From NCBI GenBank assembly GCA_913043815.1, contig CAJWNY010000014.1, positions 1-44,480 on the forward strand: a stretch of 44,480 nucleotides of DNA. Reading direction: 5' to 3'. Shown piece after piece: positions 1 to 44,480 of this stretch. A program made the position numbers and the translations under genes. Source of the DNA: an uncultured Gammaproteobacteria bacterium. Lineage in GTDB: Bacteria > Pseudomonadota > Gammaproteobacteria > Pseudomonadales > Azotimanducaceae. The notes beneath the pieces are model-generated. The model ran no database searches. It was given only the letters and a program-made list of their open reading frames with translations, and was not told the DNA's origin. The stretch's first letter is position 1. The number at the start of each line of letters is the position of its first letter.

Positions 1-134
1 TGTATACATTTGCGCATGCTATGGCTCGTCACGAGTAAAGCACCAGAGGCCGAGAGACCCGGTAATTGGGAAAGCTAGGGGGACGTCGTGTGAGACTAAT
101 ATTGTGCAAATACTCCCGGGCCACTATTGAAAGA

Positions 135-935
135 CTAAGTACCCGGTGGCAAAACGGGGCGGCTTACTGGGAAGTGCTGGTTATTTACCGCCATATCTAA
201 TAACGCGGTTTTATCTGAATATTGGGCCAGGGCCTCCAACTGCATTCTGGTGACCGTCATCAGATCAAATTCTTTACCTGCATGTCTGGCTAACGCATCC
301 TGTGGTGTAATCCAAATGCTGGCGACGGTTTCTTGTTCATCATGGCTGCCGCGCTGACTTTCAGGTGCACCGGCAATAAAGAAACAGGTATCGAACCTGC
401 GTGGGCGACCAAGTGGGGTAACAAATCGATTATAATAATGCACATGATCGACCGCCAGTTTTAGATCCTCTTTTTGGCAAATATCTAACATGCTCATCTC
501 GCCATCATGAAGAGGATCACGATAGGCAGAGAACCTCTGCTGCACGGCTTCTTCCGCGAATGAGACTAGTTCGCCTTGATCGTTATAAGCCAACATCAGA
601 CCAGCTTCCTCGAATGTTTCACGAATGGCTGCTAGCCAAAAACCGCGCCAATCGTCACCCAATGAGGCGACCTGTAGGTCTTGATCTTTTGACGGCCCAA
701 ATCGGTGGGCATCATATTGGGGGTGGTGATCATCGTCATCGACTTTGCCACCGGGGAACACATACATGCCAGAGGCAAACGCAGCCTTACTGGTGCGCTT
801 TAGCATTAATATTTCATAGCCCACGACGGCTTCGCGCACCAATATCACTGTTGCGGCTGGACGGATTGGTTGCTCCGTATTGCTCTGCAACGCAGTTGCA
901 GAATTAGTTCCGCCTTGGTTGGCACTAGACGACAA
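135..935 (-). CDS. Nudix hydrolase, NUDT19-like (interrupted Nudix box)
   Basis: A 266-residue Nudix-superfamily pyrophosphohydrolase. After a Ser/Asn-rich, probably disordered N-terminus (residues 1-25), the Nudix fold begins with the strand RPAATVILVRE. The segment MLKRTSKAAFASGMYVFPGG is followed by REtfEEAGL, the metal-binding half of the Nudix box. In standard Nudix boxes the first Gly and the REx2EExG half are separated by only a few residues; here about 40 residues intervene. That arrangement, together with the upstream R-x-(12)-FPGG element, is typical of the NUDT19/RP2p group of (acyl-)CoA diphosphatases, so cleavage of CoA or CoA esters is a reasonable inference, not proven. The gene is transcribed away from the luciferase-like operon across a 405-nt gap. 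Alternative: a generic nucleoside-diphosphate-X hydrolase. Confidence 0.85.
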   Translation of the reverse strand: MSSSANQGGTNSATALQSNTEQPIRPAATVILVREAVVGYEILMLKRTSKAAFASGMYVFPGGKVDDDDHHPQYDAHRFGPSKDQDLQVASLGDDWRGFWLAAIRETFEEAGLMLAYNDQGELVSFAEEAVQQRFSAYRDPLHDGEMSMLDICQKEDLKLAVDHVHYYNRFVTPLGRPRRFDTCFFIAGAPESQRGSHDEQETVASIWITPQDALARHAGKEFDLMTVTRMQLEALAQYSDKTALLDMAVNNQHFPVSRPVLPPGT

Positions 936-1340
936 ATGATTCTCCCCACTTATTTTTCTCTAACAGTCTTAGAGGCTAACCCTAAGCACCGCCTATTTCC
1001 AAGCACAAATAGGTTAGTGCATTAACTGGAGGGGTGATGAATACTAAAAGCAAAGGGATGACGGTGTGGAATAGCCAGTGAAAAAACCATAGGCCTGTTC
1101 CCAATCCATACAATCTAGTAACGTCCTTGTTGGGGAAACATGATCAGATAACGGCGGCGTGAGCGATTTTGCTTATTCAGTTGGCGCTCAAACAAGCGCT
1201 ACCAAAAAAAGCAATCAACTAGCCCGACTCCCCAGTTGTTTGTGCTATGAGTTCAGCGCGCTGGCTACCTGAATTATCGAAAGCGTGACAACTCTTATAG
1301 CAAGACAAATAACTACTGACGGATAGAGGAGAATAAGAAG
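936..1340. other. Intergenic region between divergent genes
   Basis: This 405-nt gap must hold the promoters of the leftward Nudix gene and the rightward oxidoreductase operon. It contains an inverted repeat CCTATTT/AAATAGG (992-998 and 1007-1013, 8-nt loop) and a 14-codon open frame (1037-1081) preceded by a strong GGAGG-like ribosome site. I could not pick convincing -35/-10 pairs. Confidence 0.4.
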
Positions 1341-2258
1341 ATGAAACTCAGCGTAGAATTTCCAAGCATCGCTTATCGTGAGGGGCCAGCAGCCATTAAA
1401 AAGCTGGCTAAGGCTATTGAAGACATTGGTTTTGATCAACTAGATATGTTTGACCATGTGTTAATGGGTTATGGCACTGACCAACGCCCTGCGCCCATGT
1501 ATCCGCCAAAAATGCCGATTATGGAGGCACTAATGGTGCTCTCTTATGCCGCGGCGGTAACCGAGCGCATAGGCCTGGGCACCGAGGTATTAATTCTCCC
1601 TCAGCGCCAGCCAACTTTAGTCGCGAAACAAATCAGTACTTTAGATACCCTGTCTGGCGGCCGCGCGCGGTTGGGCGTTGGCGTGGGTTGGCAGGCCTCA
1701 GAGTACGAGGCTCTGAACGAAGACTTTAGTAATCGCGGTAAGCGCATGGATGAGAGCATTAAACTTATACGCGCCTACTGGAGCGACGACGAGGTGAACT
1801 TCAACGGCGAGTTTTACAACGCCAATGCCATGGCGATGGAGCCTAAGTCGCCCCAAGGCAGCAAATTACCCATTTGGATTGGAGGCACCTCTAAGGCGGC
1901 GTTACGCCGGGTGGCTGAATTGGGCGATGGCTGGTTGGCCACTGCAATAGAAGATGTAGATGTGGCGAAAGGTTTTATACAGCGCATACACGACCATGCT
2001 GAAAGTATTGGCCGCAACCCAAATGATATAGGCATGCAAATGATGTTGGATGTGCCGCCACGGGATGAGGCTGGCAAGCAATTTTATAAGCACGCAGACA
2101 ACGTTTTAGCACGAGCCGAAGCGGTAAAATCTGCGGGTTTTGAGTGGGGCGCAATAAACGCCACCGCGATGTTCCAAGCTGGCTACAAAAGCGTAGATGC
2201 ACTGATAGATCAATTGGCCGTATTGCACGACGCGCTGCGTGCGCACCTAGGAAAATAA
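1341..2258 (+). CDS. Luciferase-like (LLM class) flavin/F420 oxidoreductase
   Basis: A 305-residue TIM-barrel oxidoreductase of the bacterial luciferase-like family, closest in pattern to the Rv2161c-type group (TIGR03619-like). Visible landmarks are the first strand MKLSVEFPS, DMFDHV near residue 35, TERIGLGTEVLILPQRQP, the family signature TLDTLSGGRARLGVGVGW around residues 100-120, and LPIWIGGTSKAALRRVAELGDGW. Such enzymes use reduced F420 or FMNH2 to reduce or oxygenate small substrates; F420 synthesis is patchy in gammaproteobacteria, so the cofactor is undecided. The start is supported by GGAG 11 nt upstream. It is the first gene of a tight operon with a DUF4212 subunit and a symporter, which suggests it acts on the imported solute or a derivative. 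Confidence 0.88.
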   Translation: MKLSVEFPSIAYREGPAAIKKLAKAIEDIGFDQLDMFDHVLMGYGTDQRPAPMYPPKMPIMEALMVLSYAAAVTERIGLGTEVLILPQRQPTLVAKQISTLDTLSGGRARLGVGVGWQASEYEALNEDFSNRGKRMDESIKLIRAYWSDDEVNFNGEFYNANAMAMEPKSPQGSKLPIWIGGTSKAALRRVAELGDGWLATAIEDVDVAKGFIQRIHDHAESIGRNPNDIGMQMMLDVPPRDEAGKQFYKHADNVLARAEAVKSAGFEWGAINATAMFQAGYKSVDALIDQLAVLHDALRAHLGK

Positions 2259-2260
2259 TT

Positions 2261-2554
2261 GTGAACGATGAAAATAATGACGCTTATTGGAGAGCAAATA
2301 TACGACTCATGCTGGTCTTACTGAGCATCTGGTTTTCAGTTTCTTTTGTGTTTGGCATTTTATTAGTAGACACGTTGAACCAAATCCAGTTTTTTGGTTT
2401 TAAACTGGGATTTTGGTGGGCACAGCAAGGCTCTATTTACGTATTCATTATTTTGATTTTTACCTACACGGTGATGATGCAGCGTATTGATCGTAAGTTT
2501 GGTGTGTCTGACGACGATGAAGGTGACGCCTCCAAAAATGAGGAGGTGCAATAG
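2261..2554 (+). CDS. DUF4212 small subunit of sodium/solute symporter
   Basis: A 97-residue membrane protein starting at GTG, two bases after the previous stop codon and with AGGA about 9 nt upstream. The N-terminal YWRANIRLM motif and two hydrophobic helices (about residues 15-39 and 50-72) with an FGFKLGFWWAQQGSIYVF loop are typical of DUF4212, the putative small subunit (TIGR03647-like) always found next to VC_2705-type sodium:solute symporters. The C-terminus is acidic (DDDEGDASKNEE) and cytoplasmic. The longer in-frame reading beginning inside the upstream gene is unlikely because it would give a basic extension unlike the family. It probably assembles with the carrier encoded next. Confidence 0.88.
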   Translation: MNDENNDAYWRANIRLMLVLLSIWFSVSFVFGILLVDTLNQIQFFGFKLGFWWAQQGSIYVFIILIFTYTVMMQRIDRKFGVSDDDEGDASKNEEVQ

Positions 2555-2555
2555 C

Positions 2556-4328
2556 ATGGACGCCCAAACACTGACTTATATTTTTGTCGCCTTTACCTTT
2601 TTAGTTTATATCGGTATCGCCATTTGGTCTCGGGCTGGCACCACTAACGAGTTCTATGTAGCCGGCGGCGGCGTGCACCCCGTGCTTAACGGCATGGCAA
2701 CTGCGGCGGACTGGATGAGTGCTGCGTCGTTTATCTCCATGGCCGGTATTATTGCCTTTGCCGGCTATGACGCCTCGGTCTACCTAATGGGCTGGACTGG
2801 CGGTTACGTAATTTTAGCCATGTTGCTAGCGCCTTATTTACGCAAATTCGGCCAATTCACAGTGCCGGACTTTATTGGTACACGGTACTACTCCTCGACG
2901 GCTAGAGTGGTGGCTGTAGTCTGCCTGATTTTGATTTCCTTCACATATGTTGCGGGACAAATGCGTGGTGTTGGTATTGTCTTCTCACAGTTCTTAAACA
3001 TACCCATTTTTTGGGGCGTAATAGTCGGCATGGCTATTGTTTTCATTTACGCGGTGTTAGGCGGCATGAAAGGTATTACCTACACGCAGGTCGCACAATT
3101 TTGTGTACTGATGTTTGCTTACCTGGTACCTGCGATTTTTATCTCGATGTTGGTTACCGGCATTCCTATTCCTCAGATCGGATTGGGCGCTGAAGTATTA
3201 GATGGCTCTGGACTTTCGGTCCTAGAGAAGCTTGATAGAACGCTTATCGATTTGGGCTTCGGCGCATATACCGAAGGCAGCAAAAGTACGATCGACGTAT
3301 TTGCTATCACCATGGCACTAATGATCGGTACTGCCGGATTACCCCACGTCATTGTGCGCTTTTTCACAGTACCAAAAGTCTCAGACGCACGTAAATCTGC
3401 CGGCTATGCCCTGCTATTTATAGCATTGATCTACACCACAGCCCCAGCTGTAGGCGCATTTGCAAGAATCAACTTTATCGACAATGTACACAACGCAGAG
3501 TACGCAGAGATACCCGCATGGTTTAAAAGCTGGGAAGACATTGGACTTATCGGATGGCAGGACAAAAACGGTGATGGAAAAATCCAATATGCGCCGGGCG
3601 CGCCCTTCCAAGGCAAACCAACGTTTTCGCAACAACGTCGAGAAGACGGCTCTCGCGAGGTCAGCAACCGAACCACCAACAATACTAATGAGGTATATGT
3701 AGACAGAGATATTATGGTGTTAGCCAACCCGGAAATTGCCGCACTACCTGCTTGGGTCATCGCCTTAGTTGCAGCAGGAGGACTGGCTGCGGCGCTATCC
3801 ACAGCGGCAGGGCTACTACTGGTAATTTCGACAGCTATTTCCCACGATCTATTAAAGAAGACCTTTGCAAAAGGCATAAGCGATAAACAAGAATTGTTTT
3901 GTGCGCGAATTGCAGCAGCCACAGCTATTGGTATCGCGGGATACCTAGGCATTGATCCACCGGGGTTTGTGGCACAAGTAGTTGCATTTGCCTTTGGCCT
4001 AGCCGCAGCTTCACTGTTCCCTGCAATTTTATTGGGCATCTTTGATCGGCGAATGAACAAAGAAGGCGCCATAACCGGGATGTTAGCTGGCTTGATCTTC
4101 AGCTTTAGTTATATCGTATTTTTTAAATTTGTCGCACCAGAAATGAATAGTGCAGAGCACTGGTTGTTTGGTATTTCTCCAGAGGGTATAGGCAGCATGG
4201 GCGCCGTGGTTAACTTTACGTTAGCGTTTGTGGTATCTCGGCTGACACCGGATGTACCCGCGGACGTTGTTGCGATGGTAAATAACATTCGCATACCAAA
4301 AGGTGTGAACAGGCCTTCCGCACATTAG
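2556..4328 (+). CDS. Sodium:solute symporter, VC_2705 subfamily
   Basis: A 590-residue SSS-family (SLC5-like) carrier with about 13 predicted membrane helices. The ATG at this position is chosen because a perfect AGGAGG lies 9 nt upstream and the start falls one base after the stop of the DUF4212 gene. Family features include YVAGGGVHPVLNGMATAADW in the first loop, GLPHVIVRFFTV and AALSTAAGLLLVISTAISHD. Relatives include acetate/propionate permeases (ActP); an organic acid is the best guess for substrate and would fit a nearby malate synthase. A long loop around residues 325-385 carries D336-K-N338-G-D340-G-K-I343, an EF-hand or dockerin-like calcium-loop pattern. Last gene of the operon; no clear terminator before the convergent SDR. 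Confidence 0.92.
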   Translation: MDAQTLTYIFVAFTFLVYIGIAIWSRAGTTNEFYVAGGGVHPVLNGMATAADWMSAASFISMAGIIAFAGYDASVYLMGWTGGYVILAMLLAPYLRKFGQFTVPDFIGTRYYSSTARVVAVVCLILISFTYVAGQMRGVGIVFSQFLNIPIFWGVIVGMAIVFIYAVLGGMKGITYTQVAQFCVLMFAYLVPAIFISMLVTGIPIPQIGLGAEVLDGSGLSVLEKLDRTLIDLGFGAYTEGSKSTIDVFAITMALMIGTAGLPHVIVRFFTVPKVSDARKSAGYALLFIALIYTTAPAVGAFARINFIDNVHNAEYAEIPAWFKSWEDIGLIGWQDKNGDGKIQYAPGAPFQGKPTFSQQRREDGSREVSNRTTNNTNEVYVDRDIMVLANPEIAALPAWVIALVAAGGLAAALSTAAGLLLVISTAISHDLLKKTFAKGISDKQELFCARIAAATAIGIAGYLGIDPPGFVAQVVAFAFGLAAASLFPAILLGIFDRRMNKEGAITGMLAGLIFSFSYIVFFKFVAPEMNSAEHWLFGISPEGIGSMGAVVNFTLAFVVSRLTPDVPADVVAMVNNIRIPKGVNRPSAH

Positions 4329-4435
4329 CGCATGGGCTACTAGATCATTACCAAACGAAAAGCTAACGGTATGTAAGACGCAGCACAAAACGGTGTCGCG
4401 CGTTTACTTACTTGTTTGTTCTCCGGATTATCTAG

Positions 4436-5236
4436 CTAAGAACGCACGCCGCCACTGGCTAAAATTACCTCGCCAGTTATCCAGTTAGATTCTGGCGCGC
4501 ACATCAAATAAATAGCATTCGCTGCATCTTCCGCCGTACCAATCCGGCCTAGCGGCGACGCCAAACTTGCTTGCTCAATTTGTTGATGACTCAAACCTAC
4601 TTTGCGTGGCTGACCTTTCACCATTGAGATATTCGGCTCACTCTCATAGGGACTGGTTAAGCGGGTATCGATGGCACCAAACGCCACTGCATTCACGGTG
4701 ACATTAAACCGGCCCCACTCTTTTGCTAAGGTCCGTGTTAACCCCACCACTGCGGCCTTGCCCGCAGAATAAGCCAACTGAGTTGCACCGCCGTGCAAAC
4801 CCATTGTTGAGGAAATGTTCACGACTTTGCGCACGGGAGATGAGGCGTCGGCATTGCCACGCAGCCAGCGCCCGTAAGCCCGCAGCACTCTGAATTGCGC
4901 CGATACATGTATGTCCAGCATTGCATCCCACTGCTCATCACTCATGTTGTGAATAGCGCTGTGCCAAATGTAGCCGGCATTATTAACGATGATATCTAAG
5001 CCACCAAAGGCCTCCAAACTGGCTTCGATCAGCCGGTCGCCTGCGTCTAGCTCGGTCAAATCTGCTGGATAGGCAATAGCGCCTGGCAGCTCGTCAGCTA
5101 CTTGCTGGGCCACATCTGCGTCGAGATCATTGACCAGCACTCTGGCACCCGCATCGGTAAGTTTCTTCGCAGTTGCAGCGCCAATGCCACGCCCTGCCCC
5201 GGTGACGAGTGCAAACCTACCTTGCAAATTACCCAT
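4436..5236 (-). CDS. Short-chain dehydrogenase/reductase (classical SDR)
   Basis: A 266-residue classical SDR starting at ATG with GGAG just upstream; an in-frame TTG four codons earlier is less likely. It has the cofactor motif TGAGRGIG (12-19), an acidic D37 after the second strand favouring NAD(H), NNAG (85-88), and the catalytic set S143, Y156 and K160 (YSAGK). A loop of about 20 residues between TSPYESEPN and ASLASPLGRIG covers the substrate lid. It lies 56 nt downstream of malate synthase on the same strand, so the two are probably co-transcribed. It is likely to oxidise or reduce a hydroxy/keto group on a small or CoA-linked substrate; the substrate cannot be read from sequence. Confidence 0.9.
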   Translation of the reverse strand: MGNLQGRFALVTGAGRGIGAATAKKLTDAGARVLVNDLDADVAQQVADELPGAIAYPADLTELDAGDRLIEASLEAFGGLDIIVNNAGYIWHSAIHNMSDEQWDAMLDIHVSAQFRVLRAYGRWLRGNADASSPVRKVVNISSTMGLHGGATQLAYSAGKAAVVGLTRTLAKEWGRFNVTVNAVAFGAIDTRLTSPYESEPNISMVKGQPRKVGLSHQQIEQASLASPLGRIGTAEDAANAIYLMCAPESNWITGEVILASGGVRS

Positions 5237-5292
5237 AAAACTCTCCAATATTTAACGCAAAATATTCTTTTATTGAAATGGCTTTTGCCTAG

Positions 5293-7488
5293 CTATTTAG
5301 CGAATTTAGCTTTCGCTTCACGGCGGCGCGCGTGCAATAGCGGTTCTGTATATCCACTCGGTTGCTCCATGCCTTTAAAGATCAAATCGCAAGCTGCTTG
5401 GAAGGCTACACTGTCATCAAAGTTAGGCGCCATGTTCCTGTACTCTGCATCATCAGCGTTCTGCCCATCTACAATAGCGGCCATGCGCTGCAAGGTTTCA
5501 GCGACTTGGGCTTCGCTACAAACATCATGAAGTAACCAATTTGCAATATGCTGGCTAGAGATCCGCAACGTGGCGCGGTCTTCCATTAGGCCTACGTCAT
5601 TAATGTCCGGTACTTTCGAGCAACCTACGCCGTGATCAATCCAGCGCACCACATAACCCAAAATACCCTGAATATTGTTATCAAGCTCCGCTTGTATTTC
5701 TTCCGCGGCAAGGTTTTGCCCGGCTAGAAGAGGGATCTTTAAAATATCGTTAACACTGGCCGGCTTACGACTAATCATTTCTGATTGGACGCTGGCAACA
5801 CTTACCTCGTGATAGTGCAGTGCGTGAAGCGAGGCCGCTGTCGGCGATGGCACCCATGCAGTGCTGGCACCGGCTTTAGGATGCGCTGACTTAACACTGA
5901 GCATTTCAGCCATTTCGTCTGGCTTAGGCCACATGCCTTTACCTATTTGCGCCTTACCCTTAAACCCTGTAGCTAGCCCTACGTCTACGTTGTTGTCTTC
6001 ATAGGCCTTGATCCAGGTTTGCGCCTTAATGACTTCCTTAGCCAAAAAAGGCCCTGCCTGCATGCTGGTGTGGATCTCGTCACCCGTACGATCCAAAAAT
6101 CCTGTGTTAATAAAAACGATTCGCTGACTGGCTTCTTTTACGCAGGCTTTTAGATTAATACTGGTGCGCCGCTCTTCGTCCATAATGCCGACTTTCAATG
6201 TATTAACTGGCAAGCCTAGTGCCACCTCAATGCGGGTAAACAACGCTACGGCCAAAGCCACTTCATCTGGCCCGTGCATCTTGGGTTTGACAATGTATAC
6301 GCTACCAGTTCTTGAATTACGCAGGTCAGCCGAGGTCTTCGCCAAGTCATGCATTGCGCATAGAGACGTTACAAACCCATCCAAAAATCCTTCTGGCACT
6401 TCACTGCCTTGGTCATCCAAAACCGCATCCGAGGTCATTAGGTGGCCGACATTACGCACCAACATCAAACTACGACCATGCATACTCATAGCCTCTCCGT
6501 TGCGGGCAGTGTAATGCCGGTCTGGGTTAAGGCTGCGCACAATCTCCCGATCGCCTTTTTGCATGACTTCTTTTAAATCGCCTTTCATCAGACCCAGCCA
6601 GTTGCCATAAACAACACATTTATCCTCGGCGTCTACCGCGGCAACTGAATCCTCACAGTCTTGAATGGTCGTAATCGCAGACTCAATAGCAACGTCTTTT
6701 ACCCCTGCTGGGTGCACGGCACCCACTGGATCTTGGGCATCGATCAAAATATCTAGATGTAAGCCGTTGTGGGCAAAAAGTAGGCTGCTGGGGTTGTCTT
6801 CGTTAACGAAACCAATGAACTGGCCTGGATCAGCCAGCGCAGTGTTGCCGCCATCCGCTAAAATACAACGCAAGTGTCTAACACCATTTGCATCAGCGCC
6901 AATACCATACGCGCTGACATCACTGTGGCTGGCGCCTTGCAAAGGAACTAACTGATCGAGCACCTCCGCAACTTTGGCAACGACGGATTCTCCGCGCGCG
7001 GGGTTGTAGCTTTTACCTTTTTCTTTGCCCGGTGTTTCAGGAATGATGTCCGTGCCATAGAATGCATCGTACAAACTACCCCACCTCGCATTAGCTGCAT
7101 TCAGTGCGTAACGAGCGTTCATCACTGGCACTACCAATTGCGGTCCAGCAATGCTAGCAATCTCGGCGTCTACATTTGAAACTTCAATCTTTACCCCTTT
7201 AGGCTCGGGTAACAAATAACCAATAGCTTCCAGAAACGCTTTGTATTCAGTATCACTGAACACTTGGCCTTTACGCCCTATGTGCCACGAGTCGAGTTTT
7301 TCTTGCATCTCGCCACGAACTTTCAACAACTGCCGATTAACAGGACCTAGCTCACTTAGGCAGGCTTCAAAACTTGCCCAAAAACCATCGAGGTCTACCC
7401 CAGTGCCGGGAATCACTTGATTGGCGACTAATTGATCTAACTCTTCTGCAACCTGGAGGCCACCACGCTGCACTCTGCTAATAGTCAT
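5293..7488 (-). CDS. glcB: Malate synthase G
   Basis: A 731-residue cytoplasmic enzyme condensing glyoxylate with acetyl-CoA to malate; the length matches the monomeric G isoform (about 720-730). Recognisable segments are the N-terminal helical domain ending in [86 protein letters not shown] and the [18 protein letters not shown] loop (the last two hold the Mg-binding Glu and Asp of the family), and [13 protein letters not shown] carrying the catalytic Asp in the C-terminal domain. The start has AGGAAA upstream. No isocitrate lyase or glycolate oxidase gene is in the window, so the glyoxylate source is unknown. A near-palindrome 53-67 nt upstream of the start may be an operator. Confidence 0.97.
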
Positions 7489-7543
7489 AATTATTTCCTA
7501 AGTCTTGCCGAATTTCCGCACGATAGTATAACTTCAAAATATT

Positions 7544-7556
7544 CATCCGGGGTGAA
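7544..7556. promoter_or_regulatory. Candidate operator between glcB and the dehalogenase-like gene
   Basis: The near-palindrome TTCATCCGGGGTGAA lies at about 7542-7556 (one mismatch between arms), nested in ATTCA-n7-TGAAT. It is 53-67 nt upstream of the leftward malate synthase start and about 180 nt upstream of the rightward gene. Position and symmetry suit a regulator binding site controlling glcB; which regulator is unknown. Confidence 0.3.
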
Positions 7557-7734
7557 TGAAATTAAAATTCCCTCACCACTAATTAGACATACGAGGCAAT
7601 GCCATAAGTGACTGAAACTGGTTCGCCTCTGAACTGATCCGACGTCGTATCTACCGGATAGATATTGTTAATTTAGATCTGTAGAAATCAAAAACTGCAC
7701 ACCGTAAGCTACATCCTCGACCAAGGAGTAAATT

Positions 7735-8415
7735 ATGAGCGGAAGAATTGAGGGCAAGCGCGTTTTGGTTACCCAGGCGGCAGATTATATGGGCCCAGCT
7801 ACGGAGAAATTGTTCACCGCCGAAGGGGCACATGTCACCACCGATACAACTGATCTGACGCAACCTGGTCGCTGCGAAGCGCTTATAGAGTCTTGCGGCG
7901 AGATAGATATTTTAGTTGCTAATCTGGCTTCGCCAAATTTCAGCGGCATTGCCACCGCGGAGCTATCAGACGGGGACTGGCAAACTTCCTTCGACATGAT
8001 GGTGCATCCACTACATCGACTTTGCCGCGCCGTACTGCCACAGATGATTGACCGCAAAAGAGGTAAAATTGTTGTATTCGGCAGTGCTGCGGCGCTGAAA
8101 GGCATGAAGACTCTAGCCACCTATAGTGCAGCTCGAGCGGCTCAAGTGGGTTACGTGCAATCGCTAGGAGTAGAAGTTGCCCCTTACAATATTCAGGTAA
8201 ATTTAATCGCACAGAACTATGTAGAAAATTCTGTGTATTACCCCCCAGAGCTACAGCAAAACGAGGGTTTTAAGAAATCGCTACGCCGCCAAGTTCCTCT
8301 TGGGCGTCTCGCTACTGCTGAGGAAGATGCCTTATTTGCATTGTTTTTGGCCTCAGAAGAAAGCGACTTTTTTGTCGGACAAGCCATCCCTTTTAGTGGT
8401 GGCTGGACTCAATAA
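7735..8415 (+). CDS. Halohydrin dehalogenase-like SDR-related enzyme
   Basis: A 226-residue protein with the SDR fold but altered key residues. The glycine-rich NAD(P) motif is missing; in its place is T13-QAAD-Y18-M-G20, the T-x4-(F/Y)-x-G halide-pocket motif of halohydrin dehalogenases. The catalytic set is S117-x12-Y130-x3-R134, with Arg instead of the usual SDR Lys, exactly the dehalogenase pattern. The stretch around residue 160 (QNYVENSVYYPPE) resembles the halide-binding P-N-Y-L loop of HheC. Family members reversibly convert vicinal halohydrins to epoxides and open epoxides with halide, azide, cyanide or nitrite, without a nicotinamide cofactor. The start has AAGGAG 7 nt upstream. Divergent from glcB. 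Alternative: a catalytically divergent SDR, which fits both motifs less well. Confidence 0.82.
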   Translation: MSGRIEGKRVLVTQAADYMGPATEKLFTAEGAHVTTDTTDLTQPGRCEALIESCGEIDILVANLASPNFSGIATAELSDGDWQTSFDMMVHPLHRLCRAVLPQMIDRKRGKIVVFGSAAALKGMKTLATYSAARAAQVGYVQSLGVEVAPYNIQVNLIAQNYVENSVYYPPELQQNEGFKKSLRRQVPLGRLATAEEDALFALFLASEESDFFVGQAIPFSGGWTQ

Positions 8416-8440
8416 AACCGCACCAAAGAGAGGTTTTATT
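8411..8440 (+). terminator. Hairpin at the end of the dehalogenase-like gene
   Basis: A perfect 9-bp inverted repeat AATAAAACC/GGTTTTATT with a 12-nt loop overlaps the stop codon. The arms are AT-rich, with UUUUAUU in the right arm but no separate U-tract. A second short hairpin (CTCTGC/GCAGAG, 8466-8479) follows. Probably a weak terminator or an mRNA 3'-end stabiliser. Confidence 0.4.
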
Positions 8441-8592
8441 GGCGCATACATGGCGCTAAAAAATGCTCTGCTGGCAGAGTATTTCACTCAAAGGTACTTT
8501 TCGCATTCACCAGCTAGCTGAAAAGATTGTCTAACAAAGCTACAAAAGTGTACTGTTTATTTATACAGCTATTTGTAGGGAGACATTCTGGA

Positions 8593-8790
8593 ATGCGCAA
8601 ACTCAGTGGACGCAGCCATCGTCGAATTAGGCCAGCTAGGAAAAAAATTCTTGGTAGCGAAGAGCTCGCTCGGCACTTTGACGTTGAGGTTAAAAATTTA
8701 GAAAGCCACCTCAAGGGGGAAAACATACCCTATCATAAAGACAGCAAAGGTGATTTGTGGGCGTCGGTGTTGGCTACTGGGCTAACTTGA
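8593..8790 (+). CDS. Small basic protein, HTH/excisionase-like
   Basis: A 65-residue reading frame beginning at ATG with AGGGAG about 10 nt upstream; a longer TTG-started version (from 8527) would add a hydrophobic stretch unlike the rest. Residues 1-20 are strongly basic (RKLSGRSHRRIRPARKK). Residues 20-60 (LGSEELARHFDVEVKNLESH, then a short turn and PYHKD) have the spacing of a compact winged-helix or excisionase/DUF4224-type DNA-reading domain: two helices, then a strand with small and basic residues. I cannot name a family with certainty. No phage or integrase genes are nearby, so it may be a small regulator. It could be spurious, but composition and ribosome site favour a real gene. Confidence 0.45.
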   Translation: MRKLSGRSHRRIRPARKKILGSEELARHFDVEVKNLESHLKGENIPYHKDSKGDLWASVLATGLT

Positions 8791-8946
8791 AATAAGGACT
8801 GTACAACCGCGGTTACCTCGCGAGCATTCTGGGTTAGAATTTGCCATCGCAGGATCATCAGCGAGCAAAACAACAGACTTAATCCCGTACCCATTTATGC
8901 GGCCACCCATGCAAATACAGAAAAAACTAACAAAGCGAACAAAGAG

Positions 8947-9366
8947 ATGAAATATCTACATACAATGTTGCGTATTACTGATTTAAAAGCCTCGCTCGCA
9001 TTTTATTGCGATGCCTTAGGCTTGACCGAACTGCGGCGTTACGAAAGTGAGCAAGGTCGCTTCACACTGGTATTTTTAGCTGCGCCGGGGGACGAAAGCG
9101 CTCAAGTGGAATTGACCTACAATTGGGATCCAGAGCCCTACAATGGCGGCAGGAATTTTGGCCACCTGGCGTATCATGTAAAAAACATCTATGAAACTTG
9201 CCAACGGTTAGTAGATCACGGCGTGACCATAAACCGTCCACCAAGGGACGGACATATGGCGTTTGTGCGGTCTCCCGACGGAATTTCCGTGGAACTGTTG
9301 CAAGACGGCCAATCACTAGAGGCATCTGCACCTTGGTCGGAAATGGAGAATATTGGCGAGTGGTAA
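8947..9366 (+). CDS. gloA: Glyoxalase I (lactoylglutathione lyase), VOC family
   Basis: A 139-residue VOC-fold protein. The four metal ligands of proteobacterial glyoxalase I are in place: H5 (KYLHTMLRI), E55 (QVELTYN), H73 (FGHLAYHV) and E116 (SVELLQ). The lack of the extra loops seen in Zn-type enzymes points to a Ni/Co-type homodimer. The enzyme isomerises the hemithioacetal of methylglyoxal and glutathione to S-lactoylglutathione in the cytoplasm. The start has AAAGAG upstream. It precedes a glutathione transferase on the same strand, giving a small glutathione-dependent detoxification group, although a 206-nt gap with a possible promoter suggests separate transcription. Confidence 0.93.
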   Translation: MKYLHTMLRITDLKASLAFYCDALGLTELRRYESEQGRFTLVFLAAPGDESAQVELTYNWDPEPYNGGRNFGHLAYHVKNIYETCQRLVDHGVTINRPPRDGHMAFVRSPDGISVELLQDGQSLEASAPWSEMENIGEW

Positions 9367-9450
9367 ACTGCCTGCGACTCAAAGCAGCGACCGTCGAGAA
9401 GCTTACATTAAGGTAAATGACAAGTTAACGGAGCTTGCTTATGTGAGCTA

Positions 9451-9480
9451 TTGACGCTTATTTTAGATCATCAGTATTAG
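9451..9480 (+). promoter_or_regulatory. Candidate sigma70 promoter for the glutathione transferase
   Basis: TTGACG (9451-9456) and TATTAG (9475-9480) are separated by 18 nt, matching 5/6 and 4/6 consensus positions, about 90 nt before the chosen start codon. Confidence 0.4.
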
Positions 9481-9572
9481 GCTCAGAATTGAGCAATACG
9501 CTTAAATCTGTAAATGTAGATTTATGGCTACACATTTGTAAAATGAAAACAAAAGAAGAGAGAGAAAACGAT

Positions 9573-10190
9573 ATGAAACTATTTAACTCAATGGGCCCAA
9601 ACCCACACATTGTGCGCATGTATGCGGCCGAACTAGGGGTAACGTTTAATCAGGTAGAGGAAATTGATCTTATGGCCGGCGACAACCGCAAGCCAGAATT
9701 TCTGCAACACAATCCAGCGGGGCAACTACCGGCTTTAGTAATGGACAATGGCGACATTATTGCTGAGATCACCGCTATCTGCGAATACCTCGATGAGATC
9801 ACTGATGGCAAAACTTTGATGGGGAACACTGCCGCTGAAAGAGCACATACTCGCATGTGGACACGCCGCGTGGATTTAGGCATTTGCGAACCCATGGTTA
9901 ACGGCTTTCGATACGCCGAAGGTATGGCAATTTTTAAGGACCGCATGGTAACTGTGCCTGAAGGCGCTGATGGCCTTAAGAACGTAGCTCAAAGCAGACT
10001 GAATTGGTTAAACGAACAAATGACTGATGGCCGAGAATTTGTTGCTGGCAGCACCGTAAGCCTTGCTGACGTACTACTCTTCGGCATGTTGGCTTTTGCG
10101 GCTAACGTTGGGCAACCGCTCAACCCTGAGCACAAACACGTATGTGCATGGTTCGGTCGCATGGGCGAACGTCCAAGCGCCGCAGCTTAG
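9573..10190 (+). CDS. Glutathione S-transferase family protein
   Basis: A 205-residue protein with an N-terminal thioredoxin-like domain (KLFNSMGPNPHIVRMYAAEL, cis-Pro in AGQLPAL, then IAEITAICEYLDE, the glutathione gamma-glutamyl contact where most GSTs have ES) and an all-helical C-terminal domain with the capping box in STVSLADVLLFGML. The ATG at 9573 is preferred because GST domains start directly with this strand and a GAGAGAG purine run precedes it; in-frame starts at 9543 (ATG) and 9489 (TTG) would add an extension with no counterpart in the family. It may conjugate or open epoxides or other electrophiles formed by neighbouring enzymes; that link is inference. It ends typically (CAWFGRMGERPSA). 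Confidence 0.9.
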   Translation: MKLFNSMGPNPHIVRMYAAELGVTFNQVEEIDLMAGDNRKPEFLQHNPAGQLPALVMDNGDIIAEITAICEYLDEITDGKTLMGNTAAERAHTRMWTRRVDLGICEPMVNGFRYAEGMAIFKDRMVTVPEGADGLKNVAQSRLNWLNEQMTDGREFVAGSTVSLADVLLFGMLAFAANVGQPLNPEHKHVCAWFGRMGERPSAAA

Positions 10191-10539
10191 CCACGAACTA
10201 GATGCACTTGGGAGTATGCGCGGGCTGGGAGTTAATCCAGTGCGCGCTAATTTCAATTTGGAAGAAATCATTTTAGGGAGCGTTAGGCGACATGCCCTTT
10301 GAACCCCTAACACAACACGCTCTACCCCAGAATTTAACCATCTAGGGCGATAAATCAGTTATTTCGTCACTTTTTCACGTCTTTTTGAGCAGTCCTACTC
10401 TAACCTCTCACCACTATGTTCGATCCTCGAAAATATCATTGCTTTCGGCACACGAAGAACTAGAGTCGCCCGCGTCGCTACTTTCAGTAACTTTTTCCAA
10501 AAGGGACTGAGCGAACGACTTTAGCAAAAAGGGAATTTA
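10191..10539. other. Intergenic region upstream of the RND pair
   Basis: No gene is evident in these 349 nt. A perfect inverted repeat TTCGA-TCC-TCGAA (10419-10431) lies about 110 nt before the adaptor gene, where a TetR-type regulator site would be plausible, but no regulator gene is adjacent. Confidence 0.35.
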
Positions 10540-11643
10540 ATGCGCGCTACCTATGTTTGGTCTACAGCAATAGCTATTTTACTAACAACGTGGCTGTTAT
10601 CTGGCGTGCTAACTGCTGAAGCGCCGGAGATTAACCCATCGATTGCGGAGCAACAATCCAACAAAGCTAACGTCCGCAGCGATTTAGTGCCCACCCGAGT
10701 CCGAGTAACACGGCTCAACGCTGTGGAAAAGATTCGATTTGAAACTATTCGAGGCAAAACGCAAAACAAAAGAACTGTAGAAGTACGCTCTGAAATAGCA
10801 GGAAAAATTATTGCCCGCAGCGTTGAGAAGGGCGACAAAGTAGCAGAGGGCCAACTTCTGTGCGAACTAGCGATGGAAGATAGGCAGTCAAGCCTCACCG
10901 AAGCTAAAGAGGCCGTAACTCAAGCCCAACTCGAATACAAAGGAGCCCAAAAGCTCAAAATAAAAGGTTACAACTCCGAAAACGTCATCGCCACGACTCG
11001 TGCAAAGCTTGCCAGCGCTCTAGCCGTTTTAGACCGCAGAGAAGTAAATATGAGCAAAACGAAAATCAGAGCGCCCTTCGATGGCTCTATCGAGGGCGTG
11101 AATATGGAAGTCGGTGACTACGTTATGGCCGGGACTACTTGTGCTACTGTTGTCGACATGAATCCGATGCTTATTATAGGAAGAGCGTCAGAAAAATCTA
11201 TTCACGATATCAAAACCGGAATAATCGCTGGCGGCGTCTTAGTGGACGGGCGCGAAGTACAAGGGCCGGTTACATTTGTTGGCCAACAAAGTGATCGCCA
11301 AACGCGCACCTACGAAGTCGAAGTAGAGATAAGCAACAAGGACCTAACCCTTCGCTCAGGCATTACAACCGAAATCCTCATCCCAGTTGAGCGGGTTTTG
11401 GCACAAAAAATCAGCCCAGCACTTTTTAGCTTGGATGAGAGCGGCGGGTACGGCATTCGCCTTATCGATGAAGACAATATCGTTTCGTTTTACACAGTAG
11501 AGATCGTTGCTGAGGATGAGAACGGCGTATGGGTCACTGGCCTTCCAAATGTCAGTGACGTCATTACCGTTGGGCAAGAACTCGTGGTTACCGGTGAGCG
11601 AGTAGACCCTGTCTTTCAAAATAAAAATATATCAGGGAGTTAA
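10540..11643 (+). CDS. RND efflux periplasmic adaptor subunit (MFP)
   Basis: A 367-residue membrane-fusion protein anchored by one N-terminal helix (about residues 7-25), the rest periplasmic. The two lipoyl half-motifs are visible: VRSEIAGKIIARSVEKGDKV (about 82-101) and IRAPFDGSIEGVNMEVGDYV (about 178-197), with a coiled-coil hairpin between them (KEAVTQAQLEYKGAQKL region). The beta-barrel and membrane-proximal domains follow. It should link the inner-membrane permease encoded 9 nt downstream to an outer-membrane channel. No TolC/OprM-type gene is present here, so an outer-membrane factor from elsewhere must be shared. AGGGAA upstream supports the start. Confidence 0.92.
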   Translation: MRATYVWSTAIAILLTTWLLSGVLTAEAPEINPSIAEQQSNKANVRSDLVPTRVRVTRLNAVEKIRFETIRGKTQNKRTVEVRSEIAGKIIARSVEKGDKVAEGQLLCELAMEDRQSSLTEAKEAVTQAQLEYKGAQKLKIKGYNSENVIATTRAKLASALAVLDRREVNMSKTKIRAPFDGSIEGVNMEVGDYVMAGTTCATVVDMNPMLIIGRASEKSIHDIKTGIIAGGVLVDGREVQGPVTFVGQQSDRQTRTYEVEVEISNKDLTLRSGITTEILIPVERVLAQKISPALFSLDESGGYGIRLIDEDNIVSFYTVEIVAEDENGVWVTGLPNVSDVITVGQELVVTGERVDPVFQNKNISGS

Positions 11644-11652
11644 GACACCGTT

Positions 11653-14600
11653 ATGTTTAGATTTTTAGAGGCTGCTATTACGCGATCGAGAACCACACTA
11701 TTATTGTTGTTCATGATTCTTTTAGCCGGGTTGATTGCAAGAGCAGCAATACCAGTTGAGGGTGAGCCGGATATCGAAGTACCTTTCTTCGTAATCACAG
11801 TTATCAATGAGGGCATCTCTCCTGAAGATGCGGAAAGATTACTTGTGATGCCTCTCGAAATAGCCATGCGCCAAGTAGAGGGCATTGATGAACTTAATGC
11901 ATTTGCATCGGAAAACGCTGCAACTTTGTTGGTCCAATTCGACGCTGACGTTGATTTGGATCAAGCCTTGGCCGATACCCGTGAAGCGGTCGACGAGGCA
12001 AAAGTTGAATTCCCCAGCACCACTGAAGAACCAATTATTAACCAACAATCTACTTCTGACTTCTCAATCGTTCAGGTCAACGTAACCGGAGAAGTACCAG
12101 AGCGCGTGCTCTACAATGTTGCCTTAGACCTACGTGATGCGATAGAAGCACAAGCAGGGATTCTTTCTGCGGATTTTGTCGGCGACCGAGAGGAGTTGCT
12201 TGAAGTAATAATAGACCCCAAAGAGCTGGAAACTTATCAAATATCCTCCGAACAATTAATTAACAGCATTTCAAGAAACAACCGGCTTATTCCAGCTGGA
12301 AGTATTGACAGCGGACAAGGCAGGTTTTCTGTCAAAGTACCGAGTATTATTGAGAGCGCGGCAGATCTTATTGACTTACCTATTAAAACGAACGGAGATA
12401 CTGTTGTAACTTTATCCGACGTCGCGACCATTAAACGCACATTTAAGGATCGCTACAGTTACGCTCGAATAGACGGAAACAGTGGCATCGCGCTGCAAGT
12501 TAAGAAGAGGTCAAATTACAACATCTTAGAAGCCATCAGTAATGCTAAGGCTGCTGTCGAGGAACTCAGAGCCGGTATACCGGCAAAGGTTGAAGTCACT
12601 TATTCACAAGATCAAGGCCCTTACGCCGCTAGCCAAGTAGTCGAGCTGGAAGGCAATATTTTCACAGCGTTGGGTTTAGTGATGGTCATTGTAGTTGCCG
12701 CTATGGGCATTCGTAGTGGCATTGTCGTAGGCTTAGGCATTCCCGCGTCTTTCCTATTTTCGCTGATCTTCATCTACCTTTTGGGCTATTCCTTTAACTT
12801 CATGGTGATGTTCGGCATGTTGCTCGGATTGGGAATGCTGATCGATGGGGCAATTGTTGTAACGGAATACGCCGATAGAAAAATGACAGATGGATTTGGC
12901 AGTCAAGATGCCTATTTGATGGCAGCTAAACGTATGTTCTGGCCAGTAACCGCATCAATCGCTACAACCCTTGCAGCCTTCCTCCCTTTAATGTTCTGGC
13001 CAGGCGTGTCCGGTAAATTTATGCGCTTTTTACCGGTAACAGTGTTTACAGTACTGAGCGGTTCGCTGTTATACGCGCTAGTCTTTGGACCTGTCATTGG
13101 TTCTATCATTGGCAAAGCCGGGAGCTTGAGCAAAACAGCCAAGGCAAAACTTTCGACACTTGAAAATGGGGACCCACGCACACTTAATTCCCTGACCGGC
13201 GTATACGCGCGCCTACTGGGTTTTGCCACACGCTACGCGATTGTGACCATGACCATTACAATCAGCGTTTTGTTCACCACGTTTTGGGCTTATGGCCAAT
13301 ATGGAAGTGGACTTATTTATTTCTCACAAGGCGACACTAAATACGCAAACTTGAGTGTGCGCGCGCGCGGGAACTTAAGTGTAGACGAAATTTTTGCGCT
13401 CGTTACTGAAGTTGAAGCTCAAGTAATTGGTGTAGAGGGTATCCAGCACTTAAACACATACACGACTTTACCAGGCCAACCCGGAAGAGATGGCGGCAAT
13501 GACAGAGTTGGTGGAATGTTTATAGAGCTTTACGATCTTAGAAATCGTCGTGCCAGCAGTGAAAATATTTTAGAGGAAATTCGCGATAAAACGAAAGATA
13601 TAGTTGGTATTCAAGTCGAGATCCAAGCAATGGACATGGGTCCACCTGTCGGCAAACCCTTGAATATCGAGTTCTCGTCCCGTGATAGAAGAGTGATTGA
13701 TCCTGCGGTGCAGAAAGTAGTGGACTATATGATCAACGAAATTGAAGGATTGCGCGATATTGACGATACCCGTTCGCTCCCTGGGGTTGAGTTTAAAATC
13801 AATGTGGATCGAGCTCAGGCCGCTATCTATAACGCTGACGTCACTCAGGTTGGGGTCGCAGTGCAGCTTGTCACCAATGGCATCAAGGTTGGCGAATACC
13901 GTCCAGACCGAGCAGACGATGCAGTTGATATTCGGGTCCGCTATCCAGATGCCCAGCGAGGGATTATGGCCTTGGACAAACTTAATATCTCGACGCCCAC
14001 CGGAATGGTGCCACTATCTAATTTTGTCTCCCTAGAGCCTGTGCCGAATGTAGACACTATTCAGCGAGTAGATGGTATTCCTATTAAGAAAGTACTGGCG
14101 AACGTTGCGCCTGGCGTCCTCGCCGATGACAAAGTAAAAGAAATTCAAACTTGGATAGACGGCCAAGATTGGCCACCAGGATTAAAGATTGAGTTTAGAG
14201 GCGCTAACGAGGAGCAAGCTGAAACTTTGGCTTTTGTCGGAGTAGCCTTTGGTATGTCTTTATTATTAATGTTTGTCTTGCTGGTAACTCAATTTAATAG
14301 TTTCTATCAAAGCGCATTAATTTTATTTGCGGTAATCCTTTCTACAGCAGGAGTGCTTATTGGTTTATTAATTACCGGCAATCCATTCAGCGCAATATTA
14401 ACCGGCGTAGGCGTTGTCGCGCTGGCTGGCATTGTAGTGAACAACAACATCGTGTTGATAGATACTTACAACCAATTACGCAGAGAAGATCCTAACTTGC
14501 ATTATATGGAGCTCATAATTCGCACGGGCGCGCAACGCCTAAGACCTGTGATGCTAACCACAATAACAACCGTTTTTGGCCTATTGCCGTTAGCCAGTAA

Positions 14601-14838
14601 CTATAGCGTCGACTTGGTTAACCGAACGGTGGTGTATGGCAGCGAGCTATCATCTTTCTGGGTACCGCTTTCTCAAGCCATCGTTTCAGGACTGACTTTT
14701 GCCACGCTGTTGACCTTGGTAACAACGCCTGCAATGTTGGCGCTTCCTCACCAAGTCCGCGCGATAAAGAATAAGCTTTTGAAGAAGTCTGAAAGAAGAG
14801 TTGGTGCTACAACAAAGCCAGCTTTAGCAGCGGATTAA
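11653..14838 (+). CDS. RND efflux permease (HAE1/AcrB-like)
   Basis: A 1061-residue inner-membrane proton-driven exporter with the AcrB layout: helix 1 (TTLLLLFMILLAGLIARAAI), a large periplasmic loop, helices 2-6, a second loop, and helices 7-12. Porter landmarks include EGISPEDAERLLVMPLE and VEVTYSQDQG. The helix-4 relay motif reads L-I-D398-G399-A, so only the first of the two AcrB aspartates is kept; in helix 10 the AcrB lysine region reads GIVVNNNIVLID (930-932 Asn). These variants recur in a subgroup of HAE1 permeases. It pairs with the adaptor upstream in one operon. Substrates are probably hydrophobic organics or toxic intermediates, inferred only from the context. It ends in a basic cytoplasmic tail. 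Confidence 0.95.
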   Translation: MFRFLEAAITRSRTTLLLLFMILLAGLIARAAIPVEGEPDIEVPFFVITVINEGISPEDAERLLVMPLEIAMRQVEGIDELNAFASENAATLLVQFDADVDLDQALADTREAVDEAKVEFPSTTEEPIINQQSTSDFSIVQVNVTGEVPERVLYNVALDLRDAIEAQAGILSADFVGDREELLEVIIDPKELETYQISSEQLINSISRNNRLIPAGSIDSGQGRFSVKVPSIIESAADLIDLPIKTNGDTVVTLSDVATIKRTFKDRYSYARIDGNSGIALQVKKRSNYNILEAISNAKAAVEELRAGIPAKVEVTYSQDQGPYAASQVVELEGNIFTALGLVMVIVVAAMGIRSGIVVGLGIPASFLFSLIFIYLLGYSFNFMVMFGMLLGLGMLIDGAIVVTEYADRKMTDGFGSQDAYLMAAKRMFWPVTASIATTLAAFLPLMFWPGVSGKFMRFLPVTVFTVLSGSLLYALVFGPVIGSIIGKAGSLSKTAKAKLSTLENGDPRTLNSLTGVYARLLGFATRYAIVTMTITISVLFTTFWAYGQYGSGLIYFSQGDTKYANLSVRARGNLSVDEIFALVTEVEAQVIGVEGIQHLNTYTTLPGQPGRDGGNDRVGGMFIELYDLRNRRASSENILEEIRDKTKDIVGIQVEIQAMDMGPPVGKPLNIEFSSRDRRVIDPAVQKVVDYMINEIEGLRDIDDTRSLPGVEFKINVDRAQAAIYNADVTQVGVAVQLVTNGIKVGEYRPDRADDAVDIRVRYPDAQRGIMALDKLNISTPTGMVPLSNFVSLEPVPNVDTIQRVDGIPIKKVLANVAPGVLADDKVKEIQTWIDGQDWPPGLKIEFRGANEEQAETLAFVGVAFGMSLLLMFVLLVTQFNSFYQSALILFAVILSTAGVLIGLLITGNPFSAILTGVGVVALAGIVVNNNIVLIDTYNQLRREDPNLHYMELIIRTGAQRLRPVMLTTITTVFGLLPLASNYSVDLVNRTVVYGSELSSFWVPLSQAIVSGLTFATLLTLVTTPAMLALPHQVRAIKNKLLKKSERRVGATTKPALAAD

Positions 14839-14891
14839 GTTGTTAGCAGCAGGTCGAAAATTACAAAAACAGTCTTGGGTTTGCATTTAGC

Positions 14892-15701
14892 TCATGAATG
14901 CTTTAACCCTTGTTGCCGCAACCAATTGATGATTTGTGGATAGGCTTTTTTGTCCTGAACCAGGAATAAATGCCCACCATCAAAGAAGCGTAATTCGGAA
15001 TTAGCCAGCTGAGCATCCAGAGCTCTCATGTTAACGACCGGAGCAATTTCATCATAACGGCCACCCACTAACAAAATGGGCATTTTTAGCTCAGGTAACC
15101 GAGAAAAAGTGTCGTGACCTTTTCTCGCTTCTAGCTGCTTTAACGCTCCAACCGGATTCCGCTGAGCGGCTCTGGCACTCCGAGTAAGACCCATCAGCTG
15201 CTCCCAACGATCAGGGTTCTGGACTATCCACGCATCATCCCGCCGATTATCCGAAATTTGCAGGTGCTTTTTTGCTCGGGCACTCTCTTCTAACAATTCT
15301 AATTCATGTAGCGGATAAGACGGGTTACCGACGCCACCAGAGGAGGTACACGCCAAAACCATGTGCTTTACTTTTCTGGGATGACGAAGAGCAAATTCTT
15401 GGGCCACCATGCCACCAAAAGATACACCCATTACTGCGATTTGATCTATCTGCAAATAATCCAACAGCCCAGCAGCATCGTCTGCGTATTCCGCCATTGT
15501 ATAGTCGTGCGTTGGCGTCTCGGACTGACCTAGACCGCGCTGGTCATAGCAGATCAAATCAAAATTGCCCCCGATAGGCGCGTCAAATTGATTGGGTTTG
15601 TTACGCAAATCAGCACCACTGCCACTGATAAATAACAACTGCTCCCCTTCACCTTTGCGCTCAAAATATAGGTCTATATCGTTTACTTTGACCATAGTCA
15701 T
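14892..15701 (-). CDS. Alpha/beta-fold hydrolase
   Basis: A 269-residue hydrolase resembling 3-oxoadipate enol-lactonase and related esterases. The catalytic triad is readable: S94 in GVSFGG, D217 in GGRYDEIAP and H244 in DGGHLFL. The oxyanion segment FISGSGADLR (about 24-33) replaces the more common HGxG. A cap-like insertion around residues 125-200 is rich in charged residues. GGAGGGG sits 4 nt before the first ATG; a second ATG two codons later is equally possible. It is 52 nt downstream of the CoA-ester lyase gene on the same strand, so likely co-transcribed. Cleaving an ester or lactone such as a Baeyer-Villiger product would fit the monooxygenases in the window, but this is inference. 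Confidence 0.88.
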   Translation of the reverse strand: MTMVKVNDIDLYFERKGEGEQLLFISGSGADLRNKPNQFDAPIGGNFDLICYDQRGLGQSETPTHDYTMAEYADDAAGLLDYLQIDQIAVMGVSFGGMVAQEFALRHPRKVKHMVLACTSSGGVGNPSYPLHELELLEESARAKKHLQISDNRRDDAWIVQNPDRWEQLMGLTRSARAAQRNPVGALKQLEARKGHDTFSRLPELKMPILLVGGRYDEIAPVVNMRALDAQLANSELRFFDGGHLFLVQDKKAYPQIINWLRQQGLKHS

Positions 15702-15753
15702 AACCCCTCCGGCTATCTTTTATTCAAATTTGTTGTATTTGCGCAATCAAACC

Positions 15754-16614
15754 TCACGAGCCCACTTCACGCAGATCAATGGCTTGGGCGTAAGCAACAA
15801 CCCGAGCGGCTTCTTCGGCATGAAGATTTTCAACCAACTGTCCATCTAATACGCCGACGCCTTTACCTTCGCCAAGGGCGTGATGCCACACTTCTAGCAC
15901 TTTGCGAGCATGCACCACCTCTTCTGTTGAGTAGCCAAACACTGCATTAGTTATTTCAATTTGCCCCGGGTGAATGAGAGTTTTTCCATCAAAACCCATA
16001 GCTTTTCCTTCCTCACAGACCTCTCGCAGGCTGTCTAAATTACGAAAATCTAGATGCACACCGTCAAATATTTCTTTTTTGAAATGCCGGGCTACCAGCA
16101 CACTACGCTGCAGTACGAAATCTAAATTCCGTCGGGAAGACGTGTGAGTGGCGCGAAGGTCCTTGACCAAATCACTGGTACCCATAATTAGAGCAGCAAC
16201 CCTTTCATGGCCGACAAATGTTTCTAAATGCAGGATGGCCGTAGGTGTCTCGATCATTATCCAGACGGGTAAATCGCTCGCCCTCGCCAATAGCGCCGAA
16301 TCAATCTGCTGAACTTGCTGCAAGCTTTCAACCTTGGGAAAAACCAACGCCGAAATAGATTGGTCTGCAAATGCTGCCAGATCTTCGTCACCCCAAGGCG
16401 TATCTAAGCTATTACAACGCACCACTAATTCACGATGACCGTAGGCACCAGACTGAACTGCAGCCAATACTTGAGCGCGCGCTGACTCCTTCGCATCCGG
16501 CGCTACCGCGTCTTCTAGGTCAAAAATTATGCTATCGCAGTCTAAGCCTTTGGCTTTTTCCAAGGCGCGAGCGTTAGCACCGGGCATATAAAGTATCGAG
16601 CGTCTTGGTTGCAT
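15754..16614 (-). CDS. CitE-like CoA ester lyase (HpcH/HpaI family)
   Basis: A 286-residue TIM-barrel enzyme of the citrate lyase beta-like group, which includes malyl-CoA, methylmalyl-CoA and citramalyl-CoA lyases and malyl-CoA thioesterases. Motifs: RRSILYMPGAN (4-14), FDLEDAV (31-37), R66 in VVRCN, the Mg ligands E122 (MIETP) and D148 (GTSDLVKDL), and FDGKTLIHPGQI with the active-site region near residue 220. Such enzymes cleave or hydrolyse a hydroxyacyl-CoA, giving glyoxylate or pyruvate plus acyl-CoA. A glyoxylate product would feed the malate synthase 8 kb away, although the two are not one operon. Divergent from an SDR across 183 nt. Exact substrate undetermined. Confidence 0.88.
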   Translation of the reverse strand: MQPRRSILYMPGANARALEKAKGLDCDSIIFDLEDAVAPDAKESARAQVLAAVQSGAYGHRELVVRCNSLDTPWGDEDLAAFADQSISALVFPKVESLQQVQQIDSALLARASDLPVWIMIETPTAILHLETFVGHERVAALIMGTSDLVKDLRATHTSSRRNLDFVLQRSVLVARHFKKEIFDGVHLDFRNLDSLREVCEEGKAMGFDGKTLIHPGQIEITNAVFGYSTEEVVHARKVLEVWHHALGEGKGVGVLDGQLVENLHAEEAARVVAYAQAIDLREVGS

Positions 16615-16797
16615 GTTGTCCTCCCCTTAATCCAGATCATACGGACATCAAAGCCTCAACAATAGTCAGCAACGCCATTAGCGTTCGGGTTGAACGCTTT
16701 GACTCTTGGGTTACTCGGTATGCCTTACTCATTTCTCCTGTGCAAAGACACGATGGGCCTATGATAGGATCTCGAGCATTCATTTAGAGTAAAAATT

Positions 16798-17571
16798 ATG
16801 CAAAATACATTTAATTTAGAAAACAAAGTCATCGCAATTACCGGAGCATCTTCGGGTTTTGGCCACCACTTTGCCGGCGTCCTGGCAGCGAATGGTGCAA
16901 CGGTTATTCTTGGCGCTCGACGCAGAGAAAAGCTAGACACCGCAGTTGAAGAAATTAAAGCAGCCGGCGGCGGCGCAGTGGCAGCCACATTAGATGTAAC
17001 AGACAAGGATAGTATCGAGGCTTTTCTAGATGTTGCTTATACAGACTTTGGCCGCCTCGATTGCGTAATAAACAACGCAGGTGTCGAAGCAGGCGCAAAA
17101 ACTTATCACACTACAGATGAGGCGGACTGGGACTATGTTGTTGATACCAACCTAAAATCCGCATGGATGGTGTCTAAACTTTATACCGATAGAGTCGTGG
17201 CTCATGAGCAAAGTGATGGCAATATCATAATGATCTCGAGCATCACCGACTCACGAACTATCAAAGGTCAATTTTCTTACGCGGTATCCAAAGGCGGCAT
17301 GACCCGTATGACTGAAGTCATGGCCCTTGAAGCCTCAAAGTACAATATTCGCGTAAACGCGCTGGCACCAGGCTACTTCCTCACCGATGTAAGTCGCATT
17401 TTGTTGGAGTCACCTATGGCTGACACTTTCGTAAAAGGCATTCCCATGCGTCGGGTTGGCCAGTTTCCCGACTTAGACGGACCAATACTATTGTTAGCAA
17501 GCGACGCATCAAGTTTCATGACCGGCTCAACCTTGGTCGTTGATGGCGGGCATATTTGCGCTTCACTTTAA
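16798..17571 (+). CDS. Short-chain dehydrogenase/reductase (classical SDR)
   Basis: A 257-residue classical SDR with TGASSGFG (15-22), NNAG (92-95), and catalytic S148, Y161, K165 (YAVSK). The arginine pair at 41-42 after the second strand suggests preference for NADP(H). It ends in a standard LVVDGGH-like C-terminus. The ribosome site is weak (GAG then an A-rich run). It is followed 27 nt later by the epoxide hydrolase gene on the same strand, so the two are likely translated from one mRNA; the SDR could oxidise the diol made by the hydrolase or reduce a ketone before it. That functional pairing is inferred from gene order only. Confidence 0.92.
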   Translation: MQNTFNLENKVIAITGASSGFGHHFAGVLAANGATVILGARRREKLDTAVEEIKAAGGGAVAATLDVTDKDSIEAFLDVAYTDFGRLDCVINNAGVEAGAKTYHTTDEADWDYVVDTNLKSAWMVSKLYTDRVVAHEQSDGNIIMISSITDSRTIKGQFSYAVSKGGMTRMTEVMALEASKYNIRVNALAPGYFLTDVSRILLESPMADTFVKGIPMRRVGQFPDLDGPILLLASDASSFMTGSTLVVDGGHICASL

Positions 17572-17598
17572 GGCCACAATGCACAATAAGAGAAAATT

Positions 17599-18735
17599 AT
17601 GAGCGATATTCGACCATTTACTATTGAAGTAAAATCCGCGGATGTAAAAGAGCTAAAAACGCGCTTAGCCGCAACCCGCTGGCCTGATGCAGAGACACCA
17701 GATGACTGGAGTCAAGGCGCGCCTTTGGCTTACATACAAGAGATAGTGGGCTATTGGTTAAACGACTATGACCATCAACGCTTGGCAAAGCGCCTCAACG
17801 CCTATGATAATTTCCTCACGGAAGTCCAAGGCTTAGACCTGCATTTCCTGCATATTAAGTCTAGCAACCCCAATGCTAAACCACTCATCATGACCCACGG
17901 TTGGCCAGGGTCTATAGTGGAATTTTTGAACGTTGTAGGACCGTTAACGGAGCCACAAGATTACGGCGGCAGCACTGACGATGCATTTCATTTGGTTTTA
18001 CCGTCCCTACCCGGCTATGGTTTTTCAGGCAAACCCACTTCAACTGGCTGGGGTATTGAAAAAATAGCCCATGCTTGGGCAGAATTAATGGCGCGTCTGG
18101 GCTACGAAAAGTACTTTGCCCAAGGCGGCGACTGGGGTTCAGTCGTTACATCAGCTATTGCGCGCCAAGACTCTGAACATTGCCTGGGCATCCATTTGAA
18201 CATGGTGGTTGTACCACCAGATGCCACGGCGGAAGATCTGACCGATTTAGAAAAATCTGCGCTGACCGGATGGCAGTTCTATCAAGAATGGGATTCTGGT
18301 TACTCCAAACAACAGGCTACTCGACCGCAAACACTGGGCTATGGACTAGTAGATTCTCCCAGTGGCCAAGCCGCTTGGATCATAGAAAAATTCTATACAT
18401 GGACAGATTGTGACGGCCACCCAGAAAACGCCATAAGCCGAGACGAGATGTTGGACGACATTATGGTGTACTGGCTAAATGCCGCAGGGGCTTCTTCTGC
18501 GCGACTTTATTGGCAAAGTTTTGGCGGGGGTGCAGACGCAACACCGATTAACGTACCTATGGGCGCGACAATTTTTCCAAAAGAAATATTTCGCACCAGC
18601 GAACGCTTTGCGGCTCAAATTTATAAAAACATTGTGCATTGGTCAGTCAAAGAGAAAGGTGGCCATTTTGCTGCCTTTGAACAACCCAGTGTTTTCGTTG
18701 ACGAAGTTAGAGCGTGTTTTAAAACGCTTAGGTAA
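17599..18735 (+). CDS. Epoxide hydrolase, microsomal (EPHX1-like) type
   Basis: A 378-residue alpha/beta hydrolase with the N-terminal EHN extension (about residues 4-110: RPFTIEVKSADVKELKTRL, W28, DDWSQGAPLAYIQEIVGYW) typical of microsomal-type and juvenile-hormone epoxide hydrolases. The oxyanion motif is HGWPGS (100-105); the nucleophile is D178 in GGDWGS; the base is H356 in GGHFAAFEQP; a lid tyrosine that polarises the epoxide is probably in SARLYW. These enzymes add water to epoxides to give vicinal diols through an ester intermediate. Bacterial members are soluble, and no membrane helix is seen here. It is co-directional with the SDR just upstream. Possible partner for the halohydrin dehalogenase-like enzyme encoded 9 kb upstream. 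Confidence 0.93.
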   Translation: MSDIRPFTIEVKSADVKELKTRLAATRWPDAETPDDWSQGAPLAYIQEIVGYWLNDYDHQRLAKRLNAYDNFLTEVQGLDLHFLHIKSSNPNAKPLIMTHGWPGSIVEFLNVVGPLTEPQDYGGSTDDAFHLVLPSLPGYGFSGKPTSTGWGIEKIAHAWAELMARLGYEKYFAQGGDWGSVVTSAIARQDSEHCLGIHLNMVVVPPDATAEDLTDLEKSALTGWQFYQEWDSGYSKQQATRPQTLGYGLVDSPSGQAAWIIEKFYTWTDCDGHPENAISRDEMLDDIMVYWLNAAGASSARLYWQSFGGGADATPINVPMGATIFPKEIFRTSERFAAQIYKNIVHWSVKEKGGHFAAFEQPSVFVDEVRACFKTLR

Positions 18736-18757
18736 CATTAGGAGTATTTAAGGGTAA

Positions 18758-18804
18758 CGCGGCTGATGCCGCGCTAGTAACCTAGCTGGCTAAAAGTCAG
18801 CTAG
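18758..18804. terminator. Hairpins between convergent genes
   Basis: Two inverted repeats sit in the 65-nt space between the convergent epoxide hydrolase and dioxygenase genes: CGCGGC-TGAT-GCCGCG (18758-18773) and CTAGCTG-n9-CAGCTAG (18782-18804, overlapping the dioxygenase stop codon). Neither has a U-tract, so this is a possible bidirectional 3'-end structure rather than a textbook terminator. Confidence 0.4.
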
Positions 18805-19640
18805 ATACCTCCCAATGCTTCGCCTTCTATAGTCACACGGTGCATTAAACGACGATGACCGTGGTAGTCGTTGATCGCCCAATGCCAGGTGGCTCTATTA
18901 TCCCAAAAGGCCATTGAGCCTTTGTCCCATTGAAATCGATAACTATGCTCTGGACGCCCGATATGGGCGTACAAATAGTCCAGCAATGGCTTGGACTCTT
19001 GGTCTGTCCAACCTTCAAAGCGCAGTGTAAATGCAGCGTTCACATACAATGTCGGTCGACCTGAAAGGGGATGCTTAACTATCACAGGATGCACTGCGTC
19101 TTGGGTGGCATCGTCTCCATTGCCCAACCTGCCGTTAAGCGCATCTGAATAGCCCGTCGCATTTCCAAAGACATGCCTAGAGGAGTGCACTGCGCTTAAT
19201 GTGGATAAAGTTGCCTTCATACCCTCCGACAAACTCTCATATGCTTTGCTACAGTTAGCGAACAGGGTATCGCCACCAACAGCTGGAACTTCATGGGCCA
19301 GGAGCATAGAGCCAAGCGCTGGGATTTGATCGTATGAATGATCTGTATGCCAGTTACCACCGATATTAAATTCTTGATCTGGTTCTTTGGCCACTTCAGC
19401 AATTTCTGGATGCCCATCAACATGGGCGAAAAATCGATTAACGTTGATTTCGCCCCAGCGTCGCGCAAAGCCTAAATGGGCCTCAGGGCTTAGAAGTTGG
19501 TCGCGAAAAAACAGTACGCCGTGTTCGGCAAATGCAGATTGAAGCGACTGCATTTGGCTCCCATTAACATTGTTCAAGTCAACATTAGCAATCAGTGCAC
19601 CGACAGAACCTGTAGATTTAATTTGCATATTTTGAGTCAT
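18801..19640 (-). CDS. TauD/TfdA-family Fe(II)/2-oxoglutarate dioxygenase
   Basis: A 279-residue jelly-roll dioxygenase. The iron-binding set is H98-x-D100 (NWHTDHSY) and H253 (NRATWHWAI); R264 or R268 in RRLMHRVTI would hold 2-oxoglutarate. Conserved family features include HGVLFFRDQLLSPE (40-53) and GGDTLFANCSKAY. Family members hydroxylate taurine, aryloxyalkanoates, alkyl sulfates and similar molecules, coupling oxidation to decarboxylation of 2-oxoglutarate. The start has GGAAGG upstream. It lies 95 nt downstream of an MFS carrier on the same strand, suggesting uptake and oxidation of one compound. A second paralogous-family member is encoded at 24985. Substrate not predictable. Confidence 0.93.
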   Translation of the reverse strand: MTQNMQIKSTGSVGALIANVDLNNVNGSQMQSLQSAFAEHGVLFFRDQLLSPEAHLGFARRWGEINVNRFFAHVDGHPEIAEVAKEPDQEFNIGGNWHTDHSYDQIPALGSMLLAHEVPAVGGDTLFANCSKAYESLSEGMKATLSTLSAVHSSRHVFGNATGYSDALNGRLGNGDDATQDAVHPVIVKHPLSGRPTLYVNAAFTLRFEGWTDQESKPLLDYLYAHIGRPEHSYRFQWDKGSMAFWDNRATWHWAINDYHGHRRLMHRVTIEGEALGGI

Positions 19641-19735
19641 GCCACCTTCCCTATACCGACTGATATTAAAGATTAGTACTTTATTTCATAAAATAAAATG
19701 CCATTTCCCGGCGCAAGGACACCAACCGTTACCAT

Positions 19736-21034
19736 TCAAGCTTTTGCTATTTGCTCGATAGACAGCTTCTTTGGCGGCGGCGCAAAAAATATCAGCACAC
19801 CAGAGAAAATATTCAAACCCGCCACCACCATAAAGGGCAAGCCATAGTCTCCATAGGCATCTCGATAGAGAGCGGAAAACCATGGGGCCATAGCGCCTAA
19901 CGCCAATGAAAACGGCAGAGCAGCACCCCGAATCGAGCCGATAAATCGACGGCCAAAAAAAGACGCCCATATGACCTCTTGCATAGGGATCATTCCACCC
20001 CAACCAACGCCTAACAGAAAGAATGCTGCGTAGACCCAAAACAACTGACCATTCATTGTCGCAAAAACGATACAGGCCAGCGCTACACCTGTTAAAGATG
20101 CAGATAGCGCGGCCAAAGGTTTAGTTGGGCTGCGATCAATGAGGAAACCCCAAATCGGCTTAGACAACATTGCCGGAATAGAGGCAACAACAATAGCGTA
20201 GGCGGCTTCAGTGCGTGTGAAATCGTTATCCGTCAAATAAGGGACAGTCTGCAGTAGCATTACAACGATATTAATAGAAAAAAAGCCAAATGCGATGACC
20301 AAGGCATAAAATGAAAAGGTGCGTAAAGCTTGAGCTCGGGTAAAAGATCGAGCTAATTCATCCTTAGCCCGTTGACCTTGCCCTTGCGCAATTTGCTCCG
20401 CGCTGTGTCCATCTGGATGCAGGCCATAATCTTCTGGCGAGCGGCGCACCAAAAGAGCTACCGGTAAAACAAATACAGCCGTACCCACTCCAAGCCACAA
20501 CCAAGATTCACGCCAACCAATTGTATCAATGAGCCATGTAACTATAGGTGTGAGCACAATTCCGCCAAAGGAAATGCCCATTGCGGCAATGGCTATGGCA
20601 AAACCACGCCGTTCAACAAACCACTTCGACAACGTTACGTTAACCACCAAGTTGCCTAACATTGAGCATCCAGCTGTAACGATAACTCCGTTAAGTATCC
20701 ACCACTGCCACAGTGTCTCTACCCAGCTGTGTAGACAGAGTGCAACGGATAGTAAAACTCCACCTACAAGCATAATAGGCCGGCCACCGTAGCGATCTAC
20801 TCGCACGCCCACAAAAACTCCCACTAATGCCATAACGCACTGACCAATAGAACGGGTCAAGGTGAAATCGGAGCGCGACCAACCCAGTTCATTCAGCATT
20901 GGGTCCATAAAAGATCCCAGTACATAGCTGTACATGCCAATGGCTATGAATTGCGCTATGAACGCAGCGCCGACAATGTAGTAGCCAAAATAAATACCAT
21001 TAGGGGAAAATTCTTGCTGTCGCAATAGATACAT
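19736..21034 (-). CDS. MFS transporter, MCT/OFA-like
   Basis: A 12-helix major facilitator of about 432 residues. The signature after helix 2 reads DRYGGRPIMLVGG, and a related copy FLIDRSPTKPL occurs after helix 8, marking the two halves. The N-terminus IYFGYYIVGAAFIAQFI is typical of monocarboxylate or oxalate/formate-type carriers. The start is uncertain: this ATG gives the usual short cytoplasmic lead-in, whereas ATG 21061 or TTG 21115 would add 9 or 27 residues; none has a strong ribosome site. Upstream of the dioxygenase gene in the same direction, so it may import that enzyme's organic-acid substrate. Confidence 0.88.
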   Translation of the reverse strand: MYLLRQQEFSPNGIYFGYYIVGAAFIAQFIAIGMYSYVLGSFMDPMLNELGWSRSDFTLTRSIGQCVMALVGVFVGVRVDRYGGRPIMLVGGVLLSVALCLHSWVETLWQWWILNGVIVTAGCSMLGNLVVNVTLSKWFVERRGFAIAIAAMGISFGGIVLTPIVTWLIDTIGWRESWLWLGVGTAVFVLPVALLVRRSPEDYGLHPDGHSAEQIAQGQGQRAKDELARSFTRAQALRTFSFYALVIAFGFFSINIVVMLLQTVPYLTDNDFTRTEAAYAIVVASIPAMLSKPIWGFLIDRSPTKPLAALSASLTGVALACIVFATMNGQLFWVYAAFFLLGVGWGGMIPMQEVIWASFFGRRFIGSIRGAALPFSLALGAMAPWFSALYRDAYGDYGLPFMVVAGLNIFSGVLIFFAPPPKKLSIEQIAKA

Positions 21035-21401
21035 ACCTATGCAAATAGGGTCTAGGACCATGGAAGTATTCGGGGCATTTTGCACACCGAAGTATTTGTA
21101 AATAACAAAGAGCAAACAAGCCTGCTATCGCAGGCAATTTTTCTGTATGAAAGCGATGGGGCCTCAATATCGAAAAGTTGCGATCTCGATTACAAACTCT
21201 AATCGAAAACCCGCTACTCATATACTTAGGCCGAAGAGCAAAACAGATGCAGGCAAGTAGCCAGATGCAAAAAATAGTGCAACCTACTCTTTAGCCACTT
21301 TCTACTGCATTTTTTGCTCGGCCCACTGTTAAGTCAACTGCTAGGTGACGCCAAAACATGAGGCTGCTCGATTACGCTGCCCCACCCTTGCCTAGCAAAT
21401 A
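21035..21401. other. Intergenic region between the selenoprotein gene and the MFS gene
   Basis: No gene or clear terminator is seen. The interval follows the UGSC gene and precedes the MFS carrier on the same strand, so it should hold a promoter for the carrier; I could not assign one. Confidence 0.3.
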
Positions 21402-21950
21402 TTAGGTATTAGAACCTTCCATTTGACTTAAAGCGGCTATGACTTTGTCGACAATCGCATCTGTCTTAACGCGCATTTCAGCGTCTGTTGCATCCTGAAT
21501 AGGATGCTGAACAAATACTCGCTCAGCATCAGGCATGCCCAGCGCATTGGCTTGCGCATCTGCCGCTGTGACAAATTCTGAAGATGCAATAGAAACCGCG
21601 GGCGTACCCTGAATCTCAAACCATACCGTGTCATGCAAACTGCACGTGGTACAGGATCCTCAGTCCGCCAAGGCCTCTATGACAAAATCGCTATTTGCCT
21701 GAATTTTTTGCCGCAGCTCTTCTGGCGCCGGCTTAGAAAATGTCGGCTTAACGTAACGGGTGATATTCACATCCGGTAGGCGCTGGCTCAACGTTTCTTC
21801 TAATCGGTCAAGTAAAACATTGCCGCGAGGCTTAGAAATATCTAGCAATGCTACATTGCCTACAATCTGCTTTGGTCTCGGCGTAATTTGCCGTGACACT
21901 GGAACCCGCTCATCGGTAGGGTCCAAGATTGATAACATCGACATATCCAC
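21402..21950 (-). CDS. UGSC-family selenoprotein (TGA read as selenocysteine)
   Basis: One gene of 182 residues that looks like two because of an in-frame TGA at 21660-21662. The first part (96 residues, starting at GTG after GAGGAG; ATG two codons later is possible) ends ...VIEALAD, and reading continues in the same frame without a shift as GSCTTCSLHDTVWFEI... to a normal stop. The context U97-G-S-C100 is the defining motif of the UGSC (seleno)protein family, giving a Sec/Cys redox pair, with another Cys at 103. A SECIS-like hairpin follows the TGA. Both halves read as one domain, so a degenerate pseudogene is unlikely. Function in the family is not established; a thiol or peroxide redox role is inferred. 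The host must carry selABCD elsewhere. Confidence 0.9.
21619..21662 (-). promoter_or_regulatory. Bacterial SECIS-like hairpin with Sec codon
   Basis: On the mRNA, the UGA is followed by 19 nt and then a GUU loop closed by the 6-bp stem CGUGCA/UGCAUG (21641-21646 pairs with 21632-21637, one G-U). Below a small internal loop, CUGUACC pairs with GGUAUGG (two G-U pairs), extending the stem. A G as first loop base and a loop 16-37 nt after the UGA meet the published bacterial SECIS criteria. Confidence 0.75.
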
Positions 21951-22008
21951 AGCTCTCCTCTTATTATTTTGACTCTATTTATAACTCATTCGGCTATTCA
22001 ACGCCGCA

Positions 22009-23589
22009 TCAAATATCTATTTTTCGTGATACCGGAATGGAACCTATGCTGCCGGTAACCCAGCCATGAAAGGCTGCTGAAAACTTGCCCGCTTCACCAC
22101 CGGCAACGACAATGTGTATATCTTCTTCAGACCTAAACTTAGGCATCATCTTTTCTAAATCCTCCTTACTCATGCCAGCCGCGGTAGCCGGCTTAAGGCC
22201 TGCACCTGAGACTGTATCGCCCACCAGTTCACGCGCTGGCCGAGATGAGGTTTCCTGAATACGTTTACGCAAGTCAGCTTTACTGTAGTTATCGCGCATT
22301 AGGGTGTCCACGTGCTCTGGCACCACTACCAACAAGCAGTTGGTGGCAAAGTGTGCTTTTGGATTGTATATTCCTTCTAGCGTTTGACCGATTGTGCCGG
22401 CCAGCGCATTGGCGCTGCGCGACTCTTGATCAACGATCAACGAAGGGCCGCTGGTCATGGTAAACACAGTAACTACAGAGTCTGACGCGTCAAACCCACG
22501 CTCCACGTGCATGGGCTGCCAGGGATTACGCTCTTCCCACTCAGCAAAACACATCGTGAATTTCATTGGATTACCCAGAACCGAACGCTCTGTCTCACCG
22601 GGTTTAGCACCCCCAACATTGCGGATAACAAGGCGTACAGCGCGCCCTATTGTGGCATTAGCGCGGTTACCTTGTCCCAGTGCGCCCATGCCCATATTCA
22701 TGCCTATTTGATGACGAACGGGGCCATTAACCACTATTACCGGGCTGGCACCCATGGTTGTAGCCATAACACCATGCACGTTGTAGTCATCAGTGCTAAT
22801 TGCCTCCACCGCGGCAATAACTACCGGTAGATACTGCGGCTTACACCCAGCCATCACTGCATTGATGGCAATTTTCTCAATGGTCACTTCGCCCAGATTA
22901 GGCGCCATAACGCCGATAATTTCTTGAGCGTCCCGCCTGGTACCCCCGAGCATTCTCAATACACGCTCAGGGGTAGGAGGAATTACCGGCAAACCATCTG
23001 AAAAACCCTGATCGAACATAAACTCGAATTCGTCGTCTTGACTACCAATCGCGATCTTGCGCGCACGAATAGGACTATTTTCGGCCTCGGCACGTAGCCG
23101 ATCAGCGTTACTCGGATCTACCGAAAGAGACCCGCAACCCGGCCGCCACTCCGGCAATTTTTGCCAGTCAAGGTCTACATCTGGAATCTCCAATTCGCCA
23201 CTCAAACGCTGCGCTAAGCCTTGCCATTCATCGCGAACAAAACCTATACAAGTCTCTGTGACCGTGCCAGAAGCATCAGTTTTGTAAAGGGTGGGCACGG
23301 TTTCAATATCCGCAGCAAAAGAAACCTTAAGGGCGCTGTCATCCAAAATAGAAAAGCCTGGAGTGAAGGCATTGTCTAAAGCCTTGTTGCCGTCCAAGGT
23401 TTGACCAATGATTCGTATATCAATTGCACCGGCGAAAGCCTTGTGCATAGCAACTAATACCGGCATAACCTCTTTGCAAGTTGGGCAATCTTCCTTAATA
23501 AAACAGACCAGCGAATCGCTATTGCCGGAGAAAGTAACTTGCTCCCCGCGCAAATTCTCCAATTCAAATGCTGCCATCACTTCTTTCAT
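22009..23589 (-). CDS. Thioredoxin-like domain fused to a large uncharacterised domain
   Basis: A 526-residue cytoplasmic protein, no signal peptide. Residues 1-140 form a thioredoxin-like domain with C35-P-T-C38 after a strand LVCFIKED and a cis-Pro candidate in ETVPTLYK. Residues 150-526 form a second domain I cannot assign; it begins with a WRPGCGS element (Cys near 155) and contains GFSDGLPVIPPTPERVLRML, AVMAGCKPQYLPVVIAAVEA, repeated Gly/Met/Asn-rich segments (IGMNMGMGALGQGN) and a VVAGGEAGKFSAAFHGW C-terminus. GGAGG 5 nt upstream supports the start. It precedes the UGSC selenoprotein gene by 58 nt on the same strand, so the CPTC domain is a natural candidate to reduce the Sec/Cys pair; this partnership is inferred. 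Confidence 0.85.
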   Translation of the reverse strand: MKEVMAAFELENLRGEQVTFSGNSDSLVCFIKEDCPTCKEVMPVLVAMHKAFAGAIDIRIIGQTLDGNKALDNAFTPGFSILDDSALKVSFAADIETVPTLYKTDASGTVTETCIGFVRDEWQGLAQRLSGELEIPDVDLDWQKLPEWRPGCGSLSVDPSNADRLRAEAENSPIRARKIAIGSQDDEFEFMFDQGFSDGLPVIPPTPERVLRMLGGTRRDAQEIIGVMAPNLGEVTIEKIAINAVMAGCKPQYLPVVIAAVEAISTDDYNVHGVMATTMGASPVIVVNGPVRHQIGMNMGMGALGQGNRANATIGRAVRLVIRNVGGAKPGETERSVLGNPMKFTMCFAEWEERNPWQPMHVERGFDASDSVVTVFTMTSGPSLIVDQESRSANALAGTIGQTLEGIYNPKAHFATNCLLVVVPEHVDTLMRDNYSKADLRKRIQETSSRPARELVGDTVSGAGLKPATAAGMSKEDLEKMMPKFRSEEDIHIVVAGGEAGKFSAAFHGWVTGSIGSIPVSRKIDI

Positions 23590-23738
23590 TTAACCCTCCC
23601 AAGTCTATTTTTTTCATCTGCCGATCATCTGGAGTGAATTTACTGACAAAAGTGTCAACAAACTCATGTTATTTCTATGTTGAGTTACATAGTCTATAAC
23701 GAGTAGAGTTTTGTATTGAAAAATATTTGAGAAAGTCG

Positions 23739-24917
23739 ATGAGTGGATTAGCAGAGTTTCGCAGTGATGTGCGTGGATGGTTGGGTGAGAATTGTCCCGA
23801 GGGCGCCAAAGGGCCAGGCCAAATTGCAATTGGCAGCACCAAGATTGAATTAGAACCAGATGTCGCTCTATGGCTTGAGAGATGCTCTGAAAAAGGTTTC
23901 ACAGCGCCCACTTGGCCAACAGAGTTTGGCGGTGGCGGCCTAAGCTCGGCTCAGGCAAAAGTTTTCTACGAGGAAATGGGCAATATTGGCGCGCGCATGC
24001 CTTTGGGCGGGATGGGCATGACAATGATTGGCCCGACCCTGCTTGAGTACGGAACCCAGGCGCAAAAGGAACGCCACATGCCTAAGATTATTCGGGGAGA
24101 CGTTCAATGGTGCCAGGGCTACTCTGAACCAAATGCAGGTTCCGACTTAGCAGCACTAAACTCCAAGGCAGATGACAAAGGCGATCACTTTGTGATCAAT
24201 GGCCAAAAAGTTTGGACCTCTGGTGCAGCTACCGCTGACTGGATGTTCGCGCTGGTCAGAACCGACCCAGATGCACCTAAGCATGAAGGAATCAGCTTCG
24301 TTTTATTGACCATGGACCAACCTGGCGTAACCGTAAAACCCATTAAACTAATTTCCGGCTCATCACCGTTTGGCGAAACGTTCTTTGATGACGCTATTGC
24401 AGACAAAGATAACTTGGTTGGTGAATTGAACAAAGGCTGGTCTGTAGGTAAGCGCCTACTTCAATATGAACGCTCAGGCATTGGCGGTTTGAATGGGGGC
24501 GCACGTCCTGCACAACCCGGCAGCGGCTTGGTGGAAATAGCGAAAAACTATATTGGAGAGCATGACGGTAAAATCGACGACACTGCAATCCGCGAAAAAG
24601 TCACTACGTTAAACATGAACCGAGCTGCCTTTCGCCTTACCGCTCAACGCGCTAACGCAGAAAATAAGTCAGGTACCCCAGGCGCAGCTACCTCCATTTT
24701 TAAACTCTACGGCGCTGCCCTGCAACAAGATGGCGCAGAACTTAAACGGGAACTGATGGGTTTTAAAGGTTTGGGTGTGAGCGGCAACGAATTTAGTGAA
24801 ATGGAAATCACCAGCGTGGAAGAATGGCTGCACACCAAGGCAACCACAATTTATGGCGGCAGCAACGAGATCCAAGCAAATATTATTTCGAAGCGGGTAC
24901 TAGGGCTGCCGGAATAG
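23739..24917 (+). CDS. Acyl-CoA dehydrogenase
   Basis: A 392-residue FAD-dependent acyl-CoA dehydrogenase. The ATG here is preferred to an in-frame TTG four codons upstream. Motifs: TWPTEFGGGGLSSAQ (58-72), the FAD-binding WCQGYSEPNAGSDLA (124-138), VWTSGAATADW (158-168), and a C-terminal TIYGGSNEIQ. At this last site the classical catalytic Glu (YEGT) is Gly, so the base is probably E244 in LLQYERSGI, the helix-G position used by isovaleryl- and steroid-type enzymes. It introduces an alpha-beta double bond in an acyl-CoA, passing electrons to ETF. It is divergent from the thioredoxin-fusion gene and co-directional with a dioxygenase 67 nt downstream. Confidence 0.92.
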   Translation: MSGLAEFRSDVRGWLGENCPEGAKGPGQIAIGSTKIELEPDVALWLERCSEKGFTAPTWPTEFGGGGLSSAQAKVFYEEMGNIGARMPLGGMGMTMIGPTLLEYGTQAQKERHMPKIIRGDVQWCQGYSEPNAGSDLAALNSKADDKGDHFVINGQKVWTSGAATADWMFALVRTDPDAPKHEGISFVLLTMDQPGVTVKPIKLISGSSPFGETFFDDAIADKDNLVGELNKGWSVGKRLLQYERSGIGGLNGGARPAQPGSGLVEIAKNYIGEHDGKIDDTAIREKVTTLNMNRAAFRLTAQRANAENKSGTPGAATSIFKLYGAALQQDGAELKRELMGFKGLGVSGNEFSEMEITSVEEWLHTKATTIYGGSNEIQANIISKRVLGLPE

Positions 24918-24984
24918 TAAGCCAACTGTTCTAACGCTAAAAATAGAGCTAGAAATAAGTACATCTAAATCTGGGGAGATAAGC

Positions 24985-25833
24985 ATGGCCATGATCAGCG
25001 GATTCGAATCGATAGAGGTGGACAGCATAACGCCGCATATTGGCGCGCACATATCTGGGGTGGACTTATCTCAAGATTTGTCTAATGAACAGTTCAGCGA
25101 AATTTACCGGGCCTGGCTTGACTGGAAAGTCATTGTGTTTCGCGAGCAAGATATTGATCGAGATCACCACAAGGCTTTTGCGCGAAAATTTGGCACGTTA
25201 CATGTGCATCCAATGCAGCACAGCTATGGCGGCGACCCAGAAATTCTCTCAGTCAAAACTACTAAAAACTCTGCCTATACTGCAGGCAATGCATGGCATA
25301 CAGATGTTACCTGCGACGAAATACCACCCATGGCATCCGCTCTTTACATTAAGGAGACCCCAGAAAGTGGCGGCGGAGACACGCTATTCGCAAACATGTA
25401 TTTGGCCTACGACCTGCTCAGCGACACGATGAAAGAGGTGCTTGATCGCCTTACGGCTATTCATGATGGTGCCTTGCCCTATTTAGGCAACTACAAAGTG
25501 GCGGCACCTGCAGGTGACGCTTACCCGAAAAACGAACACCCAGTAGTCATCGCCCATCCTGAAACTGGAAAAAAAATCTTATTCGTTAACAGCGGATTCA
25601 CCTCGCACATTAAGGGTATGAACGGCTGGGAGAGCAAGGCATTGCTTGGCGCGCTATTTGATCACATTACCAGAACCCACAGGCTTACCTGCCGAGTGCA
25701 ATGGCAACCAAATACGCTTACCCTATGGGATAACCGTTGCACTCAGCATCATGCGGTTTGGGATTACTGGCCAGATAGCCGCTATGGCGAACGCGTCTCT
25801 ATTTTAGGCAACGAGCGACCCAGCGCGGAGTAA
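24985..25833 (+). CDS. TauD/TfdA-family Fe(II)/2-oxoglutarate dioxygenase
   Basis: A 282-residue dioxygenase with H105-x-D107 (NAWHTDVTCDE) and a distal His, probably H255 (NRCTQHHAV), and R266 or R270 for 2-oxoglutarate. HIGAHISGVDLSQDL near the N-terminus and GGGDTLFANMYLAYDLLS are typical of the taurine/alkylsulfatase-type branch. GGGGAG 7 nt upstream supports the start. It clearly differs from the other dioxygenase in the window (different spacing and loop lengths), so this is not a recent duplication. Adjacent to the acyl-CoA dehydrogenase, with which it may form an operon. Substrate unknown. Confidence 0.93.
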   Translation: MAMISGFESIEVDSITPHIGAHISGVDLSQDLSNEQFSEIYRAWLDWKVIVFREQDIDRDHHKAFARKFGTLHVHPMQHSYGGDPEILSVKTTKNSAYTAGNAWHTDVTCDEIPPMASALYIKETPESGGGDTLFANMYLAYDLLSDTMKEVLDRLTAIHDGALPYLGNYKVAAPAGDAYPKNEHPVVIAHPETGKKILFVNSGFTSHIKGMNGWESKALLGALFDHITRTHRLTCRVQWQPNTLTLWDNRCTQHHAVWDYWPDSRYGERVSILGNERPSAE

Positions 25834-25860
25834 CTGCGCCTACCTTGCGCTCTGTGGTGG

Positions 25861-25913
25861 CTCTGGCTGATTGCTTTGTATGATTACATTGTCTGATTAC
25901 TCTGGCTGACTGC
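25861..25913. repeat. Short direct repeat pair
   Basis: CTCTGGCTGATTGC (25861-25874) and CTCTGGCTGACTGC (25900-25913) match at 13 of 14 positions, 39 nt apart. Between them TGATTAC occurs twice. It lies in the 265-nt gap between the dioxygenase and the MATE gene; otherwise this gap holds nothing I can name. Confidence 0.6.
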
Positions 25914-26098
25914 GTGAGTCACGTTACCCATCAGTTAATCAGGCAGTTTTAAATTAATAACTGATTTACAAAGCCCACGCTCTGACCCAGCATAGCGATC
26001 CTTTTAACTTCAATGCAAAGATCCAATCAATCAACCGACATTGGTGAGCGACGAGCTAACTGCAATTAGCGAAATACACTGGAATACTCGACGCCCTT

Positions 26099-27544
26099 AT
26101 GATTACACGACCTACTTCATCTGATGGCGAAAGCACTGCCCCAGTTCTATCCAACGCAACTCTACCGGGCACAAAGCAAAGCTTCAGACAGAGCTTAGCC
26201 CCCCTTTTCACGCTGGGTTGGCCAATGGTGCTGACCCAGTTTTTTATCATGGGTACGGGCTTTATAGACACTGCTATGGCCGGACGTTATTCCGCCGCCG
26301 ACCTCGCGGGCGTATCTTTAGGTGGTAACGTCATGTGGCCAGCGTTTATGCTGCTCACGGGCGTCACTATGGCTTTGGCACCTATTACTTCGCATTTGCG
26401 CGGCGCGAATAAAATGGGTGATATAGGCCATCAAATTCGCCAAGGCCTGTGGCTATCTTTAGCCAGCAGCGCCTTGATGATGTTGCTACTGCATAACGCA
26501 GGCATCATTTATGAGTGGACCGGCATTGAGCCTGCTATAGCCGACATCGCCAGCGAATATTTGTACGCGATCAGTTGGGGTATACCGCCCATTATTATCT
26601 ATGTGGCGCTGCGCCATACGCTAGAGGGGCTCGGCCAAACACGCCCGCCCATGCTTATTGCGGGCAGCGTGCTACCGCTCAACGGCTTTCTCAACTACGC
26701 CCTGGTCTATGGTGAATTTGGTTTCCCCGAAATGGGCGGCGTGGGCTGCGGCTGGGCAACAGCCATCGTCTTTTGGGTACAACTCATCCTCATGCTCTTG
26801 CTGCTGCCTAAACCTTACTTTAGAGCTACCGGTTTATTTAAGTTATTCGAGTTCCCAATACTTACTACCTGCCGGGACATCCTAAAACTTGGCATCCCCA
26901 TTGGTATCGCTATTTTCCTAGAAATGGCTTTGTTTGGCGTAGTTGGTTTTTTGGTTGCTCGCTTGGGCGTGGTCGATATGGCCGCCCACAGTATTGCTGG
27001 TAACCTCAACTGGATGACATATGTTATTCCCATGAGTATTGGCAGCGCCGCCAGCATCCGCATTGGATTTTTGGTGGGTAGTGGAGATTTGGCTGCAGCA
27101 AGATCTACCGCCGGCGCTATATTCAAATTTTCTATTGGCTATGCATTAGTGATGAGCTTGGTGCTTATAGGACTGCGCTATCAACTGGTTTCTATTTTCA
27201 CCAACGACCCTGAAGTAATCGCTATCGCCATTGTGCTAATTTTATTTATAGCCGTTTATCAGACTATTGATGATGCTCAAGCTGTCATTATCGGTTCTCT
27301 ACGCGGCTATAAAGACACTACAATCCCGATGATATTCGGCCTTATCGGCTATTGGTTTCTAGCCTTGCCACTAGGTTATATATTGGCCGAAGGGCTAATT
27401 ACGGACGAACCACTAAGGGTGTACGGTTATTGGGCTGGCATTGCTTCAGGCATGTTTATCGTAGCGATTTGTGTTGGCATCAGACTCAGATATATCAGCG
27501 GCCACAAAGAGAAAATTTTGCTGCTGTCTGATACCGAGGACTGA
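26099..27544 (+). CDS. MATE-family efflux transporter (NorM-like)
   Basis: A 481-residue multidrug/toxin extrusion protein with 12 membrane helices in two six-helix halves. The first half carries LGWPMVLTQFFIMGTGFIDT and MAGRYSAADLAGVSLGGNV, the second GIPIGIAIFLEMALFGVVGF and VDMAAHSIAGNL, both typical of MATE. It exports cationic or aromatic compounds in exchange for Na+ or H+. The N-terminal 30 residues are polar and cytoplasmic. No strong ribosome site precedes this ATG, so the start is less certain. It stands alone, convergent with the monooxygenase gene downstream. Confidence 0.92.
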   Translation: MITRPTSSDGESTAPVLSNATLPGTKQSFRQSLAPLFTLGWPMVLTQFFIMGTGFIDTAMAGRYSAADLAGVSLGGNVMWPAFMLLTGVTMALAPITSHLRGANKMGDIGHQIRQGLWLSLASSALMMLLLHNAGIIYEWTGIEPAIADIASEYLYAISWGIPPIIIYVALRHTLEGLGQTRPPMLIAGSVLPLNGFLNYALVYGEFGFPEMGGVGCGWATAIVFWVQLILMLLLLPKPYFRATGLFKLFEFPILTTCRDILKLGIPIGIAIFLEMALFGVVGFLVARLGVVDMAAHSIAGNLNWMTYVIPMSIGSAASIRIGFLVGSGDLAAARSTAGAIFKFSIGYALVMSLVLIGLRYQLVSIFTNDPEVIAIAIVLILFIAVYQTIDDAQAVIIGSLRGYKDTTIPMIFGLIGYWFLALPLGYILAEGLITDEPLRVYGYWAGIASGMFIVAICVGIRLRYISGHKEKILLLSDTED

Positions 27545-27663
27545 ACAGTCGACCTGGGGAATTCTTGGACAACGTCTCCTGCAAACTATCCTCATTTACT
27601 TATAATGAGCCGACACACCACTGGGGCGAACGCGGCAAACACTACCCGCCCGCCTCAACCGCG

Positions 27664-29181
27664 TTAACCTGCAGACTGCTGCGGCTGAGCATCTATCTCG
27701 CTGTCTCGCGGATCGGCCGAGTTTGATTTTCCGTTAGCGGAAAAAATCAGTGCATTGTCTGCTACAGGCGAGTTGCGAATCATCTTTTTGTCTATGGCAA
27801 AGTTTTGCGTATTCTTCCACGGCCCTTGACCCTGCTGTGGAAACAAATGCATAACGCGTTGCATGTATCCGGCAGGAAAATCTGCAATCCAGGGTAGGGT
27901 TTGCATACCCTGATCTTCTTGACGTAAAACCGGCGTAACTTGGGTAGCACCGCTTCTTTTCATATGCTCTACAAGACGACAAACCCATTCGGAAGTTAAG
28001 TCGGCGCGCAAAGTCCAAGACGCATTAACATAACCAAAAGTGTTAGCAAGATTTGGAACGCCCGAGTACATCATTCCCTTATATGTAAACTGCTCAGAAA
28101 AATCTATGGCCGCCCCGTCCACTGTAAACGGCACACCGGCGAGCACTTCAAGTTTCAAACCTGTTGCTAACACAATAATATCCGCCGGTAATTCGTCACC
28201 ATTCTCTAGGCGAATGCCGGTCTCAGTAATTCGGTCTATCTCAGCAGTCACCACTTGAGCCTTGCCGGACTTAATAGATTCAAACAAATCTGCATTCGGC
28301 ACCAAACAAAGGCGTTGATCCCATGGGTTATAGTTTGGTGTGAAGTGCTTTTCCATATCGTAGCCTTCAGGCAGCATTTGCTTAACCATGTCCAACAACT
28401 GCTTTTTAACTTTTCCTGGCGCAGTACGTGTTTGATAATAGAAATAGCGCTGCATCTCGATATTTTTGAAACGGGTCAAATTGTACGCCCACTTCTCCGG
28501 CAGTATCTTGCGCAGGAAATTAGCCAACGCATCTTGGTCTGGGCGTGCTACCACATAAGTTGGCGAACGCTGCAACATCGTCACCTGCGCGCCATCTGCG
28601 GCCATATTCGGCACCAAGGTCATCGCTGTCGCACCACTGCCCACAACCACCACGCGTTTGTTCTTATACTCTAATCCCTCTGGCCAGAACTGTGGGTTAA
28701 CAATCTCGCCAGAAAAATTTTCCACACCATCGATGCACGGATCATGGACTTCGTCGTGGCTGTAATAACCGCTGCACATAAACAAAAAGTTGCAACTCAT
28801 TTGAAGTTGCTCAGATCCATGGTCTACATCTAATGTCCACTTAGCGTCGTGCGATGACCATGTCGCATTAGTGAGTTTATGCGAAAACTTTATGTTCTCG
28901 TCTATTCCATGCTCTTGGGTCGTTTCTTTAACGTACTTTAAAATCGAAGGACCATCTGCGATAGCTTTCGATTCCTTCCAAGGTTTAAAATTAAAACCTA
29001 GTGTGTGCATGTCACTGTCTGAGCGAATTCCCGGATATTTAAAGAGATCCCATGTTCCACCGACACTCTCCCTGCGCTCTAACACACAGTAGCTTTGTTC
29101 TGGGCATTTTCGGCCCAAATGCACGGCGGCGCTCACGCCAGAAATTCCAGCGCCTACGATAATTACGTCTAAATGTTCCAT
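27664..29181 (-). CDS. Flavin-containing monooxygenase, EthA-like, with altered BVMO fingerprint
   Basis: A 505-residue two-dinucleotide-domain flavoprotein. FAD motif GAGISG (10-15), GGTWDLFKYPGIRSDSDM (41-58), NADPH motif GSGATA (181-186) and LQRSPTY are all typical of type I Baeyer-Villiger monooxygenases of the EthA group, which is also the length match (about 490-500). The fingerprint F-x-G-x3-H-x3-W-P, however, reads F156-S-G158-EIV-N162-PQF-W166-P167: His is Asn (codon AAC checked on the strand). The enzyme would insert oxygen next to a ketone or oxidise sulfur; the substitution may change or weaken this. Divergent from a TonB receptor gene over 508 nt. Convergent with the MATE gene. 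Confidence 0.9.
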   Translation of the reverse strand: MEHLDVIIVGAGISGVSAAVHLGRKCPEQSYCVLERRESVGGTWDLFKYPGIRSDSDMHTLGFNFKPWKESKAIADGPSILKYVKETTQEHGIDENIKFSHKLTNATWSSHDAKWTLDVDHGSEQLQMSCNFLFMCSGYYSHDEVHDPCIDGVENFSGEIVNPQFWPEGLEYKNKRVVVVGSGATAMTLVPNMAADGAQVTMLQRSPTYVVARPDQDALANFLRKILPEKWAYNLTRFKNIEMQRYFYYQTRTAPGKVKKQLLDMVKQMLPEGYDMEKHFTPNYNPWDQRLCLVPNADLFESIKSGKAQVVTAEIDRITETGIRLENGDELPADIIVLATGLKLEVLAGVPFTVDGAAIDFSEQFTYKGMMYSGVPNLANTFGYVNASWTLRADLTSEWVCRLVEHMKRSGATQVTPVLRQEDQGMQTLPWIADFPAGYMQRVMHLFPQQGQGPWKNTQNFAIDKKMIRNSPVADNALIFSANGKSNSADPRDSEIDAQPQQSAG

Positions 29182-29689
29182 AGCTGATCCACTCCCAGAG
29201 TATTAATGATTCGCACAATATAAATAGTAGCAGCTCGTTCGCATATGACTACCCGAATAAAATCCGGCGAATATGAAATTAAAAAAATAAGTAAAATTAA
29301 TTCACCACCCCAACTTGATGAAACGGGTAGTTTTTACCCAACTGGCCGAGCGGATTAGTGAGCTAAATGTCTAGGATTTAAGCACGACAAAGCGATTTCA
29401 AAACAACGTAAAGTCGGGCATAAGGCTTTTCACAACGGGCCTCTCACCCCTAATTAACTCAAAACGCTGTAAATTAGCTACGTTTTTAATAATCCTTCGT
29501 TTAAATTATTTTTTTAAACCTTACCCCCAATTAATACACTACATATTTCGTCTAACAAGCACCTAACGTTAGGTTTTTTAACATGTAACTTTTCTTCCCA
29601 GCGCCCAAAAATTCACGTAATCCAATTAGTTTGCGTACAGTTTTAGTACGTGTTAATTAATGTTTATCAGAAATCTGGAGGGAAAACTG
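29182..29689. other. Intergenic region between monooxygenase and TonB receptor 1
   Basis: An AT-rich 508-nt gap with divergent promoters. Two symmetrical elements stand out on the receptor side: GTTTAAA-n7-TTTAAAC (29499-29519) and a perfect 14-nt palindrome ACCTAACGTTAGGT (29561-29574) followed by six T. They may be operators or part of an attenuator for the receptor gene. No gene seen. Confidence 0.45.
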
Positions 29690-32635
29690 ATGACACGAAT
29701 AAACCGCCTCATATCCGGGGCTGCATTAACCGCACTACTTGCGCCAAACTTACTGATGGCAGAAGGACGGCAAATTGAAGAGGTCATTGTGACCGCTGAA
29801 CGGCAGGAGGCGTCTATTCAAGACACCTCTATTTCCATCACCGCGTTTACAGGTGAGTTCATTGACGATTTCGGTATTAGGAATCAAGAAGACTTGCAGA
29901 ACTTTGTTCCTGCAACAACTATTCAACCCTACGACGCCACAGTACGTGGTGTTGGTCGTAACTTCCGCGCCTTGGGCGGCGACCCCGGCGTAGCTACTTA
30001 CATGCAAGGTGTTTACTCAGAAGATTTGTTGACGGCTACTGCTGCAACATTCTGGGACGTAGAGCGTATTGAGGTTCTTCGTGGTCCACAGGGCACACTC
30101 TACGGTCGTAACGCTGTTGGTGGCGCGATCAACATTCTTTATAAAGAACCTACTGATGTTTTCGAAGGCGCTGTAAAAGCTATTGTTGGTAACTACGGAA
30201 CTGAAGACTACTATGGTGCGTTTTCGGGTCCTATATCCGATACACTCCTTGGCCGCGTAAACTTTAGCTATCGCGACCGCGACGGAATTATCGAAGAAAT
30301 CGGTGGCCCTAACGGACTCGGCTCTGACGATTCAGATTTGGACGGTCTCGGTACCGAAAACATAGCTGTCCAATTAAAGTGGCTTATTTCAGACAACATT
30401 ACACTAGACGTAAGAACGAGTTGGATGGGTATCAATCGCCCCTTCGGTGGCGCTAACGGTGGCGGACTGGTTGTTTTAAACGAAGATGGTCAACCAAACC
30501 GATCCACTACATTGATTCCTGGATATCGATTCATTGATAGAACGCAGACGGTTGCTACGAAAAATGATTTCTACAATCCAGCTACTCCTGTAGTCAACTT
30601 CACAAACCCAACAACGGGTGCAGTGCAGGAAGCTCAGACAAACCGTCCAGGGCTTGATTATGTTTCATCAGCGGGTTTCCAAAATGCTATGGCATCGCTG
30701 GATGGTTGGAACCAATCATCAGATGCTAGTGTCGCTGCGTACAATGCGTGCGTATTTCCTGATGATATTGATGGTGACAAAATTTGTGCTGCAACCAACG
30801 GCCTAAATCGAGAAGAGTTCGATACCAACAATACTCAAGCAACGTTCACTTGGGATGCGAGTGACGCCCTGACTCTGAAATACATTTATGGATTCAATGA
30901 GCTTCAGTATCACCGTACAACAGACGATGACAACACTGCTAGCATGTACGAAGATCGTCAGTTCTACGTGAACCACGAAGCAAGGTACAGTTCGCATGAG
31001 GTACAGGCGTTCTATGAAATCAATGACACTATGTCAGTAACTTCAGGTGTGTTCTGGTACGACGCTGTTATCGATCAGCGAGGCGACTTTTACTCTGCAG
31101 TGGGTTCCGATCGTTTTCAAGACGCTTATACCCCAGGCGAAGGTAGCATCGGTTTTTTCTTCGGTGGCAATCCAATGGCTACACTATTCAGCGCAAAAAA
31201 TGGCTGTATGGTTGAGGTTCCTGCACCCTCGTGCTCGAGAAATTACTCCGCCGAGAACAGTGCTGAAAACTTGACTCTATTTTCTGCTGGCAGAAACGAT
31301 AACTTATACTTGTCTCAATGGCTGGGTGACGACGGAACAAACAGAGACCTTGATGTAATTCACGGAATACGAACAGTTGGATCGGATTTACTCTACGCGA
31401 CACAAACTGAAAGAACTGCTTTTGCGGCATATACTCAGGGCGTATGGGACTTCGCGGACGACCTAACATTAACAGTCGGCCTCAGATATGCGTGGGATGA
31501 AGTAGATGCGGAAGAGAATTTATTCCGCTACACAGAAAGCAATGGTCTTTTTGCATTCATGGCTGGGGGCGGAAACGGCGACCCAACAGATCCGTCTGCA
31601 AGGCCTGACCGGGTAGGCCAAAGTGATAATGTTTATACCATCAACCTACAGGATGGTAACTTTAAAACTGATGCAGATGGCAATGTAATGAACGATGCTT
31701 ATGGGCAGCCTATTCCGACATCGAGAGTTGTTAATGGCGGCCACCCTATTGCTGTAAGCGTTTATCGCCCTTTCACAAGGAAGGACGAAAAGGTTACTGG
31801 AAGGATTAACCTGGACTGGGATGTAAACGACGAAGTTATGCTGTACTTGTCTGCTACCTCTGGTTATCGATCAGGTGGTTATAACTTAGTATTCTTTAGT
31901 AATAGTGCCGCTTATGATCCTGAAGAATTGATTTCTTATGAACTTGGATACAAGGCACAGTTCCTAGACAACACTCTTCAGCTAAACGGATCGTTCTACC
32001 TTTATGATTACGAAAATATTCATACAGTAGCAACTGAGGTTACAAGCTTGGGCGGCACTTCAACATCTGTTCTTGAGGCACCTGGGGCCGAAGTAATTGG
32101 CATTGAAGCTGAAGTGTTATGGCTTGCAACAGATGCGCTAACCCTAGGCGGCAACTTCAGTTACACGCCTAACGAGTACACAGAAGACCTGAATCTCTTA
32201 GATCCAGCTCGACGTGAAACTCCTGTAGGGCTCTATCCAGATGCTGCCACGAACACCAAGAACATTAACGGCAATCAACTGTTGCAGGTACCTGAGCTTA
32301 AGTACACAGCTTACGGCACTTATGCAATTCCGCTAGATGGTGGAGCGAACGTTGATATATCCGGCGTATACAGCTGGACTGATGATGTTTATTACTCTCC
32401 GTTCGAGAACTCTAGAGAAATGTCGCAGGCATATGACCGATTAGACGTTCGCGCTACTTGGACCAACGCAGAGCAAAATATAATTGTTGCGGCATATGTT
32501 AACAACGTGCTCGACGATGTTGCTGTACTCCAAGTGCTAAGGCATGGCGAAGATGAGCAATTCCGTCAGACTGGTGGTACAACATCGCCTCGCATGTTTG
32601 GCTTGGAACTTACATACAAGTTAGGCGCTTACTAG
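29690..32635 (+). CDS. TonB-dependent outer-membrane receptor (copy 1)
   Basis: A 981-residue outer-membrane receptor. The start is set by GGAGGG 8 nt upstream; an ATG ten codons earlier lacks one. A signal peptide (residues 1-24, ending LLMA) is followed by the TonB-box-like IEEVIVTAERQE, the plug domain (about 40-165, with VERIEVLRGPQGTLYGRNAV) and a 22-strand barrel ending in an aromatic residue (LTYKLGAY). Two cysteine pairs in predicted surface loops (ACVFPDDIDGDKICAA and GCMVEVPAPSCS) may form disulfide lids. The length is large for siderophore receptors and usual for receptors importing hydrophobic or polymeric carbon sources. Closely similar to copy 2 at 34456-37395. Confidence 0.95.
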   Translation: MTRINRLISGAALTALLAPNLLMAEGRQIEEVIVTAERQEASIQDTSISITAFTGEFIDDFGIRNQEDLQNFVPATTIQPYDATVRGVGRNFRALGGDPGVATYMQGVYSEDLLTATAATFWDVERIEVLRGPQGTLYGRNAVGGAINILYKEPTDVFEGAVKAIVGNYGTEDYYGAFSGPISDTLLGRVNFSYRDRDGIIEEIGGPNGLGSDDSDLDGLGTENIAVQLKWLISDNITLDVRTSWMGINRPFGGANGGGLVVLNEDGQPNRSTTLIPGYRFIDRTQTVATKNDFYNPATPVVNFTNPTTGAVQEAQTNRPGLDYVSSAGFQNAMASLDGWNQSSDASVAAYNACVFPDDIDGDKICAATNGLNREEFDTNNTQATFTWDASDALTLKYIYGFNELQYHRTTDDDNTASMYEDRQFYVNHEARYSSHEVQAFYEINDTMSVTSGVFWYDAVIDQRGDFYSAVGSDRFQDAYTPGEGSIGFFFGGNPMATLFSAKNGCMVEVPAPSCSRNYSAENSAENLTLFSAGRNDNLYLSQWLGDDGTNRDLDVIHGIRTVGSDLLYATQTERTAFAAYTQGVWDFADDLTLTVGLRYAWDEVDAEENLFRYTESNGLFAFMAGGGNGDPTDPSARPDRVGQSDNVYTINLQDGNFKTDADGNVMNDAYGQPIPTSRVVNGGHPIAVSVYRPFTRKDEKVTGRINLDWDVNDEVMLYLSATSGYRSGGYNLVFFSNSAAYDPEELISYELGYKAQFLDNTLQLNGSFYLYDYENIHTVATEVTSLGGTSTSVLEAPGAEVIGIEAEVLWLATDALTLGGNFSYTPNEYTEDLNLLDPARRETPVGLYPDAATNTKNINGNQLLQVPELKYTAYGTYAIPLDGGANVDISGVYSWTDDVYYSPFENSREMSQAYDRLDVRATWTNAEQNIIVAAYVNNVLDDVAVLQVLRHGEDEQFRQTGGTTSPRMFGLELTYKLGAY

Positions 32636-32961
32636 CGCCAAACGTTGCGGCAGAGCTACTTCTGCCGGTAAACGGAGACTTTATGTACTAGATAAAAAGC
32701 CACCTTAGGGTGGCTTTTTTTTACAGATTGATAAGTTATTGAAGCAAGGTTGATCGTCGGCGAGGAGTGAAGACTTTATTTCGAAACGGTTAGGTAAAAC
32801 AAGAGGCTGATTGATCTCAGTGAGCAATTGGCAGGCGGTCTATATCAAAGCCCTCTTTCGCCAAAAGCCACCTCAGGAAGTCACCAAACTATTTAGACTA
32901 CGATAAGGACTTCCACCGAATGCTATCCGGCTTTCCAGAAATCCGATTTAACAGGGCGCGC
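32636..32961. other. Intergenic region after TonB receptor 1
   Basis: Contains a hairpin CGGCAGA-GCTACT-TCTGCCG (32648-32667) right after the receptor stop and the terminator described separately. The remaining 240 nt before the convergent DAHP synthase gene show nothing I can name. Confidence 0.5.
32699..32722 (+). terminator. Rho-independent terminator of TonB receptor 1
   Basis: GCCACC-TTAG-GGTGGC stem-loop followed by eight T and preceded by five A, so it could also work in the other direction for the DAHP synthase transcript. The terminator of receptor copy 2 has nearly the same core. Confidence 0.9.
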
Positions 32962-34008
32962 CTAAACTAAACGTTTTTCCACTGCGCGGGCCAACTGATC
33001 TAGACAACTAACGGTATCATCCCAGCCGATACAAGCATCGGTAATACTTTGGCCGTACGTCAATTCTGTGCCTAGGCTTTGCTTGCCGGCGACAAGGTGA
33101 CTTTCGATCATCACTCCCATAACACGATCTTCACCCGACGCGATCTGTTGCGACAAATCTGAGCAAACATTCATTTGCCGCATATGATCTTTAGCGCTGT
33201 TGGCATGACTCATGTCCACCATAAGGCGGTCATTTAGATTACCGTCTGATAACAATTTGGCTGCCTCTTTAACGGAAGCAGAATCGAAGTTGGGTTTTTT
33301 ACCACCACGCAAAATGACATGACAGTCTTCGTTACCTGATGTGGAAAAAATGGCAGACTTACCAGACTTCATAACAGATAAAAAGATATGCGGATGCTGA
33401 GCGCTTTTCACTGCATCCGCCGCAACTTGAACATCACCATAAGTACTGTTCTTGAAGCCTATCGGGCAAGAAAGACCTGAGGCCAATTGGCGATGTATCT
33501 GACTTTCTGTCGTTCTTGCACCAATGGCGCCCCAAGCCACAATATCGCCAATATACTGAGGAGTAATAGGATCTAAATATTCGGTACCCGCTGCGATGCC
33601 TAGCTCCGTTATATCTCTAAGGACAGATCTAGCCGTTCGCAGGCCCTGATTAATATCGAAACTATTGTCCAAGTGCGGATCATTAATAAGGCCTTTCCAG
33701 CCAACAGTGGTTCGCGGCTTTTCAAAGTAGACTCTCATCAAAACACATAACTGATCAGAATATTGTGTCGCTTGAGCTTGCAGACGAGCAGCATATTCCA
33801 AAGCAGCAATAGGGTCGTGAATGGAACAGGGACCCGCAATAACTAGTAGGCGTTTGTCACGTCCAGCAATAATATCGCTCACTTGTTTGCGCACATTAAA
33901 AACCAAGGTCGAAGCCCCATCTGATAAAGGCAGCTCTTCTAAAAGATCTTCGGGTGGCAGCACTTCTGCCATGCCGGTTATACGCAGGTCATCTGTATTA
34001 AATTTCAT
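32962..34008 (-). CDS. 3-deoxy-7-phosphoheptulonate (DAHP) synthase, class I
   Basis: A 348-residue AroF/AroG/AroH-type enzyme that condenses phosphoenolpyruvate with erythrose 4-phosphate, the first step of aromatic amino-acid synthesis. The metal ligands match E. coli AroG: C61 (GPCSIHD), H268 (DMSHANS), E302 (IESHL) and D324 (ITDACIGW). The N-terminal 45 residues that carry feedback regulation are present, so it is probably inhibited by an aromatic amino acid; which isozyme cannot be decided. It stands alone, without other aro genes, between two inverted TonB receptor genes. The ribosome site is weak. Confidence 0.96.
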   Translation of the reverse strand: MKFNTDDLRITGMAEVLPPEDLLEELPLSDGASTLVFNVRKQVSDIIAGRDKRLLVIAGPCSIHDPIAALEYAARLQAQATQYSDQLCVLMRVYFEKPRTTVGWKGLINDPHLDNSFDINQGLRTARSVLRDITELGIAAGTEYLDPITPQYIGDIVAWGAIGARTTESQIHRQLASGLSCPIGFKNSTYGDVQVAADAVKSAQHPHIFLSVMKSGKSAIFSTSGNEDCHVILRGGKKPNFDSASVKEAAKLLSDGNLNDRLMVDMSHANSAKDHMRQMNVCSDLSQQIASGEDRVMGVMIESHLVAGKQSLGTELTYGQSITDACIGWDDTVSCLDQLARAVEKRLV

Positions 34009-34455
34009 CGCGCGATGCTAACCAACGACACAGGACTAAACAATAGAAAAAAGATGAAATCGAGTCTTGAGCTAAATCAAGGTACTTATTACTAAAGAGC
34101 GGCGTTGGGCTTATTCGAGAGGCAAGAAAACCTGTAAGACCTAAAAATTCCCGATCAGGTAAAAGTCGCAGTGCGGCCACCGGCTAGGAAACGAAAAGAA
34201 AACCAAAGAACAGCTAAAAACTGTCGGATATGCGACGACTAGATTGCGAGTGCATACAAGTAGCGAGCAGAAAAGCATCGATCTATTTTTAAAAGAAAGT
34301 TTTGTAGCGGAACTAACCCGATACCTAAGAGTCTGGATCTAGCGAATTTTCAAGATTAATACCTGCTGACCAAAACGAAACAAGCCACCCTAGGGTGGCT
34401 TGTTATCAAACATTTCTTTAGGACCGCAGAATTTATTCTGCCGTCTTTCTAAAGA
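34009..34455. other. Intergenic region upstream of DAHP synthase and downstream of TonB receptor 2
   Basis: Holds the receptor-2 terminator (34379-34404) and must contain the DAHP synthase promoter. I saw no leader peptide rich in aromatic residues and no TyrR-like or TrpR-like box I could defend. Confidence 0.4.
34379..34404 (-). terminator. Rho-independent terminator of TonB receptor 2
   Basis: A 12-bp perfect stem AACAAGCCACCC/GGGTGGCTTGTT with almost no loop, followed on the minus strand by a T-rich run (TTTCGTTTT). The core GCCACC...GGTGGC is shared with the terminator of receptor 1. Confidence 0.85.
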
Positions 34456-37395
34456 TTAGTAAGCACCTAACTTATAGGTTAGCTCCATACCAAACATACG
34501 TGGCGCAGTGGTTGTGCCTGTCTGTCGAAAGTGCTCATCCTCGCCATGCCTAAGCACCTGAAGTACCGCAACATCATCAAGAACATTGTTGACGAATGCA
34601 GCAACAACAATGTTTTCCTCTGCATTAGTCCAGGTAGCGCGAACATCTAACCGATCATACGACTCTGCCATTTCATTCTTGTTCTCGAATGGAGAGTAGT
34701 AAACCTCATCGGTAAAGCTATACACACCAGATAGACTTACACTTGCTCCATCAGCTAGTGGAATGGAATAGGTACCATAAGCCGTGTACTTGAGCTCTGG
34801 AACTTGCAGCAGCTGATTGCCGTTAACATTCGTTGTGTTTGCCGCCGCAAGAGGGTAAAGACCAGTAGGAGTATCACGTCGTGCTGGATCAAGGATGTTC
34901 AGATCTTCAGTGTACTCGTTAGGTGTGTAACTGAAGTTACCCCCTAAAGTTAACGCATCGGTCGCCAACCATAATACTTCTGCTTCGATCCCCATTACTT
35001 CTGCACCCGGTGCAGGAAGAACAGAAGTTGAAGTGCCACCCAAGCTGGTTACCTCAGTAGCCACCGTATGAATATTTTCATAGTCATAAACGTAGAACGA
35101 ACCATTGACCTGTAAAGTGTTGTCCAAAAACTGTGTTTTATAACCAATTTCATAGGAAAGAAGCTCTTCGGGGTCATAAGCTGCAGTATTGCTAAAGAAA
35201 ACTAAGTTGTAACCTCCAGATCTATATCCGGATGTAACAGAGAAATACCACATCATTTCATCAGTAACATCCCAATCAAGGTTGATTCTACCTGTCACTT
35301 TTTCATCTTTTCGGGTGAACGGACGATAAACACTAACGGCTATTGGATGACCGCCATTGACTACTCGATCGGTAGCGATTGGTTGTCCATAAGCATCGTT
35401 CACTACGTTGCCATCTGCGTCTGTCTGGAAATTCCCATCCTGCAGATTTATCGTATATACATTATCGCTTTGAAGGATTCGATTAGGCGCTACTCCCGGC
35501 ACATTGTTGTTACCGCCGCCAGCCATAAATGCAAAAAGGCCATCACTTTCTGTGTAACGCCATAGATTCTCTTCAGCGTCCACTTCGTCAAACGCATACC
35601 GAACACCAATTGTCAGAGTTAAGTCTTCTGCAAAGTCCCACACGCCTTGTGTGTAAGCAGCGAACGCTTTCCGTTCTGTCTGAGTAGCATATAGCAGGTC
35701 AGAGCCAACAGTGCGTGGACCATGAATCACGTCAAGATTTGGATCCGTGCCGTCATCTCCACCCCATTGTGAGAGGTATAAATTATCGTTTCTAGAACTG
35801 TCTAGGATACTCAAATTCTCAAAGCTGTTTTCAGAGGCATAGTTCGGCGAGCAGGTTGGGGCAGGATTTGCGACCATACAGCCATTCTTCGCACTGAATA
35901 ATGTAGCCATTGGAGCTCCACCAAAGAAGAAACCTATGCTGCCTGCGCCAGGTGTATAAGCTTCTTGAAAACGATCAGAGCCTACTGCAGAGTAATAATC
36001 TCCACGCTGATCGATAGTAGCGTCGTACCAAAAGACGCCGGATGTCACCGACATGGTATCGTTGATTTCGTAGAAAGCTTGTACTTCGTGCGAGCTATAA
36101 CGAGCTTCGTGATTCACATAGAACTGACGATCTTGATATACACTGGCTGTATTGTCATCGTCTGTTGTGCGGTGATAAGAAATCTCATTGAAGCCATAAA
36201 TATATTTCAGAGTCAGAGCGTCACTCGCATCCCAAGTTAACGTCGCTTGAGTATTACTAGTGTCGTACTCCTCTCTATTTAACCCGTTAGTGGCAGCGCA
36301 AACATCTTTGCCTTTCATATCTCCGGGGAAAACGCACGCGTTGTAAGCGGCCAAGCTTTCGTCTGATGTTGTGTTCCAACCATCCAGTGATGCCATAGCA
36401 TTTTGAAAGCCAGCAGCGCCAACATAATCGAGGCCGGGGCGGTTTGTCTGCGCTTCTTGCACAGCACCCGTTTCCGGATTAGTAAAACTGTAAACAGGTG
36501 TGCCTGGGTTGTAGAAGTCATTCTTTGTAGCAACAGTCTGAGTTCTATCAATGAATCGATAACCAGGAACCAACGCAGTCGAACGGTTTGGTTGGCCGTC
36601 CTCGTTCAAAACGACTAAACCACCACCGTTAGCGCCACCGAATGGTCTATCTATTCCCATCCAAGCGTGTCGTACATCAACTGTAACGTCATCCGAAACC
36701 AACCATTTCAATTGCACGGCTATGTTCTGCGTACCTAGACCATCCAGATCTGAATCATCCGATCCAAGACCATTAGAGCCACCGATTTCGTCGATTATGC
36801 CGTCACGATCGCGATAGCTAAAGTTTACGCGGCCCAACAATTTATCGGTCAGAGGGCCAGAAAAAGCACCATAATAATCTTCGGTTCCATAGTTACCGAC
36901 GATTGCCTTAACAGCGCCTTCAAAAACATCAGTAGGTTCTTTGTAAAGAATGTTGATCGCACCGCCAACAGCGTTTCGGCCATAGAGGGTGCCCTGTGGT
37001 CCACGAAGAACCTCAATACGCTCTACGTCCCAGAAAGTCGCTGCAGTTGCAGTCAATAGGTCTTCTGAGTAGACACCATTCATGTAAGTTGCTACACCGG
37101 GATCTCCGCCCAAAGCACGGAAGTTACGACCAACGCCACGCACTGTTGCGTCGTAAGGCTGAATGGTTGTAGCAGGAACAAAGTTTTGTAAATCTTCTTG
37201 ATTTCGAATGCCGAAATCGTCCATGAATTCGCCGGTAAATGCGGTGATAGAAATAGAAGTATCCTGAATGGACGCTTCTTGGCGTTCAGCGGTCACAATG
37301 ACCTCTTCTATTTGCCTTCCTTCTGCCATCAATAAGTTTGGCGCAAGCAGCGCAGTTAATGAAGCCCCGATAATAAGGCTTTTTTTACTTTTCAT
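34456..37395 (-). CDS. TonB-dependent outer-membrane receptor (copy 2)
   Basis: A 979-residue paralogue of receptor copy 1 in opposite orientation. It has the same signal-peptide end (ALLAPNLLMA), TonB box (IEEVIVTAERQE), plug and barrel, and the same C-terminus LTYKLGAY. The first 170 residues of the mature proteins differ at very few positions, whereas surface-loop stretches differ more (for example GNGDPTDPSARPDR against GNNNVPGVAPNR). DNA differences in the plug are mostly at third codon positions, so the pair is not recent and both copies are under selection. GGAGGG precedes the ATG. Both surface-loop Cys pairs are kept. The two probably take up related substrates with altered specificity. 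Confidence 0.95.
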   Translation of the reverse strand: MKSKKSLIIGASLTALLAPNLLMAEGRQIEEVIVTAERQEASIQDTSISITAFTGEFMDDFGIRNQEDLQNFVPATTIQPYDATVRGVGRNFRALGGDPGVATYMNGVYSEDLLTATAATFWDVERIEVLRGPQGTLYGRNAVGGAINILYKEPTDVFEGAVKAIVGNYGTEDYYGAFSGPLTDKLLGRVNFSYRDRDGIIDEIGGSNGLGSDDSDLDGLGTQNIAVQLKWLVSDDVTVDVRHAWMGIDRPFGGANGGGLVVLNEDGQPNRSTALVPGYRFIDRTQTVATKNDFYNPGTPVYSFTNPETGAVQEAQTNRPGLDYVGAAGFQNAMASLDGWNTTSDESLAAYNACVFPGDMKGKDVCAATNGLNREEYDTSNTQATLTWDASDALTLKYIYGFNEISYHRTTDDDNTASVYQDRQFYVNHEARYSSHEVQAFYEINDTMSVTSGVFWYDATIDQRGDYYSAVGSDRFQEAYTPGAGSIGFFFGGAPMATLFSAKNGCMVANPAPTCSPNYASENSFENLSILDSSRNDNLYLSQWGGDDGTDPNLDVIHGPRTVGSDLLYATQTERKAFAAYTQGVWDFAEDLTLTIGVRYAFDEVDAEENLWRYTESDGLFAFMAGGGNNNVPGVAPNRILQSDNVYTINLQDGNFQTDADGNVVNDAYGQPIATDRVVNGGHPIAVSVYRPFTRKDEKVTGRINLDWDVTDEMMWYFSVTSGYRSGGYNLVFFSNTAAYDPEELLSYEIGYKTQFLDNTLQVNGSFYVYDYENIHTVATEVTSLGGTSTSVLPAPGAEVMGIEAEVLWLATDALTLGGNFSYTPNEYTEDLNILDPARRDTPTGLYPLAAANTTNVNGNQLLQVPELKYTAYGTYSIPLADGASVSLSGVYSFTDEVYYSPFENKNEMAESYDRLDVRATWTNAEENIVVAAFVNNVLDDVAVLQVLRHGEDEHFRQTGTTTAPRMFGMELTYKLGAY

Positions 37396-37877
37396 CTATT
37401 ACCCTCCAGTTTTAAAGATTACTCGGCACATTTTGTAACAGACTGAAATATGTTAATCAAATTTAATTACCCTAATTCCCAAATTAGTCATTTTTTTGGG
37501 TAAGTACGTTACATCGTGTTAACTTTAATCTAGGACATTTGGTTAAAAACCTGCTGTTGAACTTCGCCGAAAATCAATTAAGGAGCTTTTGTTAACAACT
37601 TTAGTAGCTTAGAACTGCAGACTATGAAGCAGCCGTTGCCTGCTCATTTCAAAATCCATTTGGCAAGTTGGTCTTCGATAGCCAAAGGTGGCTATTAATT
37701 TTCGATTGGCGAAAGACCAGCATTAGAGGATAAAGTTGGAGGGCTTGTTTCAATTAAGCAAAATAGTTAGTTTTAAAAGCAGTCACTGCAAAATGCATTA
37801 ATTGTACAAATATAAGCAGATTTAGGCCTACGCTCGACTTAAACTGACCACTTATCCTTTATGTGCGAGAGCCAGAA

Positions 37878-37949
37878 ATGGAAATTGATGTGTATGCCAT
37901 CGATGCCTTAAAACATTGGGATAAACCTACTCTGAGAATCTGCTTTTAG
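37878..37949 (+). CDS. Possible 23-residue peptide or small-RNA region
   Basis: An ATG-started frame (MEIDVYAIDALKHWDK...) ends 15 nt before a hairpin with a T6 tract. The upstream purine run GAGAG is a weak ribosome site. It could be a small protein, or the frame may be incidental within a small non-coding RNA ending at the terminator. Little more can be said. Confidence 0.25.
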   Translation: MEIDVYAIDALKHWDKPTLRICF

Positions 37950-37964
37950 CTCAGATCAGACAAC

Positions 37965-37987
37965 CCGCAGCCGAAAAGCGGTTTTTT
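37965..37987 (+). terminator. Rho-independent terminator, rightward
   Basis: CCGC-AGCCGAAAA-GCGG followed by six T on the plus strand. No long gene precedes it in this direction, which is why a small transcript is suspected. On the minus strand it lies 20 nt past the acyl-CoA dehydrogenase stop but lacks a T-tract there. Confidence 0.6.
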
Positions 37988-38008
37988 ACTGGGGCCTCTC
38001 AGTTTTAT

Positions 38009-39190
38009 CTAGACCGGATTACGCTCCATTAACTGCTTTGCGATAATAATACGTTGCATTTCATTAGTGCCTTCCCCAATACACATAAGTGGCGCGTCGC
38101 GATAATAGCGCTCAACGTGCAACTCTTCAGAATAGCCATATGCGCCATGAATCCTCATACATTCGGTTGCGTTTTCCATAGCAGCTTCAGAGGCGAACAA
38201 TTTTGCCATGCCAGCCTCCATATCACATCTGTCACCTCTGTCGTATGCATTTGCGGCATCTTCCACCAACAATCGAGCTGCGTGACTTCTCGTCGCCATA
38301 TCACCGAGTTTCGTTTGAATAGCCTGATGTTGACCTATAGGTTTCCCCATAGTACTTCGAGTCTGAGCGTAGGACGTCGCGTCTTTGAGAGCTGCATTCG
38401 CTACCCCCACACCGCGAGCTGCAACATTAATTCGACCTAACTCCAAGCCACCCATGGTTTGAAGAAAACCGTGACCTTCCTCGCCCCCAATTAAATTATC
38501 TTGTGAAATATGATAATCGTCGAAAATAAGTTCTGCAGAATCAATACCCTTGTACCCTAATTTTTTGAGCTTCTTTCCAACATTAAAACCGTCAGATTTT
38601 TCCGCTAAGAATAAGCTCATACCTTTATGTCTTGGCTCTACTTCAATATCCGTTTTCACAAGTAAAGCGACACAATTCCCCTCAATTCCATTAGAAATCC
38701 AGGTCTTTGTTCCATTAATCACATAATCGTTACCATGCTTAACCGCCCTTGTACGAATAGCTTGCAGGTCCGTTCCACAGTCTGGCTCCGTCAGAGCAAG
38801 ACCTCCTCTCAACTCTCCGGTAACAAACTTAGGTAAGTAATAGTTTCGTTGGGCCTCGGTACCAAACCTCTCTACCGCAGCTGCCATAATAAGATGCGAG
38901 TTAAAAATACCCGTCAGAGACATCCAAACTTCAGAAATGGTGGCAACAACTTTAGCGTAGGTGGAACTAGGAAGACCCATACCGCCATATTTTTGACTAA
39001 TCGTTGCACCAAAGAGACCTAGATCTTTCATTTGCTCAACCATAAGATGAGGGTATTCATCTTTATGCTCGAAGGCTAAAACATTAGCTCTTACCTCATT
39101 ATCTAACCATTTATTTATGGTATCTATGATTTGCTTTTCATCTTCTAAAGAAATGGACTCCCCATTGCGATTAATAATGTCAGTCATCAT
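38009..39190 (-). CDS. Acyl-CoA dehydrogenase
   Basis: A 393-residue (392 if the second ATG is used) acyl-CoA dehydrogenase of the short/medium-chain type. GATISQKYGGMGLPSSTYA, GGLALTEPDCGTDLQAIRT (FAD contact) and KTWISNG are present, and the C-terminal MCIGEGTNEMQR carries the catalytic E373 at the classical position, unlike the other acyl-CoA dehydrogenase in this window. IHGAYGYSEELHVERYYRD is the usual dimer/tetramer and FAD-tail segment. It oxidises a CoA thioester and needs ETF, which is not encoded here. The ribosome site is weak. Standing alone between the TonB receptor region and a lipoprotein gene. Confidence 0.94.
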   Translation of the reverse strand: MMTDIINRNGESISLEDEKQIIDTINKWLDNEVRANVLAFEHKDEYPHLMVEQMKDLGLFGATISQKYGGMGLPSSTYAKVVATISEVWMSLTGIFNSHLIMAAAVERFGTEAQRNYYLPKFVTGELRGGLALTEPDCGTDLQAIRTRAVKHGNDYVINGTKTWISNGIEGNCVALLVKTDIEVEPRHKGMSLFLAEKSDGFNVGKKLKKLGYKGIDSAELIFDDYHISQDNLIGGEEGHGFLQTMGGLELGRINVAARGVGVANAALKDATSYAQTRSTMGKPIGQHQAIQTKLGDMATRSHAARLLVEDAANAYDRGDRCDMEAGMAKLFASEAAMENATECMRIHGAYGYSEELHVERYYRDAPLMCIGEGTNEMQRIIIAKQLMERNPV

Positions 39191-39666
39191 GCGATCTCGA
39201 TTGGCTAAAATTCGACGATAAATTTAACGTTTCTTTCACTCAACATTAGATCAGAACCTAAATAAAAGTATAGATCTAAGTAGTTGTCTAAATTAGAGAA
39301 AGATTCTTGGATCTCAGAAAACTTGAGAAGCATTTCGACTTAACCGTTTACGTATTTTTACCAGTGCTCATTAGGCGACAGACCGGCACTTACACACAAT
39401 CCAGTTCTTATTTCGTTGCTCAATCCCCTCAATTCAAACGCAAATTAATTTTCAGAGAACTAAAAGTCGAGGAAACCATGCGATTCACGTCTGGGTTAAC
39501 AAGATAAGCCATTAAGCTAACGACTTTTTTATTTATGCCTATTACTGTTTACACGAAGATTAAACACACTACGCCGTATTTTATAACAACTGGGAGCGCT
39601 CATAAAAATGCTCCGGGGTTCCGATTCATCACTCTACCGAACCCTCAGAGCATTTTATATGTGGAA
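39191..39666. other. Intergenic region before the acyl-CoA dehydrogenase
   Basis: 476 nt. It contains the strong hairpin at 39605-39656 next to the lipoprotein stop codon, and must hold a promoter for the dehydrogenase. A short rightward open frame at 39307-39507 starts with TTG, has no ribosome site and no recognisable content. Confidence 0.4.
39605..39656 (-). terminator. Two-tier hairpin terminator of the lipoprotein gene
   Basis: Outer stem AAAATGCTC/GAGCATTTT and inner stem GGGTTC/GAACCC with a 17-nt loop, beginning 11 nt after the lipoprotein stop. On the minus strand the distal arm ends in five T, which suits Rho-independent termination. Confidence 0.65.
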
Positions 39667-40533
39667 TTAAACTTTACGATTTTTCGTAATAGTTAGGTCA
39701 TAACCCTGCTCCTCAGAGCACGTCATTACGGCGTCAAAAGATTCCTGAATAGGTGCCCCGGATTCAGCCCATGCTTTGTCACCCATTGTCTTCTCAGTTT
39801 TATCGCTCCAAAAATTTGTCCACATCAAATCGAATTGAGGCGGCACACCATTGTGTCGCTCACCAGCTGCAGCGTCAAAATCGGGTATTTGAACAAGAAA
39901 GTTGTAGGAAGTCGGCCCGACTTCAGCCTCAAATTCTTGCAAAAATTTGGTGTAAGAACCCATAACTACCTTTCTGAGATCGGCGGCTTTATTGCCCTCA
40001 TTAAATGAGCAAAACTGATAACCAGCATACGCTATTGCACCTTCAGCTGACTCTTGATTGGAGGCCTGCCGAGGCTGGTAAACGTCAAACCCGTAAACAT
40101 TAGCCCATTCAATGCCGCCACAGGTCTCAACGCCTGGAAAATTTTCATTGAGTTTTTCTTCGATACCAGAATCTTGATATTCTAGCCATCCTGCATTTCG
40201 AGCCTCCTTATTAGGCCACATAAGAAGAGTTAAACTGTCAAAGCTTTCAGAAGACCATCCTACAGGTTTAAGATTCGCACCCCTCAATTCGTCCATGCCG
40301 AGCTCCGAAACGGACTTGGACCAAAAAGAATCTCGAGCAACTAAATTATCTTCAGTGGCATTTTCGCCGTTTGAGCACCACACAAATTCATTATAACGAA
40401 CAGGCGATGAAGTCGCTTCCTCAACTGCCGGTGCATCTACTGCCGCGCTCTTCGTAGTCTCTTGGTTCGAACCTTGACCGCAAGCTACAAGCGAAAAAAC
40501 CGCCAGAACAGAACTTAATTTTATAATGTTCAT
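39667..40533 (-). CDS. Lipoprotein with two tandem repeat domains, function unknown
   Basis: A 288-residue predicted lipoprotein. The ATG used here gives a lipoprotein signal (basic/hydrophobic MNIIKLSSVLAVFSLVAC, lipobox L15-V-A-C18) and has AGAGGT upstream; the longer frame with 13 more residues does not. After an acidic Ser/Thr/Ala-rich linker (19-45) two related halves follow. Each starts with an aromatic-x-C-S segment (FVWCSNGEN; YQFCSFNEGN), contains a LMWxN strand (LLMWPNKEARNAGW; DLMWTNFWSD) with W and SG downstream, and ends with T-C (VETCGG; VMTCSE). The Cys spacing suggests one disulfide per repeat. The fold may be ferredoxin-like, which is a guess. Function unknown; divergent from an MFS carrier by 123 nt. 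Confidence 0.8.
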   Translation of the reverse strand: MNIIKLSSVLAVFSLVACGQGSNQETTKSAAVDAPAVEEATSSPVRYNEFVWCSNGENATEDNLVARDSFWSKSVSELGMDELRGANLKPVGWSSESFDSLTLLMWPNKEARNAGWLEYQDSGIEEKLNENFPGVETCGGIEWANVYGFDVYQPRQASNQESAEGAIAYAGYQFCSFNEGNKAADLRKVVMGSYTKFLQEFEAEVGPTSYNFLVQIPDFDAAAGERHNGVPPQFDLMWTNFWSDKTEKTMGDKAWAESGAPIQESFDAVMTCSEEQGYDLTITKNRKV

Positions 40534-40656
40534 CACTACCTCTTTTCTGAAAATGATTAGGAGAAATATCACATAATTATAATCTATACAAATGCTGGAC
40601 AGCCTACTCCTCCTTCTATAGGTTTTATCCTTCTATCGCTTCTTGGGGGGCACGAG

Positions 40657-41904
40657 GTGCCAGAAAGATTTAGAATTATCGCTCTTGCGATGTCAGCTGT
40701 GTTTATTTGTTATATCGACCGAGTCGTTATCTCGCTTACGATCATACCAATGGGAGCCGAACTTGGATGGAGTAACACCGAAAAAGGCATTGTTCTGGGC
40801 TCTTTCTACCTGGCATACATGGTTACTCAAATTTATGGCGGAATTTTATCCGACAGAATCGGTGCAAAATTTGTTCTAGGCGTAGGTCTCATTACTTGGT
40901 CCCTGTTTACTTTGATAACGCCGCTGGCGGCCGCAGCAGGGTTCACGATTTTGATACTAGCGAGATTAGGAATGGGATTGGGAGAAGGCGTCACCTTCCC
41001 TGCATGGCATAGCCTTTATGCTAGATGGATTCCTAAAAGCGAGCGCTCGCGCTCGGTCGCAGCCACGAATAGCGCCATACCCCTTGGAACCATCTTTGGC
41101 TTGGTCGTAACGCCAATCATCATTACTCAGCTCAGCTGGCATTGGGCATTTTATTTGTATGGTGCAATAGGCTTTGTGTGGTATTTCTTTTGGAGTAAGT
41201 ACGTCACATCCTCCCCGGGAGAATCTGCAACTATTTCAGAAAAAGAGTTGACCTATATTGTAGAAAACGCGCCTGCATCTGGCCCAGGGGAAAATCTCGA
41301 TTGGAGAATATGGCTTTTTAACAGGCCGCTTTGGGCAATTGCAGTTGCGCATTTCTGTAACAACTACACTCTTTTTGTTTTCCTGTCTTGGCTTCCAACG
41401 TTCGTAAACGAAAAGCTTGGGATTGAACTCGCCGCAGTGGGCGTCATAGCTATGCTTCCGCATATAGCTAGCTTTCTTTCCGCCAACCTCGGCGGGTACT
41501 TCGCAGATAGCCTCATTGCTCGTGGCGTTAAACTTCTCACGGTTAGAAAACTGTGCAACACATTGGCTTTTGGCGGTCTGGCAACGTGCCTTTGTTTGGT
41601 GCCTCAATTTACTACCACATTTGGTGTTATGGCTATTATCTGCGTAGGTAAGTTGTTCAGTGGGTTCGGTGCTGGAGGGTATATTGTCAATCATGCCGAC
41701 ATCGGACCCAAATATACCGGCAGATTAATGGGTGTAACAAATACGTTTGCAGCCATTCCAGGCCTCGTTGGAGGAATACTGACAGGCGTAATCCTTGATG
41801 TGACGAACTCATGGGATATGGTTTTTTACGTTACTGCAGGTGTCACATTTTTTGGTGGAGCATTTTATTTTTTGTTTGCCAGCACCGACAAACAATTTGA
41901 CTAA
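40657..41904 (+). CDS. MFS transporter, ACS (anion:cation symporter)-like
   Basis: A 415-residue, 12-helix major facilitator starting at GTG. AVFICYIDRVVISLTI in helix 1, GSFYLAYMVTQIYGGILSDR (helix 2 to the DR motif) and LGMGLGEGVTFPAWHSL (helix 4) are typical of the anion:cation symporter branch (SLC17, hexuronate, tartrate and phthalate-type carriers). It probably imports an organic anion with Na+ or H+. The hydrophilic linker (about 170-205) separates the halves. Divergent from the repeat lipoprotein and convergent with the Baeyer-Villiger monooxygenase, so a shared substrate is possible but unproven. Confidence 0.9.
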   Translation: MPERFRIIALAMSAVFICYIDRVVISLTIIPMGAELGWSNTEKGIVLGSFYLAYMVTQIYGGILSDRIGAKFVLGVGLITWSLFTLITPLAAAAGFTILILARLGMGLGEGVTFPAWHSLYARWIPKSERSRSVAATNSAIPLGTIFGLVVTPIIITQLSWHWAFYLYGAIGFVWYFFWSKYVTSSPGESATISEKELTYIVENAPASGPGENLDWRIWLFNRPLWAIAVAHFCNNYTLFVFLSWLPTFVNEKLGIELAAVGVIAMLPHIASFLSANLGGYFADSLIARGVKLLTVRKLCNTLAFGGLATCLCLVPQFTTTFGVMAIICVGKLFSGFGAGGYIVNHADIGPKYTGRLMGVTNTFAAIPGLVGGILTGVILDVTNSWDMVFYVTAGVTFFGGAFYFLFASTDKQFD

Positions 41905-42257
41905 CTGGAAAACCGACCTAGGAACTGACGTTTTTTACAACACTTCCACAGTAGTTAAGAGACTGCTGCGGAATCGGCGCAGCAATAATTCCACTGCCCT
42001 TTTTGATCAACGCCTGCTCCAAGTCGCAGAGTACCTACATCATGCGACACGCAATGCAAGAACAACTTTACGTAGGTAACAAATATGCAGTGGCATACTT
42101 AAAAAGCTTGTCTGAGCCAGCTTTTCCAACTCTTGTCATCGGCCTTTCTTGTTTGCGTCTTAACTAAAATAACATAGAGCTGAGCAGCCACTCGCGCGAC
42201 GCCGAATGACTGATTATCAAAAAATCTATAAAAGATTCAGCTAGTGCGGCTCTTTTT
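41905..42257. other. Intergenic region between convergent MFS and monooxygenase genes
   Basis: 353 nt with no convincing gene. A T6 run around 42251-42256 follows imperfect GAGC/GCTC and CACT/AGTG pairings that might end the rightward transcript, but the stem is broken and I do not call a terminator. Confidence 0.35.
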
Positions 42258-44117
42258 TCAATTTCCTATCTTTTCAAATATGTAGGGCTCGAGATTTTCT
42301 TGTGCTTGGATCCTATATTTATGCCAAGCGCCGCCACCATAGTAAGCTAAGCTACCGGCTTCGGCCTCTCCGTGGCCGTTGTAGTAGGTTATGCAGTCCC
42401 GCAACGGCCTTGTTAACTCGTCCGCCTGACGACAATGCTCGGCATATCGCTCTTCGTTTTCAGCTTTCACATCAACAATGTCGTCGCCATTCTCACGCAT
42501 TTTACTCAGCATCCAAACAACGTAATCACCGTGCTCCTCAATGGCATTAGTAAAGTTGAAACTGCCTCCACCGCCTTGTGGGCCAGACACAACGAATAGA
42601 TTAGGGAATCCTTTACTGTGCAAGCCCAAAAAGGTTTTTGTCCCCTCTTGCTCCCACTTATCCTTTAAAGAATGACCAGCGCGCCCAACTATCATATTAA
42701 ACGTTGAAGTTGCCATCCATTGAAAACCGGTCGCGTAAATCAAAACGTCTACGGGGTATTCGTTGCCATCGTGTATCACCCCACGCTCGTTGATCTCACT
42801 AACACCGCGCGGCGCCGTGTCGACCAAGTGAACGTTATGCTTGTTAAAAGTTGGTAAATATTCATCATGAAATGTAGGTCGTTTACAACCATAGGGATAG
42901 TAGGGTTTTAATGCTTCCGCCGTTTTCGGGTCGACTACTATTGCGTCAACTCGCGCCCGAATTTGTTCCATGATCCGAAAGTTGGTATCCAATTGTTTTT
43001 GTACTAATTCAGCTGGGCTTATGTCCCCAGAGTATTGTTTGCGTTCTTTGAAATCGGGCACTCGCCCAGCGAGGTAATCATCATTGGCCTTCATAGCGGT
43101 GCGACCCTCAGAAATACGCGCAAAGCGCGCGCGGCGCGCTTTTGCCCAACCAGGCTCTTTCGACCACTCCTCAAACTCCTCAACCGACGTTTCTCGTTGA
43201 TCCCGCACATCAATAGAAGATGGCGTTCGTTGAAAAACATAAAGCTCTTTGACAATTTTTGCTAGTTCAGGGACCGCTTGTACAGATGTGGCACCCGTAC
43301 CAATAATGCCGACTCGTTTGTCCTTCAAATCGATTTCGTAATCCCAACGAGAAGTATGAAAGGCGTCCCCTTGAAAGGATTGCATACCCTCTATGCGTGC
43401 TAATTTAGGCGTTGTTAAAATACCGTTTGCCAAGATTACAAACTTTGCGCGCATTGCATCGCCGCGGTCGGTATTAACTGTCCAACGTCCAGCATCTTCA
43501 TCCCATTCAGTTTTCTCGACTGTGGTATGAAATAGACACTTGTCGTAGAAACCAAACTTTTCCGCCATCTTCTGGCAGTACTCCATGATTTCAAAACCAG
43601 CTGCGAATTTCATGGTAGGGATGTAGCCCATTTCTTCAAGTAATGGAAAATAGCTGTAGGACTCGACATCACAGGCAATCCCCGGATAGCGATTCCAATA
43701 CCAAGTCCCGCCAACGTCTCCACCCTTTTCACAAAACCGCACATCATCAAATCCTGCTTCTCGCAATTTGTACCAAAGCAGAAGACCCGCAAAGCCAGCG
43801 CCAACAACCAACACTTCGCACTCGTCTTCTAGTGGCTCCCGCGGCACTGGATCAGCCGAATAAACGTCTTTTAAGTAATGGCTAAATTCGCCTTCCATAG
43901 ACATGTAGTCGGCCGCCCCGGCTCTTGATTCTTTAAACTCTCTGTACTTAGCCTGCTCTTGCGCATCAAATACTGCCCCAGCAGGCGCTGGAGGGAGAGT
44001 TTTTAGCGCTTCATCAGTATTTGTGGAATAGCCTTTGCCCGTGATTTTTTCAGAGGCTTTGGCAGCGCGTGTATTAAAAATTTTTAACCCACTCTTAGAA
44101 TCAACTTTTACTGACAT
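42258..44117 (-). CDS. Type I Baeyer-Villiger monooxygenase
   Basis: A 619-residue FAD/NADPH monooxygenase. A 100-residue N-terminal extension with no recognisable domain precedes GAGFAG (106-111), the GTWYWNRYPGIACDVES segment (137-153), the intact fingerprint F248-Q-G250-DAF-H254-TSR-W258-D259, the NADPH motif GTGATS, and QRTPSSIDVR whose terminal Arg stabilises the flavin peroxide. This fits the cyclohexanone/phenylacetone/cyclopentadecanone-type enzymes, with C-terminal GPQGGGGSFNFTNAIEEH. It converts ketones to esters or lactones. GGGGAG just upstream supports the start. It could feed the alpha/beta hydrolase at 14892. Same strand as the partial gene at the right edge. Confidence 0.95.
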   Translation of the reverse strand: MSVKVDSKSGLKIFNTRAAKASEKITGKGYSTNTDEALKTLPPAPAGAVFDAQEQAKYREFKESRAGAADYMSMEGEFSHYLKDVYSADPVPREPLEDECEVLVVGAGFAGLLLWYKLREAGFDDVRFCEKGGDVGGTWYWNRYPGIACDVESYSYFPLLEEMGYIPTMKFAAGFEIMEYCQKMAEKFGFYDKCLFHTTVEKTEWDEDAGRWTVNTDRGDAMRAKFVILANGILTTPKLARIEGMQSFQGDAFHTSRWDYEIDLKDKRVGIIGTGATSVQAVPELAKIVKELYVFQRTPSSIDVRDQRETSVEEFEEWSKEPGWAKARRARFARISEGRTAMKANDDYLAGRVPDFKERKQYSGDISPAELVQKQLDTNFRIMEQIRARVDAIVVDPKTAEALKPYYPYGCKRPTFHDEYLPTFNKHNVHLVDTAPRGVSEINERGVIHDGNEYPVDVLIYATGFQWMATSTFNMIVGRAGHSLKDKWEQEGTKTFLGLHSKGFPNLFVVSGPQGGGGSFNFTNAIEEHGDYVVWMLSKMRENGDDIVDVKAENEERYAEHCRQADELTRPLRDCITYYNGHGEAEAGSLAYYGGGAWHKYRIQAQENLEPYIFEKIGN

Positions 44118-44305
44118 AGCTCCCCCCCGGTTTGTGAATTCAGTATGAATATATCAAATAGGTAGCATCAAAAGTCAATATTTTCCTCTCAAACGCAGGT
44201 GCCGAAGGTTTGCGTTTCTATCGGCATCGCGTCCGCTTCACAGAAACATCCGACACGACCAAAGACAGCAGGCTGTAAGTGAATGGACGTCTTTTGCGAG
44301 GCACT

Positions 44306-44479
44306 TTATCGTTTGTCGATGATCGTGTGTTCCTTCCCAAACAAAAACGTTGATCGTTCCATATCGATGAAGTTGTGCTCATCGTTGATGAAGGCAGCGT
44401 TGGCTCGTCGAGCTTCATCTGTGTTCGGTGCTTTTCCCATATCGATCCAGGCTTCTGCGTGACCAAGATAGGATTCAAC
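44306..44479 (-). CDS. 3' end of an unidentified gene (cut by window edge)
   Basis: The last 57 codons of a leftward gene whose start lies beyond the window. The peptide reads VESYLGHAEAWIDMGKAP, then DEARRANAAF..., and ends HTIIDKR. It has protein-like composition and no stops, whereas the other leftward frame, although open, gives an implausible Ser/Thr/Arg-rich sequence. I do not recognise the family. It ends 188 nt before the Baeyer-Villiger monooxygenase on the same strand and may belong to the same transcript. Confidence 0.55.
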   Translation of the reverse strand, partial: VESYLGHAEAWIDMGKAPNTDEARRANAAFINDEHNFIDMERSTFLFGKEHTIIDKR

Positions 44480-44480
44480 C

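Follow-up and report, generated by a model that had tools for sequence, protein, structure and literature searches.

A predicted UGSC-family selenoprotein gene and its undescribed thioredoxin-bearing partner in an uncultured gammaproteobacterium

The window analyzed here is a 44,480-nucleotide stretch (contig C14; GenBank CAJWNY010000014.1) from an uncultured Gammaproteobacteria bacterium. The features on which the analysis draws are the following.

18801..19640, minus strand: TauD/TfdA-type dioxygenase gene, downstream of the MFS gene
19736..21115, minus strand: MFS transporter gene, downstream of the UGSC gene
21402..21950, minus strand: UGSC selenoprotein gene, GTG start at 21950, stop at 21404-21402, 182 residues
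21632..21646, minus strand: predicted bacterial SECIS core hairpin, positions 17-31 counted from the T of the TGA, apical loop G23-U24 at 21640-21639
21660..21662, minus strand: TGA codon predicted to be read as selenocysteine (Sec), motif U-G-S-C-T-T-C
22009..23589, minus strand: partner gene, 526 aa, directly upstream of the UGSC gene on the same strand, 58-bp gap
22012..23052, minus strand: partner domain proper, ~345 aa, no Pfam model and no PDB sequence match
23185..23589, minus strand: partner N-terminal thioredoxin-fold (ResA/StoA-like) domain, CPTC at residues 35-38
29660-32635, plus strand, and 34456-37395, minus strand: two large TonB-dependent receptors

Conventional calling (table 11) gives two short ORFs at the UGSC locus, 21660-21950 (96 aa) and 21402-21638 (78 aa). 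The first-pass annotation had proposed that the TGA at 21660-21662, read as Sec, joins them in a frame open on both sides. Translation with TGA as Sec indeed yielded an open frame of 182 residues that starts at GTG 21950 and stops at 21402 (...VIEALAD-U-GSCTTCSLHD...), with a single internal TGA at 21662-21660. Counted from the GTG, Sec is residue 97; the construct used for alignment and modelling begins one codon later, so that Sec is residue 96 there. The two statements on ribosome sites also held: AAGAGGAG ends 4 bases 5′ of GTG 21950, and ahead of the TTG of the second half there is only a GAGG, at about 19 bases. The joined protein scored 160 bits against Pfam PF24696 UGSC (cut-off 25) and 165 bits against NCBIfam NF041046 UGSC_fam (cut-off 125), both alignments spanned the TGA, and ADUGSCTTCS carries the U/C-G-S-C motif of the family; the proposed family identity is thus upheld. 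At the sequence level, these findings confirm that the two short frames are one gene in which UGA is predicted to encode selenocysteine and whose product is a predicted selenoprotein of a known family. The minus-strand orientation, the partner gene, a second UGSC copy and cassettes with sel genes go beyond what had been annotated earlier.

The assembly (2.85 Mb, 90% complete) was searched for the Sec machinery, as the first-pass annotation had suggested, and selA, selB, selC and selD were all present. selA scored 516 bits and selB 360 bits; selB shares a contig with tRNA-Sec (72.7 bits; ARAGORN concurs, anticodon TCA). selD (257 bits; contig C15:40176-41084, L018) lies within a 739-aa open frame, similar in length to the NADH-dehydrogenase-like SelD fusion of locus L053 (721 aa). 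The second UGSC gene (contig C47, L024:7958-8494) also has TGA at the Sec site; a further TGA lies shortly past the end of its Pfam match, within the start of an overlapping partner gene. That partner (L024:8472-9566) is downstream and has no thioredoxin domain. The genome also contains two PF07355 (GrdB/PrdB-family) genes, on contigs C7 (L108) and C69 (L109), each with a TGA that lies in frame within a V-U-P-x-C motif; a standard gene caller would break these genes apart as well. PF07355 genes occurred in 16 of the 20 UGSC genomes tested.

To collect relatives, an alignment of the partner domain was run against a public set of genomes; at least 583 candidates were confirmed, and the best 80 loci were kept. 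UGSC was present in 76 of these, 75 with TGA at the Sec codon and one (L102) cut off before it. Of the four others, L107 breaks off 215 bases past the partner; L075, L076 and L088 contain the partner, and no UGSC gene was found in them. With the window and loci L022-L024 added, all 79 main-set sequences that reach the homologous codon have TGA. The main set consists of near relatives by choice, so the absence of Cys forms there is no estimate for the family; the accessible text of the GOS paper of 2008 (PMC2398784) gives 255 Sec versus 21 Cys forms. Among 398 sampled Pseudomonadota genomes, our own included, UGSC occurred in five: G000 and G420 have two Sec copies each, G590 has one, the gene of G424 (L146) is a Cys form, and that of G557 (L145) is disrupted and reads CGSC. 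Of the five further sequences from this phylum sample, three have TGA and two Cys (L146 and the disrupted L145). A real stop or a missing residue in close relatives, named earlier as evidence against Sec, was not the case: over all UGSC sequences examined, window included, the codon is TGA in 82/84 and Cys in 2/84. A class sample gave UGSC in 3 of 274 genomes (own included), with TGA in every copy.

selA scored above the cut-off in 22 of the 24 Sec-type UGSC genomes other than our own; the exceptions are G283, whose selA is a fragment at the end of a contig, and G135, which shows no complete selA. It did so in 0 of the 2 Cys-type UGSC genomes, and in 2 of 8 genomes without a UGSC match in the class sample. 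The CGSC gene of L145 is split across two frames and contains an internal TGA, and its genome shows no complete selA; the partner frame beside it is uninterrupted, and the UGSC gene looks like a decaying copy. For L072 (Sulfopaludibacter) and L083 (Bifidobacterium breve), the names of the MAGs are at odds with the tree neighbours, possibly through binning or naming errors. In Geodermatophilaceae, UGSC-motif selenoproteins have been reported, with a tRNA-Sec anticodon of CUA, according to the accessible part of that literature.

Just 3′ of the UGA, six pairs (positions 17-31) close a GUN loop in a predicted SECIS hairpin. G23-U24 was kept in 55 of 58 distinct stretches, and the control, E. coli fdhF, has G23-U24-N-UGCA at an equal distance from its UGA. 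The codons beneath the hairpin are constrained beyond the amino acids they encode. Ser103 is AGT in all 52 distinct rows with Ser at both sites, whereas Ser98 is written with six different codons in these rows (AGT in 5/52). Likewise, Cys102 is TGC in all 55 rows with Cys at both sites, whereas Cys99 is TGC in 33/55, both codons being used. This within-gene codon contrast is plain; its P-values (5e-24 for Ser, 3e-8 for Cys) are too small because related rows were counted as independent. In four loci residue 103 is Cys, written TGT in every case, so that G23-U24 is preserved. Stem covariation was slight (one pair, 3/43 rows) because the stem hardly varies, and the folding energy was ordinary (z -0.75). 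These two signals are themselves weak; the hairpin with a GU apical loop just downstream is present. L022 and L024 have a predicted hairpin with a five-base loop, the GU lying two bases further on.

The decoding signals are well supported, and computation strongly supports the prediction that selA, selB, tRNA-Sec and selD of the cell insert Sec at UGA 21662-21660 via the SECIS hairpin. That UGA is instead a true stop, leaving two short proteins or a decayed gene, agrees with the end of the frame under table 11; however, the protein is conserved on both sides, at this codon 82 of 84 sequences carry TGA and the other two Cys, synonymous constraint follows the UGA, and the full Sec machinery is present. 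We regard a true stop as scarcely credible. A changed genetic code, with UGA read as another amino acid such as Trp, would likewise leave the frame open. It is just as improbable, given that L146 has Cys at the site, that sel genes are present, and that in the second copy the UGSC-site TGA is read through, whereas a different TGA follows soon after the end of the Pfam match.

The N-terminal 135 residues of the partner are thioredoxin-like by sequence (E 7.7e-6 to StoA, with ResA next) and by fold (best match E 7.2e-8). When the full model was compared using Foldseek, the best 50 of 1212 matches were all to thioredoxin-fold chains. That the partner in the window bears a thioredoxin-fold domain with CxxC is strongly supported by computation. 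In the rest of the protein, a Pfam search of four members with E values allowed up to 10 found no match in three of them and a chance-level match of 20 residues (E 0.44) in L023; a search of the partner domain against PDB by sequence, also at E up to 10, gave no match. In alignment A3, 47 rows have the thioredoxin domain and 3 do not. Cys35 and the linker Cys152 (RPGCG) are present in 47/47 and Cys38 in 45/47 of the former; Cys249 is present in 48/50 and Cys347 in 45/50 rows.

Partners without a thioredoxin domain are found in L022 and L024 and as second copies in L077, L090, L096, L101 and L106. The last five loci, all from Chloroflexota, each combine a single UGSC gene with two partner genes. 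The Chloroflexota partners L056, L070, L071 and L073 have CxxT instead of CxxC in the thioredoxin-like domain. Neither the thioredoxin domain nor the CxxC is therefore obligatory. In L022 (genome G091), as in L024, the partner is downstream of UGSC. In L023 (G135), UGSC (as U-S-S-C) and the partner share one frame on a 3.1-kb contig. Genome G135 is the one without a complete selA; perhaps the contig is misplaced or the gene is missing.

When the 398 Pseudomonadota genomes were searched with a partner profile, exactly the five UGSC genomes matched, and the partner was adjacent to UGSC in each. For the UGSC and partner searches, the 25 listed genomes are identical and the other 373 are taken as the same from a like-worded draw. 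This co-occurrence test is independent of the search that yielded the 80 loci. UGSC and partner occur together; the pairing is well supported, strongly so by computation. The open part of the UGSC literature, outside which lie most subscription papers and bioRxiv preprints, describes no function, neighbouring partner gene or UGSC-sel cassette in the text available. A 2026 review (PMC13188914), in its accessible part, counts UGSC with the bioinformatically identified selenoproteins that are still largely uncharacterized in function, in agreement with the first-pass statement that the family has no established function. The UGSC family is known; the partner, whose main domain lacks a Pfam model, is undescribed.

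In 22 of the 80 loci, tRNA-Sec lies within the fetched stretch. tblastn detected selA and selB in all 22 and in 0 of the 58 others, which may end before such genes; selD was found in 7. The order selA-selB-tRNA-Sec-partner-UGSC on one strand was seen in 13 of the 22; the other cassettes have selA, or all of the sel genes as a block, inverted or placed downstream. In a midpoint-rooted tree of 76 rows, 21 of the 22 cassette loci group in a single clade with support 100/100; by their titles almost all are alphaproteobacterial, and the clade is nested within gammaproteobacterial sequences. L103 stands apart from this clade, so the tree needs two changes. Together with the UGSC pair, selA, selB and tRNA-Sec possibly form a portable selenocysteine module, for example in L048, L053, L069 and L103. 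The cassettes suggest that some bacteria may retain the Sec machinery in part to keep the UGSC pair.

The AlphaFold2 model of UGSC (pLDDT 91.9, pTM 0.86) has five strands alternating with helices, a fold that we label flavodoxin-like; Sec96 lies just before the helix following strand 3. Near the top of the Foldseek ranking were an AzoR-like protein, MsuE, AzoR and flavorubredoxin (E 2e-5 to 2e-4, TM mostly 0.35-0.5), and no thioredoxin was among the best 50 of 1794 matches. A search of PDB by sequence with UGSC returned FtsY alone (E about 1), and one with a PrdB-like protein returned nothing. This model supports, but does not prove, that UGSC is a flavodoxin-like α/β domain with its Sec in the position given above. 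The model argues against a Trx-like fold, which the GOS authors thought likely in 2008 (PMC2398784, accessible text); a thioredoxin fold for UGSC was rejected on this predicted structure and its best 50 matches.

A profile of 33 PF07355-type sequences was aligned to UGSC using HHalign with a probability of 70% (P 3.9e-5, score 39.1), with the two Sec columns superposed and HPIQ opposite FPLG. By comparison, 22 other neighbour clusters scored at most 22.6 against UGSC, a rough contrast because these clusters contain some antisense shadow frames and no flavodoxin-like family. Two proteins of locus L113 are taken here as GrdE-like and GrdB-like. As a positive control, the PF07355-type profile found the GrdB-like L113 protein at 98%; UGSC matched this single sequence weakly (P 0.0066, 28 columns). 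When 48 UGSC members were scanned with Pfam at E values up to 10, none matched PF07355. A remote relationship of UGSC to the Sec-bearing domain of the GrdB/PrdB family is plausible but not proven; against it stands the fact that the link rests on one moderate profile match. GrdE/PrdA is the pyruvoyl-forming partner of GrdB/PrdB. No homology was seen between the UGSC partner and the two L113 proteins, compared as single sequences (P 0.5 and 0.2 for the GrdE-like and GrdB-like protein, respectively).

Beyond the TauD/TfdA gene in the window lie epoxide hydrolase and SDR genes on the opposite strand, and all four clusters (MFS, TauD/TfdA, epoxide hydrolase and SDR) are also represented in L028, the nearest relative (78% identity). 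A related MFS gene was found in 5 of the 80 fetched loci. Over 81 regions, window included, the neighbour clusters, one representative of each being scanned, were SDR (16), acyl-CoA dehydrogenase (15), TauD (9), class III CoA-transferase (7), MFS (6) and epoxide hydrolase (6). These clusters are too general for a substrate to be named from context. The MFS and TauD/TfdA genes suggest that the UGSC step may belong to the breakdown of an imported small organic acid.

We consider it probable that UGSC is a Sec-dependent reductase that receives electrons from its thioredoxin-fused partner. UGSC would be the selenocysteine catalytic subunit, and the adjacent gene would encode its dedicated partner. 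By analogy with the attack proposed for the Sec of GrdB/PrdB, the Sec of U-GSC-TTC would attack an electrophilic substrate, Cys99 or Cys102 would resolve the intermediate as a selenenylsulfide, and the CPTC of the partner, perhaps via the conserved linker Cys152, would restore the selenolate. The second domain of the partner would hold the substrate. Glycine and proline reductase, in part as described in PMC13188914, served as the model for this chemistry. We put at roughly 35% the fuller reading that UGSC and its partner are an undescribed Sec enzyme, in which a stand-alone GrdB/PrdB-type selenol domain and a new substrate-binding protein, often with its own thioredoxin, reductively cleave a small organic molecule and are of enough value to travel with selA-selB-tRNA-Sec as a portable selenium module.

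Two other functions would also accommodate a selenoprotein at this locus. UGSC may be a general thiol-disulfide or peroxide oxidoreductase, the partner being just its reductase; the UxxC motif, the thioredoxin-fold partner domain and the Trx-like fold thought likely in the accessible text of PMC2398784 fit this. We judge it unlikely, in view of the confident five-stranded α/β model with no thioredoxin among its best 50 of 1794 matches, and of the large second partner domain and the co-occurrence with UGSC, which suggest a specific substrate. UGSC and partner might instead bind a flavin or metal and act as an electron carrier or sensor rather than as a substrate reductase. Several of the best structural matches are, partly to judge by their titles, FMN-binding proteins, and Lys39 after strand 1 is conserved in 80/83 sequences; however, Sec in a UxxCxxC motif would point to chemistry at selenium, and a carrier or sensor role seems quite improbable to us. 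For the Sec enzyme reading, the fixed thioredoxin-bearing partner, the supported fold model and thioredoxin domain, and the possible link to glycine and proline reductase together provide a testable enzyme hypothesis for UGSC.

Compared with the UGSC family as defined by PF24696 and NF041046 ("UGSC family (seleno)protein"), the protein of the window has the same whole-protein match, U-G-S-C motif and in-frame TGA, and in itself shows nothing distinguishing. In the GOS UGSC/Unknown_1 fusion (PMC2398784), UGSC is fused to a conserved domain of unknown function, likewise in L023, the two being compared by description; the UGSC passages of that paper, as far as accessible, mention no separate thioredoxin-fused neighbour, unlike the window. 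The sel cassettes resemble the selA-selB-selC genes beside fdhA, proposed as a unit of transfer in Genome Biol. 2006 (PMC1794560, accessible part). A selenoprotein gene beside selA-selB-selC is common to both arrangements; however, the place of fdhA is taken by UGSC and its partner in 22 of the 80 loci. With GrdB/PrdB (PF07355) of glycine and D-proline reductase, UGSC has UxxC in common, and the accessible part of PMC13188914 gives UxxCxxC for GrdB. The profile match is moderate, with Sec aligned, yet Pfam scans give UGSC no PF07355 match; and the partner of UGSC carries a fused thioredoxin domain instead.
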